Shown here piece by piece: positions 1 through 64,000 of a stretch of 64,000 nucleotides of DNA. A program made the position numbers and the translations under genes. Every line of letters starts with the position of its first letter. The stretch's first letter is position 1. Origin of the DNA: Haloferax mucosum ATCC BAA-1512 (GTDB taxonomy: Archaea > Halobacteriota > Halobacteria > Halobacteriales > Haloferacaceae); contig NZ_AOLN01000004.1 of assembly GCF_000337815.1 (NCBI RefSeq), forward strand, positions 1 through 64,000. The letters are read 5' to 3'. The notes under the pieces are model-generated. The model saw nothing but the letters and a program-made list of their open reading frames with translations. It was not told where the DNA came from and made no database searches.

Positions 1-207
1 GGTTGAAGCATAGATATGCCATGGATTAAGGCAGAGGTCGATGCAGAGTTACAGACGAACCCTAGTTGGGTTGAAGCAAGACGTACACGCCGCTATCGCC
101 GTACACCGGCGCGGTTACAGACGAACCCTAGTTGGGTTGAAGCGCCTGCCGGGTGTCTCGATGCTCTCCACCGCCGTGTTACAGACGAACCCTAGTTGGG
201 GTGAAAC
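1..207 (+). CRISPR. CRISPR array, trailer end (type I-B-like repeat)
   Basis: Repeats of 30 bp lie at 48-77 and 114-143, with the 9-bp end of another at 1-9 and a degenerate last copy at 178-207. Spacers are 10-47 (38 bp), 78-113 (36 bp) and 144-177 (34 bp). The repeat begins GTTACAGACGAACCC and ends GTTGGGTTGAAGC; the last copy ends GGGGTGAAAC, as expected of the leader-distal repeat, so the leader and probably any cas genes lie off the left edge. The TTGAAGC end would form the crRNA 5' handle, so transcription is likely on the plus strand. Similarity to Haloferax type I-B repeats is from memory. A 67-aa frame over the array is not a gene. Confidence 0.95.
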
Positions 208-356
208 TCAAAAAGCACGTGAGATGCTGTTACACTACTCGTGAGCTATCGCTATCATCCGAGACCACAACAGCCGTTCAGTAAAAACAACACTCGAAGA
301 ACCAATACCGGTCACTCAAAAGTCGCCGAACCGACCGAAACTGACGGCTGAAACCG

Positions 357-1442
357 TCAGTTAGCCAGCGGCGCCTGTACTTCGCGTTCCGCGTCGTCCG
401 TATCTACGGTTCCCTCGGCGAAGACGACACCGTGGACACCCTCGCGTTCCTTCGCGCTCGCCGCGACGCGGACGAACGTCGCGTTGTCGCGCGCGGCGGC
501 GAGCGTGTGGCCGCCGCAGTAGCTAATCCCAGAGCGGACGCCGCCGAGGAACTCCTCGACGAGCGGTTCGACCGGACCTTTGTAGGGCGTGAGCGCTTCG
601 ATTCCCTCGCCGGTTGCGACGTCACTTTCCTTGTCGTCGCGGTCGTCGGCGGCCTCGGTCGAGGCCATGCCGCGCGAGCGCTTGTACTGCTCGCCATCGA
701 CCTCGACGACGCGGCCGGGTGACTCGTCCGTCCCGGCGAAGAAACTACCCATCATCACGGTGTCAGCGCCGGCCATGAGCGCCTTTGCGGCGTCGCCGGA
801 GGTTCGAATCCCACCGTCGGCCATGACGTGGATGCCGAGTTCGTGCGCCCGGTCTGCACACTCCGAGACGGCCGTCAGTTGCGGGTAGCCCGCGCCTGCG
901 ACCTCACGAGTCGTGCAGTGCGAACCCGGGCCGACACCGACTTTCACACAGCCCGCGCCAACTTCCCAGAGGTCTTCGACCGCTTCGGGAGTAACGACGT
1001 TGCCAGCGACGATTTCGGGGTCGTATTCGTCGCGGATGCGGGCAACGGCGTCCAGACAGCGCTCCATGTGTCCGTGAGCGATATCCATCACAATCGCGTC
1101 GGCACCGGCTTCGAGGAGCGCCTCGGTCCGGTCGAGGTAGTTCTCGTTGATGCCGACAGCGCCCGAGACGGTGCCACCCGATTCGGCGACTCGTCGGACC
1201 TGTGCGGCCTGTTCGTCCACGTCGAGGAAGCGGTGAACGACGCCGAGTCCGCCGAGGTCTGAAAGCGTCGCCGCGAGGTCCGCCTCGGTCACGGTGTCCA
1301 TCGCCGCGCTGACGAGCGGCGTGTCGAGAGAAAGTCCCGGTGTCACGTTAGTCGAGAGGTCCACGTCGCTCCGGCTATCGACCGGTGAACGCTGTGGAAC
1401 CAGCAATACGTCTCCATACGAGAGTCCTGTGCGAATCTCCAT
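357..1442 (-). CDS. GMP reductase / IMP dehydrogenase family enzyme without CBS domains
   Basis: A 361-aa TIM-barrel nucleotide oxidoreductase. The N-terminus [11 protein letters not shown] and the catalytic-Cys loop [11 protein letters not shown] (about residue 175) are family hallmarks. The segment after that loop, [10 protein letters not shown], resembles GMP reductase, while the C-terminal PYKGP...YCGG resembles IMPDH. There is no CBS insertion, and I do not see the Arg-Tyr flap dyad of IMPDH, so NADPH-dependent GMP to IMP reduction (purine salvage) is the better guess. It is monocistronic; the ATG at 1442 directly precedes the conserved N-terminus. Substrate direction is uncertain from sequence alone. 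Confidence 0.85.
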
Positions 1443-1861
1443 CGTAACCCTCCACAGCCGATGGGACGGACGGTAATAATCCCACTGAAAACGGGTCGTA
1501 TCGCCGTGGAACGAAAGTATTACCCGTTGGCGTTCGTCCGTCTAATAACACACGGCGCCGCGCTGACTGCGAATCTCCAACCAATCGTAACCCCAACACA
1601 TTCGCGTTTCGCGGCCCGTGTGGTGCAAACGCTTCGAGAGCGACTGCACCGCGCGCACTGATTACTCGCGTATCGAACCGGACAGTCACTTCGTAAGCGT
1701 TTTGCTACGGAACACTGGACACTATTTTGCCTTACCGGCCGCGCTATCGCAAGTCGGTAACGGTAGGTGGACTCAGAGGCATTCCCCACAGCATCGTCGC
1801 CCAATTGGTCCCTAACCCCCGCTTCGCTGACAGAAGTACTTTCCTTCACGCAGACCGTCAG
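1443..1861. other. Intergenic region
   Basis: This stretch separates two divergently transcribed genes and should hold both promoters. Reading frames here are shadows or lack coding character. I see no RNA gene or clear repeat. Confidence 0.5.
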
Positions 1862-1867
1862 ATGGGC

Positions 1868-3103
1868 ATGCAGACAGTTATTCTCGCCGCGGGTCGCGGA
1901 ACCCGGATGCGCCCGCTCACCGACCGTCGAGCCAAGCCGATGCTTCCCGTCGCGGAGAAACCACTCGTGGCACACACCGCCGATGCCGCCATCGAAGCGG
2001 GTGCGACGAGTCTCACGCTCGTCGTCGGGTACGAAGCAGACGACGTGCGTTCGTACTTCGGTGACGAGCGCGGTGGCGTTCCGGTCGAGTTCGCCGTCCA
2101 GACGGAACAACGCGGGACAGCCGACGCGGTTCGCGCCGCCGCCGCGACCCTCGACGACGACGCTCCGTTCGTCGTCCTCAACGGCGACGCACTCTACGAC
2201 GTGCCATCGTTGGCGGCGCTCTACGGAGACGGTGGGACTCCCGCAGTCGGGTCGTACAGCGTCACTAACCCGAGTTCGTACGGCGTGCTCGAAACGAGCG
2301 ACGACGGCTACGTGACCGGCGTCGTCGAAAAGCCCGAGAATCCACCGTCGAGCCTCGTCAACGCCGGCGCGTACGTCTTCCCTGTCGAGGCGCACGGTTG
2401 GCTCGACGTCGCCGAGAGCGACCGCGGCGAACTCGAACTGACGGACGTGTTGACGACGGTCTGTGAGCAGTGCGACGTGCGCGGCGTCGCGTTCGACCGC
2501 TGGTTGGACGTCGGCCGACCGTGGGAACTCCTCGAAGCCAACGAGTGGAAACTGGCGGAGCTCGACGCCCGATTTGACAGTATACGCCGAATCGACGGCG
2601 ACGTCTCGGAGCACGCCGAACTCCACGGAACGGTCGTCGTCGAGGCGGGCGCGGAGATTCGTTCGGGTGTCGTCGTCGAAGGACCTGTGCTCGTCCGTCG
2701 TGGAGCCACAATCGGCCCGAACGCCTACGTCCGAGGTCACACCCTCATCGGCGAGGGTGCGAAGGTCGGTCACGCGGTGGAAGTCAAAAACAGCGTGCTC
2801 ATGGCGGGCGCGACAGTCGGCCACCTCTCGTACGTCGGCGACAGCATCCTCGGCCGCGACGTCAACTTCGGCGCGGGAACGAAAGTCGCCAACCTCCGCC
2901 ACGACGGCGAAGCAGTCAGGCAGATGCTCAAAGGCAAACTCGTCTCGTCGGGCCGTCGAAAGTACGGCGTCGTCCTCGGTGACGGCGCGAAAACCGGCAT
3001 CAACTCGTCGTTGAACGCCGGCGTCCGCCTCCCGACTGACGGAACAGTCAGACCCGGTGAGACGGTGCTCTACGACCGCATCGGCGAGAGCGAAGAAAAA
3101 TAA
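1868..3103 (+). CDS. glmU: Bifunctional sugar-1-phosphate nucleotidylyltransferase/acetyltransferase (GlmU-like)
   Basis: About 411 aa. The N-terminal Rossmann nucleotidylyltransferase domain carries LAAGRGTRMRPLT at residues 6-18 followed by KPMLPV. From about residue 255 hexapeptide-type repeats (for example AEIRSGVVVEGPV) indicate a left-handed beta-helix acyltransferase domain. The likely role is making UDP-GlcNAc from GlcN-1-P in the cytoplasm, together with glmS and glmM further along the window. An ATG six bases upstream (1862) is an alternative start; 1868 was chosen because family members usually begin MQTVILAAG. Thymidylyl or uridylyl specificity cannot be told from sequence. Confidence 0.87.
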   Translation: MQTVILAAGRGTRMRPLTDRRAKPMLPVAEKPLVAHTADAAIEAGATSLTLVVGYEADDVRSYFGDERGGVPVEFAVQTEQRGTADAVRAAAATLDDDAPFVVLNGDALYDVPSLAALYGDGGTPAVGSYSVTNPSSYGVLETSDDGYVTGVVEKPENPPSSLVNAGAYVFPVEAHGWLDVAESDRGELELTDVLTTVCEQCDVRGVAFDRWLDVGRPWELLEANEWKLAELDARFDSIRRIDGDVSEHAELHGTVVVEAGAEIRSGVVVEGPVLVRRGATIGPNAYVRGHTLIGEGAKVGHAVEVKNSVLMAGATVGHLSYVGDSILGRDVNFGAGTKVANLRHDGEAVRQMLKGKLVSSGRRKYGVVLGDGAKTGINSSLNAGVRLPTDGTVRPGETVLYDRIGESEEK

Positions 3104-3447
3104 CGAAAGAGCGGCTGGTGACGACGAAATCGAGGGTGTAACACGAGTATCGTAGGCGATCCATTGGTAGGCGGCTGAAGTGTTCTAGGAAGCCAGTGGC
3201 GACACAGATTGACACTATTTCGACGCCGTGGCTGTTCGAATGTCGTATCATCACCAATTATTCGTGCAGAAACGAACCCACAACCAGTTTCGGGAATAAA
3301 ACCACGGACAGTCATAATTCGAGCCGGTGTTTCGAATTTTGAACCAGAGCAGGCGTCGAGACGTGAAATAGCGGCATTTCACCCGGGAAACAACGCCCAA
3401 TTGCCTCACCGTGAAATCTAAAATGCCCGTAGCACCAATCAAGCTGT
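3104..3447. other. Intergenic region
   Basis: It separates the glmU-like gene from the Rrf2 regulator. Mixed GC with AT-richer patches near 3240-3440; small frames on both strands lack recognisable domains. I see no supported feature beyond the expected promoter of the downstream gene. Confidence 0.4.
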
Positions 3448-3897
3448 ATGTCGAACAGCAGCCGATTCGTCGTCGCTACCCACGTGCTGACAAATTTGGC
3501 GGTGCGGAGCGGCGAGCGGCTGTCTTCCGACCGTCTCGCATGGAGCGTCAACACCAATCCGGTGGTCATCCGACAGCTCCTGTGTTCGCTCCGAGAAGCG
3601 AATCTCGTCGATTCCAAGCGCGGTCCGACGGGCGGATTCACGCTCGCGCGTGACCCGTCGGAAATCACGCTCCACGACATCTACGAGGCGGTGGAAGACG
3701 GTGAGCCGTTCTGTTTCCACGCGAACGAACCGAACGACGAATGCACGGTCGGCGAGTACATCCAACCGGTCCTCGGTGACCTGCTCGCACCCGCGATTCA
3801 AGCGATGCTCGACGAACTCGACTCGATTACCATCGCCGACGTTCACGAGACAATCTTCGAGACGGCCGACACCGAAACACTGGAAGTCTGCGACTGA
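3448..3897 (+). CDS. Rrf2 family transcriptional regulator
   Basis: 149 aa. The winged-helix part (residues about 1-85) reads like Rrf2 proteins: N-terminal segment VATHVLTNLAV, recognition region NPVVIRQLLCSLREANLV and the family wing KRGPTGGFTLARDP. Two cysteines, in PFCFHA and NDECTVGEY, fall where some Rrf2 proteins bind Fe-S clusters, but the three-Cys IscR pattern is not obvious, so redox or metal sensing is only an inference. It stands alone next to a convergent HxlR regulator, and its targets are unknown. Confidence 0.88.
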   Translation: MSNSSRFVVATHVLTNLAVRSGERLSSDRLAWSVNTNPVVIRQLLCSLREANLVDSKRGPTGGFTLARDPSEITLHDIYEAVEDGEPFCFHANEPNDECTVGEYIQPVLGDLLAPAIQAMLDELDSITIADVHETIFETADTETLEVCD

Positions 3898-3936
3898 CTG
3901 AGACGGTCGAAGTCGATTCTACGAATACTGCGCTCG

Positions 3937-4299
3937 TTAGGCGGTCGGCTCGGCAGTTTCCGGTTCTGTGGTCTGCCCGTCGGGTTCGAGCCACTCGTCG
4001 GCCCACTGTTCGATTTCGTCGAACACCGGGCAGAGCGAGACACCCTTGTCAGTGAGCGAGTAGTACGTTGCGACCGGCGCGTCTTCTTCCATCCGGCGGT
4101 TGACAAACCCCGTCTCTTGGAGGTCGTCGAGGACGCGAGAGAGCGTTCGTGAACTGGCACCGGTCGAGCGCTTCAGTTCGTTGAATCGCTTCTCGTCGCT
4201 TCGGAGGTCGTGAAGGACGATAAGACGCCACTGCGACCCAATTTGCTCGATCGAGTTGATTATCGGACACGGTGCGTCGTCGTTCGTGTCGCTGGCCAT
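3937..4299 (-). CDS. HxlR family winged-helix regulator
   Basis: 120 aa. The core ...GSQWRLIVLHDLRSDEKRFNELKRS...SSRTLSRVLDDLQETGFVNRR...YYSLTDKG is diagnostic for the HxlR/MarR-like family, with a DNA-binding helix around residues 45-65 and a wing at 75-90. One Cys lies near the N-terminus (APCPI), a position used for redox sensing in some HxlR proteins; that function is inference. The acidic, Thr/Glu-rich C-terminal tail is a normal haloarchaeal feature. It is convergent with the Rrf2 gene. Confidence 0.9.
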   Translation of the reverse strand: MASDTNDDAPCPIINSIEQIGSQWRLIVLHDLRSDEKRFNELKRSTGASSRTLSRVLDDLQETGFVNRRMEEDAPVATYYSLTDKGVSLCPVFDEIEQWADEWLEPDGQTTEPETAEPTA

Positions 4300-4417
4300 A
4301 TCGACCTGTGGAAGCCCAACGGCTTTAGCGGTTCGGTGGAGAACCTGGTTTCGAAATGTTACCGGAATTGTCGGAAGTAGTCTGCGAACAGTTTGTGGAC
4401 TGCGACTGTCGGGGCGT

Positions 4418-4774
4418 TCAAGCGAGGAGTCTCGAAAGAAGGAGAAACACGCGTTTGAGGTTCTTCGAGAGGCTCGTTTGGTTCTCCGAGTAGAAGATGA
4501 CCTCCTCGTCGAGACCGTGAACGACGATACAGCGGCCGCGGTCGGAGAGGTCTTTCATTTCGATAGCTCGGATGGATTCGAACGGAATGACGAGATACCG
4601 GTACTCTTCGTCCTGAATGTCGGCGTTACAGTGGTCGCCGTAGATGTGGATGCTCTGCGATGTAACACCGACTTCGTATCCGATGTAGGTCATCCCGGAA
4701 ATCTCGGCCCCGGCGCGGCCGCCCTTTACTTTCCCTTTGAGTTGTGAGGGTTCGAGGAGGATTCCGTCTACCAT
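4418..4774 (-). CDS. Conserved-type hypothetical protein (118 aa)
   Basis: I do not recognise a named family. The protein is mostly predicted beta strand (SIHIYGDHCNADI, YRYLVIPFESIRAIEM, RCIVVHGLDEEVIFYS) with a C-terminal amphipathic helix (LSKNLKRVFLLLSRLLA), reminiscent of a small PH-like or barrel fold. There is no signal peptide or transmembrane segment. Coding character is good (haloarchaeal codon bias) and the start at 4774 is the only ATG before the conserved-looking region. Confidence 0.65.
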   Translation of the reverse strand: MVDGILLEPSQLKGKVKGGRAGAEISGMTYIGYEVGVTSQSIHIYGDHCNADIQDEEYRYLVIPFESIRAIEMKDLSDRGRCIVVHGLDEEVIFYSENQTSLSKNLKRVFLLLSRLLA

Positions 4775-4951
4775 ATAAACTCGTCTCGTCCGACCGCTCC
4801 TAAGTATTCTCGCTCAGTTATCTAAATTGATTTTCTCAGACAGCGTTGGGATGAGAGACGGCGAGTGTTACTGATCAACGCTGAGAGTGAAGTATCAACC
4901 GCAACATCGGGAGATAGCGTGTCAGTGCTGTCGGTCCAGTGACCTCGGCTC

Positions 4952-5698
4952 TCAGTCACCGCGACGGACGCACCCGGAGCCATCAGACTCGATAACGGAG
5001 TACGTGCTGGCGAGATAGTTGCGGATGTAATCGACCGTAGATGGGTCGTAGGTCCAAAAGCCGGAGAAGCCAGCACCGGGTTCGGGTTCCTCGGCGACGA
5101 GCGCGCACTTGTAGTCGGCGACACCGCTTCCGTCGTAGACGACGAACCACGAATTTCGAATCTCGTCGGACCGAGAGAGATGCAGTTGGAACTGGTCGGC
5201 GGCCGGAATGTCGCCTTCAGGGTAGATGTAGGCGTGGACCGACAGTTGGTCTCGACCGCCGAGGCGTCGGTACGTTTCGAGTTGTGGTTCGAGATTGTCC
5301 CCCAGTTGAAAGCCGGCGTGGAGTTCGCCAGCGCCGACGCGCCACGCTCTGTCTTCTATCTCCCGCGTCGCGCTGAGCATCTTTTCGCGGCCGTAGGAAG
5401 TAAACAATGTCTCGTCGAGGTGGTCGAGTATCGGTGCGTAGGAGTCGCGTTCGAATCCGGGGTGGACATCTTCGGGCTGTTTGAGGATATCATCGACCGA
5501 GACTGCTGTATGGAACGTATCGCCCGACCCGAGTACCGCGAAATTCGAAGGCCCTTCGTCGGCGTACGCCGGCACGACAGAGAGGTTCCGGTCCGCGAAG
5601 TGCGCGGCGAGTTGCTCGACGGTGTCGTCGTCCGGGTTGAACACGGTGAGTGTCTTCTCAGAAGCGGCGACGCCAGCGATTAATTCGCTGAGAGACAT
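4952..5698 (-). CDS. DICT sensory-domain protein
   Basis: 248 aa, starting MSLSELIAGVAASEKTLTVFNPDD. The layout matches the DICT domain described in haloarchaeal and bacterial sensors, usually fused or linked to light or redox signalling: an alpha/beta N-terminal half with F..DRNLSVVPAY, then a central DILKQPEDVHPGFERDSYAPILDHLDETLFTSYGR-like region. There is no DNA-binding or kinase domain, so it presumably works through partners. The family call is from memory of its pattern. The gene is monocistronic. Confidence 0.7.
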   Translation of the reverse strand: MSLSELIAGVAASEKTLTVFNPDDDTVEQLAAHFADRNLSVVPAYADEGPSNFAVLGSGDTFHTAVSVDDILKQPEDVHPGFERDSYAPILDHLDETLFTSYGREKMLSATREIEDRAWRVGAGELHAGFQLGDNLEPQLETYRRLGGRDQLSVHAYIYPEGDIPAADQFQLHLSRSDEIRNSWFVVYDGSGVADYKCALVAEEPEPGAGFSGFWTYDPSTVDYIRNYLASTYSVIESDGSGCVRRGD

Positions 5699-5874
5699 TA
5701 CCGGTGGAAAGCAGGCCAGATGAGGTTATTATTCTTTTCATACTTCTACTGTTCGTGATAATAGAAACGAAGGTTCAAATAGAGTTGTCTTGCGCCGGGT
5801 CGTGTAGTTTGTAACGTGGCGACTACCACGGCACGTGGATTCCTAACTATGGGCGTTCGGGTCGTACGAACGGT

Positions 5875-6114
5875 ATGATTTCCGACTGCGACCGAACCCA
5901 GCCGGACGCAGAGACAGTCGATGAGACAGTCACGAACGGTGGAGTCGATGCGTGGTTCGCCCGCGAGACACCCGGTATCGTCGCCGGTCTCGAAGCGTCG
6001 CACTTCATCGGTCCCGTCACCGCCACGACGGCGCGAGACCTCATCGCCGGTGGCAACGCAGAGGCGGCACTAAGCCTCGTTCTCAGGGAGGTAGACGATT
6101 CGTGGCGCGAGTGA
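5875..6114 (+). CDS. Small hypothetical protein (79 aa)
   Basis: An acidic, soluble 79-residue frame (ending LVLREVDDSWRE) with good haloarchaeal composition. No domain is recognised. It sits between the divergent DICT gene and a convergent regulator, so it may be a real small gene. A plain ATG at 5875 is the only sensible start. Confidence 0.5.
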   Translation: MISDCDRTQPDAETVDETVTNGGVDAWFARETPGIVAGLEASHFIGPVTATTARDLIAGGNAEAALSLVLREVDDSWRE

Positions 6115-6243
6115 CCGACGTGAACGGAGAGACGGCGACTACATCATCTGTGACCGCTTGTCTCTACCGATCCGCCCAACGATGGGCGACTGCGACACTG
6201 TCTGTGACTCCTCGAACTTCGATGCCTCGGAACTAGCGGGCGC

Positions 6244-6804
6244 TCACGGCTCGCGCGACGACGTATCTCTACTGTACAGTTCGACGAGCGCGTCGAGCAG
6301 ACTCGGGGACAGTTCGAATCGAACGTCAACGCTGTTTTGTTCGCGGTCGTACGCGAGGTGCTGTACGTCTATCGCCGCGAGAAGCGTCCGCATCGCATCG
6401 ACGACGTAGTCACTCGACTCCGCTTCGACCCGCAAACTCTCGCCGACGTGAATCGACAAGCCGTCGATAATGGTCTCGTAACACGTCTTGCTCGGCGAAT
6501 CGACGCGCTGTGTTCGCTCGATGAGACCGAGCGAAGAGAGCGATTCTAACCGTCGGTAAATCGTCGATTCGGAGACGCCGCAGTTCTCCGCGAGTTCCTC
6601 GGCGGTCATCGGGGCGTGGTTGCACGCGACGATAACGTCCCGAGAAACGTCGTCTCCCATCGCGTTCAACAGGTCGTCGTCCGACGACTCCGGCGGTATC
6701 TCGGTCTCCGATTGGTGTACTGTCTCTTCGGCCTCGTCCGTCAACGGCCCGTCCGGCTCGTCGGACGAGGAGAGGACGTCGTCCACGAGGTCACGTCGAG
6801 TCAT
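6244..6804 (-). CDS. Winged-helix transcriptional regulator (ArsR/TrmB-like)
   Basis: 186 aa. After an acidic 45-residue leader comes a helix-turn-helix: NAMGDDVSRDVIVACNH, MTAEELAENCGVSESTIYRRLESLSSLGLIE, then a wing. The C-terminal half has no transmembrane segment and is probably a ligand or dimer domain. It resembles the large haloarchaeal class of ArsR-type regulators. It is separated from glmS by about 220 bp, and any regulatory link to glmS is speculation. Confidence 0.8.
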   Translation of the reverse strand: MTRRDLVDDVLSSSDEPDGPLTDEAEETVHQSETEIPPESSDDDLLNAMGDDVSRDVIVACNHAPMTAEELAENCGVSESTIYRRLESLSSLGLIERTQRVDSPSKTCYETIIDGLSIHVGESLRVEAESSDYVVDAMRTLLAAIDVQHLAYDREQNSVDVRFELSPSLLDALVELYSRDTSSREP

Positions 6805-7021
6805 GCTATAGTATCACATGTAGCCCAGGGATATGTAATAGGTGCCTACAGTCCAGATAGTTATATCGTATATCGAGACTGTCGGCGCGAGAGCGGCCGA
6901 GTTTCCGCCTCGGAAAGTCGATCGACTGCGGGGGATTAACGAGTGCGAAGTGAGCGGAATCCGTGCGAGTGCAGAAAAACGGGTCTCGACTCGCCCGGAC
7001 CTTACCGGTCGCCCGCGCGCG

Positions 7022-8839
7022 TTACTCGACGGTGACGCACTTTGCGAGGTTCCGCGGCTTGTCGATCGGTCGTTCGAGGAGTTTCGCGGAGTGGTACGCC
7101 ACGAGTTGCAGTTGTACGTTGGCGAGCGCGCCCGCGATGTCAGGGTGGGTGTCCGGAATCGAGAGCACGTGGTCTGCGAACTCCGTCACCTCGCCGGAGC
7201 GGTCGCTCGTGACGGCGACGACGGGGGCACCCCGGGCCTGCACCTCCTTGACGTTGCTCAGCGTCGCGTCGTCCTCGTGGCCGGTGAAGATAGCGAACAC
7301 CGGCGAGAGGGGCGTGACGAGCGCGAGCGGGCCGTGTTTGAGTTCCGAGGCGGCGAACCCCTCGGCGTGTTCGTAGGAGATTTCCTTGAACTTCAGCGCG
7401 CCCTCCAGTGCGACCGGGTGGGCGACCCCGCGGCCGATGAAGAAGAACGCGTCGCTCCCCTCGTACTCGATTGCGATGTCGCGGGCGGTCGAGGTATCGA
7501 GCACCTCCTGTACGTCGCCCGGAAGCCGCGAGAGCGCGTCCATCAGGTCGCGCGCTTCGCCGGACTTCGCACCCGACATATCTTCGACGAGACGTTCGGT
7601 GAGAAGCGTGAGCGCCGTCACTTGCGAGGAGAACGTCTTCGTCGCCGCGACGCCGATTTCCGGGCCGGCGCGGATGAGCAACTCGTCGTCGCACTCACGG
7701 GTTATCGACGAGCCGACGACGTTGGTGACCGCGAGAGTTCTCGCACCTGCGGCGCGCGCCCGGCGCACTGCGTCGAGCGTGTCGGCCGTCTCGCCGGACT
7801 GGCTGACGGCGACGACGAGCGTGTCTTCTGTCACCGGCGGTTTGATGACGGAGTATTCGCCCGACATGAACGCGTAGGCGGGAATCCCACGCGAGTTGAG
7901 GAGCGAGGCCGCATACATCCCGGCGTGGTGTGAGGTTCCCATGGCGATGAGGTGAACCTGCTCGACGTCGGCGAAGTAGTCCGGGGAGAACTCTTCAAGT
8001 TCGACGCCGCCGGTGTGGGTGTTCAGTCGCCCCTGCGTGGTGCGGCGGAGCGCGCCGGGTTGCTCGTTTATCTCCTTGTACATGTAGTGTTCGTAGCCGC
8101 CTTTCGTCGCGGTCTCCGGGTCCCACTCGATGTACTCGACCGGCCGGTCAACCGGTCTCCCAGCGGAGTCGGTGATGTCGTAGCCGTCAGGCGTTGTGAC
8201 GACGAAGTCGCCGTCGTGGAGGTAGACGACACGGTCTGTGTGTTGGATGAACGCCGGCACGTCGCTTGCGAGGTAGTACTCGCCGTCGCCGACGCCGAGA
8301 ACGAGCGGCGACCCCGAGCGGGTTGCGAAAATCGCCTGCTCGTCTTCGATGATGGCCGCAAGCGCGTAGCTTCCGGAGAGACTGCCGACCGCGGCGCGGA
8401 AGGCTTCTTCCGGCGTCGCACCGTCTCTGAGATTCTCCTCGATGAGGTGTGGGACGACCTCGGTGTCGGTCTCGCTGCTGAAACTGTGGCCGCGCGCCTG
8501 TAACTCGCTTCGGAGCGACTGGAAGTTCGAGATGATACCGTTGTGAACGACGGCGACGTGCTCGGATTCGTCGGTGTGTGGGTGTGCGTTGCCGTCAGTG
8601 ACGCCGCCGTGGGTCGCCCAGCGAGTGTGGCCGATACCGTAATCGCCATAAATCGGGTCCTGCTCGACGGCCGCGACGAGTTCCGAGACCTCGCCGACGC
8701 GCTTCGTCAGCGAGATACCCCTCCCGTTTTTGACCGCGATACCGGCGGAGTCGTAGCCGCGGTATTCGAGCCGTCGAAGCCCATCGACGAGCGAATCGAC
8801 GGAGTCGTTCGCGCCGATACAAGCGGTGATACCGCACAT
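7022..8839 (-). CDS. glmS: Glutamine--fructose-6-phosphate aminotransferase (isomerizing)
   Basis: 605 aa, the normal GlmS length. The chain starts MCGITACIG, so Cys2 is the glutaminase nucleophile (GATase domain, residues about 1-215). Two SIS domains follow (about 285-415 and 455-590), with the sugar-phosphate motif SQSGETADT and the C-terminal signature NLAKCVTVE. It converts Fru-6-P plus Gln to GlcN-6-P, the entry to UDP-GlcNAc. Its start overlaps the stop of the upstream nucleotidyltransferase gene by one base (ATGA type), indicating translational coupling in one operon. Confidence 0.97.
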   Translation of the reverse strand: MCGITACIGANDSVDSLVDGLRRLEYRGYDSAGIAVKNGRGISLTKRVGEVSELVAAVEQDPIYGDYGIGHTRWATHGGVTDGNAHPHTDESEHVAVVHNGIISNFQSLRSELQARGHSFSSETDTEVVPHLIEENLRDGATPEEAFRAAVGSLSGSYALAAIIEDEQAIFATRSGSPLVLGVGDGEYYLASDVPAFIQHTDRVVYLHDGDFVVTTPDGYDITDSAGRPVDRPVEYIEWDPETATKGGYEHYMYKEINEQPGALRRTTQGRLNTHTGGVELEEFSPDYFADVEQVHLIAMGTSHHAGMYAASLLNSRGIPAYAFMSGEYSVIKPPVTEDTLVVAVSQSGETADTLDAVRRARAAGARTLAVTNVVGSSITRECDDELLIRAGPEIGVAATKTFSSQVTALTLLTERLVEDMSGAKSGEARDLMDALSRLPGDVQEVLDTSTARDIAIEYEGSDAFFFIGRGVAHPVALEGALKFKEISYEHAEGFAASELKHGPLALVTPLSPVFAIFTGHEDDATLSNVKEVQARGAPVVAVTSDRSGEVTEFADHVLSIPDTHPDIAGALANVQLQLVAYHSAKLLERPIDKPRNLAKCVTVE

Positions 8840-10008
8840 CAGTGCGTCACCTCCACGCGCTCGCGGACGTCGCCGTGTAACACCGTGCCAGCGCCGACGA
8901 CGGCTTCAGCGCCGACGCGACTGCCCGGCGTGAGTGTGACGTTCGCGCCGACTTCCGCGCGGTCGCCGACGATGCTTCCCAGACAGCGGTCCGTGTAGAG
9001 TCGCCCTTCGAGGATGACGTCCGCTTGCCCGCCCGGTGAGATGACGCCATCGCCGACGTACGCGCCGGGGCCGACGACAGAGTCGCGGAGGACGACGCCA
9101 GCACCGATGCGCGCGTCGGTCGAGAGGATCGACCGCTCGACGACGCTGTTCGCGCCGACGGTGACGTTGTTCTGCAGACACGACCCCGCGCTGACGACCG
9201 CGCCCGGTCCGATATCGCAATCCTCGCCGACGACGACCGGTTCCTCGACGAGCGCACGGTCGTGAATCCGCGCGGAGTCGGCGACGGTCGATGCGTGTCG
9301 GCGCGCGAGAAGCGACTCCGTGACGGAAAGCAGACCCCACGGGTGGGAGGGGTCGAGCCAGTTCCCGTTGACGAGGACGGACGTGACGGGACTGTCGAGG
9401 TAGTGAACCACGTCCGGCAGTCGCATCTCGCCGTCGTGGGGCGGAATGCGGCGGAGAGCGTCAAAGACCGTCGTGTCGAAGACGTAGACCCCCGCGTTGA
9501 TGAGGTAGCCGTCGCTGTCGAGCGCGTGCTCGTCGATATCCGAGATTCGGCCGTCGTTTTCGACGACGACACCGTACTCTTCGGGCGTATCGGACTGCGC
9601 GACGGCGATGGTCGCAACCGAGTCGGTCAGCGAAAAGCGTTCGAGCACTTTCGAGACGATATCGGCGTCAACGACGTTGTCGCCGTTGCAGGCGACGAAT
9701 GGACCGTGAACGTGGCCGGCGGCTTGTAAGAGGGCGTGTCCGCTCCCGAGACGGGAGTCCTGCTGGACGAAGTCGATATCCGCGTCGGGATACGTCGCAG
9801 AGAGGTGCGTCTGGATACGGTCGGCGCGGTGGCCGACGACGACGACCACACGCTCGATGCCGCACTCGAAAAGCGAGTCGAGGACGTACTCGACGACCGG
9901 GCGATTCGCAACCGGGAGCATGGGCTTCGGCTGGAACGTGGTCAGGGGCCGGAGTCGTCGGCCTTCACCGGCCGCGAGGACGACGGCCTCGGTGATGCGG
10001 TCGTTCAT
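8839..10008 (-). CDS. Sugar-1-phosphate nucleotidylyltransferase with beta-helix domain
   Basis: 389 aa from the ATG at 10008 (MNDRITEAVVLAAGEGRRLRPL); the open frame upstream of it has no family similarity. The N-terminal domain holds the NTP-binding GEGRRLRPLTTFQPKPMLPV, and from about residue 260 hexapeptide repeats (CDIGPGAVVSAGSCLQNNV and similar) form a left-handed helix. It is a paralogue of the glmU-like gene at 1868-3103, co-transcribed with and upstream of glmS. It likely makes a UDP- or dTDP-sugar feeding surface glycans; exact specificity is unknown. Confidence 0.88.
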   Translation of the reverse strand: MNDRITEAVVLAAGEGRRLRPLTTFQPKPMLPVANRPVVEYVLDSLFECGIERVVVVVGHRADRIQTHLSATYPDADIDFVQQDSRLGSGHALLQAAGHVHGPFVACNGDNVVDADIVSKVLERFSLTDSVATIAVAQSDTPEEYGVVVENDGRISDIDEHALDSDGYLINAGVYVFDTTVFDALRRIPPHDGEMRLPDVVHYLDSPVTSVLVNGNWLDPSHPWGLLSVTESLLARRHASTVADSARIHDRALVEEPVVVGEDCDIGPGAVVSAGSCLQNNVTVGANSVVERSILSTDARIGAGVVLRDSVVGPGAYVGDGVISPGGQADVILEGRLYTDRCLGSIVGDRAEVGANVTLTPGSRVGAEAVVGAGTVLHGDVRERVEVTH

Positions 10009-10284
10009 CGCCGTCCCCCCGAGGACCGGACGTGTTCGAAACGCGAACGTGAACGCGGGTGAGTCATAGGAGAGACAGGGGGAGCGATGGGGATTGTTAT
10101 ACGGCACGTTCCGGAATCCATGACCGAGTTAGGGAGACCAATGGTACCGACCCGCAATGTCTGAGGGGAGAGAAATCGGGAGTGGGGGCGGTTCGGCCGT
10201 ACCTAATTGGTAGGAAGGAAGGCGAATCAGGCCTAAAGACGCTGGGTTACGACGTAATCAGAGTTTTGACGGTCAAGATATCGA

Positions 10285-10401
10285 GACAGACGAGCAAGCG
10301 GACAGACGGACAGGTGGGCAAGCTGACAGACGAGCAAGTTAGTAATCTGATAGACGGACAGACAAGCGATAGACAGGCAGACGAACGAACAAACAGGTGA
10401 A
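10285..10401. repeat. Degenerate 4-nt periodic tract
   Basis: From 10285 to 10368 the sequence divides cleanly into 21 tetranucleotides, mostly GACA, GACG, AGCA or AAGC-like words, with no phase break; after one slip it continues to about 10401. A 14-nt word GACAGACGAGCAAG recurs at 10285 and 10325. The tract is purine-rich and poor in T. It lies in the 648-bp gap upstream of the nucleotidyltransferase-glmS operon (10009-10656); the rest of that gap is T-poor with no supported gene. Confidence 0.75.
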
Positions 10402-10656
10402 CAAAAGGGAAGCCGAAAGAGCGACGGGAAGAAAAAAGACGGAAAAGAGGACGGAGAAGGGTTACAGCGACGAATAACGAAAATCCCGGGACTGGGAAGG
10501 AGAAACCAGAGCCGAGACTGGAACTCGTGGCGACGGCGGAAAAAACGAGCGCGGCGGTGGTTCGTTCGGCCGGACCGCGAGGCGGTTCAAGACCGAGTGA
10601 ACGGAGATGCGACTTCGGCGGTATAAATTGAGGTTCGCTTCAGGGACGGGCGTGAG

Positions 10657-11298
10657 TCACACGTGGAGTTTGTCTTTGTACGACTCCATCGCGGTGATAG
10701 CCATGAGCGTCGCGGTGCTCAGGACGGCCCACCCCGCAGTGGGAACCTGTTCGAGACCCGGGATACCCAGAAGTCCGGCCGAGACAGTCGCGGCGACGCC
10801 AGCGGCGATAGCCAGATTCCGTTTCGGCGACGAAACGAAGTTCACCGACTCGTCGGCTTGCTCTTGTAGGGTCACGACGTCACCGTCTAGGTACTGGTCG
10901 AGTTGTTTTGCCGTGTCGAGAAGCGTGATGTCGCCGCGGTTCTTGTCGAAGTCAACGATACCGGATGAGTCCATCTTCGGAAGATGGCACTGGTACAGCC
11001 CGATATACACGCGCTTTCGTTGACTCGACGAGAGGGCTTTAATCTCGATGTCGTTTTCCTTGGCGGCGATGAACTCGGCCATGTCGCCGAGTTTCGCCTC
11101 GCCGTCGTTGGTCTTCAGGAATCTGAGCGCGTCGCGGCGTCGCTGGTTTTTCAAAATCTCGAAGACGACGTCCTTCGAGAGCGCCTCGGTTTCTGGTTGT
11201 TCGGAGGCTTCCTGTGCGCCACCGGTTAGTTCTGCGAGCTGTTCTTGCGGCGTTTGATCGACGGCTTCAGTGTCTGTCTGCAGTGAATCGGTAACCAT
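10657..11298 (-). CDS. DUF7344-type winged-helix regulator with two C-terminal transmembrane segments
   Basis: 213 aa from the ATG at 11298, chosen because a strong GGAGG Shine-Dalgarno lies just upstream. The N-terminal 45 residues are acidic and Gln-rich. The haloarchaeal helix-turn-helix module follows (FEILKNQRRRDALRFL ... RVYIGLYQCHLPKM). Two hydrophobic stretches close the chain (LAIAAGVAATVSAGLLGI and GWAVLSTATLMAITA), suggesting a membrane-tethered DNA-binding protein. It is paralogous to the next gene, and the targets are unknown. Confidence 0.8.
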   Translation of the reverse strand: MVTDSLQTDTEAVDQTPQEQLAELTGGAQEASEQPETEALSKDVVFEILKNQRRRDALRFLKTNDGEAKLGDMAEFIAAKENDIEIKALSSSQRKRVYIGLYQCHLPKMDSSGIVDFDKNRGDITLLDTAKQLDQYLDGDVVTLQEQADESVNFVSSPKRNLAIAAGVAATVSAGLLGIPGLEQVPTAGWAVLSTATLMAITAMESYKDKLHV

Positions 11299-11752
11299 TG
11301 TTCCTTCCTCCCCCCACATGTGGTCGCGGGTTTGCGACCTATCTGTGGCCGACCGAGGGATGACCACAGTGCGTCCGGTACAGACCACAATGTTGGATGC
11401 GCCCCACCAGGCGCGACCCAAGTCTAGAGGGTCAGCGAGATAATAGGTTAAACAGGGATATATACTTGTTTGACAATCCCACACACTGATTCGTCCGAGC
11501 GGTAGGTTGCAAATTCTGCGAGTAAATAGCCCGTAACAATCAACCCAAAAGATGAAATTCAATTCTTCCCGACAGAATTGTTGGGAGCTATAGTACGCCT
11601 CTAAAACCTGATTTCTCGCTTATTACCACACATTCAGAATGAAGTTATCAACAGAATTATTGTTTTGCTGCTAAACGAGTTGATATTTGAACATCATTAT
11701 ATGAGAATGTCTGTTGGAGATTCCCTCCGCCACTATACTGGTTCTGTAAGTG
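11299..11752. other. Intergenic region between two DUF7344-type genes
   Basis: It is GC-rich near 11310-11420 and AT-rich from 11440 to 11700. It should hold the promoter of the 10657-11298 gene, and the GGAGG ribosome site lies at about 11303-11312. Open frames here are short and AT-biased. No other feature is supported. Confidence 0.5.
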
Positions 11753-12286
11753 TCACTCAACAAGAGATTCGAACGCATCCGACGGGGCTCCGTTGCGTTC
11801 TTCGGAGAGGTACTGCGCGAGAACCAAAAGTAACAGCGCAGTGGAGACGAAGACCGCGACGAGACTCCACGAGAGAAGCGCAAATCCAGGAATACCGGCC
11901 CACACACCGAGAATTAATATCCAGCCAACGACCCCGAGGGCGGCGTAGTATCGACTCCACGGCTGGCCGGTCTCCGCTTGCATCCAGAAGAACCCGCGTT
12001 TGGCGACGTCGCCGACGAGTTCGACGGTCCGTTCTTCCTCGTCGTAGTTGACCAAGTCGGCCCCTTCGAGTTTCGGGAGGTGTGTCTGGTACAACGATAT
12101 GTAGACGCGCTGTCTCTCTTCGTCTGTCACGTCCTCGACCGCGGTTTCGTTTTCTCTTGCGGCGACCATCGCGGCGAGTTCCTTCAACGAGAGTGCTTCG
12201 CCCGCACGGTGGAGGAAATAGAGGATTTGCCTCCGCCGGGAGTTGCTGAGGATGCGGAATAACTCGTCTTTTGATAGTGTTGTCAT
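11753..12286 (-). CDS. DUF7344-type winged-helix regulator with transmembrane tail
   Basis: 177 aa. The DNA-binding part (FRILSNSRRRQILYFL ... MVAARENETAVEDVTDEERQ, RVYISLYQTHLPKLEG) is closely similar in plan to the neighbouring 213-aa protein. Two hydrophobic segments follow (YYAALGVVGWILILGVWAGI and FALLSWSLVAVFVSTALLLLVLAQYL). The two genes run in the same direction but are 450 bp apart, so they are tandem paralogues rather than one operon. The role is unknown; such proteins are abundant in haloarchaea. Confidence 0.82.
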   Translation of the reverse strand: MTTLSKDELFRILSNSRRRQILYFLHRAGEALSLKELAAMVAARENETAVEDVTDEERQRVYISLYQTHLPKLEGADLVNYDEEERTVELVGDVAKRGFFWMQAETGQPWSRYYAALGVVGWILILGVWAGIPGFALLSWSLVAVFVSTALLLLVLAQYLSEERNGAPSDAFESLVE

Positions 12287-12628
12287 CGTGGTGTGCGGAC
12301 GGCCACGCGCACGTCACGCGAGTAGACCTGCTCCGGTTACGGCGTAGTACACCACAGATGACCTTTGTTATCGTGACGTTTCCGAGAGGCTTCGGACCAA
12401 TTTCTTACGGACATTAAGCTCACGTTCATCGGATATTCGAGACACCGCGGACGGTCAGCGGCCCGAATGAATCTCGATACTGATGAGGATTACCCGTCAG
12501 CACGGCGTAGGAAACGTCTCAAATGAAAACTGCGAAAAAAAGCAAAAATCGGCAGTAAGGAAGCCAAATAACCAGTATAGAGGTGGCTAACAATACCGGA
12601 TGGCGGCGATACTTAGATTCGAGACTAC
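12287..12628. other. Intergenic region between divergent regulators
   Basis: Holds the promoters of the DUF7344-type gene (minus) and the PadR-like gene (plus). The segment 12510-12600 is A-rich. I see no gene or repeat. Confidence 0.4.
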
Positions 12629-12907
12629 ATGTTCGAATTGACTGGCTTCCAGCGCGACCTGCTGTACGTGATCGCCGGTGCCGAACGGCCATCCGGACAA
12701 GAGGTAAAAGAGATGATCAGCGCAGACGTCGGAGAGGTGAATCACGGCCGATTGTACCCGAATCTCGACGCGCTCGTCGAACAAGGATACGTCAATAAAG
12801 GTCAACACGACCGCCGAACGAACTTCTACGAGATGTCCGAGAAGGGTCGAGAGTCCATTATCGAACGCCGAGAGTGGGAGAATCAACACGTCGATTTCCT
12901 CGGCTGA
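12629..12907 (+). CDS. PadR family transcriptional regulator
   Basis: 92 aa, a minimal PadR winged helix: FELTGFQRDLLYVIAGAERPSGQEVKEMIS, then NHGRLYPNLDALVEQGYVNKG and wing RRTNFYEMSEKG. Haloarchaeal one-domain PadR proteins of this length are common. No adjacent target gene is obvious; the next 800 bp hold no gene. Confidence 0.9.
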   Translation: MFELTGFQRDLLYVIAGAERPSGQEVKEMISADVGEVNHGRLYPNLDALVEQGYVNKGQHDRRTNFYEMSEKGRESIIERREWENQHVDFLG

Positions 12908-13702
12908 ACCGAACGTAGCGGTTTCGCGCGGGAAGGAGAGAAACGTCTATTCGAGCAGACGGAGGGAGCGGGAGTGGCACGCCTGTCACGCAGTCCGAAA
13001 ACAGGCGCGGACGCAAACAGTACGGCACGCACGAGACGGACGCGAACAATAGGACACAGGCGAGAGGACGAACAGCCGCGGCACACCGCAGTCTCATTAC
13101 GTCGCGGACTGACTCAGCAGAATCACGTACACGGTACGCCGAACTCGAACCACCGCAAGATACGCACACGAGAGCAACGGCGGACGAACCGAGAGACGTC
13201 GAGACAGACGAGAAACACGAGTCGAGAGACCGAGAACGGCCGCGCGAGTAATCTGTCAGAGGAATCTCGCGTGCGACCCGGCGTGAGAACAGGATGATGC
13301 TCGACGAACCGTGGGAACGTTTCGCTTCGAGGAACCGGACATCGCCTCGGGTGGGCCGCACATCGACAGCCCGGACGGGAACCACGCGCTGGAGGCCGGT
13401 CCAAATCGACCCCAGACCGACCAGATATATCATATTTAAGTACAATCTGAACTACGAGAATATATCAGATATAATACCTTCTTCAGAGCCGTAGCTTAGT
13501 CGCGTTAATGCGGTCATAAGAATTTGCTTAATTCGACAATAATACGGCGAAGTACGCCGGTTTTAGCGTTTAATTCGACCCGCCAAAATGTATCAGAGAA
13601 TCGGACGATAAGGGACCGATTAGTATCACGGATAGATATTCACAGATTCCTACTAATGTAATTACCGCAACATTTATGGAGTTAATCTGCAACCCCTGCA
13701 AT
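12908..13702. other. Long intergenic region, T-poor then AT-rich
   Basis: From about 12925 to 13300 the plus strand is rich in A, G and C and very poor in T, with many GACG/GAGA/ACGA words and no recognisable protein on either strand; a 195-aa minus-strand frame exists only because stops are rare there. From about 13420 to 13700 the sequence turns AT-rich and probably carries the promoter of the following secreted protein. I see no tRNA or mobile element. Confidence 0.6.
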
Positions 13703-14125
13703 ATGGTAAGTGAACGGTCCACCGAGCAGGACCCCGAAAGCACGACTGACGACGCCGTCAACAGACGCAAATATCTCACTCTCTGTGGGTCAGTTGCGGG
13801 TGCAGGCGCGCTCACGAGTGTTGCCGGAGTCGGCTCGGCGACAGCACAGTCCAATGAACCAACTGCCGACGACGAGATGCACACGCTGGTCGTCGCAGGA
13901 ACCGGTTCGGTCTCTTCGTTCGAGGTGACTGTGAGCGGAGAGATTTCACCACTCCATTCGAACGGCGCACTCAGTACGACCGGAGCGGTCGGTCCGGCCG
14001 CCGAGGGAACCGTCAACGACGGCTCCCGAAGCTACAACTTCGCCGGCGACATCACGAACTTCCAATCGACCGATTCCGTGTCGGTCTACGTTGACGGCGT
14101 CAGAGTCCCCGACGACTCGTTCTGA
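13703..14125 (+). CDS. Tat-exported small secreted protein
   Basis: 140 aa from the ATG at 13703; an upstream ATG at 13676 would add nine residues rich in Cys and hydrophobics and is less likely. A twin-arginine signal NRRKYLTLCGSVAGAG with A-rich region and TAQS cleavage-like site ends near residue 50. The remainder is a short beta-rich domain (TLVVAGTGSVSSFEVTVSGEI ... SVSVYVDGVRV). I recognise the pattern from haloarchaeal secreted proteins but cannot name a function. Confidence 0.75.
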   Translation: MVSERSTEQDPESTTDDAVNRRKYLTLCGSVAGAGALTSVAGVGSATAQSNEPTADDEMHTLVVAGTGSVSSFEVTVSGEISPLHSNGALSTTGAVGPAAEGTVNDGSRSYNFAGDITNFQSTDSVSVYVDGVRVPDDSF

Positions 14126-14303
14126 AACGATAGTTCAGCGACTCATTTTCTCGCAGATACGCCGGAAGCGACGGTGTCGAGGATGCGGTCCGAATCGAAG
14201 ACGAGACTCGTAAGTAGCGTATCGAGGCGAGCGGCGAGAGGTGAGAGATACGCAGGAGGAGAGGGTAGAGAGAAGAGTGGAGACGAGCGGTCTTGTCAGC
14301 GAC

Positions 14304-14915
14304 CTACGAGCGCATGTATCCGCTCAGCCACGAACTGGTAACATCGTCGAAAACGACGGTGGAACCGCCGTGCTCCTCGGCGAAGTCATCCGCATCGGAG
14401 CTTGACGAGAACGGTATCAGGTCTTTCCCCATGCCGCCGAGCACCTCGCTATCGACGACGTACGTCATCTCCGTGGCGTCGCCGAAGGTGTCCGCGTCGG
14501 TGTGCGTCGAAATGAAGGTATCTCCGTCTTCGGTCGTGAGTTCGTACTCGACCACCGAGTAGTCGGTGACGTAGATGGCTTCTGTCTCCCAGCCCATCTG
14601 TTCGTGTTCGAAGTAGTACGGGAAGAGACCCATGCTCAGCGTGTGAAACCACGCCGGATTGTCGTGGTCGTCCGGCGACTCGTCGCGGTAGAATATCTGG
14701 CCGTTGGGTCCGGCGTGAAGCCCGATTACCATCCCTCCTTGGTCGTCTTCCTTGCCGCCGGAGAGGTCGATAGGGTCGGGCTTGGACTCCGATTCGGAAG
14801 TCGTTCCGATGCATCCCGCGAGGGCGGCGAGCGCGCCGACCGAGAGTGCTTTCGTTGCTGTGCGGCGCGTGAGCAAATCGGTAGACTCGTCGCCGGAACG
14901 GGTATCGTCGTACAT
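14304..14915 (-). CDS. NosL family Tat lipoprotein
   Basis: 203 aa from the ATG at 14915, the first start leaving a normal Tat lipoprotein signal (LLTRRTATKALSVGALAALAGC). The C-terminal part (MTYVVDSEVLGGMGKDLIPF ... EEHGGSTVVFDDV) resembles NosL, a copper chaperone for nitrous oxide reductase. No nos gene is nearby, so it may serve another copper or metal protein at the cell surface. The family call rests on the C-terminal motif and is fairly secure; the function is inference. Confidence 0.75.
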   Translation of the reverse strand: MYDDTRSGDESTDLLTRRTATKALSVGALAALAGCIGTTSESESKPDPIDLSGGKEDDQGGMVIGLHAGPNGQIFYRDESPDDHDNPAWFHTLSMGLFPYYFEHEQMGWETEAIYVTDYSVVEYELTTEDGDTFISTHTDADTFGDATEMTYVVDSEVLGGMGKDLIPFSSSSDADDFAEEHGGSTVVFDDVTSSWLSGYMRS

Positions 14916-15023
14916 CGGTTCGTTCGTGCGACTGTCGGTTGCTACCGACTTAAACCGTGAGAAGCGCCTACCGCATGCGACAACCACACTAACAACGGTT
15001 TGAGAAGAACGGTGGAGTGGCGT

Positions 15024-16349
15024 TCAAGCGACGGCGCGCGCTCCCTCAACGAGCGAGCGAACGTCCTCGAAGAGTCGGTCGGCGTCGGCCGAGTCGCGCG
15101 CTTCGGCTGTGATACGGACGAGCGGTTCGGTGCCGCTCGCCCGGACGAGGAACCACCCGTCGTCGGTATCGACGCGGATACCGTCGATGGTGTCCACCTC
15201 GTCGTAGGTGGCGTGAATGTCGCGGGCGATACGGTCCATGGCCTGGTGTTTGTGCTCGAACGAGATGCTCGTTCGCCGAGTGGTGTACTCCGACTGACCG
15301 AGCGAGGCGACCTGCTCGGAGAGCGGGCCGTCACGTGCGACGAGTGCGGCGAGTTTGAGCGCCGCGTAATGCCCGTCGGGGGCGAGCGTCTCGTCGGGCC
15401 AAATCCACGCACCCGAGGGTTCGCCGCCGAAGACGTACCCGCGTTCGGCGACGGTCTCCGCGACATACACGTCGCCGACGGGCGTGTAGGTGACGCGCCC
15501 GCCGATGCGCTCGACGACATCCTGGACGAGAAGGCTCGTGTCGATGGGGACGGCAATCGCGTCACCGGATGAGACGACATCGCGCGCGAAGAGCGCGAGG
15601 AGAGCGTCACCCGAGACGTATGCGCCGGTCTCGTCAACGGCGACGAGTCTGTCGGCGTCGCCGTCGTGTGCGAGACCGACGTCCGCATCGAGCGCGGGGA
15701 CGGTTCGTCTGAGTGCTGTGAGCGTTTCGGCGGTCGGCTCACTCTTCCGGGCAGGGAATCGGCCGTCCGGTTGGCCGTCAATCGTGTTGACCGTCGCCCC
15801 GAGTTCATAAAGCGCATCGACGGAGACGCGACCCGCTCCGTTTCCGAGGTCGAACGCGACGGAGACGTCGTCGAGAGAGTCAAACGACGAGGCGAGACAG
15901 TCGATATGACGCGCTGGCGCGTCGGGCCAGAGTCGTTCTTCGCCGAGGGTGTCCCAGTCGGCGAGCGGGATTTCGCCCCGGTTGAGTCGGTGAACGATAT
16001 CGCGGGTCTGTGACCTGTCGAAGGCGCGGCCGCTCGGCGTCCAGAGCTTCAACCCGTTGTCCGAAGCGGGGTTGTGCGAGGCGGTGATTCCGATTCCGGC
16101 GTCTGCGCCCATCCATCCAACTGCGCGGGCGACAGTCGGTGTCGAGGTGACACCGAGGCGGACGACATCTGCACCGCACTCGCGGACGCCAGCACTGACT
16201 GCATCTGCGAGCACGTCGCCGCTGAGCCGGGCATCTTGGCCCACGACGACGGTTCGGGCGTCACACCCGACCGCGCGGCCGATTCGGAGGGCAAGTTCGG
16301 CGGTCACGGTTCGGCCAACCGGACCCCGGATTCCACTCGTTCCGAACAT
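15024..16349 (-). CDS. glmM: Phosphoglucosamine mutase / phosphohexomutase
   Basis: 441 aa, a full-length alpha-D-phosphohexomutase. The phosphoserine loop TASHNPASDNG places Ser91 as the catalytic residue. The metal loop DGDADR lies near residue 235 and the phosphate-binding C-terminal loop RASGTEPLVRI near 405. It should interconvert GlcN-6-P and GlcN-1-P between GlmS and GlmU; a phosphomannomutase activity cannot be excluded. It is monocistronic and about 6 kb from glmS. Confidence 0.9.
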   Translation of the reverse strand: MFGTSGIRGPVGRTVTAELALRIGRAVGCDARTVVVGQDARLSGDVLADAVSAGVRECGADVVRLGVTSTPTVARAVGWMGADAGIGITASHNPASDNGLKLWTPSGRAFDRSQTRDIVHRLNRGEIPLADWDTLGEERLWPDAPARHIDCLASSFDSLDDVSVAFDLGNGAGRVSVDALYELGATVNTIDGQPDGRFPARKSEPTAETLTALRRTVPALDADVGLAHDGDADRLVAVDETGAYVSGDALLALFARDVVSSGDAIAVPIDTSLLVQDVVERIGGRVTYTPVGDVYVAETVAERGYVFGGEPSGAWIWPDETLAPDGHYAALKLAALVARDGPLSEQVASLGQSEYTTRRTSISFEHKHQAMDRIARDIHATYDEVDTIDGIRVDTDDGWFLVRASGTEPLVRITAEARDSADADRLFEDVRSLVEGARAVA

Positions 16350-16519
16350 ACCATGTGAAAGGCTAACAGAACGTTTTGGTATACATCGCCTACTGGTGGG
16401 AGAATTACGTCAGGCAGTTCCTACTGGATGACGGCGGTGGGGTCGGTCGATACCGCGCAGGCGGCGCTCACGGGTCAGTTCGGCATCGATGGATGAGTGT
16501 CGGCGCTACAGCACTCGCG

Positions 16520-16846
16520 TTACTGGAGGGGCTGAGCGGTGCCGACGGGGACTACTTCGAGCGAGCCGAGTGCATCAAGTGTAACCCGGTACCCGGCGTA
16601 AGAAAAAGAGAGAATTGCATCGTTCGAACAACCAAACACGGAATCGAGCGCGTCTGGATCTATCGTGTTGGCGAGCGGTGGGAGTTGCGTCGGTTGAACG
16701 TCCTCGATTGCCGCGATGCTGAGAACCACGTTAGTACTGAGTGGTTCTCGCGTGTCTCGGTCAATTCGATATGCCCCGGTCGCATCGTCGTACGTTACGC
16801 GTGAATTCTTCCAGCGTTTCGTCTGTGCCATCATGGTGCCTGACAT
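16520..16846 (-). CDS. HalOD1 output-domain protein
   Basis: A single HalOD1 domain of about 85 residues (STNVVLSIAAIEDVQPTQLPPL ... DPDALDSVF ... LSFSYAGYRVTLDALGSLEVV). I chose the ATG at 16846 because a TTTAAG TATA-like box lies about 26 bases upstream, giving a leaderless message; ATGs at 16879 and 16834/16831 are alternatives. Such stand-alone HalOD1 proteins occur in large numbers in haloarchaea, probably as signalling modules of unknown mechanism. Confidence 0.85.
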   Translation of the reverse strand: MSGTMMAQTKRWKNSRVTYDDATGAYRIDRDTREPLSTNVVLSIAAIEDVQPTQLPPLANTIDPDALDSVFGCSNDAILSFSYAGYRVTLDALGSLEVVPVGTAQPLQ

Positions 16847-16992
16847 CCTTCGTTCCGAGACGGTAGTTCTTAAATCCATGCTATTTGTGAACAGTTCGAG
16901 TTCGTGAATGTCACGGATTGCGACGGATTAGAAGTGTAGCACAAACTATACACAATCAACAATCATGAAAGACATAAGAAAGTGACATTGAC

Positions 16993-17628
16993 TCACCGAG
17001 CGCGTAATTTACGGACCGTTTCGTGGGCCTCTATGGTCGAAGTTTCACGTTTATACAACGCGGAGCCGGGTTCCAGTAGTTCGCCACCGGGGACGAGACC
17101 GCCAACATCGACCGGGCCGAAACCGATGTCGCGTATCAGGTCTGCAACCGTCGTTTTCGCCTTCGGGTCGTCTCCGGCGAGGAAGATAGCGTACCGTTCT
17201 GACTCCGGGAGTTCGGGGTGGCCAAAGTCACGCAACGTCTCCCAGTGTATCGTGTTGAATGCCTTGACGACGCTCGCCTCGGGCAGTTGCGCCGCGACGA
17301 GTTCCGACGAGGTGTCCTCGTCGAGGTCGATGACGTGGAAGTTCTCCGTGTACGGATTCATCGCATCGACGACGATTTTCTCGGCGAAACGGTCGGCGTC
17401 GGGAAGCGACTCTCGTTTCCGGAAGGGAAGCGCGAGGAAAACGAGAGAGCCGAACTGCACCGCCTGCTCCTGTGTCTTCGGCGTGAGTCGCGGCCCGAGC
17501 GTCTCAGCGAGGTCTTGCATCGACTCGGGACCACGCGCATTCGCAATTGCGACTTCGTGGCCCGCCTCGACGAACAGTTGTGCCAGCGTCCCCCCGAGCC
17601 GACCAGAACCGAGTATCCCAATTTCCAT
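16993..17628 (-). CDS. NADPH-dependent F420 reductase-like oxidoreductase
   Basis: 211 aa. The Rossmann dinucleotide motif GILGSGRLGGTLAQLF opens the chain, followed by ANARGPESMQDL and VVDAMNPYTENF, as in F420-dependent NADP reductase and its relatives. The C-terminal GFGPVDVGGLVPGGELLEPGSALY fits the same family. The ATG at 17628 directly precedes the Rossmann motif; a TTG two codons upstream is less likely. The real cofactor and substrate partner are unknown. Confidence 0.85.
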   Translation of the reverse strand: MEIGILGSGRLGGTLAQLFVEAGHEVAIANARGPESMQDLAETLGPRLTPKTQEQAVQFGSLVFLALPFRKRESLPDADRFAEKIVVDAMNPYTENFHVIDLDEDTSSELVAAQLPEASVVKAFNTIHWETLRDFGHPELPESERYAIFLAGDDPKAKTTVADLIRDIGFGPVDVGGLVPGGELLEPGSALYKRETSTIEAHETVRKLRAR

Positions 17629-17942
17629 AGACAAAGATGGATTTTTGACAAGTTGAATCTTTGCGTGCGTTCCACGGGTCGTACACGCTCTCGTACGCTG
17701 TTAGTTTTCTTCTGCCAGAATGGTATGTTTATGGTACCTTCTTCCGTCCGGTTAGGATAGTTGTTGGATATTAGACCGGAATGCGAATCGCCAAGAGTCG
17801 CCTACAACTCACTCGCCCAACCCATAACAAGTGCGACAAATATCGTAATGAACAGCATAACCACTCCAGACGCTCACGATATCGGAATCTTCAGCTTTTC
17901 AGCACAATCATAATTTAGTATACATATGGAGATACGACAGTC
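17629..17942. other. Intergenic region with possible micro-ORF
   Basis: AT-richer than its surroundings and bearing the promoter of the lipoprotein at 17943 (AATTTAGTATAC near 17910-17925). It contains an 18-codon hydrophobic frame listed separately. Nothing else is supported. Confidence 0.5.
17802..17858 (-). CDS. Putative 18-aa hydrophobic micro-protein
   Basis: A tiny frame reading MLFITIFVALVMGWASEL, preceded by GGAG five bases before the ATG. The peptide is long enough for one short membrane span. Chance occurrence is quite possible; it is listed because of the well-placed ribosome site and the otherwise empty region. Confidence 0.25.
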   Translation of the reverse strand: MLFITIFVALVMGWASEL

Positions 17943-18557
17943 ATGGACAGACGCAAGTTCCTCGGCGGCGTTGGGACGGGTATCGTGCTCGTCTCCGGCT
18001 GTCTGGGCATCGGCGGCGGAAGCACGCAACCGGACGACGCACAAAGCGATGGGAGCGAACGGGACGACGAGGATTCAGGTCGTGAAACCGCCGAACAGAC
18101 GCCCGAAACGGCGACGCCGGAGCCGACCGCGGAGCCAACCGAGTCGGAACCGACCGCAACCCCCGAACCGACACCGGTGTCGCCCGAAGAACGAATCGAC
18201 TTCGAGCGCGACGATGACGACCCCGAAGTTGTCGGCACGCTCCTGCTGAAAGGTGATATTCCGGGTGTCATCGTCTCGTCGGACTTCCAGAACGCCAAGT
18301 CGTGGCAGAACTACGCGACAGCCGATAGTGAAGCCGGAACCTACCGGATTGGAATGGCAGTCAAGACCCCCTACAGCATCGGCCGGATGCGCGTCGAAGC
18401 GCGGATGTACGACGAAGAAGACGACATCGTTGCCGAAGCAAACGACATCAGCAGTAACCTCGAAGCGGAGGACAACGCGCTTCTCCACCTCCAGTTCGAA
18501 GGCGACCTCGAACAGATGTACTACTACGAAGTCGATCTGATACGGCCGAAGAGCTAA
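17943..18557 (+). CDS. Tat lipoprotein with Thr/Pro/Glu linker
   Basis: 204 aa. The N-terminus MDRRKFLGGVGTGIVLVSGCLG is a Tat signal with lipobox Cys near residue 20. A low-complexity acidic and TPEP-rich linker follows to about residue 85, then a compact beta-rich domain (GTYRIGMAVKTPYSIGRMRVEARMYDEEDDIVAE ... YYYEVDLI). This architecture suggests a cell-surface-anchored domain; the domain is not identified. It is convergent with the MFS gene. Confidence 0.8.
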   Translation: MDRRKFLGGVGTGIVLVSGCLGIGGGSTQPDDAQSDGSERDDEDSGRETAEQTPETATPEPTAEPTESEPTATPEPTPVSPEERIDFERDDDDPEVVGTLLLKGDIPGVIVSSDFQNAKSWQNYATADSEAGTYRIGMAVKTPYSIGRMRVEARMYDEEDDIVAEANDISSNLEAEDNALLHLQFEGDLEQMYYYEVDLIRPKS

Positions 18558-18569
18558 CTTCCGAAGTTT

Positions 18570-18582
18570 GCGCCGCAGGCGC
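18570..18582. terminator. Short GC hairpin between convergent genes
   Basis: The sequence GCGCC-GCA-GGCGC forms a 5-bp stem between the stop codons of the plus-strand lipoprotein (18557) and the minus-strand MFS gene (18591). It has no U-tract, so a termination role is uncertain. Confidence 0.3.
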
Positions 18583-18590
18583 GAGGGTCG

Positions 18591-19901
18591 TCAGGCTCCA
18601 CCCGCGTACGCCTCGAACTCTTTTCCGCGAAGCGCGAAGTAGCCGAGACCGACGATGCCGACGAGTGACGCGACGGAGAACGCTATCGTCGGGTCCCTCG
18701 CGTAGAGCCACCCGCCGAGTGCCGCGCTTGGAATGACGATGGTGTTGCGAACGAGGTAGTACGCCCCGGTGACGCGCCCGCCGGCGTTTCGCTCCGCCGG
18801 GCCGACGATGAGCGCTTTGTGGGCCGGAAGGCCGGCGAACCGAAGCCCCGAGAAGGCAAAGAGCGCCACGAACAGCCACTGGTTCGGCGGGGCCAAGATG
18901 AGAAGCGCCGGAAAGAGCGCGTACACCGAAAAGCCGAGGCCGACGACGGGTTTGAGACCGGTCCGCTCAGCGAGTTTCGAGACGGGGAGTTTCGTCAAGA
19001 GGGCGATAACCATCTCGACGCCGAGTAAGATGCCGAAGAAGGCGTCGGGGCGGAGCGAGATACCGAACGCGGAGAACCCGAGGGTTCGGAAGTCGGTGAC
19101 GACGAGGACGAAAAAGACGTACACCATGCCGTTTGCGAACCGGATGAGCGTGTCGGCGACGAGGAGCGGGCGGAGCGTCTCGGGAAGCGACCGGAGGTCC
19201 TCGCGGAGTTGTGCAAGCCCTTCGAACGACTTGCCAATCGAGTCCTCTTTGGCGTCGTAAAGGACGTGTTGTGCGACCGTGGCGACGATGCCGAACGCCG
19301 CCGCAATGACGAGCACGTACTGAAAGCCGGTGATGAAATTCGCCGTGGCCGCCAGTAGTGCGGCCGCGATGAGCGGCCCGAGAAGAAAGCCGATGCGTCG
19401 GAATATCTCCGTGCTTGCGAAACCCATCGCCAGCCGTTCGGGCGGAACACTCTGTTTGACGATTGCGAACGTTGCGCCCAGTCCGAACGACTTCCACGCC
19501 TGCGTGAGAAACAGTCCGACGAATATCCAAATCCATGGGTCGAGCGAGACGCCGGCAAGCGTCACCGCGCCGACCTCGGGTGCGACGAACCACAGGAGAA
19601 ATCCAGCAGACGAAAGCGTTCCGAACAGCGTCAACGAGAGACGCGACCCGAGTCTATCGGATATGGACCCACCCGGGTAGGGATAGAGCGCGCCGATGAG
19701 GTTTCCCACACTGCCGTACAGGCCGACGACAGTCGCACCGGTCCCGAGCGCGCGGAGATACTCCGGGACGTACCGTCCAGTCATCTGAAAGGACAGACTG
19801 AACGCGAACATCGCCAAAGAGAGAACGAGTACGTCGCGTTCGAGACCGATGAACTGCCGGAACGAATCGAAAGTATCGACGGCGTCTCGACGGGTTTCCA
19901 T
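18591..19901 (-). CDS. Major facilitator superfamily transporter
   Basis: 436 aa with about twelve hydrophobic segments. MFS signatures include GSISDRLGSRL after the second helix (the motif-A region, near residue 80) and a related KLAERTGLKP-like loop in the second half. The start MLETRR-type region is soluble, and the ATG at 19901 is the only good start. The substrate is unknown; efflux or sugar transport are both possible. It is monocistronic, facing the convergent lipoprotein. Confidence 0.85.
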   Translation of the reverse strand: METRRDAVDTFDSFRQFIGLERDVLVLSLAMFAFSLSFQMTGRYVPEYLRALGTGATVVGLYGSVGNLIGALYPYPGGSISDRLGSRLSLTLFGTLSSAGFLLWFVAPEVGAVTLAGVSLDPWIWIFVGLFLTQAWKSFGLGATFAIVKQSVPPERLAMGFASTEIFRRIGFLLGPLIAAALLAATANFITGFQYVLVIAAAFGIVATVAQHVLYDAKEDSIGKSFEGLAQLREDLRSLPETLRPLLVADTLIRFANGMVYVFFVLVVTDFRTLGFSAFGISLRPDAFFGILLGVEMVIALLTKLPVSKLAERTGLKPVVGLGFSVYALFPALLILAPPNQWLFVALFAFSGLRFAGLPAHKALIVGPAERNAGGRVTGAYYLVRNTIVIPSAALGGWLYARDPTIAFSVASLVGIVGLGYFALRGKEFEAYAGGA

Positions 19902-19960
19902 CGAGTATTCGGTCTGCGTGTGTGATTAAGAAGGTATAGGCCCGTCGCAGGCGAGGCGAG

Positions 19961-20422
19961 TCAGTCGGTCGTCGGTGGGTCAACCCAAACGACGAGTCCG
20001 TCGTCGCTTCGGACGATACCGCGCGTTCGGTCGTCGCCAAAGGGAGCGTCATCGACGGTGTCGGGGTCAACGTCGGTCACGCGGTCTACTTCGTCAACCA
20101 GCCAACCGTAGACGGTCGCCTCCTCGTCCGCGGCGTCGAAAACGATGACCCGCGGCGCGTCGGGGTTCGAACCGACGCCGAGCAAGCGAGCGGTATCGAC
20201 GAGCGTCGTCGTCACGCCGCGGTAGTCCATCGCGCCGACGACGTGCGGCGGCACGTCCGGGAGCGAACGGACCGGTTGCCGGTCGATGATTTCCGTGACA
20301 GAATCGAGGACGACGCAGTAGCGCTCGTCGCCGATTTCGAACTCCAGCACCTGCGTCGGTTCGTCGGAAATCGACTGGGCGTCGGCGTCGGCATCAGCCT
20401 CGGCGTTGTCTCCGAGCGACAT
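19961..20422 (-). CDS. CheW-like chemotaxis coupling protein
   Basis: 153 aa. After an acidic 22-residue leader, QVLEFEIGDERYCVVLDSVTEIID begins a CheW fold, followed by PHVVGAMDYRGVTTTLVDTARLLG, the conserved CheW core. It is the downstream partner of the soluble transducer whose stop immediately abuts its start (20423-20425), so the two are co-translated. It would couple that transducer to a CheA kinase encoded elsewhere. Confidence 0.88.
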   Translation of the reverse strand: MSLGDNAEADADADAQSISDEPTQVLEFEIGDERYCVVLDSVTEIIDRQPVRSLPDVPPHVVGAMDYRGVTTTLVDTARLLGVGSNPDAPRVIVFDAADEEATVYGWLVDEVDRVTDVDPDTVDDAPFGDDRTRGIVRSDDGLVVWVDPPTTD

Positions 20423-21385
20423 TTACAGTCCTCGCGTGTTGGACACGCCGCGTTCGTCGAGGTGGTCTAAGAGAACCGCAACCTCCGAGATTTTGGTCGT
20501 CTGTTCTTCGGCCGCGGCCGCGATTTGGTTGATTTCGTCGGCGACTTCCTCCGCGCCGCGGGCCGTCTCGTCAACGAGACTCGCAACCTCCTCGGTGCTG
20601 GCCGCTTGCTGGTCTGTCGCGCGAGCGACTTCCTCCGCACCGGCGGCCGCCTCGCCGACCGCGGAGTCGATGCTCCGAAGCGCAGTGACGGCCGAAGAGA
20701 CTTCCGAGATACCGTCGTTGACCTCGTCGTTGGCGGCTTCAATGTTCTTGACGGTCGTCGCGGTGGACTGCTGAATATCGACGACGACATCTTCGATTTC
20801 CGAGACGCTCTCTCGGGACTGCTCGGCGAGGCTCTTTACCTCGTCGGCGACGACGGCGAAACCAGCGCCCGCCTCGCCCGCTCTGGCCGCCTCGATGGAG
20901 GCGTTGAGCGCGAGGAGATTCGTCTGGTCGGCGATTTCGTTTATCACTTCGACCACGCTGTCGATTTGATCTACTTTGCGTCGGAGTTCGACGATTTCGT
21001 CGTACACGTCGGTCGTCACGTCGTCAACGGTCTCCATCGCGTCCGCCGCGTTGTCGGCCGAGTCACGGCCCTCAGCCGCGAGTTCGCGGGCCTGGTCGCT
21101 CATCGCTTTCGTCTGGTCGGCGCTGGAGGCGATTTCCTCGACGCTGGCGCTCAGATTCGACACCTCGCCTGCGACCTCGTGCATGTTCGACGATTGCGTA
21201 GTCGCAAGGTCGCTAATGTCCTGTGAGCTGATAGCGACGCTCTCGGACGCTTCGGCAAGTTCGGTAATCGCCGTGTCGATTTCCTCGGTTAGGTCGTCCG
21301 CGTCGTCTACGTCGTCGAGAACATCGTCTGCACCCGCCGCACCGCCAGCGCGGCCGCCAAAGTTGTCTCCCCGGTTTGATGGCAT
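20423..21385 (-). CDS. Soluble methyl-accepting chemotaxis transducer
   Basis: 320 aa of nearly pure coiled coil, with no transmembrane segment and no recognised sensor domain. The kinase-contact hairpin tip is intact ([44 protein letters not shown], residues about 145-188). Ala/Glu-rich methylation helices surround it. The Gly/Asp-rich first 35 residues are disordered. Lack of an input domain suggests cytoplasmic sensing through a partner protein, possibly not encoded here. It forms an operon with the CheW gene. Confidence 0.9.
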
Positions 21386-21557
21386 AGGTGTTCAAGAACT
21401 ACAACGGGTATAAGGGTTTATTTTCAAAATCAAACTTGATAATAGGATGCTGGAAAAAGAAGATAAAATATCCGGGGTACGACAGTAACAAGAAGGAATT
21501 GCCGTGTGATTTCGGATACTGAGACCGCACCAACTGGCTGGTCGCGGCGAACGCGCG

Positions 21558-22532
21558 TCAGCGAGCGCGGAGACCGAGTTGGACGGCGACGAACCCGCCG
21601 ATGGCGACGAGGACAATCGACCCGCCGGCGGCGAGTCCGTACAGGTACGCGAGCGTGACCCCGGCGATACCGGCGATTTCGCCTGCGAAGATGCCGAGCC
21701 AGAGCGAGTGTTTGTAGCTTCGGCCCGCTCTGGAGACGGTCACGACGGGGATGACGAGGAGCGCCGCGACGAGGATGACGCCCATGATTCGCATCGCGCT
21801 GACGACGACGAATGCGGTCAGAATCGACAGGAGCGTGTTGACCGCCCGGACGTGGACGCGTGACGCGCGGGCGGCGGTCTCGTCGAACGTCACGAACAGG
21901 AGCGGCCGGTACGCGACCGAGACGCCGACGACGACGACGAGACCCATCGAGACGAGCAGGCCCACGTCGGCCCGCGAGACGGTCGCAAGCGACCCAAAGA
22001 GATACTGATTGATGCCGACCGAGATGCCGCCGCCGGTCAGCGAGATGAGGACGCTCCCGAGCGCGAATCCGCCTGTCAGGACCATTGCGAGCGCGGCATC
22101 GCTTCGAGCGTCCGTGTACTCCACGAGCACCTGAACGACGAGCGCCGCGAGGACGGCGACGACGAGCGCGCCAACCAGCGGCGGAACCGTAAGCGCCAGC
22201 GTCGCATCGAGAAAGAGGGCGACGGCGACGCCTGCGAACGCCGTGTGCGCGAGCGTGTCGCCGACCATCGAGAGGTCGCGGTAGACGAGAAACGACCCGA
22301 CGAGCGGGCCGACGATGCCGATACAGAACACCGACAGATAGGCCCGTTGCATGTAGGGGTACGACAAGAACTGTAGGCCTGTCACAGCGGCGACCCACGA
22401 GAAGACGCCGTCAACGACGACCCGCAGGAACCAATCGAACAGCCCCGAAATCGTGTTGACGACGAACAGCGGCGCGAACAGGTCGGAAAACGGGAGCGCG
22501 GCGAGTGCCGTGAGCGCGTCGAATCCAGTCAC
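21558..22532 (-). CDS. znuB: Zinc/manganese-type ABC transporter permease
   Basis: 324 aa, eight to nine hydrophobic segments, ABC-3 permease family (LSMVGDTLAHTAFAGVAVALFL ... LLVIPVVTVSRAGRSYKHSLWLGI). It begins at a GTG (22532) that overlaps the TGA of znuC (GTGA overlap), so it is the last gene of the znuA-znuC-znuB operon. It imports a divalent metal, zinc being most likely because of the His-rich binding protein. An N-terminal extension of about 40 residues precedes the first core helix. Confidence 0.9.
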   Translation of the reverse strand: MTGFDALTALAALPFSDLFAPLFVVNTISGLFDWFLRVVVDGVFSWVAAVTGLQFLSYPYMQRAYLSVFCIGIVGPLVGSFLVYRDLSMVGDTLAHTAFAGVAVALFLDATLALTVPPLVGALVVAVLAALVVQVLVEYTDARSDAALAMVLTGGFALGSVLISLTGGGISVGINQYLFGSLATVSRADVGLLVSMGLVVVVGVSVAYRPLLFVTFDETAARASRVHVRAVNTLLSILTAFVVVSAMRIMGVILVAALLVIPVVTVSRAGRSYKHSLWLGIFAGEIAGIAGVTLAYLYGLAAGGSIVLVAIGGFVAVQLGLRAR

Positions 22533-23362
22533 TGCTGTTCCTCCGAGGTGTTGGCGCTAGTCGCGTTGGAATCGTTGGTCGGCTCGTGACCGTGTGCTCC
22601 GTGGGCGTGGTGGTCGTGTGCGTCAGTGTGGTCGTGAGCGAGCACGCGCTGATTCGCGCCGTAGGCCGCCGCGAGCGCGTCGCTGTCGGCAAACTCGTCG
22701 GCGCGGCCGTGGAAGTAGAGTTGTTTGTTCAGACACGCGATTCGGGATGCGCGGGTCGTCACGACGCCGATATCGTGTTCGACGAGGACGATAGTCATTC
22801 CCGCTTCGTTCAGGTCGCCGAGAAGGTCGTAGAACGACTCGCGGGACGCCGCATCGAGAGCGACGGTCGGTTCGTCGAGGGCGAGCAAGTCGGCCTCGGC
22901 GGCGAGCGCTCGGGCGACGAACACGCGTTGGCGCTGACCGCCCGAGAGAGACCCGACGCGGCGGTCCGCGAGGTCCGCGATAGCCACGCGGTCGAGCGCG
23001 GTTTCGACCGCCTCGTGGTCGGCGTCGGAAAAGCGGCCGAACAGACTTCGCGGATAGCGACCCATCCGGACGACCTCTCGGACCGTGATGGGCATGTCTC
23101 GGGCCGTCTTCGTCACGTCCTGTGCGACGTAGGCGATTCGCTCTCCGTCGGAGAACTGGTGTGCCGACTCGCCGAACAGTTGTACCTCGCCGTGGTCGGG
23201 ACGCTGAAGTCCGAGCATCAACGACAGGAGCGTGCTCTTTCCAGACCCGTTCGGGCCGACGAGTCCGAGAAACTCGCCCTGCGCGACGTCAAGCGAGATA
23301 CCGTCGATGACCGGAATGTCGCCGTACGAGAAGGCGACGTCGTCGAGTGAAACGGCGGTCAT
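22529..23362 (-). CDS. znuC: Zinc-type ABC transporter ATP-binding protein
   Basis: 277 aa from the ATG at 23362, which overlaps the znuA stop by ATGA. Walker A GPNGSGKSTLL (about 37-47), signature SLSGGQRQRVFVARAL, and Walker B LLALDEPTVALD are all present. The C-terminus carries a histidine-rich tail (HDHTDAHDHHAHGAHGHE), unusual for an ATPase and probably a zinc-binding or sensing region. The longer frame upstream of 23362 lies in znuA and was rejected. Confidence 0.93.
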   Translation of the reverse strand: MTAVSLDDVAFSYGDIPVIDGISLDVAQGEFLGLVGPNGSGKSTLLSLMLGLQRPDHGEVQLFGESAHQFSDGERIAYVAQDVTKTARDMPITVREVVRMGRYPRSLFGRFSDADHEAVETALDRVAIADLADRRVGSLSGGQRQRVFVARALAAEADLLALDEPTVALDAASRESFYDLLGDLNEAGMTIVLVEHDIGVVTTRASRIACLNKQLYFHGRADEFADSDALAAAYGANQRVLAHDHTDAHDHHAHGAHGHEPTNDSNATSANTSEEQQ

Positions 23363-24453
23363 CGCGCGTCGAGAGCAGTCCGAAGCGACGGAAGGTTCAC
23401 GTTTCGCATGATATCGATGTATCCCCAGTTCTCGTCGGCCCACTCCTGTGTGAGGCCGGGAATCGGCGTGAACGGAAGCACATCTTCGGCGTCGGTTTCG
23501 GCGACGAGTTGGTTCGCCGCCCGGTCGGACGTGAGCGGGTCGGAAAGAACGTGTCGAATCCCGTGTTCTGCGATGGCTTCCTGTGCGCGTTCGATGTCTC
23601 GGGGAGACGGTTCTTCGTCGGGCGACAGGCCGGTGAGCGCGACGATGTCGAACCCGTAGCGGTCCGATAGATAGCCGAACGCGTTGTGTCCGGCGACGAG
23701 AATTACGTCGCGTTCGCGGGTTTCGAGACCGGACTCGTACGCCGCGTGGAGGTCAGAAAGCGATTTTCGGTACGACTCAGCGTTTTCGGCGTACGCGTCG
23801 GCGTTCGCGTCATCGACGGACTGGAACGCGTCTCGGAGCGTCTCGGTCGCGGTTTCGACTCGGTGAGGGTCCATCCAGAAGTGCGGGTCAACCGGTCCGT
23901 GATTGTGACTATGGTCGTCGTGGTGGGCGTCGCCCTCGTCGTGGTCGTCGTGATGCGTGTCGTTCTCGTTGTGGTGGACATCGCTATCGTTGTGGTGTGT
24001 GTCGTTCTCGTTGTGGCGAGCGTCTGCCTCGTGGTCGCTGTGGCTGTCGTGGTCGTGTTCGTCGTCGTCGAACTCGTGGAGGTCCACGTTGGCGGCGATA
24101 TCGACGGTCGTGACCGCCGAGTCGTCGGCATCGAGCGCGGTGAGAATATCGTCGGCCCACGGCTGGAAGGTCGTCGGGCCGTGGACGAACAGGTCGGATT
24201 CGAGAACGCGACCCTGAATGTCCGGGTCGGGTTCCCACCCGTGGCCGTGTTGCCCCGTCGGAACGAGCGTTTCGGCGCTGGCGGCGTCGCCTGCGACGTG
24301 CCGCGCGACGTCGCCGAAGACGAAAAACGACGCCGTCGCGGTTGCCGTCGTGGAATCCTGTGCGGTCGTTCCGGACCCGAGACAACCAGCCAACCCAGCG
24401 GCGGTGATTCCGGAGACTGATGCGAGGAACGCGCGTCGAGTCTGTGATTGCAT
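23359..24453 (-). CDS. znuA: Zinc-binding ABC transporter substrate-binding lipoprotein
   Basis: 364 aa from the ATG at 24453. The Tat lipoprotein signal QTRRAFLASVSGITAAGLAGC has a lipobox Cys at about residue 23. Family motifs are HGWEPDP, a long His/Asp-rich loop at about residues 125-195, and DPHFWMDP. Such a His-rich loop is typical of zinc-specific binding proteins. It is the first gene of the operon with overlapping starts and stops, driven by the operator described separately. Confidence 0.92.
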   Translation of the reverse strand: MQSQTRRAFLASVSGITAAGLAGCLGSGTTAQDSTTATATASFFVFGDVARHVAGDAASAETLVPTGQHGHGWEPDPDIQGRVLESDLFVHGPTTFQPWADDILTALDADDSAVTTVDIAANVDLHEFDDDEHDHDSHSDHEADARHNENDTHHNDSDVHHNENDTHHDDHDEGDAHHDDHSHNHGPVDPHFWMDPHRVETATETLRDAFQSVDDANADAYAENAESYRKSLSDLHAAYESGLETRERDVILVAGHNAFGYLSDRYGFDIVALTGLSPDEEPSPRDIERAQEAIAEHGIRHVLSDPLTSDRAANQLVAETDAEDVLPFTPIPGLTQEWADENWGYIDIMRNVNLPSLRTALDAR

Positions 24454-24473
24454 GTTAATAGAAAACTCATAGT

Positions 24474-24516
24474 AGATAATAAGTGCTATTATCTTGGTTT
24501 GTATTTTTATTATCTC
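24474..24516 (-). promoter_or_regulatory. Operator and promoter of the znu operon
   Basis: AGATAATA at 24474-24481 and TATTATCT at 24487-24494 form a perfect 8-bp inverted repeat with 5-bp spacer, 21 bases upstream of the znuA ATG. A third half-site, TATTATCT at 24508-24515, sits exactly 21 bp (two helical turns) from the second. An AT-rich TATA-like element (AATAAAAATA on the minus strand) overlaps the outer site. The position, over the expected transcription start, suggests repression by a zinc- or metal-dependent regulator (inference). Confidence 0.6.
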
Positions 24517-24600
24517 TGGAAGTACCGTCCAGAGCGTGGTTCGGCCGCTGTCCATCGGGGTCAAAATCGGTGTCGGAGAGTAGTAGCGGGGAGCGGTCGG

Positions 24601-24655
24601 GGTGAGGTGAGGTGAGGTGAGGTGAGGTGAGGTGAGGTGAGGTGAGGTGAGGTGA
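24601..24655. repeat. Pentanucleotide tandem repeat (GGTGA)x11
   Basis: Eleven perfect tandem copies of GGTGA (55 bp) lie in the 221-bp gap between the znuA start and the DUF2306 stop, 148-202 bases upstream of znuA. Perfect 5-bp units are prone to slippage. The motif is outside the compact promoter described, so an effect on expression is unknown. Confidence 0.95.
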
Positions 24656-24674
24656 TAGAGAGAAACAGCGTGTG

Positions 24675-25346
24675 TCAGTTTGGTGCAGGCCCAGAACCGG
24701 CCGACTGAAGCTTGTACTTGCGAATCGTGACGTAGATGAGCGGCGTGCCGACGACAGTCGGCCACAGCCACGCCGCGACGGTCGGGAGAAAGTCAAAGTT
24801 AACTGACGAAAACGCGGTCACCGTGGCGATGTATCCAGCACCCATCCGGCCGATATGTTCGTAGAACCACTCGCGGGACTCCGACTCCGCTCGGCGGAAG
24901 GCTTGGATATCACGAACGCCGAAACCGGTTCCGGCGGAACCGAAGGCTAACATCACCGTGGCGAAGCTATCTCCCGCGAGGAGCCGAAACACTCCCATGA
25001 CGAGCAGGCCGAGACCGGAGAGCGTCAGGAGTCCGACGGCAACCCAATCGAGCGATTCCGGCCGGTCAGTCGGACGTTTTCGCGCGAGAATGCGATCACC
25101 GGAGAAGACGAAGTAGTAGCTGAAGACGGCGACGAGCGCGAGGAAGGTCCGGCCTCGACTCGGATTAATGACGAACAACACGAGCGAAGTGACGGCGACG
25201 ACAGCCATCCCAGCGACGAAGATACGGCCAGCACGCCGGTGACGCCGACCGCCTTTCTTCGTGACGATTGCCCCGAGTCCTGCGAACAGCGCCGCGAATC
25301 CCGCGAGAATGTGGATGCCGAGCGTCGCGTCCTCGACGAGACCCAT
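24675..25346 (-). CDS. DUF2306-like integral membrane protein
   Basis: 223 aa with about seven hydrophobic segments, the first around GIHILAGFAALFAGLGAIVTKKGGRRHRRAG. The chain resembles DUF2306 membrane proteins (a conserved HRRAG after helix 1 and VFSYYF). Function is unknown. The start codon overlaps the stop of a preceding 53-aa frame (ATGA type), which supports an operon driven by a leaderless promoter with a TetR-style palindrome. Confidence 0.8.
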   Translation of the reverse strand: MGLVEDATLGIHILAGFAALFAGLGAIVTKKGGRRHRRAGRIFVAGMAVVAVTSLVLFVINPSRGRTFLALVAVFSYYFVFSGDRILARKRPTDRPESLDWVAVGLLTLSGLGLLVMGVFRLLAGDSFATVMLAFGSAGTGFGVRDIQAFRRAESESREWFYEHIGRMGAGYIATVTAFSSVNFDFLPTVAAWLWPTVVGTPLIYVTIRKYKLQSAGSGPAPN

Positions 25347-25507
25347 CAGTCGAGACCCTCCGAAGTTGGGAGATGTGGCGGAATCGACGCTACTGTGATC
25401 GGAATCGAGCGGTCTGCACTCGACGCTTCGAACGTGGCCGCGACTGAACGGGGTGAATCGCTCCCTCGGTGCCGTCGCACGGCGTGACGACTGATTGGTT
25501 GTGACAT
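25346..25507 (-). CDS. Small hypothetical protein (53 aa) upstream of DUF2306 gene
   Basis: A 53-codon frame from the ATG at 25507 (MSQPISRHAVRRHRGSD...) to a stop overlapping the next start. A TATAAA-type box lies 25-30 bases upstream of the ATG (25532-25537), the position for a leaderless start. The residue mix is not typical of a known family. The promoter position supports it, but it may instead be a leader region. Confidence 0.45.
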   Translation of the reverse strand: MSQPISRHAVRRHRGSDSPRSVAATFEASSADRSIPITVASIPPHLPTSEGLD

Positions 25508-25531
25508 GCTTCTGTGTCGTTCGACAAGCGA

Positions 25532-25558
25532 TATAAATCTACTGAGTAAGTACTTACT
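25532..25558 (-). promoter_or_regulatory. TATA box with 14-bp palindromic operator
   Basis: A perfect 14-bp palindrome AGTAAGTACTTACT (25545-25558) abuts the TATA element TTTATA (minus strand, 25537-25532). The nearby TetR gene has the related sequence ACTGAGTAAGTGTT directly upstream of its start (about 26235-26248), so the same regulator may bind both (inference). The site fits repression by TetR of the 25346-25507 and DUF2306 pair. Confidence 0.6.
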
Positions 25559-25638
25559 TAGCTTCAAATCGTGTCCGCACATACAGAGTCCACAAAACGG
25601 TGAATCCGAGAATCAGTGCGTTCGGAGCCTAAAACCAG

Positions 25639-26232
25639 CTATTCCGCGAGAATTGAGTCGATGTACACGTCGAGGGCGTCGCGGAGGCGGTCGCCGATGC
25701 CATCCATCCCGAGTGCGAGCGCGAATCCGGTGTAACCGTCCGTGGCCGAGAGGACGAACGCCGCCGTTCCTTCGGGGTCAACGTCACGGAAGACGTCCTG
25801 TTCGACGCCGTCGCGGACGATATCTGCGATGACGTCCAGCGTGTGACGTTCCATCCTGAGAAGTGGTTCCCGGAGCGTCTCGTTGTGCGGGGCGTGCGAG
25901 AGGAGTTCCATGACGGCGATGTTGACGCCAGCGGCCGCGTCGTCGGTCTCGTCAACGAGAAGGATATCGCAGACTGCGCGGAGTCGCGCTTCGGGACCGT
26001 CCGCGTCGATTTCGTCGAGACGGCGCGCGAGGTAATCAACGGACGTGTCGAGAAAGGCGACGATCATCTCGTCTTTCGAATCGTAGTAGTAGTAGAGACC
26101 GGCCTCGCTTTTTTCGCTCTCTGCGGCCACTTTCTTCGTCGTCAGTCGGGCGTAGCCGTGTTTGGCGAGCGCCTTGCGGACGGCGTGTGCAATCTGTGCT
26201 TTTTGTTCTGGAGGCACTGAATCAGCGGGCAT
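25639..26232 (-). CDS. TetR family transcriptional regulator
   Basis: 197 aa. The HTH (AIRHAVRKALAKHGYARLTTKKVAAESEKSEAGLYYYYDSKDEMIVAFL, residues about 12-65) is a classical TetR N-terminal domain; the rest is a helical ligand-binding domain. An ATG at 26232 is the natural start. It lies next to a membrane-protein operon with a palindromic operator, and a similar partial site lies in front of its own gene, so autoregulation is likely (inference). The ligand is unknown. Confidence 0.9.
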   Translation of the reverse strand: MPADSVPPEQKAQIAHAVRKALAKHGYARLTTKKVAAESEKSEAGLYYYYDSKDEMIVAFLDTSVDYLARRLDEIDADGPEARLRAVCDILLVDETDDAAAGVNIAVMELLSHAPHNETLREPLLRMERHTLDVIADIVRDGVEQDVFRDVDPEGTAAFVLSATDGYTGFALALGMDGIGDRLRDALDVYIDSILAE

Positions 26233-26370
26233 CGAACTGAGTAAGTGTTCGCTCGCACGGGTACTTGTGTGCGTTGCTCCCCTTCGATGGAAGTACAGAA
26301 CATCACGAGACCGAGAACGAGAGCGACGGATATCAGCGAACGCGGCCGCAGTGTCGCCGCCGCGTCGTCG

Positions 26371-27276
26371 CTATCGTCCGACAGAGGAGACTAACTCGCC
26401 GAGCGCCCGGCGTTTGATGAGCGCGAACCCGGCGAAGATAGAGACGAATCCGAGCGCGGTAAGCGGGTCGATGAGTTTCTCCAAGAACAGCCAACTCAGG
26501 AGCGTCGCGGAGACGGGTTCGAGATAGCCGATGAGGTTGATTTGCGTCGGGCCGAAGCGCGAGAGCAGTTCGAAGTAGATGAGGAACGCCGCCGCACCGC
26601 TGATGACCGCGAGGTAGACAAGCGAGCCAATCGCGGTTCCGGTCCACCGGATAGCCGCGAACGACTCGTTCGTCAGCATGCCAGTCAGGTGGAGCAACCC
26701 GGCGCCCAAGAGCATCGCCCACGCCTGCAACGTGCGGGCTGGGATGTCCGAGGAAAACGGTCGCGTCAGAACCGCTCCGAGTGCGAAACACGCGGAGGCG
26801 ACGAAGATGATGCCGACACCGACCACGTCGCTGGAAAAGAGCGCGTTCGGGTCCGGTTGGGCGACGAGTCCGACTCCGACAAAGCCGAGTGCGAAGCCGA
26901 CGAGACCGAGTTTCGAGATGTGGTCGCCGAAGAGTCCGGTTGCGAACAGGGCGGTGAGAACCGGGCCGAGACTGATGACGATGGATGCGACAGCACCCGG
27001 AACGTGTTCCTGTCCGAGATAGAGAAAGGCGTGGTGGCCGCCGATAAGGAGCGACCCCGCGATACCGACGAGCGCGAGGTCGGTTCGGGTTCGCGGCCGC
27101 CAGTAATCGGTCGAGACGACGGCGTATCCGAGGACGATAAGACCTGCCAAATAGTACCGAAGCGCGGCGAAGTGAAGCGGCGGGAAGTACGGGAGTCCAA
27201 CCTCGATAGCGACGAACGAACTCCCCCAGAGCGTCCCGAGAAGCAGAAACAAGCCGCCGGCGACGCGGTTGTTCAT
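26371..27276 (-). CDS. DMT (EamA) family transporter
   Basis: 301 aa from the ATG at 27276, which directly precedes the first hydrophobic helix (GGLFLLLGTLWGSSFVAIEVGL). Ten hydrophobic segments form two EamA repeats, the second starting near GVGIIFVASACFALGAVLTRP. Frames upstream of 27276 lack coding character. Likely a drug or metabolite exporter; the substrate cannot be predicted. Confidence 0.88.
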   Translation of the reverse strand: MNNRVAGGLFLLLGTLWGSSFVAIEVGLPYFPPLHFAALRYYLAGLIVLGYAVVSTDYWRPRTRTDLALVGIAGSLLIGGHHAFLYLGQEHVPGAVASIVISLGPVLTALFATGLFGDHISKLGLVGFALGFVGVGLVAQPDPNALFSSDVVGVGIIFVASACFALGAVLTRPFSSDIPARTLQAWAMLLGAGLLHLTGMLTNESFAAIRWTGTAIGSLVYLAVISGAAAFLIYFELLSRFGPTQINLIGYLEPVSATLLSWLFLEKLIDPLTALGFVSIFAGFALIKRRALGELVSSVGR

Positions 27277-27448
27277 CGACACCGCTCTGAGGGGCGGAGC
27301 CCGCACCGTTCACGTTTCGCCCGCGGTTCTCCGTGTTCCAGCCTCGTTGTAGTTTCGTCCAGCACGTGAGCATATCGTTACCATACAGTCGATAATAGTC
27401 GTTTTGTTCGGAGTACTCTGACCAAACGGATGTGTAATCGAAACCGAC

Positions 27449-28876
27449 TTACATCGACCCACGGAGAACCTTCGCCGCGGTCAATACCGGGTCCCAGACG
27501 GGGCTGAACGGCGGGGCGTATCCAAGGTCGAGTCGCTCGACTTCTGCGACGGTTAATTCGGCGGCCAGCGCCGTTGCAACAGTGTCTATTCTGACGGCGG
27601 CGCGGTCGCTTCCGACGATGCTTCCGCCGAGCACTCGTTCGGTATCTCTGTCGGCGACGAGCGTCACCGTGGTCTCTGCGGAACCGGGATAGTACCCGGA
27701 ACGAGAGCCAGCAGTGATTGTCTTCGAGACGGGGTCGAACCCGGCGTCTCGCGCCGCTTCGAGGTCGGTTAGACCGGTCCGTCCGCATTCGAGGTCGAAC
27801 GCCTTCACGACTGACGTTTCGGCGACAGTTCCAACCGGTTCGGGGTCTCCGGCAACGGTCTGTCCGATGGCTCGTCCTGCCCGATTGGCGGGTAATCCGA
27901 GGGTATTCCACGTCGGAGCGCCGGTGACGGTGTGTTCGATTTCGGCGCAGTCGCCCGCCGCGTAGACGTGGTCGGCGCTGGTCTGGCCGTAGTCGTCGAT
28001 TGCAATTGCGCCGGTCTCGCCGACATCGACTTGTTCGGAGACGAGTTCGACGTTCGGGCGGAGTCCGATACCGACCATAGCCGCATCGACTTCGAGTTCG
28101 TGTTCCGGACAGACGACAGCCTCGACGCGCCCCGCGTCGTCGCCTTGGAGTCGTTCGACTGGTTCGCCGAGGTGAAGCGTGACGCCCCGTTCTCGAAGAT
28201 GCGTTTCGACCTTCTCGCCGACCGTTTCGCCGAAAGACTGGAGCACGTGGCCCGAGCGCTGAAACAGGTGTACGTCGAGATCGTAGGCCGAAAACGCCTC
28301 GGCCATCTCGACGCCGACGAAGCCGCCGCCGACGATTGCGACCGACGACGGCGACTCCATCGCGGCGAAGTGAGCCGCACGCGTCGCATCGACGAATTCG
28401 CCACCGCCGAGCGCCTCGACCGATGCGTCCGCCGGGTCGATGAGATACGCCCGGAGCGCCGCCGCGTCGTCGAGACCGTGGAGCGTGAACGCGCCGTCGA
28501 GTTCGACACCCTCGATGGGGTCCGACACCGCACGCGCACCCGTCGCAACCAGCAGGTCGCCGTACGGCTGTTCGAACTGTCCATCTGTCCCATCGACCGT
28601 GACGACTCGGTCGTCGGTATCGACCGCGACGACTTCGTGTTCGCGTCGGAGGTCGATACCGCGTTCTGTGGCCTGCTCGGGCGACAGCGAGAGGAGGTCG
28701 GTCAACTGCTCGACCTCGCCTTTCACGAAGTAGGGCGTTCCGCAGTGGGCGTACGAAACCCACCGACCTCTCTCGAAGACGATGACATCGCGGTCCGGGG
28801 CGGCGCGCGAAAACTTACTCGCGGCGGAGAGACCGGCGGCATCGCCGCCGACGACGACGAATGGTTCGGCAGACAT
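27449..28876 (-). CDS. FAD-dependent NAD(P)-disulfide oxidoreductase (CoA-disulfide reductase/NADH oxidase-like)
   Basis: 475 aa from the ATG at 28876. The N-terminus FVVVGGDAAGLSAASKFSR is an FAD-binding fold, and the family's cysteine segment WVSYAHCGTPYFVKGEV places a single redox Cys near residue 45, as in CoA-disulfide reductases and NADH oxidases. A second Rossmann motif (AIVGGGFVGVEMAEAF) near residue 150 binds NAD(P)H, and VYAAGDCAEI lies near 300. The likely role is thiol/disulfide redox balance or NADH oxidation. Monocistronic. Confidence 0.9.
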   Translation of the reverse strand: MSAEPFVVVGGDAAGLSAASKFSRAAPDRDVIVFERGRWVSYAHCGTPYFVKGEVEQLTDLLSLSPEQATERGIDLRREHEVVAVDTDDRVVTVDGTDGQFEQPYGDLLVATGARAVSDPIEGVELDGAFTLHGLDDAAALRAYLIDPADASVEALGGGEFVDATRAAHFAAMESPSSVAIVGGGFVGVEMAEAFSAYDLDVHLFQRSGHVLQSFGETVGEKVETHLRERGVTLHLGEPVERLQGDDAGRVEAVVCPEHELEVDAAMVGIGLRPNVELVSEQVDVGETGAIAIDDYGQTSADHVYAAGDCAEIEHTVTGAPTWNTLGLPANRAGRAIGQTVAGDPEPVGTVAETSVVKAFDLECGRTGLTDLEAARDAGFDPVSKTITAGSRSGYYPGSAETTVTLVADRDTERVLGGSIVGSDRAAVRIDTVATALAAELTVAEVERLDLGYAPPFSPVWDPVLTAAKVLRGSM

Positions 28877-28990
28877 TATAGACAGATGATACGGTCGCCG
28901 ATACGTAATTTCCTCGGTGGGGTAGCGGCCGCGCACGGACGCACCACTGGTTGAATTGAAAACGCGGAGAATCGGGAGAGACTCGGTGAC

Positions 28991-30340
28991 TCAGGAGTCG
29001 GATTCGCCGCGAGCCGCTTCGACTGCACCGACGAGCCACGCACTCACGTCCGGGGATTCACGGGCGACGTACGCGGCGAATCGGTACTGGCCCATCGCGT
29101 CGTTCGCCAGATACCTCGGGTCGTCGTCGAGCGCCCGTTCGAACGAATTGTCGCCGTCGGAGACGGGGTAGTCGATAGTCGAGAGCACCCGTCTCGTCAG
29201 TGATGGATGTACGTCAGCGGACCGCGCGGATTCGATGGCTTCGAGCGCGTCGAGTTTCGCGTCGCGGACCTCGGCCGCTGATTCGACCGCACCGAGGCGT
29301 CCGTCCTGAACGGCCGCGGTCGCCGCTTCGAAAGCGCGGTAGTTTCGTTCGGTCTCGTGGACGGCGAGCAACGCGGACGCAGGGCGGCCGTTTCGGAGTT
29401 CCTCGGACGCATCGTCGATAGGAGCGAAGATACCGCCGAACGTCTCCGAGAAAAGAGACTCGGCCGGCGTCCGTTCGAGGTCGCGGTCGAACTCGTCAAG
29501 AATCGCCGCTACACTGGTCGGAACGCCGTCTCCCTGGTCCGTGACGAACGAGACGAGCGACGACGCGGTCTGCTCGAATACGTCCGTGAAATCGGTCGGA
29601 TCGGATAGCATCGACCAGTAGCTGTCGGTGATGTGTCGGGCGTTTTCGAGCGCGACGCGCGCGGATTCGAGGTCGCCAGCCAACTCCCCAACGGCCGGCG
29701 CGCCCGACTCGAAGCGTCTGGTTTCGTCCATGCTGTCGAGTCTGTTCGCACTCTTGGCGACGAAGTTCTCGACGCTGGCGTGAACGACGAGCGTCTGACT
29801 GGGGTCGTCACCGAAGTAGCGGTGTCCGAGCCAAAACGAGTGGAGAGCGTCACTGGTGGGCTTGCGTTCGGAAAGCACGTCGTCCGCCGTTCTGGTTCCG
29901 ACCGCGGCCTCGTACGTTGCGAGCGCCGCCGCCGCATCCTGACAGGCACCCGTGAGCGACCGCATCGTTTCAAACGGCGTCTCGGCTTCCGCGGCCCATT
30001 CGAGACTTCGGAGAGCATCTGCTCGCCGTTCGGTGTAGGTGTTCCGAACCGCCTCGTTCGGAATCTCCACAGTGGACGCCGACTCGGGGGCTGAGTCGAG
30101 AAGCTCGCGGACGCGCGCCTCCAACTCGTCGAGGAACGCCTGCGAAATCCGTGCCGGGACGCGCTTGTTCACTGTCGGAGTTCCGAGAGCGACGGTCTCG
30201 CGGACTGTCGATGCGTCGAGGTCGAACGAGTCGTCACTCTCACCGCTCTCGTTGGGGCCGAGTACACCGGAACACCCGGCGAGACCCGCGAGACAGACAG
30301 TGCCGAGACCGGCGAGCGCGTCACGTCGCGTTCGGCGCAT
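28991..30340 (-). CDS. Tat lipoprotein, helical, unknown function
   Basis: 449 aa. It opens with RRTRRDALAGLGTVCLAGLAGC, a Tat lipoprotein signal with Cys near residue 23. The mature region is long, acidic and mostly helical with no clear domain. The next gene in the operon direction begins near its stop at 30340 (two bases between), suggesting co-expression of two surface lipoproteins with similar signals. I do not recognise either domain. Confidence 0.8.
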   Translation of the reverse strand: MRRTRRDALAGLGTVCLAGLAGCSGVLGPNESGESDDSFDLDASTVRETVALGTPTVNKRVPARISQAFLDELEARVRELLDSAPESASTVEIPNEAVRNTYTERRADALRSLEWAAEAETPFETMRSLTGACQDAAAALATYEAAVGTRTADDVLSERKPTSDALHSFWLGHRYFGDDPSQTLVVHASVENFVAKSANRLDSMDETRRFESGAPAVGELAGDLESARVALENARHITDSYWSMLSDPTDFTDVFEQTASSLVSFVTDQGDGVPTSVAAILDEFDRDLERTPAESLFSETFGGIFAPIDDASEELRNGRPASALLAVHETERNYRAFEAATAAVQDGRLGAVESAAEVRDAKLDALEAIESARSADVHPSLTRRVLSTIDYPVSDGDNSFERALDDDPRYLANDAMGQYRFAAYVARESPDVSAWLVGAVEAARGESDS

Positions 30341-30342
30341 CG

Positions 30343-31080
30343 TTACGTCTCCTCCTCGTCGGCCGCCTCATCCTCGTCAGCGGTGCTCTCTTCGTCGGCC
30401 GTCCCAGTCGCGTCAGCCGCCTCCACTTCATCCTCGTCAGCCACACCCACCTCATCTTCATCGGCAGTCTCGGTCTGAAGCGACGGTGGGAGTCGGCAAC
30501 TCGACCCGCGACTGTAGCCCCAACTAGTCTCGTCGGAGTCCGAGTTGGGAACCCGGATAATGGACGCGACGACGTGCATCGCATCGGTCGAGCACTCGAC
30601 GGAAGCGTCCCGGATTACCGTACAGAATCGAAACCTGGCGAACTCGTCCGGCGGCGAAGCAACGTACAGCAACTTGATTTTGCGGCACGCGTCCACTCGG
30701 TGTTGGACGATAGCCAGACCCTCGTCTTGGAAGTTCGTCTCGTCGATGAACGCGCGAGCGTCGTCGATGCCCGCCGGTGTCGCCACGATATCGAGGTTCT
30801 TGCGGTCCTCGTTCGTCGTGAGCACGAACTCGTCGATGTCGTCGTCGTCAGCGTTGGCGTCGGCAGACCGGAAGATGGCTTCGTCTGCCTCGTGACGAAT
30901 CGTGTGGCGGTCGTAGTCGGTGACGAGCGTGTCGGGGTCGGGTCCGTGTGGGGACGTTTCCCCGGAGTTGGATTCGGAACCGAAGCTTGCGCTCCCGTTC
31001 GCGCCGGAACAGCCGGCGAGTCCGGTGAGGAGGGCCGCCCCACTGGCGTGGAGAAGCTGTCTGCGAGTCGGCAGGGACAT
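30343..31080 (-). CDS. Tat lipoprotein with acidic Glu/Asp-rich tail
   Basis: 245 aa from the ATG at 31080 (MSLPTRRQLLHASGAALLTGLAGC). After the lipobox comes a globular part with conserved-looking motifs (RKNLDIVATPAGIDDARAFIDETNF) and CR-K repeats, then a low-complexity C-terminal tail of repeated ADEDE-type motifs (about residues 200-245). The stop lies two bases before the start of the downstream 449-aa lipoprotein, so the two are co-transcribed. Function unknown. Confidence 0.78.
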   Translation of the reverse strand: MSLPTRRQLLHASGAALLTGLAGCSGANGSASFGSESNSGETSPHGPDPDTLVTDYDRHTIRHEADEAIFRSADANADDDDIDEFVLTTNEDRKNLDIVATPAGIDDARAFIDETNFQDEGLAIVQHRVDACRKIKLLYVASPPDEFARFRFCTVIRDASVECSTDAMHVVASIIRVPNSDSDETSWGYSRGSSCRLPPSLQTETADEDEVGVADEDEVEAADATGTADEESTADEDEAADEEET

Positions 31081-31190
31081 GTGTAGATTATTCAACTCGA
31101 CTGCGATACAATGTTCCTTGTGATGTTCGCGGCCGACGGCGGTCGAATCGCGGGACATTTCCCCGGCGGCCGTGACGTTTCGACCGACAG

Positions 31191-31778
31191 ATGCGAGAGG
31201 ACGAGTTGGCGACCCGTGTGGTCGAACACTTCCGGGCGGCCTTCGACGACGTGGAGATACACCTCGAAGAGCCGTACAACCACTACGGAAACCGCGGCGT
31301 CGCCGACGTGTACGTCCGTGTGAGAGACCCCGAACCGGTCGATTACCTCATCGAACTCAAATCCGACGCGGCGGTCCGCCACGCCACCGGTGCGAACGAG
31401 ATTCTCCGGCAGTACCGCCGTATGGAACGCTACTTCTACAAGGACGACGAGCATCGTATTCGGCCGAAGCTCGCCCGCGACGGTCCCGGCGTCCACGTAC
31501 TGCTCTTGTTTGCACCCACCGAGCGGTGTGTTCAGCACGTGCGTGAACACGATTCGCTTTACGAATCTATCGACCCAGAAGCCGTCGTCGAAGACGTCGC
31601 GGCCGTTCGGAAAATCGCCTTTCTGACGAACCTCGATGGAGCGGCACTGGGAGAACTCAGTTTTATCTCGGTGAACGGCGGCGTCGAGTTCGGGTCAGCG
31701 GCGTTTTTAGAGTCTGTACCGAGCGGTTCACGGCTTTCGTCGGTGCTCGAAGACGCGTTCGAGGCGTCGTCCGGCTAG
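31191..31778 (+). CDS. PD-(D/E)XK nuclease-like protein
   Basis: 195 aa. Residues about 38-60 read GVADVYVRVRDPEPVDYLIELKSD, the D...ELK spacing of the PD-(D/E)XK nuclease core, with preceding helix ATRVVEHFRAAF and a following helix (NEILRQYRRMERYFY). There is no restriction-modification partner, helicase or recombinase next to it, so a role in DNA repair or mobile-element processing is guesswork. The start at 31191 is supported by coding bias. Confidence 0.65.
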   Translation: MREDELATRVVEHFRAAFDDVEIHLEEPYNHYGNRGVADVYVRVRDPEPVDYLIELKSDAAVRHATGANEILRQYRRMERYFYKDDEHRIRPKLARDGPGVHVLLLFAPTERCVQHVREHDSLYESIDPEAVVEDVAAVRKIAFLTNLDGAALGELSFISVNGGVEFGSAAFLESVPSGSRLSSVLEDAFEASSG

Positions 31779-31816
31779 CGGACACGCTCATACACCCCCC
31801 GTTCGTAAGGGCATCC

Positions 31817-32275
31817 ATGGGAAGGATACGGAAGTCGATTCGAATCCCGTTGGGCGACCTTCGCCAGCAGGTCGCAGACTCCATCGGTGTCGCCGCGTCG
31901 CTGGTCGATATCCACGGGATTCGACTCGCGGACGGGGCGCTCGAAGTCGAGGCGAGTTACCCCGACGGCGAAGACGTGCCGGCCGTCGAACTGTTCGTCA
32001 CCGACCCCGAGGGGAACACGGAGTCCTACGTCACGGAGTTAGACGGGGCGAAGAACCTCCTCATCGCCGGCGAAGACGTGCTGGTCGAACTCGTGGACTA
32101 CGACGCCGACCGCGGAGAGGTGTTCGTCTCGGTGAAACACCGGCAGGACGGCGAGATGGTGACTGTCCTCGGATGCGGCGAGCAGTGGGTCATCCCGGTC
32201 GAACACGACGGGGAAGAACAGTCCGTCCACTGTCGGATTCAAAGCGCAATCGAGCCGAAAGGCGACGAGGACTAG
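31817..32275 (+). CDS. Hypothetical protein (152 aa)
   Basis: An acidic 152-residue protein, mostly beta strand (ADGALEVEASYPDGEDVPAVELFVTDPEGN, VLVELVDYDADRGEVFVSVKH). It follows the nuclease-like gene in the same direction with 38 bp between, so it may be co-transcribed. I do not recognise a domain and no signal peptide is present. Confidence 0.6.
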   Translation: MGRIRKSIRIPLGDLRQQVADSIGVAASLVDIHGIRLADGALEVEASYPDGEDVPAVELFVTDPEGNTESYVTELDGAKNLLIAGEDVLVELVDYDADRGEVFVSVKHRQDGEMVTVLGCGEQWVIPVEHDGEEQSVHCRIQSAIEPKGDED

Positions 32276-32334
32276 CGGTCGGTCACCATCGCGGAGTAGT
32301 GGCGACTCAAGCCGGGTTCGGACCGTGCGTTGCG

Positions 32335-32733
32335 TTATCCCTCGTACGCGACGTACGAGACGCAGTACCCCTCAGGTGCGACTTTCCCTTCCACAATCGC
32401 ACAGGCACCGAGACCGTCGTCGTTCTTGTCCTCGATGTAGTATTGGCAGTTCGAACACTGCTGGCCCTCCTTCGGTTCGTCCTGGTAGGAGACGGCCTCT
32501 TGCGACGAGAGTCGTTCGGGGTTTCGCTCGTTGCCTCCGATTGCGGTCGCTGTCGCGTACGCTTCGGGGACGCCACCGGTCGAATCGGACGACTCGGTCG
32601 TCGTTGTCGCCGTGGTCGTCGTGGTCGCCTCGGTGTCCTGTCCGCCACCACCGGCACAACCGGCGAGACCGGCCATCGCCGCAGTTCCAGTGAGCCACAT
32701 GAACCGTCGTCGTGTACGCTGGTCGTCTGCCAT
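32335..32733 (-). CDS. High-potential iron-sulfur protein (HiPIP)
   Basis: 132 aa. A Tat signal RRRFMWLTGTAAMAGLAGC has a lipobox, so the protein is exported with its cofactor and probably membrane-anchored. A Thr-rich linker follows, and the C-terminal domain carries the four cluster cysteines in the HiPIP pattern: CSNCQYY near residue 93, then GACAIV near 110 and GYCVSY near 123. It carries a 4Fe-4S electron-transfer cofactor. No dedicated respiratory partner gene is adjacent. Confidence 0.88.
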   Translation of the reverse strand: MADDQRTRRRFMWLTGTAAMAGLAGCAGGGGQDTEATTTTTATTTTESSDSTGGVPEAYATATAIGGNERNPERLSSQEAVSYQDEPKEGQQCSNCQYYIEDKNDDGLGACAIVEGKVAPEGYCVSYVAYEG

Positions 32734-32900
32734 GGTCCGGTCTCAGGATGGAATAAACAAATCGAACATGATGGTTCTCAGTAGATAAGAATCGGACGGT
32801 GATTGACAAGCCCGTCACCCGGCGCAGTGAGTCGAATCAGACAAGGGTGACAGACGGTGCGAACCCGAAGAGAGAAGCGTTGAAAAACAGCGTGCAGGTG

Positions 32901-35546
32901 CTATTTCGACTCGTCCGGGCGAATCCGAGCGAGGCGCATCGCGTTGCCCGTCACGCCGAGGGTCATCCCGGCGTCGCCAGCGAGAACCGCGAGCGCGACC
33001 GTGACGTAGTTGAAGGGCACTCCGACCGCGAGGATGGCCTTGACCGCGAGCGACGCCCAGATGTTCTGCCGAATGACGTTGTTGCCGCGGTGGGAGAGTT
33101 CGTAGAGATACGGTAGTTTCGAGAGGTCGTCGGCCATGAGCGCGACGTCGGCTGTTTCGAGCGCCGTGTCGGTTCCGGCGGCACCCATGGCGACTCCGAC
33201 CGTCGCGGTGGCGAGCGCCGGCGCGTCGTTGATACCGTCACCGACCATCGCAACCGACTCGTACTCGTCGAGGAGTCCTTCGACGGCGGTGACCTTGTCT
33301 TCGGGCAGGAGTCCCGCACGGAAGTCATCGACGCCGACCTGTTTGGCGATGGCGCGGGCCGTTCCCTCGTTGTCGCCGGTGAGCATGATGACAGAGAGAC
33401 CGAACTCGTGGAGGCGTTCGACGGTCGCTTTGGCGTCCGGACGAACCTCGTCGGCGACGGCGACGATGCCTTCGAGTTCGTCTTTGGTGCCGACGAGGAT
33501 GACGGTCTTGCCCTGTGCTTGCAGGCGCGGAATCGTGTCTTCGACGAGGTTGAGACAGCCCTGTCTGTCGCAGAGCGTGCGGACTTCTTCCGAGAGCGGG
33601 TTGGAGGCGTCTGTGACGTGGACGTGCCCGAGGTCGAATCCGAGTTCTTCGAAGAAGCCGGGCTTGCCGGCGAAGTGCGGGACGCCGTCGAGGTCGGCGC
33701 GGACGCCTTTACCGGTGATGCTCTCGAAGTCGTCGATGTCTCGGCTGGCGACGCCGTTCCCCTCGGCGTGGGAGACGATTGCCTCGCCGATGGGGTGTTC
33801 GCTTCGGGATTCGAGACCGCGAGCACAGCGGAGCACGTCGTCTTCTGTGTTGCCGTTGAACGGGACGGTGTCGGTGACGGTCAGTTCGCCCTTGGTCAGC
33901 GTGCCGGTCTTATCGACGGCGATGGCTTCGACGGCCCCCATCGCTTCGAGGTGTGTCCCGCCTTTGATGAGGACGCCGTTCCGGGCCGCCGAGGTGATGC
34001 CGGAGACGACGGAGACAGGCGTCGAGATGACGAACGCACAGGGGCACGCGAGGACGAGCATCGTGATGCCGTTGACGAACCACGTCACCCAGTCGAGACC
34101 GAACGCGAGTGGTGGAACGGCGGCAACACCGATTGCGACGACGACCATGAACGGTGTGTAGTACGACGAGAATCGCTCGACGAACTGTTCGCGTTCGGTC
34201 TTGTTCGCTTGTGCGTCTTCGACCATCGAGACGATGCGCGAGAGCGTGTCGTCGCCCGCGACGGACTCGACGCGGACTTCGAGATAGCCCGCCTCGTTGA
34301 CGGTCCCGGCGTACACCTCGTCTCCCGGTTCCTTGTCAACGGGGACCGACTCGCCGGTAATCGGTGCCTGATTGACGGCGCTGTCGCCGGTGAGAACCGT
34401 CCCATCGACCGGGATTTTCTCGCCGGGTTTGACGACGACCACGTCGTCGAGTTCGAGTTCTTCGACCGGGACGACGGTTTCCGTGCCGTCGCGGCGGACC
34501 GTCGCCTCGTCGGGCGAGAGGTCCATCAACTCGCGGAGCGAGTTACGCGTTCGGTCCATCGAGTAGCGTTCGAGGAGTTCGGAGACGCTAAAGAGGAACG
34601 CGAGTGTCGCCGCCTCGAAGTAGAGGCTCGTCGGTCCCGAAATGAGACTCGCGGTGACGGCGCTGAGAATCGCAACCGACATGAGGAAGTCGATGTCGAG
34701 ACTCCGGTTGCGCGCCGAGTAGTAACCGTTTCTGAGGATGGCGTGGCCGCCGATGGCGGCACCGACGATGTAGAGCACTTCGGCGAGCGTGAACGAGACG
34801 CCGACGACGGACGCGACGACGAGTTCCAGGCGCAGAAGATACTCCGCGGTGATACCTGCCGCGAGAACGCCGCCGCTAATCCACGTTTTTATCGCGCGCG
34901 TGCTTCGCCAGATGCTCGTCGGGTCGCTGTCGGCACGTCCACCCTCAGTTTCGGTCCCGCCGAGTTCGTCGGCATCGGTCCCGGTGACGTCGTAACCGGC
35001 GTTTTCGATAGCCGAGACGACGGTCGCCGGCCGAGTGTCGGCCGAGACGGTGACCACGGCTTTGCCCGTCGTCGGGCGCGTGTCGTAGTCGAGGACGCCT
35101 GCCGTGTCTGCAAGCGCGTTTTCGACTTTTCCCGCACAGGACGGACAGTCCATATCAGGGATAGAAAACGTGATTTTGCGGGTTTCGGGTTCGTCTTCGA
35201 CGGCGTAGCCGGCACTCTCGATGCTCTCTTTGATGTCGCCGACGGTGGTCCGGTCTGGGTCGTACTCGACGACGAGGCGGCCGGTCGTCACCCGCGGGTC
35301 GATGTCGCCGACACCGTCGAGGCGGCGGACGCTCGATTCGACTTTTCCCGCACAGGACGGGCAGTCCATGTCCGGAACGCCGAACTCGGCGTGGGTCGCA
35401 CCGCCGTCGACAGCAGTGCCAGAACCGCTGGTGGCGTCGGTCGATTCCGACCCGTCAGCGGCGTCGCACGCGCCGTCGCAACACTCATCTGGTGGTGTAT
35501 CCGACTCCGCGCCGGCGTCGGAGTCGTACCCATCGTGTTCGCTCAT
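32901..35546 (-). CDS. zntA: Zinc/cadmium-type heavy-metal P1B-ATPase with two HMA domains
   Basis: 881 aa from the ATG at 35546. A Cys-rich, acidic N-terminus (PPDECCDGACD) is followed by two HMA domains, each with DMDCPSCAGKVE (about residues 60-125 and 130-195). About eight transmembrane helices follow, with CPCAFVISTP in the metal pathway, the phosphorylation loop DKTGTLTKG, and the hinge GDGINDAPAL. The CPC-A-ISTP form and lack of the copper-specific tail point to zinc, cadmium or lead export rather than copper. Upstream of its start a TTATTAA element fits a leaderless promoter. Confidence 0.9.
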   Translation of the reverse strand: MSEHDGYDSDAGAESDTPPDECCDGACDAADGSESTDATSGSGTAVDGGATHAEFGVPDMDCPSCAGKVESSVRRLDGVGDIDPRVTTGRLVVEYDPDRTTVGDIKESIESAGYAVEDEPETRKITFSIPDMDCPSCAGKVENALADTAGVLDYDTRPTTGKAVVTVSADTRPATVVSAIENAGYDVTGTDADELGGTETEGGRADSDPTSIWRSTRAIKTWISGGVLAAGITAEYLLRLELVVASVVGVSFTLAEVLYIVGAAIGGHAILRNGYYSARNRSLDIDFLMSVAILSAVTASLISGPTSLYFEAATLAFLFSVSELLERYSMDRTRNSLRELMDLSPDEATVRRDGTETVVPVEELELDDVVVVKPGEKIPVDGTVLTGDSAVNQAPITGESVPVDKEPGDEVYAGTVNEAGYLEVRVESVAGDDTLSRIVSMVEDAQANKTEREQFVERFSSYYTPFMVVVAIGVAAVPPLAFGLDWVTWFVNGITMLVLACPCAFVISTPVSVVSGITSAARNGVLIKGGTHLEAMGAVEAIAVDKTGTLTKGELTVTDTVPFNGNTEDDVLRCARGLESRSEHPIGEAIVSHAEGNGVASRDIDDFESITGKGVRADLDGVPHFAGKPGFFEELGFDLGHVHVTDASNPLSEEVRTLCDRQGCLNLVEDTIPRLQAQGKTVILVGTKDELEGIVAVADEVRPDAKATVERLHEFGLSVIMLTGDNEGTARAIAKQVGVDDFRAGLLPEDKVTAVEGLLDEYESVAMVGDGINDAPALATATVGVAMGAAGTDTALETADVALMADDLSKLPYLYELSHRGNNVIRQNIWASLAVKAILAVGVPFNYVTVALAVLAGDAGMTLGVTGNAMRLARIRPDESK

Positions 35547-35645
35547 ATTCGACACTAGCAAGCGCCCAGTTAATAATCCACCTGTTACAAAACGGGTGTT
35601 TACTAATTCAAATTCACAACTCAAATCAACTTCGTTAATAACAAA

Positions 35646-37043
35646 TTAGATGAACGGCGGCGTCGCGGTCGGGAGCGAAATGAGCCACAGGCTGATAATC
35701 GTGTAGAGAATCATGGCGGCGACGAACGGGAACTGGCTCCAAACCGCCTGCATCCGACTCGGGAACGTTCGGTACGCTTGGGAGTGTGCGACCCAGACGG
35801 CAAAGAGGTGCCCAAAGAGGATGAACACGATGTTTAGCGCGCCGAACCACGCCGGGAGGGTGAGAACGAGCGGGTTCGCGGGCGAAGAAAGCGGCGACAT
35901 CAGCGCCTCGGCGAGCATCGGCGACAGCGAGATGAAAAAGCCGAAGTAGTGTGCGAGGTGGTAGCCCGCGGCGATGACGAGCAACGGAGGGGCGAACCGA
36001 ACAGCGAGCGAGAGCGGCGTCTCGAACGTGTCGATTCGGCGGGCCGTCACCCGAGCCGCGAGGACGTAGAGACCGAAGAACACCCCGAATCCACCGAGGT
36101 AGAGCAGTCCGTAGACGACGAGGGGTGGCACGCCGACATCGACGGCGGCCCGGATAGCCGCGGCCCCCTGTTCGGTCGTGACGAAGCCGCTGAACGTCAG
36201 TTCCCAGACGAGAACGACCGTGACCGCGATGTCCGCGAGGTCAGTCATGTCGTCGTCGGTGACGAGTCGCATTCCCGGGAGGCGAACGGAGAGTCCGTCG
36301 TCGTCGAGTCGAATCGGCGCAACGCGGCCGTAGAAGTGCAGAAAGACCGAAACGGGGTCGATTCGGTCGAACCACGTGTCCGCGCCGACGAGAATCGCGC
36401 CGACGAGCGTGACGGCGGAGTAGCCGACGAGCGCGGTTGCGAGGGTCTTGGGGCGACTCGTGACGTTCGTCGCCGTTTCGACCCAGACGAGCGCGAGAAT
36501 ACCGAAGACGGCCGGCCATCGACCGAGTCTGTCGGGATACGAGACGAAGCCGTTGGGGACTACGGTGGCGACGGTCCGCCACGGGTTGAGCGCGCGCCAC
36601 GTGTCCGCGACGAGGTACGTGAACATCGTGTATCCCGCGCGGAGACCGGCGAAGACGAGGATGATAGCAAAACTGACAGTCGGCACCTGCGGTCCGGTGT
36701 AGCCGAGATAGACGACGAGCGCGAGCAGTACGAGGCCGAGTAGACTGCCGGTGGCGCGAAACACGCTCACGAGGCTGTCGGAGAATCCAGTCGTGGTCCG
36801 CCACAGGTGGACGCGCTCGATGAATCGTCGGTCGGTGACGAAACTTGCGAGGAGTGCGGACGCGCCGACCGTCGCGCCGCCGGTGGCGAGATAGAGCCAC
36901 CGCGGAACCGAGAGGTTATCTTGCGACGCGCCCGCGAGACCGACCGCGGCGTTGCTCGCGGCGACCGGGTCGGAAACGAGAGCGAGCACGCTGGTGAGAA
37001 CTACGCCGAGACCGAATCGTCTGAGTGTCGTCGAGCGAATCAT
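35646..37043 (-). CDS. Multi-pass membrane protein of metal cluster
   Basis: 465 aa with about ten to twelve hydrophobic segments and a signal-like N-terminus. Short polar loops separate the helices, and no transporter signature is obvious. Its ATG at 37043 overlaps the stop of the upstream zinc-finger/TM gene (ATGA), so the two form a transcription unit, with the Tp34/P19-like lipoprotein just beyond. The context suggests metal uptake or delivery, but I do not recognise the family. Confidence 0.75.
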   Translation of the reverse strand: MIRSTTLRRFGLGVVLTSVLALVSDPVAASNAAVGLAGASQDNLSVPRWLYLATGGATVGASALLASFVTDRRFIERVHLWRTTTGFSDSLVSVFRATGSLLGLVLLALVVYLGYTGPQVPTVSFAIILVFAGLRAGYTMFTYLVADTWRALNPWRTVATVVPNGFVSYPDRLGRWPAVFGILALVWVETATNVTSRPKTLATALVGYSAVTLVGAILVGADTWFDRIDPVSVFLHFYGRVAPIRLDDDGLSVRLPGMRLVTDDDMTDLADIAVTVVLVWELTFSGFVTTEQGAAAIRAAVDVGVPPLVVYGLLYLGGFGVFFGLYVLAARVTARRIDTFETPLSLAVRFAPPLLVIAAGYHLAHYFGFFISLSPMLAEALMSPLSSPANPLVLTLPAWFGALNIVFILFGHLFAVWVAHSQAYRTFPSRMQAVWSQFPFVAAMILYTIISLWLISLPTATPPFI

Positions 37044-37297
37044 GATGCGTACATGATAAAGAGCATGAGGAAGCCGAAGTACAGCAAGACGAGCACGCCG
37101 AGCGCGCGAATTCGAAACGACTTCAGTTCGCGTTCCTCTTCGTAGTAGGCTTCGCGGTAGGCCTCAATCTCGGTCGCGTCGAGCGCATCGGGGTGTCGCG
37201 CGCCGCGGTGGAGAACCAAGAGGCGCGCTGTCGGGTAGGCCTCAGTGCACGTCTCGCAGAGGTGTCGGTCGCGTGGTGCGTCGGTATCTGTGGTCAT
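37040..37297 (-). CDS. Small zinc-finger and membrane-helix protein (DUF7410-like)
   Basis: 85 aa. The N-terminal half contains HLCETCTEAYPTARLLVLHRGARHP, a CxxC...H...H zinc-finger-like pattern, followed by an acidic helix and a single transmembrane segment near the C-terminus (ALGVLVLLYFGFLMLFIMYA). The stop overlaps the start of the next membrane protein, so both are in one operon. The family name is from memory; function unknown. Confidence 0.78.
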   Translation of the reverse strand: MTTDTDAPRDRHLCETCTEAYPTARLLVLHRGARHPDALDATEIEAYREAYYEEERELKSFRIRALGVLVLLYFGFLMLFIMYAS

Positions 37298-37362
37298 CCG
37301 GGGTGGGTAAACGTTCGGTAGGTGCTGGTTCTGAACGGTGCTGTCGTATTCGGGGTCCGTGG

Positions 37363-38427
37363 TTAGCGTTCGAACTGCATCGTCTCGAACGACATGAACG
37401 CGGTCTCGTACCCGTCGTGGCGCGCCACCTGCGGGGGAACGTCAACGTCAAGCGAGACGGTGTCACCGAATTCGATGGCGTCTACGGCGATGCCGTAATG
37501 ATATCCGAGTTCGGGGTCGAGCGTCCCACGGAGTCGTTTTCCGTCGATGACGGTCGTTCCATCTCGCTCGACAGTCGCGCGAACGCTCATCATCGGGAGG
37601 ATGAACTCGTTGTACGGCGTCCGCGCGGAGACGCATAGGTATGAGCCGTCACCGTCGAGCCGCGAGCCATCTTCGACGACGAACGCGTCGAAGACGGCGT
37701 CACTGCTCGTCTGCCGGCCGAGATGCGTTCCTCCGAGGGACTCGACCGCGTTCGCCTTCCCGGTCGGGACGCCCATCATCTCCATCGCGGGAACGGCCCC
37801 GCGGGTGCCGGCCTCGTCACCGAGACGCTTGAGTTCGACATCGTAGAGCGTGTCGGTGTCGAACGAGAACTCGAAGGTCGCCGTCTCGGCGGACGCGAAG
37901 CGGTCGGCGAACGCTCCCGTCTTGTGGATGGAGGGACTGCCAATGTGGACGCGGGCCTCGTAGTCGCCCTCGCCGTCGAGCCTGTAGTTCGAACCGTAGT
38001 GCATTCCCATCTGCTGAGAGAGCATCGGGTAGGCGACGTCTTCGGCTACCAAGTCGCCGTCGCGGCGTACTTCGATTGTCAGGCCCGAGTCAATCGGTAG
38101 AACGGTCCCGGTCTCGTTGTCCCACAGCGACGCCATGAGGTGAAGCGAATCGTCGGATTCGACGACAGTTTTCTGCAGTTCAGACCCAGCGACGGTCCAA
38201 AACCGATGCGGATACGAGTACGTGAGTGCGACGCCGTATGGGCCGGCGGTCGTCTTGCCGTACATCTTCATCCCCTCGGTGATTGCGGGGAGATACACCG
38301 CGTCCGGCCTGTCCTCGACGAGTGGGGGGTCACGCCACGCAGACTGTCGTTCGAATCCACCGAGACACCCTGCGGTCGCGGTGAGTGCGCCAATTCCGAG
38401 CGTCTTGATGGCGTCGCGTCGTCTCAT
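37363..38427 (-). CDS. P19/Tp34-like Tat lipoprotein (DUF7350-like)
   Basis: 354 aa from the ATG at 38427 (MRRRDAIKTLGIGALTATAGC), a Tat lipoprotein signal. The N-terminal half has VEDRPDAVYLPAITEGMKMYG and YPMLSQQMGMHYGSNYRLDGEGDYEARVHI, which resemble the metal-binding P19/Tp34 family (Met- and His-containing iron or copper sites). A second beta-rich half follows. It stands just upstream of the zinc-finger/TM and membrane-protein genes, suggesting a metal uptake or trafficking system. Confidence 0.75.
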   Translation of the reverse strand: MRRRDAIKTLGIGALTATAGCLGGFERQSAWRDPPLVEDRPDAVYLPAITEGMKMYGKTTAGPYGVALTYSYPHRFWTVAGSELQKTVVESDDSLHLMASLWDNETGTVLPIDSGLTIEVRRDGDLVAEDVAYPMLSQQMGMHYGSNYRLDGEGDYEARVHIGSPSIHKTGAFADRFASAETATFEFSFDTDTLYDVELKRLGDEAGTRGAVPAMEMMGVPTGKANAVESLGGTHLGRQTSSDAVFDAFVVEDGSRLDGDGSYLCVSARTPYNEFILPMMSVRATVERDGTTVIDGKRLRGTLDPELGYHYGIAVDAIEFGDTVSLDVDVPPQVARHDGYETAFMSFETMQFER

Positions 38428-38595
38428 GTGAAGTACCCAACCTCGCGTCCGTGTCGAGGCGTTGTTGTGCTCGCTAACGGTCGAGTGGCAATGTCGGTTG
38501 CGTTTCCATATCGGCATTCGAGGCGTGGATTGCCGGCTTCTCAGCGCGCGGCTCTGCCACGTTACGTTTAACCGTCCACTTCGAAACGTCGCAAT

Positions 38596-40338
38596 ATGAA
38601 CGACTCACCGCTCGATAGCCTCGACGCGAGAGCGATTGCATTCGCGTATCTCGTCTTTGGGGTCTGCGGGATATTCGGCGGTGAGGCACTCCTCTGGCTC
38701 GGTTTCGGAATTCCGGTGTCGCCGACGCTCGCGCTCGTGAAGGGACTCGCGTTGGTGGTCATTTCGAGCGCGTTCGTGGGGGGTCTTGTGGCGTGGAAAA
38801 ACAAGCGAATCAACCGCCAACAGAGATCAGTTCGGTCGTCGTTGAATCAACTGCGGAGCGTCCTCGACGCGTCACCGGTTGCAATACTCGCAGTGACGCC
38901 GGATGGTCGGGTGACGCGCTGGAACGAAGCCGCCTCCGAGACGTTCGGCTGGGACCAACAGGAAGTCATCGGCGAGTTCCTCCCGACTATCGCCGACGAC
39001 CGACGGTTCGAAGTCATCTCGCTCATCGAGCGGTCGATTACAGCGGACGGACTGTCCAACTACCCGGTCGAGCGTCAGCGCAAAGACGGTGAAATTCGGG
39101 AGTTTCGTCTCTCGACAGCGGTGGTCAGGGATGCCGATGGCGAGGCGTCGGAGGTCATCGGCGCCTTCGTCGATGTGACGGAACAAAAACAGCGGGAGCG
39201 TCGGCTTCGGGAGTTCGAGATGGCCGTCGAGCAGGCTGGACACGCGATTTATCTCACCAAGTCGGACGGAGAGATTACGTACGTAAACCCGGCGTTCGAG
39301 GCCATAACTGGCTACGAACGAGACGAGGCGGTCGGCAAAACGCCGGCAATACTCAACTCGGGCGAGATGGACGAAGCGTACTACGAGGAACTGTGGGAAA
39401 CCATCGAGACCGGTTCGACGTGGCAAGAACAGATTACCGACCAGCGGAAGAGCGGCGAGTTGTACACGGCTATTCAAACTATCGCGTCGATAACGGAAGG
39501 CGACGAAGTGCTCGGCTACGTCGCAATCCAATCAGACATCACCGAGTCAGTGCTCACCCGACAGCGACTCGGCGTATTGAATCGAATGTTACGCCACAAC
39601 CTCCGAAATAGGGTGAACGTCATCGAGGGGTACGCCGCAGTCATTCGGTCCGATGCGACCGATGAATCACTCATTGCCGCGGCGGACAACATTCTCAGCG
39701 CGTCGGCAGAGTTGGCCATAGTCGCCGACAAAGCACAGACGGTTGCAGACCTTCTCGAATCGGAGGGGACGGCTCGAAGAGTCACAGACATGGTCGCGGT
39801 CAGCGTAGACCACGCCGAATCCCAGTATCCCGATGCGACGGTGAGTTCGACCGTCGAGTCGGAGTGTTCGAGAGTCGTCGATAACCGTCTCCGCGTCGCC
39901 ATCGACGAACTAGTCTCGAACGCGCTCGAACACGGCGGCGGGACGGTCCATATCGACGTCTTCCCGAGTTCGACCGACAGCACCAAACTCGTCGTTCGAG
40001 TGAGCGACGACGGTCCCGGACTCCCCCAGACAGAGTGGGAGGTTATCGAGCGCGGCGAAGAAACGCCGCTCGAACACGGAACCGGCATGGGCCTGTGGCT
40101 CGTAAACTGGGTCGTCACCAAGGTAGGCGGGAGTATGGCTCTCGAATCGTCGCATCTCGGCGGGGCGACCGTCGTCCTCGAAGTCCCTATTGTTGGTCCG
40201 GAAACGTTTGGTTCGCCGAAGAGTTCGGACGATTCTGGCGATTCAGGCGGGTCGAACGAGACAGACGATTCTGAGAGTTCAGACAGTACAGACGTGTCAA
40301 ACGGTTCGGAACCCTCGGAATCGCCGTCTGGCAGGTGA
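38596..40338 (+). CDS. Membrane-anchored PAS/PAS histidine kinase
   Basis: 580 aa. Two N-terminal membrane helices (about 12-33 and 45-66) precede PAS domain 1 (about 85-195) and PAS domain 2 (about 205-325). The phosphoacceptor region RMLRHNLRNRVNVIEG is the haloarchaeal HisKA form, with the catalytic domain bearing DELVSNALEHGGG, DDGPGLP and GTGMGLWLVNW. A low-complexity Ser/Asp/Glu tail (about 535-580) ends the chain. No response regulator is adjacent, as is usual for haloarchaeal kinases. The start at 38596 is the only ATG before the first helix. Confidence 0.92.
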   Translation: MNDSPLDSLDARAIAFAYLVFGVCGIFGGEALLWLGFGIPVSPTLALVKGLALVVISSAFVGGLVAWKNKRINRQQRSVRSSLNQLRSVLDASPVAILAVTPDGRVTRWNEAASETFGWDQQEVIGEFLPTIADDRRFEVISLIERSITADGLSNYPVERQRKDGEIREFRLSTAVVRDADGEASEVIGAFVDVTEQKQRERRLREFEMAVEQAGHAIYLTKSDGEITYVNPAFEAITGYERDEAVGKTPAILNSGEMDEAYYEELWETIETGSTWQEQITDQRKSGELYTAIQTIASITEGDEVLGYVAIQSDITESVLTRQRLGVLNRMLRHNLRNRVNVIEGYAAVIRSDATDESLIAAADNILSASAELAIVADKAQTVADLLESEGTARRVTDMVAVSVDHAESQYPDATVSSTVESECSRVVDNRLRVAIDELVSNALEHGGGTVHIDVFPSSTDSTKLVVRVSDDGPGLPQTEWEVIERGEETPLEHGTGMGLWLVNWVVTKVGGSMALESSHLGGATVVLEVPIVGPETFGSPKSSDDSGDSGGSNETDDSESSDSTDVSNGSEPSESPSGR

Positions 40339-40348
40339 CTCACCCGGC

Positions 40349-40370
40349 ACCGCGGTGTTTGCGCCGCGGT
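40349..40370. terminator. GC inverted repeat between convergent genes
   Basis: ACCGCGG, an 8-nt loop, and CCGCGGT form a 7-bp stem located between the stop of the kinase (40338) and that of the VOC gene (40370). No T-tract follows on either strand, so its role in termination is uncertain. Confidence 0.4.
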
Positions 40371-40789
40371 CAGGCGTCGAGGAGTTCGACGAGGTTCCCT
40401 TCGGGGTCGCGGACGAACACGATTCGCGTCCCGCTCGCCGTCGTCCGTGGCTCGCTGAGTGTCTCGACGCCCGGCGGGAACTCGTCGATGACGGCGTCCA
40501 CATCGGGAACCGAGAGTCCGAGATGCGTCGCACCGGGTTGGTTGAGCGTCGAGTCCGGTCGGTCGTCGCCGACAGGGTTGTATTCGACGAGTTCGACGCG
40601 AACGTCGCCAGCGTCGAGGTGGGCGAAGCGACCCGTCGCGTCTGCAACATCGACGGCCGCGGCGAACGCCTCGCCGCCCACCTCGAATCGGTCGATGACC
40701 GAAAAGCCGAGGACGTCGCGGTAGAACTCGACCATCGGTTCGAGGTTTCGGACGGTGATACCGACGTGATGTGCGCTGAGCGAAGTCAC
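40370..40789 (-). CDS. VOC (glyoxalase/dioxygenase) superfamily protein
   Basis: 139 aa from a GTG at 40789 (VTSLSAHHVGITVRNLEPMVEFYRDVLGF), the normal VOC start; the longer frame upstream is not conserved-looking. The pattern HHVGITVRNLE ... HLGLSVPDVDAVIDEF ... IVFVRDPEGNLVELLD is typical of a two-beta-alpha-beta-beta-beta metal-binding fold, with candidate metal ligands His in HHVGI, His in HLGLS and Glu in VELLD. Substrate unknown. The GTG start is unusual but well supported. Confidence 0.82.
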   Translation of the reverse strand: MTSLSAHHVGITVRNLEPMVEFYRDVLGFSVIDRFEVGGEAFAAAVDVADATGRFAHLDAGDVRVELVEYNPVGDDRPDSTLNQPGATHLGLSVPDVDAVIDEFPPGVETLSEPRTTASGTRIVFVRDPEGNLVELLDA

Positions 40790-40995
40790 GGTTTCTCTGC
40801 GTGTGCACGTGGTGAAAACCGCTTCGTTCGGGGTGACTCGGGAAGCACATTCGAGATGATGAATCGGACCGAGCAGTGACACGCTCCTCGGTATCGACGG
40901 GTTCGACGCGACGAGACCGTACCTCATAAGCCGTCTCGCGCGACGATATAGGATACGATGGAATCGACAGGAGCGCGATGCGAGGAGACACACAC

Positions 40996-41364
40996 ATGAG
41001 CGAGAAACTCGTCGAATCGCTTCCGGGGAGCGCCGTTCCCAAATCGTTCGTCGCCAAACTCGAATCCAACGAGGCCGTCCAACAGGCGATTGCCGTTCGG
41101 GGCTACAACATCGAACGAGACGGCGAGACGATTCAGCAGGCGTACCAACTGGCCGTGAACATCCGCGGGAAGTATATCCTCGGGCTACACCTCACGAACG
41201 GCGAGTGGCGCGTCGTCTTCGACACCCGCGAGCATCCCGAACTCGCACAGGAAGGTGCGCGAGCGGCCTACAAAGCGGTCCACGACGCGCTGTACGAGCG
41301 CGCGCCCTCGGACGCGAAAATCGACTTCGAATCGACGCCGCGATTCTGGCACGCACCGCAGTAG
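40996..41364 (+). CDS. Hypothetical protein (about 122 aa)
   Basis: From the ATG at 40996 (MSEKLVESLPGSAVPKSFVAKL). An alpha/beta protein with QQAYQLAVNIRGKYILGLHLTNGEWRVVFDTREHPELAQEGARAAYKAVHDALY, reminiscent of a small acyl-carrier or regulatory domain but not assigned. An upstream ATG at 40978 would add six residues. No operon partner. Confidence 0.65.
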   Translation: MSEKLVESLPGSAVPKSFVAKLESNEAVQQAIAVRGYNIERDGETIQQAYQLAVNIRGKYILGLHLTNGEWRVVFDTREHPELAQEGARAAYKAVHDALYERAPSDAKIDFESTPRFWHAPQ

Positions 41365-41480
41365 CGGTCTTCACCCGACTTTCGAGACATTCGTCGAAGC
41401 GTTAGTCAGCCGTCGCACTCGCGCGAATCTGATTAGAGCAACGAGGCCGGCCGAGTGAGTCGAGTCGGTTGGTACCGAAG

Positions 41481-41500
41481 ACACCACCATGTCCGCAGAT
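41481..41500 (+). repeat. Origin-box-like motif (isolated)
   Basis: ACACCACCATGTCCGCAGAT fits the ACACCACNNTGTCCGC consensus seen around cdc6, but lies 4 kb left of the main cluster. Confidence 0.6.
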
Positions 41501-41570
41501 AAAATGGCTCGTTGAAGTCCGCAGTCATTGAGAGTTTGTCGAGGCGTGGTGCATACAGCGCGCGAATCGG

Positions 41571-41771
41571 TTAGTGGAACCTGCGAGCAAGTTCGTAGGC
41601 GACAGTAGCAGGCAGTGTGGTGACGAGAACGACGAAGACGATATCAGCAACAGTTGGGCCTGACTGTGTGTGCGAACTGTAGAACACTACCGCGATCACT
41701 GAAAGAACGCTAACAGCCGTCGCCGCATACTTCGGATTCGTTCATCTAATCAGCTCGCTGTTGGAGGACAT
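41571..41771 (-). pseudogene. Small membrane protein interrupted by an in-frame stop
   Basis: From an ATG at 41771 the frame reads MSSNSELIR then TGA, and continues without a further stop as TNPKYAATAVSVLSVIAVVF, then two more hydrophobic segments, to TAA at 41571. The downstream part is strongly hydrophobic (about 56 residues, two membrane spans), and the whole is in one frame. A one-base change (CGA to TGA, restoring Arg) would recreate a 66-aa protein. A TATAATA-like element precedes the start. Alternatives are a later unknown start or read-through. Confidence 0.5.
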
Positions 41772-42161
41772 ATAATACTCTATTCATATTACGCATCTAA
41801 TCTTTGTGGTCAACTGCTCTGTCCTACAGACGCTCAGTGATGCATACGTCCTCTGTCTGTGTCACACGGCTCCTATCAGGTGTTAAGGAATCAACAGAGC
41901 CGATGAAATTCGGACGGCTCGCAGACGGCGCGATTCGAGCCACGCTGGTATGGAGATGATAGAATTTTGGTATGGATAGCTGAAATCCTGAATGGTGGCG
42001 TTATATGGGTCCTAACCCTTCCGAATAGACCAGTAAGCCGACGCGAAATTAAATATATCCAGAACATATGGAGAACCAACAGGAACCGACACAGACGACC
42101 ACTCCGCGTTCCGAATGGGTAGGGCGCGACGCGGGTCTCACCGTCGGTCCTGGATAGAACA

Positions 42162-42572
42162 ATGGACATCAAGAAATTCCTCACAGACTCACGCGCAGTC
42201 TCACCAGTCATCGGCGTCATCCTGATGGTTGCAATCACCGTCATTCTCGCCGCCGTCATCGGCACGTTCGTCCTCGGTCTCGGCGACCAAATCGGCAACG
42301 CGGCACCACAGGCGAGTTTCAGTTTCGACTACGACGACTCCGCGAGCAAACTCACGATTACGCACGAAAGCGGGGACGCAATCGACGACGAACTCGTGAG
42401 CGTCAGCGGCGCCCTGAGCGACAGTTGGAACGAAGGCGACGACAAAATCCAAGCAGGTGACAGTGTCACTATCTCTGGTTCGCTCAGCGACGGCGACACT
42501 GTGCGTGTCGTCTGGACCTCCGAATCCGGCTCCAACTCTGCAACCCTGCAGAAGTACACGTACAACGCCTGA
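42162..42572 (+). CDS. Archaeal type IV pilin (PilA-like)
   Basis: 136 aa. The conserved archaeal pilin N-terminus ([33 protein letters not shown]) holds the charged leader and the hydrophobic helix; cleavage by prepilin peptidase would follow a Gly/Ser-containing site just before it. The C-terminal beta domain has a ring of polar residues. It is highly similar to the next gene, including its last 20 residues, so the two are tandem duplicates. It probably forms surface pili for adhesion. Confidence 0.9.
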   Translation: MDIKKFLTDSRAVSPVIGVILMVAITVILAAVIGTFVLGLGDQIGNAAPQASFSFDYDDSASKLTITHESGDAIDDELVSVSGALSDSWNEGDDKIQAGDSVTISGSLSDGDTVRVVWTSESGSNSATLQKYTYNA

Positions 42573-42813
42573 GGCCGCACGGCGGGACGCGCGAACAAGA
42601 CCTTACTTTTCCGTATACGACGACAACTGAGCAACAGCATCGCTCAAGGGTGTCACAGCGCCGCGGTCCGTGACGAGTGAAATCCAATGTCAGCTGTAAT
42701 TTATATCGTTGGAGAACGTTCTATGAATCAGAAGGTTCCGAGCGTCAGACACCAAAGCGTCGCTTCACATTTTTCGAACGACCGTCTGTCGCCCGACGTA
42801 CCTCGGAGAAACC

Positions 42814-43233
42814 ATGAACATTAAGAGAATCCTCACAGACTCACGCGCAGTCTCACCAGTCATCGGTGTCATCCTGATGGTTGCAATCACCGTCATCCTC
42901 GCCGCCGTCATCGGCACGTTCGTCCTCGGTCTCGGCGACCAAGTCGGCAACACCGCACCGCAGGCGAGTTTCAGTTTCGACTACGACGGAGCAAACACGG
43001 TGACGATTACCCACGAAAGCGGCGACGCGATCGACACAGACCTCGTTTCGGTTACCGGCAATGGTGTCGGTTCAGTTGGTTCGTGGACGGACGACACCAT
43101 TAACGCCGGCGACAGCGTGGACGTCACCACTTCCAGTAACCCGCTGACCGGTGGGGAGACCATCCGGGTCGTCTGGACTTCCGAATCCGGTTCCAACTCT
43201 GCAACCCTGCAGAAGTGGACGTACAACGCCTAA
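42814..43233 (+). CDS. Archaeal type IV pilin, tandem paralogue
   Basis: 139 aa with the same leader ([20 protein letters not shown]) and the same C-terminal sequence [21 protein letters not shown] as the upstream gene; the middle beta domain differs ([17 protein letters not shown]). Tandem pilin paralogues with conserved ends and variable cores are common in haloarchaea. A TTTATAT promoter element lies at about 42699-42705, so it has its own promoter. Confidence 0.9.
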
Positions 43234-43400
43234 GTTCGCACTCGGTGCGACAACCACCGAGTAGCGAACTCGGTTCAGGCGCTCGGTTTTATCGGTCTCA
43301 CAGCCTCGGAGTGCCAACAGTACGCGGCACCGCAGGAATCGACGTCAGCCAACCTCAGCTCTCGGTAACGTTCTTATCAGAAGCCACAAAACCCGTGGGT

Positions 43401-43877
43401 ATGCATCCCACGGCCCGACAGTTCGCCACGCAAGTACAGGAGGTTCACGGATTCGAGCCATCTATCGAGGAGTTCCCGGAAGGAACGAAGACGGCAGACG
43501 ATGCGGCGGCGGCAATCGGATGCGACGTTGCCCAAATCGTCAAGAGCATCGTGATGCGCGTCGGCGACGAGACGGTTCTCGTCCTCACGAGCGGGGCCAA
43601 CCGCGTGGACGAAACCGCGTTAGGTGCCGAATTCGGCGTCGAAGCCGACGCGGTTCGGAGCGCGACCGCTTCCGAAGTGAAAGACGCGACCGGCTGGAGC
43701 ATCGGCGGAGTGCCGCCGACCTGTCACGCGACCGCCTGTCCGGTCCTCGCCGATCCGACGTTCGACGCCTCCGACGAGATATGGGCCGCCGCCGGAACTC
43801 CCGAAGCGGTGTTTCGACTCACACCCGAGACGTTGCGGACACTGGCCGACCCGCGGTTTGTAGACGTGTTCGAGTGA
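43401..43877 (+). CDS. YbaK/EbsC family aminoacyl-tRNA deacylase
   Basis: 158 aa from the ATG at 43401. The sequence matches the YbaK/ProX fold: DAAAAIGCDVAQIVKSIVMR near residues 38-57, the conserved LTSGANRVDETAL segment, and GGVPPTCHA near 108. Such enzymes hydrolyse mischarged Cys- or Ala-tRNA(Pro) or related aminoacyl groups. It stands alone with an origin-box-like motif immediately downstream. Confidence 0.88.
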   Translation: MHPTARQFATQVQEVHGFEPSIEEFPEGTKTADDAAAAIGCDVAQIVKSIVMRVGDETVLVLTSGANRVDETALGAEFGVEADAVRSATASEVKDATGWSIGGVPPTCHATACPVLADPTFDASDEIWAAAGTPEAVFRLTPETLRTLADPRFVDVFE

Positions 43878-43895
43878 CCGCAGTCGCCGGATTAG

Positions 43896-43916
43896 ACACC
43901 ACGATGTCCGCTGTTC
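43896..43916 (+). repeat. Origin-box-like motif
   Basis: ACACCACGATGTCCGCTGTTC, same orientation as the left-hand copies; located in the 51-bp gap between YbaK and the dehydrogenase. Confidence 0.65.
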
Positions 43917-43928
43917 GAGCGGTGGCCT

Positions 43929-44963
43929 TCACTCCGAATCGACCGTGACTATCCCCTTGATTACGTCGGGTTCTTGTGCCCGTTCGAATGCCGCGGTGAG
44001 GTCGTTCATCGGCATCTCGAAGTCGATGATGTCTTCCACCTCGACAGCACCCCGTTCGAGCAGTGAAATCGCGTCGGAGTACGTGTTTTTGAACCTGAAC
44101 GACCCGCGCAGGTCGAGTTCCTTATCCACGAGTTCGTTCATCGAAATCGGGATGTCGTCGTCCTGTGTGAGTCCGATACAGACGATTGTTCCGCCGCGCC
44201 GAACCACGTCGGTCGTCGAGGTGATAGCCGCGGCCGCTCCCGATGCCTCGACGACGATATCGACACCGTTGTCGTCGGTCGCGGCGGCGACGGCATCGGA
44301 TAGGTCCTCTTCGGCGACGTTCACTGTCGTCGTCGCACCCGCTTTTTCGGCGCGGGCGAGTTTCGACGGAACGACGTCGGAGACGATGATGTCACCAGCG
44401 CCGGCCGCACGGGCGGCTTTGAGCACCATCATTCCGATTGGTCCCGCGCCGGTGACGAGGACGCTATCTCCGAGACCGATTTCGCCTCGCCGAGTCGCGT
44501 GAATACCGACACTGAGCGGTTCGCAAAGCGCACCCGCGCGCGTCGAGACGGACGCCGGAAGTCGATACGCGAAGTCGGCGTCCCACGCCACAAACTCCGC
44601 GAACGCACCGTCGTCCGGCGGCGTAGCCATGAAGACGACCTCAGGACAGAGATTGTACGACCCCGTGCGGCACCGGACACATTCGCCGCACGGAACACCA
44701 GGTTCGAGGGCGACGCGGTCGCCGACGCTGAGATGCTCGACGTCACGTCCGACAGCGACCACCTCGCCGGCGCTCTCGTGGCCTAAAATGAGTGGGGACT
44801 CGACGACGTACTCGCCGATACGACCGTGTTGGAAGTAGTGGATGTCGGACCCGCAGATGCCGACGTGGTTCATTCGAACGAGAACCTCCTCCGCACCGGG
44901 ACTGGGCCGTGGTCGTTGGCTATGCTCGAAGTTCGTGGGTTCGGTCAGTTCGACGATGTACAT
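43929..44963 (-). CDS. Zinc-dependent medium-chain dehydrogenase (polyol/threonine type)
   Basis: 344 aa from the ATG at 44963 (MYIVELTEPTNFEHSQRP). The catalytic zinc ligands are in GICGSDIHYF and GHESAGEV near residues 42 and 67; the structural zinc cysteines lie in PCGECVRCRTGSYNLC near 97; the NAD fold motif GAGPIGMMVLKAA is near 177. It resembles L-iditol/xylitol dehydrogenases. It likely oxidises a sugar alcohol or similar secondary alcohol. Monocistronic. Confidence 0.88.
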   Translation of the reverse strand: MYIVELTEPTNFEHSQRPRPSPGAEEVLVRMNHVGICGSDIHYFQHGRIGEYVVESPLILGHESAGEVVAVGRDVEHLSVGDRVALEPGVPCGECVRCRTGSYNLCPEVVFMATPPDDGAFAEFVAWDADFAYRLPASVSTRAGALCEPLSVGIHATRRGEIGLGDSVLVTGAGPIGMMVLKAARAAGAGDIIVSDVVPSKLARAEKAGATTTVNVAEEDLSDAVAAATDDNGVDIVVEASGAAAAITSTTDVVRRGGTIVCIGLTQDDDIPISMNELVDKELDLRGSFRFKNTYSDAISLLERGAVEVEDIIDFEMPMNDLTAAFERAQEPDVIKGIVTVDSE

Positions 44964-45126
44964 GGGACTGTCGAGTGTGCTCCGCACGCCTCGTCTACCA
45001 TGTTCGACCGCGACGAGTAAGTAACGAGCGGCGCGAGAGACCGAGATTCGGGTCAAATAGAGACGCCACTACAGACTGGTCGTCGTCTCGAACGGGTCGG
45101 ATAAACTCTCCTCTCGGAGAAATCAG

Positions 45127-45411
45127 TTACTGGATGTGGCCTTCGCGTCGGAGCTGGTCCGCGTCTTCGCCGGTGTATCGCCATTCGATGTTGGCTTTCT
45201 CATCCTGCCAGTCCCACGGTTCGACGAGCACGACGTCGCCCTCGTTGATCCACGTTCGGTACTTCATCCGACCGGGGATGCGCCCCATTCGGTTCTTTCC
45301 GTCCTCACAGCGGATTCGAACGTGGTTCCCACCGTTGTGCTCGGTGACGACTGCAAACAACTCGTTGTCGTTGGGCATTCGAAGGTTTCGACGCCCTTGA
45401 TCTTCACTCAC
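45127..45411 (-). CDS. eif1A: Translation initiation factor aIF-1A
   Basis: 94 aa from a GTG at 45411 ([22 protein letters not shown]), which matches the usual haloarchaeal aIF1A start; an ATG 11 codons further in is less likely. The OB-fold core is [72 protein letters not shown]. It promotes start-codon selection on the ribosome. An origin-box motif lies less than 100 bp upstream. Confidence 0.95.
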
Positions 45412-45497
45412 GTTCTTGCTCAGAGGCGAAGACGGATAACTTATCGGATACTCGTGATAGCATAACACATAAAATGGGAGGTGACGAGTTGCGTCGA

Positions 45498-45519
45498 ACA
45501 CCACTTTGTCCGCAGTACT
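45498..45519 (+). repeat. Origin-box-like motif
   Basis: ACACCACTTTGTCCGCAGTA, 87 bases upstream of the aIF1A start and pointing right. Confidence 0.8.
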
Positions 45520-45669
45520 GACGCGTCAATGTTGGAGGGGGAACGAGAGAACAAGCGAGAGATGAATTGTATTCAGCGATATATTCTGCGCTAATCTTCC
45601 GGGTTCTGAGGTTGTGATGCTGTTGTCTCGACAACTGTCTCACTGAAACAGCTGTGGGTGGGTGTGTAT

Positions 45670-45855
45670 CTATCGTGCGTCGCTCAAACGAGCGACGCCA
45701 TACCCGATAAGGACTCCTACTGAGATAACAATCAAATCAGAATTGACAGTCACCACACCAAACAGGCTCAAATAGTTGATAAGGAGGAAGAGTACGAATC
45801 CGAGTATAAGAGCGCTGAAGAGCGACACGACATCTTCTGTCTGAATCGTAGACAT
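45670..45855 (-). CDS. Small membrane protein (61 aa)
   Basis: A 61-residue frame, about half of it hydrophobic, with two likely membrane helices (VSLFSALILGFVLFLLINYL and DLIVISVGVLIGYGVARL). It starts at an ATG (45855) in an otherwise AT-rich region. No family is recognised. It sits inside the origin-box cluster. Confidence 0.55.
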   Translation of the reverse strand: MSTIQTEDVVSLFSALILGFVLFLLINYLSLFGVVTVNSDLIVISVGVLIGYGVARLSDAR

Positions 45856-46063
45856 TATCTCAGGGATAACCGACTATCGTAAATACCTTTATATAACTAC
45901 TGTTCAGAGTACCACACGTCTGTTTCAGGCGAGCGTTCGCCCTCTCCGATTCTGTTGACTGGCGAGGTCAGCGTCCAATCGAATGTTCCGCTTCGTGAAG
46001 CGACGAAATCTCTCGTAGATAACCTCTCGAATCACTCGAACCACCCGACCGTACCCCACTTTG

Positions 46064-46086
46064 ACACCACCTTGTCCGCTGTTTTC
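46064..46086 (+). repeat. Origin-box-like motif
   Basis: ACACCACCTTGTCCGCTGTT with a TTC extension, pointing right. Confidence 0.8.
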
Positions 46087-46276
46087 GGAGTCTCGCTACG
46101 CGCGTACGACCAGCGGATGACGACGCTGGAGAGATTACGACGATACCACGAGATATGCTCGTCGAAGGTAGCTGAGGACGAGTTGCCGCCACCGGGGAGA
46201 TGAGCCTTCGATGATAGTGTGGAACTTTCTTTCGAGTGGATATCCTCGCTGTAGTCCGGGGTTGGACTCCACGGCA

Positions 46277-46298
46277 ACACCACTTTGTCCGCTGTTCT
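46277..46298 (+). repeat. Origin-box-like motif
   Basis: ACACCACTTTGTCCGCTGTT followed by CT, pointing right. Confidence 0.85.
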
Positions 46299-46366
46299 TG
46301 GTCTATTCGAAAGGGAGAATCGAACGCACCAAAGCAAAACTGAGAATACAGATACACGTGGAATTA

Positions 46367-46385
46367 CAGCGGACATCGTGGTGTC
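46367..46385 (-). repeat. Origin-box-like motif, reverse orientation
   Basis: ACAGCGGACATCGTGGTGT on the plus strand; the only left-hand copy that points left. Confidence 0.75.
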
Positions 46386-46414
46386 CGACGCGAGGGGTAA
46401 CGTACCGTTGGGAA

Positions 46415-46434
46415 CACCATAGTGTCCGCGGTAA
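46415..46434 (+). repeat. Origin-box-like motif, variant
   Basis: ACACCATAGTGTCCGCGGTA; one mismatch in the first half; 51 bases from the cdc6 stop. Confidence 0.65.
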
Positions 46435-46484
46435 TCTATCTATACGTTGCCTCACTCGTCGTACGAGAGTGAATCGTAAGTGCA

Positions 46485-47729
46485 TTAGACGAAGTCGTCG
46501 AGCGTGCTCGTTTTCTCTCCGTCGAGGAACGGTTCGACCGTCTCGTGGACGCCGACGAGTTCGATTGTATCGCGCATCGCCGAGATGATGAGACTCACGT
46601 CCATATCAAGTGCGTATTCGCGGTACGTACCACCGCGGCGGCCCTCGTTGCGTTCCGTGACCGAGACGATACCGAGCATCGCAAGTTCGCTCAAGTGGTC
46701 TCGCATCCGACGCGGGACGAGCGGGTCGCGGTTGGCGAGTTCGGTAAACCTCGTGTATCGCGGTCGGACGTCGCGCGACCGAATTGGGGTCTCGTCTTCT
46801 AATTCGAGCGTTAGTAGCGAATAGAGTACCAAGTGTCCGTGCTCTGTTAACCCATTGATACCCTCTTTGATTCGACCGCGTTCGAGCGCGCGGCGACCGC
46901 GTTTGACGTGCGCTTCTTGGATACAGTCAGTGTCGTCGTCGCGGGCCAAATCGCCGGCTTTCATCAGCAGGTCGATAGACTGTCGGGCGTCACCAGCGTC
47001 TTTCGCGCCGTAAGCGGCACACAGCGGAATTACCTCGTCGGCGAGGACACCGTCCCGGAATGCAACGGTGGCCCGTTGTTCCAGAATCGCGCGAAGGTTC
47101 TTGGCATTGTACGCCGGGAAGTGAATTTCCTGTTCACACAGCGAACTTTTGACTTTCGGCGAGAGGTCGTCGCGGAACGAGAAGTCGTTCGAGATACCGA
47201 TGAGACCGACTTTGGCGACGTCTAAGTTTCCATTCGCGCGTGCGCGTGGGAGTTGATAAAGAATGCTGTCGTCGTTGACGTGGTCGATTTCGTCGAGCAC
47301 GATAATGATGGTTCCACCACAGTCGTCGAGTTCCTGCCACAGCATCTCGTAAACGGATCCGAGCGGGTACCCTGTCGTGCTGATTTGGTTCGATTCGGAC
47401 CGGAATTCGTTGACGAGACGAGTAGCAATCTGATACGAACTCGTGAGTCCATCACAGTTCAAAAAGACGACCGTGAGGTGAATGTCGTCGTAGTGACTCG
47501 CATCCTCACGAAGGTGGCCGAGCAAGTACCGTGACGCCGCGGTTTTCCCGACACCAGTCTTACCGTAGAGGAAGATATTGTTCGGCTGTTCTCCATTGAT
47601 AACCGGTTGGAGTGCTGCCTGAAACGTACGGAGTTCCTCGTCGCGCCCCACGAGTTCCTCGGGTTGGTAGTCTTCACGAAGAGCGTCTCGATCCCGATAG
47701 ATTTCGGTATCGCGCTCGAATAGGGGCAT
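46485..47729 (-). CDS. cdc6: Orc1/Cdc6 origin-recognition ATPase
   Basis: 414 aa from the ATG at 47729 (MPLFERDTEIYRDRDALRE), a family-typical N-terminus; a GTG two codons upstream is also possible. The AAA+ core has Walker A GKTGVGKT (residues 56-63), Walker B IIIVLDEIDH (141-150), and sensor-1/ISNDFSF near 180. The C-terminal winged helix (about 325-400) recognises origin DNA. Flanked on both sides by origin-box-like repeats, it is the initiator for the origin described separately. Confidence 0.95.
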   Translation of the reverse strand: MPLFERDTEIYRDRDALREDYQPEELVGRDEELRTFQAALQPVINGEQPNNIFLYGKTGVGKTAASRYLLGHLREDASHYDDIHLTVVFLNCDGLTSSYQIATRLVNEFRSESNQISTTGYPLGSVYEMLWQELDDCGGTIIIVLDEIDHVNDDSILYQLPRARANGNLDVAKVGLIGISNDFSFRDDLSPKVKSSLCEQEIHFPAYNAKNLRAILEQRATVAFRDGVLADEVIPLCAAYGAKDAGDARQSIDLLMKAGDLARDDDTDCIQEAHVKRGRRALERGRIKEGINGLTEHGHLVLYSLLTLELEDETPIRSRDVRPRYTRFTELANRDPLVPRRMRDHLSELAMLGIVSVTERNEGRRGGTYREYALDMDVSLIISAMRDTIELVGVHETVEPFLDGEKTSTLDDFV

Positions 47730-47770
47730 ACCCACACGATTTGGTCACATCGTTCATAAAACCACCGCGT

Positions 47771-47792
47771 CCGGAGTGTCCGCTGTTCTCGG
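47771..47792 (+). repeat. Origin-box-like motif, degenerate
   Basis: CCGGAGTGTCCGCTGTTCTC keeps the second half (GTGTCCGCTGTTCT) and has a degenerate first half. Confidence 0.6.
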
Positions 47793-47820
47793 ATTTTAAA
47801 TAGTAGGTGGGAGACACACC

Positions 47821-47843
47821 CCCTCCACTTTGTCCGCTGTTCT
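47821..47843 (+). repeat. Origin-box-like motif
   Basis: CTCCACTTTGTCCGCTGTTC, pointing right toward the AT-rich stretch. Confidence 0.75.
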
Positions 47844-48038
47844 CGTCCTCGAAGGTAGACGGAGAAATAAGAACGAGTGAATAATTAGCAAAGATTTATA
47901 TTACATACTGTAAAACCATATCCGTACTGGAGTAATAGAAATATGTCAGCGGTAGTGGTTTGTCGGTTTCCCACCGATGACTGGCAAACAACCGACACTA
48001 ACTCCGACGTTTTTGAGGGGGGATACCGTTCCGACTCA

Positions 48039-48060
48039 AGAACAGCGGACAAAGTGGTGT
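48039..48060 (-). repeat. Origin-box-like motif
   Basis: GAACAGCGGACAAAGTGGTG (plus strand), pointing left. Confidence 0.85.
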
Positions 48061-48231
48061 GAGTGTTCCCGGTTCGAGTACCCGTTCCGAGGTAGTTTCG
48101 TCCCAATTACACCCTCGTCAATCACACCCTCGTGTTCCTACACGACCACACAGTCTTGGTCTGAGTACCAACGGTTCCGACTACGCTCGCTCGTTGCCTC
48201 GTTTTGTCTCTTAGCTATCGACTTCTCACAC

Positions 48232-48253
48232 AGAACAGCGGACACCGTGGTGT
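48232..48253 (-). repeat. Origin-box-like motif
   Basis: GAACAGCGGACACCGTGGTG (plus strand), pointing left. Confidence 0.85.
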
Positions 48254-48300
48254 CTGTGTCGTCACGTTTCGACGTCTCTTACCACCAACACCCCGGAATA

Positions 48301-48319
48301 ACTACGGACACCGTGGTGT
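48301..48319 (-). repeat. Origin-box-like motif
   Basis: ACTACGGACACCGTGGTGT (plus strand), pointing left; one mismatch. Confidence 0.75.
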
Positions 48320-48402
48320 TCACGCCGAGAACAATAATTCTCCTCCTATTCGATTTGTTCGAACGACAGAATCCCTCTTTTTGGTCGTGTCTCCGCTCGA
48401 TT

Positions 48403-48421
48403 ACTGCGGACAAAGTGGTGT
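48403..48421 (-). repeat. Origin-box-like motif
   Basis: ACTGCGGACAAAGTGGTGT (plus strand), pointing left. Confidence 0.8.
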
Positions 48422-48519
48422 ACTATCTCTCGTCGCGTGTCGATTCTCCGCTTCCTCTACTGACGTTTCTCGGTGAACCTCGATTAGTTGGTACACCGTC
48501 GTCGCACAATATTCGCTAG

Positions 48520-48541
48520 ACACCACGATGTCCGCTGTTCT
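48520..48541 (+). repeat. Origin-box-like motif, right-hand copy reversed
   Basis: ACACCACGATGTCCGCTGTT followed by CT; identical core to the 43896 copy; points right, unlike the other right-hand copies. Confidence 0.8.
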
Positions 48542-48568
48542 GTAAGGGCTGAAGCTTGGAGCGTCGAG

Positions 48569-49232
<664 letters not shown>

Positions 49233-49240
<8 letters not shown>

Positions 49241-50060
49241 CGTCTCGGCCTCCGCGTTCGACAATTTCTGCGAGTTCGTCTAACCGATCGAGCATATCGT
49301 TCTCAGGGTCGTACTCTCGAAGTGTCTTCCCGTCACGCCACGCGCGGCTGAAGGCGATTCGGTGTCTAATTCCAGGCCCTTTCGATTCGGGGTCTTCGAA
49401 TAGGTCCGACTGCGCGAATCGTGGAATGAACTTCTGGAATGGCGACGATTCGAGGTCGCGGATGATTCGACGTTCTTCGTTATTTCCGGTGAGGTCGTTA
49501 GGGACGATTGCGAGAATGTCGAGATCGACCTCGCGTCGAATGGGTCCGATTTGTTGTTCGAACATCCGTTCGAAGCCGCTCACGCTGGGTTCGCTCATCA
49601 GCAGTGGAACGACGACGTTTCCGGTTCCGATGAGTGCCGCGTCGGAAAGCGGCCCGAGACTCGGCGGCGAGTCGATAACGATGTAGTCGTACGTCCCGTC
49701 GTCGAGTAGCGGATCAACGATGCGGCGGCGTACCCACAACACCCCGAACGTCGAGTTCCGAACGCGGTCTTCGATATCATCTAAATCGACGTGTGCGGGT
49801 AGGACGTCGAACCGCTCGCGGTCGTGGATGACCTCTCGCACGTCGATTGGGTCGTCGTCGGTCAACACGTCGCCGATGTTCGGGCTTGCCGACTCGTAGG
49901 CGTCTTTCAGTCCGACACCCTCAGTCGCGTTTCCCTGCTGGTCGAGGTCAACGAGGAGAACGTCGTTTTCTCGCGCCGCGAGTGCGTCCGCGAGATTGAT
50001 CGCAATCGTGGTCTTCCCGACGCCACCTTTCTGGAGCGAGACGCTCACTGCTCGTGACAT
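49233..50060 (-). CDS. ParA family ATPase (chromosome/plasmid partition)
   Basis: 275 aa. Deviant Walker A KGGVGKTT at residues 11-18, Walker A' DLDQQGN near 39, and Walker B IVIDSPPSLGPLSD near 118 are all intact. It starts at 50060 with a good ribosome site (GGGAGG nine bases upstream). It would segregate a replicon with the overlapping acidic partner. The AT-rich repeat region just upstream is a candidate centromere. Confidence 0.93.
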
Positions 50061-50084
50061 CTATCGGTCCTCCCATTGGGTGAA

Positions 50085-50640
50085 ACTTCCACAATTTCTG
50101 CAATGTGTAGAGTGTGTCAACTGTCTATCTGGCGCAAACCGTGTCTGTATTGCGGACTGCGTAGGCATTTGGAGGTTCGAAATCACCTTCTTCGCGTTGG
50201 TACATAATTGTATCCACGACTTTTGAACAGTTGGAGATGTTAGGACTGTTAGAGATGTCTACAAATTCTAAAATTTGCATAATTCTCAAAATTCGGACCA
50301 GTCCCACAACTATTTTGTCTCAATACGGGTGCTTGTCTGTGTTCCAACTGTGGACTCTGTCTCCTGTGCGCACTGCCTTCCATGTTTACAACCTCTGGAG
50401 TGTTCACACACCTTCTACAGTCTAAAAATTTCACAATTTCTGAACGTTCTACACAGTCAAGTTCCCGTCTGGCACCCCACATTCCACGATTCCCACATAG
50501 ATCAAAAATTGTAGAATTTTTCGCTGTCGGACCTTCGCTCGACCGCACGCACGGTAGAAAATTCTAAAATTTCTACAAATCCCGAAATCTGTGAATTGCT
50601 TACAACTCTTGAACATCTCTAAACCTCCGAAAATTTCTCA
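50085..50640. repeat. AT-rich repeat region upstream of parA (candidate centromere)
   Basis: Words related to AATTTCTACAAATTCTAAA recur at about 50091, 50258-50296, 50421-50440, 50501-50523, 50554-50576 and 50628. CAAATT-CTAA-AATTTG near 50262 and GTAGAAA-N9-TTTCTAC at 50554-50576 are inverted repeats. The region is far more AT-rich than its surroundings, lies in a 756-bp gene-free gap (50061-50816) and starts directly in front of parA. Small open frames here are not supported. Confidence 0.65.
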
Positions 50641-50769
50641 CACTGCTAGCTTTCTGCGACTTTCACACACTACACGCTCTTCACACGTTTTGGACACTCT
50701 CAGAAGTGTTGCCATCGCTGTATTCGCCAATCCCGAAACCCCGACGTTCACGGGTTATAACAAAAAGAT

Positions 50770-50788
50770 ACTGCGGACAGAGTGGTGT
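50770..50788 (-). repeat. Origin-box-like motif
   Basis: ACTGCGGACAGAGTGGTGT (plus strand), pointing left, 29 bases from the msrA stop and the rightmost copy. Confidence 0.75.
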
Positions 50789-50816
50789 TGTTGGGTCACC
50801 CCGTTCCGCCCTTCAA

Positions 50817-51350
50817 TCAGTTGGCGAGCTTGTCCGCAAACTTCTCGCGGACTTTCTCGATTTTCGGACTCGCGTGGAACTGGCAGTACGCGTCGTTCGG
50901 GTTCTTCTCGAAGTAGTCTTGATGATACGGTTCGGCTTCGTAGAACGTCTCTAGCGGAGATAGCTCGGTTACGACATCGTCGTCGTACGCTTCGTCGAGC
51001 GCTTCGATGTAGGCGGCCGCCTGCCGTTTTTGGTCCGCATCGTGATGGAACACGACCGACCGATACTGCGTCCCGACGTCCGGCCCTTGACGGTTGAGTT
51101 GCGTCGGGTCGTGAACGGCGAAGAACACCTCCAATAACTCGTCGTACTCGACGACATCGGGGTCGTATTCGATTTGCACGACTTCGGCGTGGCCGGTCGT
51201 TCCAGAGCAAACCTGCTCGTAGGTCGGGTTTTCGACTTCCCCGCCAGCGTATCCTGACGTAACTTCGCCGATGCCGTCGAGTTCTTTGAACGCGGCTTCG
51301 ACACACCAGAAACAGCCACCGCCGAACGTCGCCATTTGTGTACGTCCCAT
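50817..51350 (-). CDS. msrA: Peptide-methionine (S)-S-oxide reductase MsrA
   Basis: 177 aa with the catalytic GGCFWC near residues 10-15 and GTTGHAEVVQIEYDPDV near 50. The conserved YHQDYFEKNP near 143 and a C-terminal helix complete the fold. It reduces methionine sulfoxide in damaged proteins. No msrB partner is adjacent. The start at 51350 gives the usual short lead of six residues. Confidence 0.95.
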   Translation of the reverse strand: MGRTQMATFGGGCFWCVEAAFKELDGIGEVTSGYAGGEVENPTYEQVCSGTTGHAEVVQIEYDPDVVEYDELLEVFFAVHDPTQLNRQGPDVGTQYRSVVFHHDADQKRQAAAYIEALDEAYDDDVVTELSPLETFYEAEPYHQDYFEKNPNDAYCQFHASPKIEKVREKFADKLAN

Positions 51351-51503
51351 ACTGCTGGTTACGCCGCGGACAAATTAAGCCCCGCGGCGGGGGCAGTCGA
51401 ATCCGGTGTCGTCGTACAGGCGACCCACGTCTGAACCAACCCAAAAGCATCGGTACCTGTCTGTCCGTCGAGAAACCCACCGTGAATGTACGGGACACCA
51501 ACA

Positions 51504-51509
51504 TTTATC
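51504..51509 (+). promoter_or_regulatory. TATA box of leaderless CBS-protein gene
   Basis: TTTATC lies 24-29 bases before the ATG at 51533, the typical spacing for a leaderless haloarchaeal transcript; this supports the chosen start. Confidence 0.55.
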
Positions 51510-51532
51510 ATCAATGTCTGTTAGCAACTACC

Positions 51533-51937
51533 ATGGAAGATGTGTTTGTTGCGAGGCTCATGTCCACGAGTCTCCACACTGTGCGTCCCGACACGCTGGT
51601 TGAAGACGCGGCACAGTTGATGTTGGACAACAACATTAGCTCTGTCATCGTCGTTGACGAATCGAATCATCTCGAAGGAATTCTGACGACGACGGACTTC
51701 GTTCGTATCGTCGCAAAGAGCCAACCGAAAGCGCAGACGACCGTCTCTCGGTACATGACGACGGATGTTGTCACCGCTGCTGCACAGGACTCTATCGTCG
51801 CGGTCGCGGACTCGCTGACGAAACACGGGTTCCACCACATGCCCGTAGTTGACGAATCCGAAGGCGTCATCGGCATCGTCACGACCTCGGACCTCGCCGC
51901 CTACCTTTCACAGCCGGAACAGTTTGCCGTCTCGTAA
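51533..51937 (+). CDS. Two-CBS-domain protein
   Basis: 134 aa from the ATG at 51533 (MEDVFVARLMSTSLHTVRPDT). Two CBS domains make up the whole chain: residues about 8-60 (DTLVEDAAQLMLDNNISSVIVVDESNHLEGILTTTDFV) and 75-128 (ATAAAQDSIVAVADSLTKHGFHHMPVVDE). Such stand-alone pairs bind adenine nucleotides and regulate partner enzymes. The longer frame upstream of 51533 has a different composition and was rejected. Confidence 0.9.
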   Translation: MEDVFVARLMSTSLHTVRPDTLVEDAAQLMLDNNISSVIVVDESNHLEGILTTTDFVRIVAKSQPKAQTTVSRYMTTDVVTAAAQDSIVAVADSLTKHGFHHMPVVDESEGVIGIVTTSDLAAYLSQPEQFAVS

Positions 51938-51945
51938 ACCACCTG

Positions 51946-53124
51946 TTACTTGACGCGGAGCGCCTGTACTGGTTGTTCGTTCGCGGCCCGCCACGCCGGA
52001 TAGAGACCGCTCGACAGGCTGACGACGACGCCGAAAAAGACGGCGAATCCGAGGTAGCCCGCGGTTCGAACGTTCAGCACAACCGGGAGTGTTACCTCGG
52101 GAACGACGAGGAACAAGCCGAGCGCGACGAGTCCGCTCACGACCGCGCCGACGACGCCACCAACCAATCCGAGGAGTCCGGCCTCGACGAGAACCGTCCA
52201 GAGGACTTGCTCCCGTTGGATGCCCACCGCCCGGAGCACGCCGATTTCACCGCGACGCTCCGAGACGCTCATCAGCATCACGTTCAGGATGCTCACACCC
52301 GCGACGACGAGCGAGACGGCACCGATTGCGATGAGAAACGCGTTCAACAATCCGAAAAACTGGTCGATTCGCGCGACGATTTGTGAGAGTTCGAGAATGC
52401 TAACACGCTCTGTCCGAGCGTTCAACGCGCTTCGAACCGCGTCCGCGGCGGCGGCCGCCTCGCTTCCCGATTCCGCGCGAACGATGACTTGCGTGTACGA
52501 TTCGTCAGCGAACGCGCTTCGCGGAATCAATACGGCACCGTCCGGTTGGAGGAGATTGAGTCCGTCCGACTCGGCGAGAACGGCGATAACGCGGTATTCG
52601 CGCCCTTCGATCGTGATCGTCCTGCCGACGTCCACGCCGAGGTCGGCCGCGACGTCGCTTCCGACGATTGCTCCGTGCCGATGGCGCTCTGGTAACTCGC
52701 CCGCGCCGGCAACGAAGATGTCACTCGGTCGTTCGACGGCGTACAGCGCCGCGAAGACCCTGGCCTCGCCTCGTTCGACCAACGACCCGCCGGTCACGAC
52801 TGGAGTGACCGTCGCGTCGCTTCCGACTGCTCGGGTAATCGTTGCGACGTCGCGGTCGGTCAGTCGCTCGATACCGGCGTCGGCATTCGGCGAGATAATA
52901 ACCTGGTCGCCGAGACCGCCGAGGGCGTCCGCGGCGGTGAGTTGAATGACGCTTCCGAGGATGCCGAGCGTTGCGATGGCGAACACGCCGATGATGATGC
53001 CGAGAATGGCGAGTGTCGAGCGAAGCCCGTTTCGCGCGAGGTTTCGGCGGGCGAGGTACGAGGCGGCGTGCACGCTCTCGGCCGTCGTTCCGACGCGCCC
53101 GAGATGTCTGTCGAGACGGCTCAT
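51946..53124 (-). CDS. ABC transporter permease (MacB/FtsX type)
   Basis: 392 aa. A first transmembrane helix near residue 35 (ARNGLRSTLAILGIIIGVFAIATLGILG), a large extracytoplasmic domain, then three helices at the C-terminus (about 260-385). This is the MacB/LolC permease fold, with a conserved SVSERRGEIGVLRAVG after helix 2. Its ATG overlaps the stop of the CARDB-type gene. No ATPase gene is adjacent, which is unusual for this class. Confidence 0.88.
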   Translation of the reverse strand: MSRLDRHLGRVGTTAESVHAASYLARRNLARNGLRSTLAILGIIIGVFAIATLGILGSVIQLTAADALGGLGDQVIISPNADAGIERLTDRDVATITRAVGSDATVTPVVTGGSLVERGEARVFAALYAVERPSDIFVAGAGELPERHRHGAIVGSDVAADLGVDVGRTITIEGREYRVIAVLAESDGLNLLQPDGAVLIPRSAFADESYTQVIVRAESGSEAAAAADAVRSALNARTERVSILELSQIVARIDQFFGLLNAFLIAIGAVSLVVAGVSILNVMLMSVSERRGEIGVLRAVGIQREQVLWTVLVEAGLLGLVGGVVGAVVSGLVALGLFLVVPEVTLPVVLNVRTAGYLGFAVFFGVVVSLSSGLYPAWRAANEQPVQALRVK

Positions 53125-54875
53125 CTCGATTCGACCGGCTCCGACGACGCCTCGCGTCTCCGGAGTTGCACCGCCGCGGCCACCGGTAAGACGAGAGCTG
53201 TCACGAGAACGATGGCGAGGACGCTCTTCGCCGTCACACTGCGTTCGAACCCGGCTTTGGTTCCGGCGTCACCGTCGGTCCCGGGACCACCGAGTCCGGT
53301 CGCTTTAGACTCGGAACTGGACTCCTCATCGAGTTTTTCAGCGCTTCCGACCGCACCGACGGCCCCCGCGGAACCGACGTTTCCGCCGACTAGACCGCCG
53401 ACAGCGAAGCCGCCGGACTGGTCACCGCTCGGGAGGTCTAACACGGTTTCGCGGACGACGACGACCCCATCGACGGTGTACCGAACGACGACGGTCACGT
53501 TGGTCGCTTCGCCTCCGACGGACCCGGTAAGCTCGAACGGTGCAAAATCGCTCGGCGCGACTCGTCCGACGAAGTAATCACGCTGTGGGTAGGTCGCTTG
53601 GACCGTCTCGCTGTCGGCGAGTTTCACGACGACGCCCACCGCGTCGCCACGGCCCTGATTAGCGACGTTTCCGAGAACCCGCAGTTCGCCGTCATCGACA
53701 CGCACGTCGAGGTCGGTCACGACGAGGTCGGCGACAGCGGGCCGGTACTCGATGGTCTTCGTCGCGCCGCCCAGTTGGGTTCCCACTCGGTACGATGCCG
53801 TCAGCGTGAGCGCTCCAGACTGCCGAACCTCGGAGAGGTCGAGCGTTGCGGTCGCGGACTCACCGGGCGCTATCGGTCCCGGAATCGACAGGCGCGGCAG
53901 TGACTCGGCCGCGCTCGTCGGTTCGATGACGACGTCCGAAACTGGTGCCGACCCGAAATTGGTCACGACGACTTCGAACAAACCGGTCGGCGCCGTCGAA
54001 TCGTCACCCGCCCCGTCGGTCACGCCGCCGCCGAGCGCGCCCGCACCGCCTGCACCGCCGGCGAGCAGTGACGTGATGTCGGGTGCGGCCGCCGCGTCGT
54101 CATCCTCTCGAATCGGTCTGAGCGTCAGTTGCACGTCGTCGTCGAATTCGGCCACCTGAAGCGGGACCGAGACGAGCCGAGTCCGCTCCGTTCCAGCGGC
54201 GGTCGTGTAGTTGACCCGGAGTTCGGCCGTCGTCTCACCCGTCGCCGCCGGGACGACAGTCAGATTCCGAATCTCGGTCGCTCCCGCGGGCAAGGTTGCA
54301 ACTGACGCGCGTTCGACGGCGGCGCTTCCCTCGACGGACGCGACGGAGACGACGATGTTTCGCATATCGGCCGTCGTCGGATTCGAAAGCGAGACCGCGA
54401 CCGGCGTTTCGGCGTCCACGACGGCGTCACCGACTTGCACGTCTATGAGCGGCGGTGCGTCTTCGACGGCAATCGGGACGGGTCGTTCGACGCGAACCCT
54501 GTCGCCGTCTTGGTCAGTTCCCGTGACGGTGAGCGTCAGCGTTCGCGGCCCTGCCGTTTCGAACGTCATCGCAAGCGGGACGGTCACGCTATCGCCCGGC
54601 GAGAGACCGCCCAATCTCTGCGCTCGTGTCGTTCGGTCTTCGACGGGGTCCGTCAGTTCGAGTTCGTCAATTCGCGCCGCATCGGGACTGCCGACCGAGT
54701 TGGCAACCGAGACGGAGACCGTGACCTGCTCTCCGACGACCGGCGTGGCTGGTACGACTGTCACGTCGCTCACGGTGAGTCGCGCGTCGGGGACGGCGGC
54801 GACTGCTCCGACAGCCGAAACGAGGAGCATCACGGCGACGAGAAGTGTGATTCGGGTGTGACCGCGGCGTCTCAT
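53121..54875 (-). CDS. Secreted CARDB/Ig-like membrane-anchored protein
   Basis: 584 aa. An N-terminal signal (LLVAVMLLVSAVGAVAAV) is followed by repeated CARDB/Ig-like domains (VSVSVANSVG, VSLSNPTTADMRNIVVSV, VVVTNFGSAPVSDVVIEP, GNVANQGRGDAVGVVV), and a C-terminal transmembrane helix anchors it (VTAKSVLAIVLVTALVLPVAAAV). Its stop overlaps the start of the permease. Together they resemble a two-gene envelope export or adhesion unit missing its ATPase. Confidence 0.82.
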   Translation of the reverse strand: MRRRGHTRITLLVAVMLLVSAVGAVAAVPDARLTVSDVTVVPATPVVGEQVTVSVSVANSVGSPDAARIDELELTDPVEDRTTRAQRLGGLSPGDSVTVPLAMTFETAGPRTLTLTVTGTDQDGDRVRVERPVPIAVEDAPPLIDVQVGDAVVDAETPVAVSLSNPTTADMRNIVVSVASVEGSAAVERASVATLPAGATEIRNLTVVPAATGETTAELRVNYTTAAGTERTRLVSVPLQVAEFDDDVQLTLRPIREDDDAAAAPDITSLLAGGAGGAGALGGGVTDGAGDDSTAPTGLFEVVVTNFGSAPVSDVVIEPTSAAESLPRLSIPGPIAPGESATATLDLSEVRQSGALTLTASYRVGTQLGGATKTIEYRPAVADLVVTDLDVRVDDGELRVLGNVANQGRGDAVGVVVKLADSETVQATYPQRDYFVGRVAPSDFAPFELTGSVGGEATNVTVVVRYTVDGVVVVRETVLDLPSGDQSGGFAVGGLVGGNVGSAGAVGAVGSAEKLDEESSSESKATGLGGPGTDGDAGTKAGFERSVTAKSVLAIVLVTALVLPVAAAVQLRRREASSEPVESR

Positions 54876-54937
54876 TGGGTTGTGTTAGCATTCCAAACGG
54901 TTAGCCGTGCCGCCGGTTTGAAACGAACGCCAACTTT

Positions 54938-55052
54938 CTCGACGAACTATTCGACGGATATTTGACGAACTGTTCGATGAGTCACTCGACAAACTGTCTG
55001 ACTGGTTGTCAGACAAACACTCGACAAATTCCGGACCAAACGCCCGACTGAC
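54938..55052. repeat. Helically phased CGAC repeat tract
   Basis: GAC (or GAT) words occur at 54941, 54953, 54964, 54976, 54988, 55000, 55012, 55023, 55034 and 55046, spaced 11 or 12 bases, close to one DNA turn. Unlike a tandem repeat, the units differ (TCGACGAACTAT, TCGATGAGTCAC, TCGACAAACTGT). It lies in the gap between the CARDB gene and surE. Confidence 0.6.
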
Positions 55053-55928
55053 TTACTCGACTGTTTCGGACAGGCTTTCGACGACGCTTGCGAGTTTCGG
55101 GTCGTCGGCGTGTCCGTGATGGACTGCCAGCGGTGAGACGCTCACTTCACCGTCAACCATCGAGCGACGGTCACTGCCGACGGGGTAGCGTTTGCTGTGT
55201 TCGTCTTCGAGCGGGAACGGGTTCTCGAACCCAACGGCGTTCGGCCACGAAACGTCCTGAAGACGGACGTACACTTCGTCGTCGCCGATGTCGTGTTCGC
55301 AGTCGCCGTCCGGAAGAACCTCCGAATCGGGTCGGTGTTCGACTTGCTGGTCGTAATCGGCGTGGGGCCGCGTCACCCGCATTCGTGGGTTCGGAACGTC
55401 GATGGGTGCGTTCACGTTCAGGAGGTCAACGTCCTCGAAAATCCCGGTTCCGTAGACGCGTTCTGTCACGGCGCGGGCGATTCTGGCGGGTCGAGAGAAG
55501 TCGTACTCCTCGGGTGGATGACAGAAGAAGTCCCGGGCGTGGTAGCTTGAGACGGCGATAGCCGGGGTGCCGAGGAAGGCGGATTCGATGCCTGCACCCA
55601 CCGTTCCCGAGCGCCCGACGACGTAGTTGCCCGCGTTCGGTCCGTCGTTGATACCGGAGACGACGATGTCGAAATCGGTGTCAAGGCCGCGGAGTCCGTA
55701 CGCCGCGCAGTCGGCGGGCGTCCCTTCGAGAGCGTAGCCCCACGGGTGGTCTCGGCGGACGGCGAGCTCGTTGCGGGCGCGACCGACGCCGCTTTGGTTT
55801 TCGGCGGGCGCGACGACAGTCACCTCACCGATGGCGGTGAGTTCTTCGCGCATCGCCGCGATGCCGGGAGCGTCGATACCGTCGTCGTTAGTGAGGAGGA
55901 TACGAAGCGGGGTCGCGGTGTCACTCAT
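55053..55928 (-). CDS. surE: 5'/3'-nucleotidase SurE
   Basis: 291 aa. The metal-binding motif LLTNDDGIDAPG opens the chain; SGVGRARNELAV near residue 45 and VVSGINDGPNAGNYVVGRSGTVGAGIESAF near 88 are SurE hallmarks. It removes phosphate from nucleoside monophosphates. The C-terminal region is longer than in bacterial forms and acidic, as in other haloarchaea. The start at 55928 precedes the usual DTATPLRILLTNDDG. Confidence 0.95.
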   Translation of the reverse strand: MSDTATPLRILLTNDDGIDAPGIAAMREELTAIGEVTVVAPAENQSGVGRARNELAVRRDHPWGYALEGTPADCAAYGLRGLDTDFDIVVSGINDGPNAGNYVVGRSGTVGAGIESAFLGTPAIAVSSYHARDFFCHPPEEYDFSRPARIARAVTERVYGTGIFEDVDLLNVNAPIDVPNPRMRVTRPHADYDQQVEHRPDSEVLPDGDCEHDIGDDEVYVRLQDVSWPNAVGFENPFPLEDEHSKRYPVGSDRRSMVDGEVSVSPLAVHHGHADDPKLASVVESLSETVE

Positions 55929-56493
55929 CTATCGACCTGTTTCCAGTCGGCCGCCGTAGCTATTCCGAATTCGGCTCTTACCGTGTGTGGCATCGTCATC
56001 CGTGACACGTCGAGTGATATCGTGAGAAGCCGAAATGCCGTCACGTGACGCGAGTACGTGACAGAATCTGTCGCCGCGTTTATTCTCTTAACCCTGACTC
56101 TCACGAAACTGTGAATATAATTCAAACGGTGACTTTATGTAATTAAGTTCGTACTAACGAATGAATGCGCTCCGAACCAGTACGACCGGCAGTCCGGGCA
56201 CCCGCGGAGACCGGGGTTAATATCCCATTAATCAACCGGATTTCGGCTTCGCTGTCCGCGTCGTCTCAAACTGGGTTCGCGCTCGGTTTTCTTTGTCGTC
56301 GTCTCCGGTGGTCCCTTCGACGGCGCTCCGATGCGATTCGACGCTCCCGGTTGGCCGCCTTCCAAACTTCGTTCCGAACCGACCGTACAACCCTCCGACG
56401 AACCTCTCTATGCCTTCACGAACTCCCGCTTCGAACTCCGCCCTCACGTCTACTGCCTCACGAACACCCCTTCACAGCCGAGGTGAAAGACGC
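55929..56493. other. Intergenic region, two doubtful small frames
   Basis: AT-rich around 56080-56160 (promoter for the following regulator). A minus-strand 71-codon frame from a GTG at 56447 (VRAEFEAGVREGIERFVGGLYGRF...) and an overlapping plus-strand frame ending with GTGA at the next start exist, but neither has normal haloarchaeal codon use (many AGG, CCC), so neither is called. Confidence 0.4.
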
Positions 56494-56793
56494 GTGAGTT
56501 CCGTCAGCGGCACCACAGACGACGTCCCGTGGGACGACATCGGATTCGTCATCAGTTCCCGATACCGAGTCTCCGTCCTTGACCGACTTGCTGACGGTCC
56601 CGCGACACCGACGCAAATCGCCTCCGACTCCGAAAGCGCTGTTTCGCACGTCTCACGGGCACTACAGGAGCTTCGAGACCGCTCGCTCGTCGAATTATTG
56701 GTTCCCGAACAGCGGCGAAAAGGTCGTGTGTACGGCATCACCGACGACGCCGAGAGTCTCTGGCGGATTATCGAGGCACAACAGATGGCTTGA
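56494..56793 (+). CDS. Winged-helix transcriptional regulator
   Basis: About 99 aa from a GTG at 56494, which follows an AGGTGA ribosome-site-like sequence by six to eight bases; the longer frame upstream has a different composition. The core DDIGFVISSRYRVSVLDRLADGPATPTQIASDSESAVSHVSRALQELRDRSLVELL is a typical ArsR/MarR-type HTH of haloarchaeal one-domain regulators. The target genes are unknown; the centromere-like motif follows within 90 bases. Confidence 0.82.
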   Translation: MSSVSGTTDDVPWDDIGFVISSRYRVSVLDRLADGPATPTQIASDSESAVSHVSRALQELRDRSLVELLVPEQRRKGRVYGITDDAESLWRIIEAQQMA

Positions 56794-56858
56794 AAGCGGC
56801 CTCGAATCCGGTCGTTCGGCACGAGCCTCCAATTTACGAGGTTTCGATGCTTCCAAAC

Positions 56859-56910
56859 TCTCTCAAAATCTCACAATGTCTAGAATTTCTACAAATTCTA
56901 AATTTCTTGG
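56859..56910. repeat. Second copy of the AT-rich centromere-like motif
   Basis: TAGAATTT-CTAC-AAATTCTA (56881-56900) is a perfect 8-bp inverted repeat, and its word TCTACAAATTCTAAA (56888-56902) is identical to the one at 50258-50272. It lies between the winged-helix gene and the polysaccharide locus. Confidence 0.7.
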
Positions 56911-56970
56911 ACTTTTCACTATCTCCAAGATTCTGCCAATGCGGCGTCCTTCTTCTTGCGGACGCGGTCG

Positions 56971-58008
56971 TTATTTTGGCGCGATTCGTTCGCTACTCTT
57001 GCTCAGGAACTGGTACGTCCGCTTTGCGAGACTCATTCCGACGCCGGTCGATTCGACGATGTAGTACGGCACCAATTCGCCGCCGAACTTCGATTTGTAG
57101 GTACACAGTCGCTCCGTGTTCGCGCCGACGAGGTCGTACTTGGTGACCGATTCGAGCACGTCGTCCTCGACGATGTCTTCGATAATCGTCCAGTGAAGCA
57201 GACTGTTGATGCTGACGCCGTCGTACTCGCCGCGCGCGCCGCCGAGCCAGAAGTATGCGGCCTCGTCCGAGAAGGGGACGATCATACCGCTGAGATACTT
57301 CCCGTCGGGGTCGCGGGCGACGTACACTCGACACCGGTCGCCGAGGTTTTCCACGAGCGATTCGACGAACTCCCACGGCATTGCGAACGGTTCGTCCTGT
57401 TCGTCGTATCTGGACACGACGTCGTCGTAGACGGCCCGTGCGCCGTCGATTCCTTCGGTGTCGATGCTCACGTCGAGTTCGGTCGCCTGTCGAATTTCGC
57501 GTCGGAGACTGCTACTGAACTGACTCTGTATCTCGTCGAGAGACCAGTCGGCGAGGTCGAGCCGGTAGGTAAACGACGGCTTGACGGCGAATCCGGTCCA
57601 CTCGAACGGCCGCGGGTCGAGATACGACGGCGAACAGAGGATGCGGACGAACGTCCGCTTGTCGCGCACGCCGAGTTCGTCTAGCACCAGGTCGGCGAAC
57701 TCTCGGTTGACCGATTCGTAGGTGCTCTGCTTCGGACTGTTCGGCATCAGTATCGGCCCGATATAGGGAATCGCCATCGACGGGGGCGGGGACACGACGA
57801 CCCGTCCGAGTGGGTTCTTACGGACGAATGTCGGAAATAGTGCGACCGGTTCTTGGCCTTTGAACACGCCGAAGAGGTGCATTTCGCCGTCGAAATGCTC
57901 GTCTATCGCGGCGAGGACGGCAGGCGTGTGAAACGCTTCGATACCCGACGATGGGAGTGCGTCTGCCCACGCGTCGAGACTCAGTGGTTCTATTCGCATA
58001 TTTGACAT
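56971..58008 (-). CDS. FemAB-like GNAT acyltransferase
   Basis: 345 aa. It resembles the FemAB/GNAT-related family: SPPPSMAIPYIGPIL near residue 72, a helical arm SSSLRREIRQATELDVSI near 168, and the acyl-transfer core YVARDPDGKYLSGMIVPF ... YFWLGGARGEY with YDLVGAN near 295. Bacterial FemAB enzymes add amino acids to peptidoglycan, but Archaea have none, so a role in modifying surface polysaccharide is inferred from context. It is the last gene of the minus-strand glycan locus. Confidence 0.8.
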   Translation of the reverse strand: MSNMRIEPLSLDAWADALPSSGIEAFHTPAVLAAIDEHFDGEMHLFGVFKGQEPVALFPTFVRKNPLGRVVVSPPPSMAIPYIGPILMPNSPKQSTYESVNREFADLVLDELGVRDKRTFVRILCSPSYLDPRPFEWTGFAVKPSFTYRLDLADWSLDEIQSQFSSSLRREIRQATELDVSIDTEGIDGARAVYDDVVSRYDEQDEPFAMPWEFVESLVENLGDRCRVYVARDPDGKYLSGMIVPFSDEAAYFWLGGARGEYDGVSINSLLHWTIIEDIVEDDVLESVTKYDLVGANTERLCTYKSKFGGELVPYYIVESTGVGMSLAKRTYQFLSKSSERIAPK

Positions 58009-58078
58009 GTATTGGATTGTGTGTGGATGGTCGATTGCTGTCTGGCGGTGAGGGTTCGGCTTGCTTTCTGTGCTGTCG

Positions 58079-59167
58079 TCATCGATGGAGAAGCCCCGAA
58101 ACCAACCGTGCTGGAAGGCTGTTTCCGCCCGCGTGGGCGAGTGATTCGAGCCGCGGGCCGAGCTGATTTTTGTACAGGTGTGCGACGGTTCTCACCGGAA
58201 GCGCGCCGTGTTCGATTTGGTAGAACGTGACGAGGTCTGGGTTGTACTTGCTCTTGTACTGGTTGAGCCGTCGGTTGTTGGCTCCGACGAGGTCGTATCG
58301 GGCCATCCCTCGTTGCATCCCGTCGCGCATGATTCGCCAGTCGAGGAGGTCGTTGATGTCCACGCCGAAGTCGTGTTCTGGACGGACGCCTCCGAGCCAC
58401 CGGTAGATGGTGCGACCGTACTGGAGCACGACGATTCCGCTCACGAACGACCCGTTGTAGCGAAACACATACGGCCTGACCTGTCCGTCCGGAAGCGAAT
58501 CGTACAGGTCGAGAACGAACTGTGGCGGCACGTCGAACTGCATGTCTTGTTCTTCGTATCGGTCTTTGACCAGCGTGAGAATGGTCCGAATGTCGTCCCG
58601 ATTGCCTTCTTCGATTTTCGGGATGATTTCTGCTCCGTCGCGGACGTTCCGCCGGGCACTTCGACTGAACGACATCAGCAGGTCGTCTTCACCGCGGGTC
58701 AAATCGACGTTGTAGGTGTACTTCGGGGAGACGTCGCACCCGCCCCACTGGAACGTTCGCATATCGGTGTAGTAGTCGCCGACGCGGACGTGCGTGTAGT
58801 TCGGCCCGATTTCTGAGTTCACCCACTCGGTACACCCCTCGATGAACCGATTTCGCCGGCGTTCGAACTTGCGCCGCTTGATATTCCCGGCGTCGAACAT
58901 GACCGGCCCGAGGTACGGAACGCCGATGTTCGGCGGCGGCGAGAACGCGGTTTTGATCGGTCCCTTCCGAATCTCGAAGAGGGGAAACAACCCGACCGGC
59001 TCTTCGGTTTTGAACCCGACGAGCAGGTGTAGCTTCGCATTCGAGTACTTCGCTTGCAGTTCGAGAGCGTCGTACTGGTGAAAGAGACTCGCCTGACACG
59101 ATTGCTCGACGTAACGGTCCCATTCATCGCGGCGGCCCGGGTCGAATTCGGTGATTTTGATGGTCAT
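58079..59167 (-). CDS. FemAB-like GNAT acyltransferase, second copy
   Basis: 362 aa, paralogous to the next gene downstream. Motifs match in order: SPPPNIGVPYLGPVMF near 75, FSRSARRNVRDGAEI near 172, VFRYNGSFVSGIVVLQYGRTIYRWLGGVRP near 245, and RYDLVGANNRRLNQYKSKYNPDLVTFYQIE near 300. The two genes run in the same direction with 70 bp between them, so they arose by tandem duplication and are probably co-transcribed. Substrate unknown. Confidence 0.8.
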   Translation of the reverse strand: MTIKITEFDPGRRDEWDRYVEQSCQASLFHQYDALELQAKYSNAKLHLLVGFKTEEPVGLFPLFEIRKGPIKTAFSPPPNIGVPYLGPVMFDAGNIKRRKFERRRNRFIEGCTEWVNSEIGPNYTHVRVGDYYTDMRTFQWGGCDVSPKYTYNVDLTRGEDDLLMSFSRSARRNVRDGAEIIPKIEEGNRDDIRTILTLVKDRYEEQDMQFDVPPQFVLDLYDSLPDGQVRPYVFRYNGSFVSGIVVLQYGRTIYRWLGGVRPEHDFGVDINDLLDWRIMRDGMQRGMARYDLVGANNRRLNQYKSKYNPDLVTFYQIEHGALPVRTVAHLYKNQLGPRLESLAHAGGNSLPARLVSGLLHR

Positions 59168-59407
59168 GGCCGGCGGATGAGCGAGCGCCCCGGTAGCGAG
59201 GGTGTGGTTGATAACTCCTGCGTGCGGCCGGAGCGTCCAGTCGCTCCGAGCGTCCCTGCGCTGTCAGCCGATTCGGGATGGAGTCCGTACCACGATTGGG
59301 CTTTCCCAACCGGTGTCATCTCGGAAGGCATTCTCGGACTAACGTGATGCTCGGCCGGAGATTTGTTATGTAGCGACTATACGATGTCTCGACCCGCGTT
59401 CCGGTTT

Positions 59408-60709
59408 TCAGGGGGTCTCTGCGCGCGTCCGCAGGCTGTCGATTCCGTAGCCGTGGGTCGGCTCACCGACGAGTCTCGTGGCGACGTACTCGGCAATCGC
59501 GTACGCCATCCACGCTTGACACCAGCGCATGAGCGTCATGCGCTTCGTGTAGAACCGGTGTTTTCGGAAGTAAAACCGCCCCTCGTCCGGTTCGTACATG
59601 TTCGCTAGCGCCCAGTCGAGTGCGCGTTCTGCCCTGTCGTACTGCCCGGCGTAGGTGAACACGAGAATTCCCTGTGCGGTTGCGTGAATGTCCCGTGGGT
59701 AGGCGTTTTCCTCGTCGAAGTTGGGCGCGCCGTCGCCGTCGAACAACTCCTGCGCGTAGAAGTCGAGTCCCCGCGCAGTCGTCTCGTCGTATCGGCCGCT
59801 ACCCACGAGTTGTTCGTAGCGCTGGAAGCACTCGACGATGAACCCGTTGTGATGGTTGTCCATCGAGAGGTGCGACGCGCTCCGTGGCTCGCGGTAGTAC
59901 CACCCGCCGCAGTCGGTCTGTTTCGCCGCCACGAAGTCGTACACTTTTTCGGCGCGTTCGAGGAGTTCCTCGTCGCCGAAGTGGTCGTACAACTCGACGA
60001 AGAGTCTCGCACCGATTGCCAGCGCGTTGAGCGTGTAGCTGTCTTTGGGATGTGAGAGGTAGTAATCCATGACCGCACCGTCGTCTTTCAGCCGGTAGTT
60101 CAGGTCTTCCAGCATCACATCGACGGCAGTCTTGGCGATGTCCGGATAGTCCGGGTCAAACTCGCGTCCGGCGAGAAGTGCCTTGACACCGTAGGACGTC
60201 GAGACGACGTTCGGCGAGTGCGGAATCCCCGAGCGCGGGCCGTTGCGCCCGGAGATGTGTTGAATGACGTGTCGGTGGCTTCCGGCGAAGCCGCTGTATC
60301 CTTTCGCTTGGTTCGCCACGAGCCATTCGGTCAGTGACGCCGCGTCGTCCAGATACGCCCGAGCGTCGTCGCCGCCGTCGAACCAGTTCGCCAACTGCGC
60401 GCGGGTTCGATTCGCCATGGCGAACAGCGAGATACCCTTGAAATTCCGCCGCTGTTCGACGAGAAATAGCGGGCGAACGTTGATTGGTGAGCGCTTGATG
60501 AACTCTTGGACCGCGAGGTTAAACCAGCGGTTGTCGATGGGAATCGACAGCAACACGCGACTGCTCATCCCGTCGCCGTAATCCCACCCTTTGTAATCTC
60601 GTTCGCGGGCGTATTCGAGCACGTCGTCGAGCACGTCTACGTACGTCCGGAGATGTTCGATATCGACGCGCTCGTCGGATTCGTAGGCGTGTTTCGGTGA
60701 TGTGGTCAT
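59408..60709 (-). CDS. Alpha/alpha-toroid (six-hairpin) glycan-locus protein
   Basis: 433 aa from the ATG at 60709 (MTTSPKHAYESDERVDIEHLRTYVDVLDD). The frame stays open far upstream but that part is the phased repeat, not protein-like. Repeated amphipathic helix pairs with conserved Gly-Trp or Tyr turns (SYTLNALAIGARLFVELYDHFGDEELLERAEKVYDFVAAKQTDCGGWYYREPRS) and HHNGFIVECFQRYEQL suggest a six-hairpin glycosidase or epimerase fold. It probably trims or epimerises an oligosaccharide intermediate. Exact activity unknown. Confidence 0.7.
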   Translation of the reverse strand: MTTSPKHAYESDERVDIEHLRTYVDVLDDVLEYARERDYKGWDYGDGMSSRVLLSIPIDNRWFNLAVQEFIKRSPINVRPLFLVEQRRNFKGISLFAMANRTRAQLANWFDGGDDARAYLDDAASLTEWLVANQAKGYSGFAGSHRHVIQHISGRNGPRSGIPHSPNVVSTSYGVKALLAGREFDPDYPDIAKTAVDVMLEDLNYRLKDDGAVMDYYLSHPKDSYTLNALAIGARLFVELYDHFGDEELLERAEKVYDFVAAKQTDCGGWYYREPRSASHLSMDNHHNGFIVECFQRYEQLVGSGRYDETTARGLDFYAQELFDGDGAPNFDEENAYPRDIHATAQGILVFTYAGQYDRAERALDWALANMYEPDEGRFYFRKHRFYTKRMTLMRWCQAWMAYAIAEYVATRLVGEPTHGYGIDSLRTRAETP

Positions 60710-60832
60710 GATGTAGAATGGCCTCTCTGAGGGGGCTGACTGCCCGAGGGAAAGCCCGCGTCGGGCTTTGTTATACGTCGAATACCACCGGACCGACCCG
60801 GGAACGACCCGACCGAATCGCCGCACCGGCGC

Positions 60833-61237
60833 GTGAAAGTCGTGAGCTGTGTGAGTGATACGACGACGGTGAGAGCCGTGAGGTACGTGAGCCAACTGAG
60901 CGGCGTGAATTGGGTGTCTCAGATACAAACGCTGTGTGGGGTGAACGGGGTGGGGCGGGTGTGGACACTGAAAGAACTGACCGTCATGACCAGACTGAAA
61001 AGACCGAGTAACGTGACCGGACTGACCTAATTGACCGGGCTGAACTGGCTGACAAAACTGAACTGAGTGACTGGACTGAATTCCCTGACCGGACTGACCG
61101 AACCGAGTAGCCTGAACAGCCTGTCTGAGCTGAATCGCATGGATAGACTGAGTAGGCTGACCGAACTGAAACGGGTGACAAAGTCGAGAGCGATGAACTG
61201 GATGACTCAGATGAAAACCGTGAGTAGACTGAGTAGG
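60833..61237. repeat. Forty-five degenerate 9-nt units in perfect phase
   Basis: From 60833 to 61237 the plus strand divides into 45 consecutive 9-nt units without a single insertion or deletion; 34 units begin with any base followed by TGA (for example GTGAAAGTC, CTGAACTGG, CTGACCGGA). The remaining positions vary widely. All three minus frames and some plus frames are open for long stretches, but a TAA and TGA break the plus frame in which every third codon is Val/Leu. It fills most of the gap between the toroid and deacetylase genes (60710-61288). Confidence 0.85.
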
Positions 61238-61288
61238 ACGCATCTACCGTGTCGTCGGGGAGACGTCGGTGACGTGACCGACCGCGAC

Positions 61289-62206
61289 TCACTCGGCTTC
61301 GTGTTCCGACTGTACGGTCTCACGAGTCCGCCCGGTTCGAGTCGCCTCCGAACCTCCATCATCGAGGAACTCGCGGTAGTAGTCGCCGACGGGACCGACC
61401 CACGCCCCTCGGTCGAGCGCCCACGCGACGACTTCCCGATAGAGCCGCCGGTAGCCGGGGAATTCGTCGTCGTTGAAATATCGCGGGTGCCACAACACAG
61501 TCATCACCGCGTCGTTCGCTTCGGCTTCGACGAGTAACTGTTCGCACTCGGCCCACGCCGATTCGAACGACCTGCCGGGGTCAGGAAGCGAGACTTCCAT
61601 CAGCGTCAGCGGGAACACGACGAACTCGTCGTCGAACGGCCGAAACGGTCGGTAGCCGTGTTGGAAGCCGTGTGTCGAACTCGACCCCGGACTGGCATCG
61701 TACTTCAGCCCGAGTTCCCTATGATACTGCCACGTTCGGGGACCGAGTTTGAGGTGGTGCTGTCGCCCGCCGAGGATGTCGCGGCCGAGTACCGATTCGA
61801 GTTCCCGCTTTTCGGTTCGCAGGCGGTCGAAATCGTCACACGACCTGAACGACCCGTGGATGCCGACCTCCCAACCGCCGTCGTCGAGCGCGTGGATAAC
61901 TTCGGTTATCGCTTCCGCCTCGATGTCGTACCGACCGAGGTGTTCGATCCAGTTTTTCGGGTCGAACCAGTCAGCAAGAGTCCCCGTTCGGAGGAGACTC
62001 GGCTCGTTGAGGAAATAGAACGACGACCTGACCCCGAGGTCGCGTTCGAGCGCCATGATGTCCTCGAACTGCCAGTAGGGGTTTTCGCGGCCGAGGAGCG
62101 TCCGAAGGTGGTAGCCCGGATTCGACTGCAACGCGTAGAACAGCCCTTGATAGGTCTTGTACGGGCGGTCCACGTCGTGGGTCAGGCAGAGTGCGAACTC
62201 ACTCAT
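61289..62206 (-). CDS. Polysaccharide deacetylase (NodB-like)
   Basis: 305 aa from the ATG at 62206 (MSEFALCLTHDVDRPYKTYQGLFYAL). The first catalytic motif THDVD holds the Asp pair; GIHGSFRSCDDFDRL near 130 and VLWHPRYFNDDEFPGYRRLYRE near 245 supply the later His and metal ligands of the family. It would remove N-acetyl groups from a GlcNAc-type surface glycan. It is encoded between wecB and the toroid gene on the same strand. Confidence 0.85.
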   Translation of the reverse strand: MSEFALCLTHDVDRPYKTYQGLFYALQSNPGYHLRTLLGRENPYWQFEDIMALERDLGVRSSFYFLNEPSLLRTGTLADWFDPKNWIEHLGRYDIEAEAITEVIHALDDGGWEVGIHGSFRSCDDFDRLRTEKRELESVLGRDILGGRQHHLKLGPRTWQYHRELGLKYDASPGSSSTHGFQHGYRPFRPFDDEFVVFPLTLMEVSLPDPGRSFESAWAECEQLLVEAEANDAVMTVLWHPRYFNDDEFPGYRRLYREVVAWALDRGAWVGPVGDYYREFLDDGGSEATRTGRTRETVQSEHEAE

Positions 62207-62238
62207 CGTCGCCCCCGAACCCGTCTGTCGTGACCCAC

Positions 62239-63330
62239 TCACGCATCAGCGACTTCGACCTCCGAGAGCACGTCGGCGATTCGCTCCGCCGCGGTTCCCT
62301 CGCCGTAGAGAGACGGTTTCGACGGGAGCGGGTCGGTCGCGTGCAGTGCGGTTCGAATCGCGTCTCGGTCCGCGCCGACGAGGACGTTCCATCCGGAATC
62401 GACGGTCTCGGTCCACTCGGTTTCGTCGCGGAGCGTGACACAGCGCGTGTCGAGGTAGAACGCCTCTTTTTGCACGCCGCCGGAATCGGTGACGACGCGT
62501 TCTGCGCCGTCGAGAAGTCTGACGAAGTCGAGATAGCCGACTGGCTCGACGAGGCGAACAGTTTCGTCCTCGGCGAGGCGCGACCAGAGACCGCTGTCGC
62601 GGAGCGCCTGCTCAGTTCGAGGGTGGACGGGGAAGACGACTGGTTTCGGCGCGTCAACGAGTCCATCGACGATTGCACTGAGTCGTGACCGGTCGTCGGT
62701 GTTCGCGGCCCGGTGAACCGTCGCTAAGACGAACTCGCCGTCGCTGAGGTCGTGGGCTTCGAGGACCGTCGAGCGCTCGCCGGCGGCCGACCGGACCCGA
62801 AGTACGGCGTCGTACTGCACATCGCCAGTCACGTAGACGCCGTCGTGAATCCCTTCGGACGCTAACGTCGTCGCGGCAGATTCCGAGGGGGCGAACAGGA
62901 GGTCCGCGCAGTGGTCGGTGAGAATCCGGTTTATCTCCTCGGGCATCGCCCGGTTGTAGCTTCGTAGCCCCGCCTCGACGTGCGCCAAACGCGGCGTGCG
63001 CTTCGAGGCGACGAGCGCCGCCGCGAGCGTCGAGTTCGTGTCGCCGTAGACGAGCACCACGTCGGGGGCTTCGTCGGCGACGACCGCGTCGAGTAGTTCC
63101 ATCATCTCGGCGGTCTGAGCGGCGTGCGGTCCCGACCCGACACCGAGGTTGTAATCGGGTTCCGGGATGTCGAGTTCGTCGAAGAACACGCCGGACAGCG
63201 ACTCGTCGTAGTGTTGTCCGGTGTGGACGAGCACTTCGTCGTGGTCGCGCCGAAGCGCGTCTGAGACCGGGAACGCCTTGATGAACTGCGGCCGCGCGCC
63301 GACGACAGAGAGTATCTTCAGCCCGCTCAT
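62239..63330 (-). CDS. wecB: UDP-N-acetylglucosamine 2-epimerase (non-hydrolysing)
   Basis: 363 aa from the ATG at 63330 (MSGLKILSVVGARPQFIKAFPVSDAL), the classical WecB start. Key motifs are HTGQHYDESLSGVFFDELDIPEPDYNL, EAGLRSYNRAMPEEINRILTDH and TDSGGVQKEAFYL. It converts UDP-GlcNAc to UDP-ManNAc. Its start overlaps the stop of the upstream dehydrogenase by four bases, so the two enzymes are translationally coupled and work in sequence. Confidence 0.95.
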   Translation of the reverse strand: MSGLKILSVVGARPQFIKAFPVSDALRRDHDEVLVHTGQHYDESLSGVFFDELDIPEPDYNLGVGSGPHAAQTAEMMELLDAVVADEAPDVVLVYGDTNSTLAAALVASKRTPRLAHVEAGLRSYNRAMPEEINRILTDHCADLLFAPSESAATTLASEGIHDGVYVTGDVQYDAVLRVRSAAGERSTVLEAHDLSDGEFVLATVHRAANTDDRSRLSAIVDGLVDAPKPVVFPVHPRTEQALRDSGLWSRLAEDETVRLVEPVGYLDFVRLLDGAERVVTDSGGVQKEAFYLDTRCVTLRDETEWTETVDSGWNVLVGADRDAIRTALHATDPLPSKPSLYGEGTAAERIADVLSEVEVADA

Positions 63331-64000
63331 CGGCGGGGGCCTCCGTCTGTCTCTGTCGCTTGCGGGACCTGTTCGGAGCCGACAGTGTCGGGTGTGGTTC
63401 CTCGCGGCCCGCCGCCGATTTGGTACACGCGATGGCCGATGTCGCCGAGCGTGCCGCGGCCGTCGATGACGACGAGGTCGTCGAAGGCGGCCCAGTCGAT
63501 ATCGTCGAACTCCTCGTGCGGTGTGACGACCACGACGGCGTCGAGTTCGCGCTCGGCTAGAGCCGAAAGCGAGACTGGCGTCGCGCCGAACGAGGCGATA
63601 CTGTCGGCGTCGAGCATCGGGTCCGCGGCGACGACGGTCGCGCCGAGGTCGCACAGACGGTCGATGACGCCGGCGGCGGGTGTCGCGCGAGTCTCTGCGA
63701 CACCGGGTCGATAGGTAACACCGAGCACCGCGACGGTCGAGTCGGCGATATCTCGCCCCGTCGCGGCCAGTTCGTCGCGGAGCGTGTCGGCGGTGAACGT
63801 CGGCATGCTGTCGTTGACTGCCCGCGCGGTGTGGAGAAGCGGGGTCTCGGTCTCGACTCGACTCGTGATAAAGTACGGATACCACGGGATGCAGTGGCCG
63901 CCGACGCCCGGTCCGGGCGCGTGGATGTTGCAGTACGGTTGCGTGTTCGCCGCCTCGATAGCCGCTGTCACGTCGATACCGAGGTCGTCGCGCACGCGAG
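63327..64000 (-). CDS. wecC: UDP-N-acetylmannosamine dehydrogenase, C-terminal part
   Basis: Partial: the gene runs off the right edge, and the codons at the edge are inside it. The catalytic segment NIHAPGPGVGGHCIPWYPYF contains the active-site Cys, and AVLGVTYRPGVAETRATPA begins the C-terminal UDP-binding domain. With wecB it makes UDP-ManNAcA for surface glycan. The terminal 30 residues are low complexity. Alternative substrates such as UDP-GlcNAc are possible. Confidence 0.9.
   Translation of the reverse strand, partial: RVRDDLGIDVTAAIEAANTQPYCNIHAPGPGVGGHCIPWYPYFITSRVETETPLLHTARAVNDSMPTFTADTLRDELAATGRDIADSTVAVLGVTYRPGVAETRATPAAGVIDRLCDLGATVVAADPMLDADSIASFGATPVSLSALAERELDAVVVVTPHEEFDDIDWAAFDDLVVIDGRGTLGDIGHRVYQIGGGPRGTTPDTVGSEQVPQATETDGGPRR

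Follow-up and report, generated by a model that had tools for sequence, protein, structure and literature searches.

Phased arrays of degenerate 9-nt units beside haloarchaeal ParA modules and a candidate satellite array in Haloferax mucosum

Genes and repeat arrays of the locus

The region investigated here, referred to as the window, comprises positions 1–64,000 of the forward strand of contig NZ_AOLN01000004.1 from Haloferax mucosum ATCC BAA-1512. Near its end, an array of 45 contiguous 9-nt units (60833..61237, plus strand) with the consensus STGAVNNRR, exemplified by CTGACCGGA, is located between two genes on the minus strand. These are the toroid gene (59408..60709, protein start MTTSPKHAYES), in whose upstream gap the array sits, and a polysaccharide deacetylase-type gene (61289..62242), the counterpart of which in syntenic Haloferax plasmids is named polysaccharide deacetylase family protein. 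The toroid leader just outside the array (60713–60790) contains a CCTCTC...GAGAGG inverted repeat and a promoter-like stretch of the TTTGTTAT type, and is conserved in Haloferax, including relatives without the array.

About 11 kb from the array, on the same 285-kb contig, the start of a ParA-family (AAA_31/Soj-like) partition ATPase was found at 50060 (49233..50060, minus strand; Pfam AAA_31, E = 1.5e-34). This protein also matched the PHROG ParA-like partition protein (E = 1.7e-44) and ParA/Soj relatives in PDB. The stop of the ParA gene is overlapped by the start of a gene for a putative centromere-binding partner (48569..49240, minus strand; start in the ORF list 49264), with an MPKENRFAGLG head, a long acidic linker and a conserved C-terminal domain. 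In the predicted model this domain (pLDDT 89.7) is composed of a short extended segment or coil and three helices. Neither PDB nor the viral library gave a significant match to this fold, and no Pfam family matched the protein, so DNA binding by the partner is putative. The Glu-Pro linker of the partner, which varies widely in length among relatives, is encoded by a TTCTGG tandem repeat at 48800–48866.

The Orc1/Cdc6 replication initiator of the replicon is encoded at 46485..47735 on the minus strand (TIGR02928, E = 1e-129). An ORB-like box, CTGCGGACAGAGTGGTGTT, is present at 50771..50789 on the plus strand, and 13 further ones between 41.5 and 48.5 kb bring the number near the module to 14. 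Judged from sequence, ParA, the partner, Orc1/Cdc6 and the ORB-like boxes together appear to form the replicon's replication and partition module.

Scanning the window for 9-nt periodicity revealed two more non-coding arrays, neither assigned to a strand, which the earlier note on this DNA had missed. The proximal array (50061..50770) fills the space between the ParA start and the ORB-like box at 50771, which closes it, and consists of degenerate TNYNNRMNK units (TGTACAATT, TCTACAAAT, TGTGGACTG). The second, a satellite array at 56833..56949 in the gap before the first GNAT gene, is made of the same class of units (TCTACAAAT; profile fit P <0.001). Elsewhere in the window, a 9-nt periodicity at 40165–40391 resembles a coding Ser/Asp-rich repeat and is distinct from the non-coding arrays, and the pentanucleotide GGTGA occurs in 11 perfect copies at 24601–24655.

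Structure of the 60833 array

From position 60833 the 9-mers run to 61237 as 45 phased units with 0 indels, as the earlier note had claimed, and the TGA core that it placed at unit positions 2–4 is present in 34/45 units. That the other six positions are near random is true in part: their information content is low (0.1–0.4 bits, versus 1.57, 1.85 and 1.16 bits for the T, G and A columns), but positions 1, 5, 8 and 9 are biased, with mostly C or G in position 1, almost never T in position 5 and a purine-rich composition in positions 8–9. Autocorrelation, proposed as a check, reached 0.50, 0.49, 0.52 and 0.53 at lags 9, 18, 27 and 36, and approximately 0.2–0.35 at other lags. By allowing at most two mismatches, the TGA-N6-TGA x5 chain was detected 35 times in the window, all within the tract, with 0.03 expected from shuffles, and a search of the genome (3.37 Mb) with a 6-unit TGA chain gave no hit outside the tract. 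Equal periodicity by chance in other intergenic regions had been named as an observation that would count against the tract; in the window minus the three arrays, the best trinucleotide reached 14/45 at one phase.

Among the 45 units, 43 are distinct. Adjacent units resemble each other no more than units far apart do (lag-1 P 0.24), and the one low value was obtained at lag 4 (P 0.01). There is therefore no sign of recent duplication, in agreement with the proposal that the tract did not arise by slippage followed by drift, and a slippage repeat was rejected on these two observations. A minisatellite, in which a 9-nt unit was amplified by slippage or recombination and later diverged, would account for tandem direct repeats that are lineage-specific, but the same lack of likeness between neighbours, the restriction of conservation to three columns and the complete absence of indels make this origin very unlikely.

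A constraint imposed by a reading frame, also suggested previously, did not hold. One minus frame, shared with the toroid gene, is open across the tract, which could then encode tripeptide repeats as an N-terminal extension of the toroid protein (minus frame 59408–61243) or as a separate peptide. This frame, however, has a GC3 of 0.45 versus 0.78 in the neighbouring toroid gene and would encode 2 acidic versus 30 basic or His residues, a composition unlike that of haloarchaeal proteins; the remaining minus frames are interrupted by stops, and relatives lack the tract between the toroid and deacetylase genes. On composition and absence in relatives the coding tract was ruled out as a candidate, and the probability left to it is minimal.

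The gap between the toroid and deacetylase genes measures 583 bp here versus 121–312 bp in related Haloferax loci. The comparison encompassed the same-genus genomes in which both genes could be located, plus named plasmids, and none of these relatives carries an array of the 60833 type in the gap. The existence of relatives without it indicates that the array is dispensable for this megaplasmid family.

Distribution of 9-nt arrays at ParA loci

In all of the 15 genus genomes examined, a 9-nt array closed by an ORB-like box was present directly upstream of ParA. In a family-wide set, period 9 was the strongest period upstream of ParA in 55/63 loci, while random 700-bp stretches, serving as the control, gave mixed periods and lower scores with a 95% point of 0.16. 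A separate order-wide draw contained period 9 with a score of at least 0.17 in 27/40 ParA loci, against the same control point. Period 9 was also found in 7/8 named plasmids, Haloferax mediterranei pHME505 and Halobacterium salinarum pNRC100 among them; the scores ran from a weak 0.14 up to 0.33. No 9-nt array was seen at several ParA loci that are GC-rich or chromosomal, and the exceptions also include more distant ParA relatives. Left out of the counts were distal periodic stretches in L081–L083 (about +11.8 to +12.0 kb), which resemble the C-terminal tails of coding sequences. L083 also displayed a GC-rich 9-nt periodic stretch of the CCGACCGTC type at +6762 to +6930 from the parA start, with no fit to the unit profile of its own genus, the sole profile compared.

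For the H. mucosum genome itself, the 64-kb window and 677 kb of sampled stretches were scanned, 741 kb in total or approximately 22% of the genome. Non-coding 9-nt arrays occurred there only beside two plasmid ParA genes, that of the window (C4) and C10. At a third plasmid ParA (C9) the 9-nt array is located inside the N-terminal coding part of the partner gene, and the other 9-nt periodic stretches of the sampled genome sit under long open frames. This C9 site lies at L112 7220–7639, and the partner protein matches the virus family phrog_29165 over its full length; in-gene arrays similar to this one were seen in L024 and L037.

This distribution bears on the suggestion that the 60833 tract is a protein or RNA scaffold. 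A search of 59000–62500 against Rfam gave no match and the RNA element is unsupported, whereas a protein-bound scaffold fits, because like arrays recur beside partition genes, and is favoured. The bound protein might be a sequence-specific regulator of the toroid gene or the polysaccharide operon that acts on transcription through cooperative occupation of the 9-bp boxes. Cooperative regulators typically bind boxes in tandem, as MetJ does its met boxes, and the conserved, promoter-like toroid leader lies about 60 bp downstream of the array. Yet relatives that lack the array have kept both the toroid gene and its leader, 405 bp with 45 boxes is far above the size of usual operators, and similar arrays elsewhere follow ParA genes and not the polysaccharide operon. 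We consider an operator array unlikely. A role in partition is the preferred reading, for which association with ParA is not in itself proof.

Unit specificity of the arrays

The unit was found to differ by ParA subgroup. It is TNYNNRMNK in this genus, CT[AG]AGGTAG in a subgroup that is 36–39% identical, AAATAATYT-like in the C10 system, and TATTCNTTC, CTATYTGNN and others in further subgroups. Three satellite arrays match the profile of their own system, namely window 56833 and L084 that of class A, and L145 that of class B. Fit was expressed as the score relative to column-permuted controls, and each of the three beat every control (P <0.001). The L084 satellite is located 14 kb from its parA. 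In L145, where the unit beside parA is GGTAGCTGA, 31 phased units of like sequence are found in an intergenic gap 9 kb away, and L145 is the closest structural parallel to the 60833 array.

The 60833 array does not share the unit of the window's own ParA (class A; profile fit P 0.79), whereas the 56833 array does. Neither was there any fit to the profiles of classes B, C and D (P 0.30, 0.11 and 0.19, respectively). When compared with 114 array segments, the highest log-odds was obtained for class B (CTGAGGTA-type) in L109, which was not significant after correction. A search of 392 genomes for STGAVNNRR chains, in which a few places were followed, led to long-open-frame repeats, to the class B satellite in L145 and to short runs without ParA nearby. 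Neither this search nor the 114 segments yielded a significant cognate system for STGAVNNRR across the order.

The array at 60833 thus belongs to the ParA-associated class by its form, being long, non-coding and strictly periodic at 9 with degenerate units, and by its position on the same replicon within about 15 kb of the parA/partner pair, other satellites being found at 6.7, 9 and 14 kb, while its unit falls outside the four tested profiles. The array may have been acquired, may be a relic, or may serve another partition protein as its site. Were it a relic from another plasmid that recombined with this one, it would be unread here, possibly with incompatibility as a side effect. In favour of this, the unit of the array is not that of the resident system but comes closest to class B, for which the H. 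mucosum genome yielded neither a ParA nor a partner, and the insertion is strain-specific among the strains examined. Long relaxed drift is difficult to reconcile, however, with a phase that is intact over 45 units, with TGA retained in 34 and with no indel, and no other plasmid genes arrived alongside the array. A relic is in our judgement quite unlikely.

Discussion

The interpretation that we tend towards, by a modest degree, is that the 60833 tract is a satellite member of a haloarchaeal class of centromere-like (parS-like) arrays of 9-bp boxes which accompany ParA modules. The broader proposition, for which we regard the case as evenly balanced, is that haloarchaeal plasmids and megaplasmids use an undescribed type of centromere. 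It would consist of long arrays of degenerate 9-bp boxes with a box particular to each ParA/partner subgroup, sometimes placed within the partner gene and with satellites some kilobases away, and the 60833 array would be a satellite of a further specificity.

The workings of such a centromere may be depicted as follows. The small dimeric partner encoded beside ParA would bind one 9-bp box per dimer, and by analogy with the heptads of pSM19035, dimers would sit side by side and fill the array cooperatively. Nucleoid-bound ParA-ATP would then capture and move the partner-coated patch, and the megaplasmid would by this movement be shared between daughter cells. Cooperative binding along the array, as we propose it, would explain a strictly maintained spacing of 9 alongside drift of single boxes. 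What the sequences show are the phased arrays, their association with ParA, the subgroup-specific units and the three cognate satellites; binding by the partner, its cooperativity and a role in segregation are inferred.

The array class touches on what has been openly posed as a question about the centromeres of archaea. Should the 9-bp arrays prove to be centromeres, many haloarchaeal megaplasmids, including those of laboratory organisms such as Haloferax and Halobacterium, would gain concrete candidate sites and partner proteins. The arrays would also constitute a natural set of protein-DNA specificity pairs, might underlie plasmid incompatibility, and may account for unannotated intergenic tracts beside plasmid parA genes. 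No haloarchaeal 9-bp centromere was found in the literature, in which subscription journals were thinly covered, and the class of ParA-associated 9-nt arrays is apparently undescribed in the searchable part.

Comparison with known partition systems

The AspA-ParB-ParA system of pNOB8 likewise serves partition of an archaeal plasmid, and one of its proteins coats the DNA starting at a site close to the system's genes (PMC5120986). It differs from the haloarchaeal arrangement in having three components and a single 23-bp palindromic motif in place of a long array (PMC5120986). SegAB of the Sulfolobales shares with the haloarchaeal modules an archaeal ParA ortholog with a site-specific partner, and sites both near the genes and in distant satellites (PMC12284271). 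SegB, however, is a confirmed ribbon-helix-helix protein, and its sites are separate 13-bp palindromes, TCTAGA-S-TCTAGA, with no long phased arrays (PMC12284271); the consensus STGAVNNRR contains no palindrome of the SegB type.

In pSM19035 (delta/omega), parS consists of contiguous 7-bp heptads, WATCACW, and activation of ParA requires at least 4 contiguous boxes (PMC9499535). The haloarchaeal arrays resemble this system in their contiguous, unspaced short boxes, in the presence of several sites per plasmid, in the location of boxes upstream of the par genes and in the pairing of a Walker ATPase, ParA, with a small partner; contiguity of the array is required for function in pSM19035 (PMC9499535). 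With 45 units and no indel, the 60833 array exceeds the at least 4 contiguous unspaced boxes of the pSM19035 type, but its period is 9 and not that of a heptad. The haloarchaeal partner has a long acidic linker and, unlike its pSM19035 counterpart, no confirmed ribbon-helix-helix fold, and the arrays differ from those of pSM19035 in being archaeal, in ranging from AT-rich to GC-rich and in comprising dozens of degenerate units versus 7–10.
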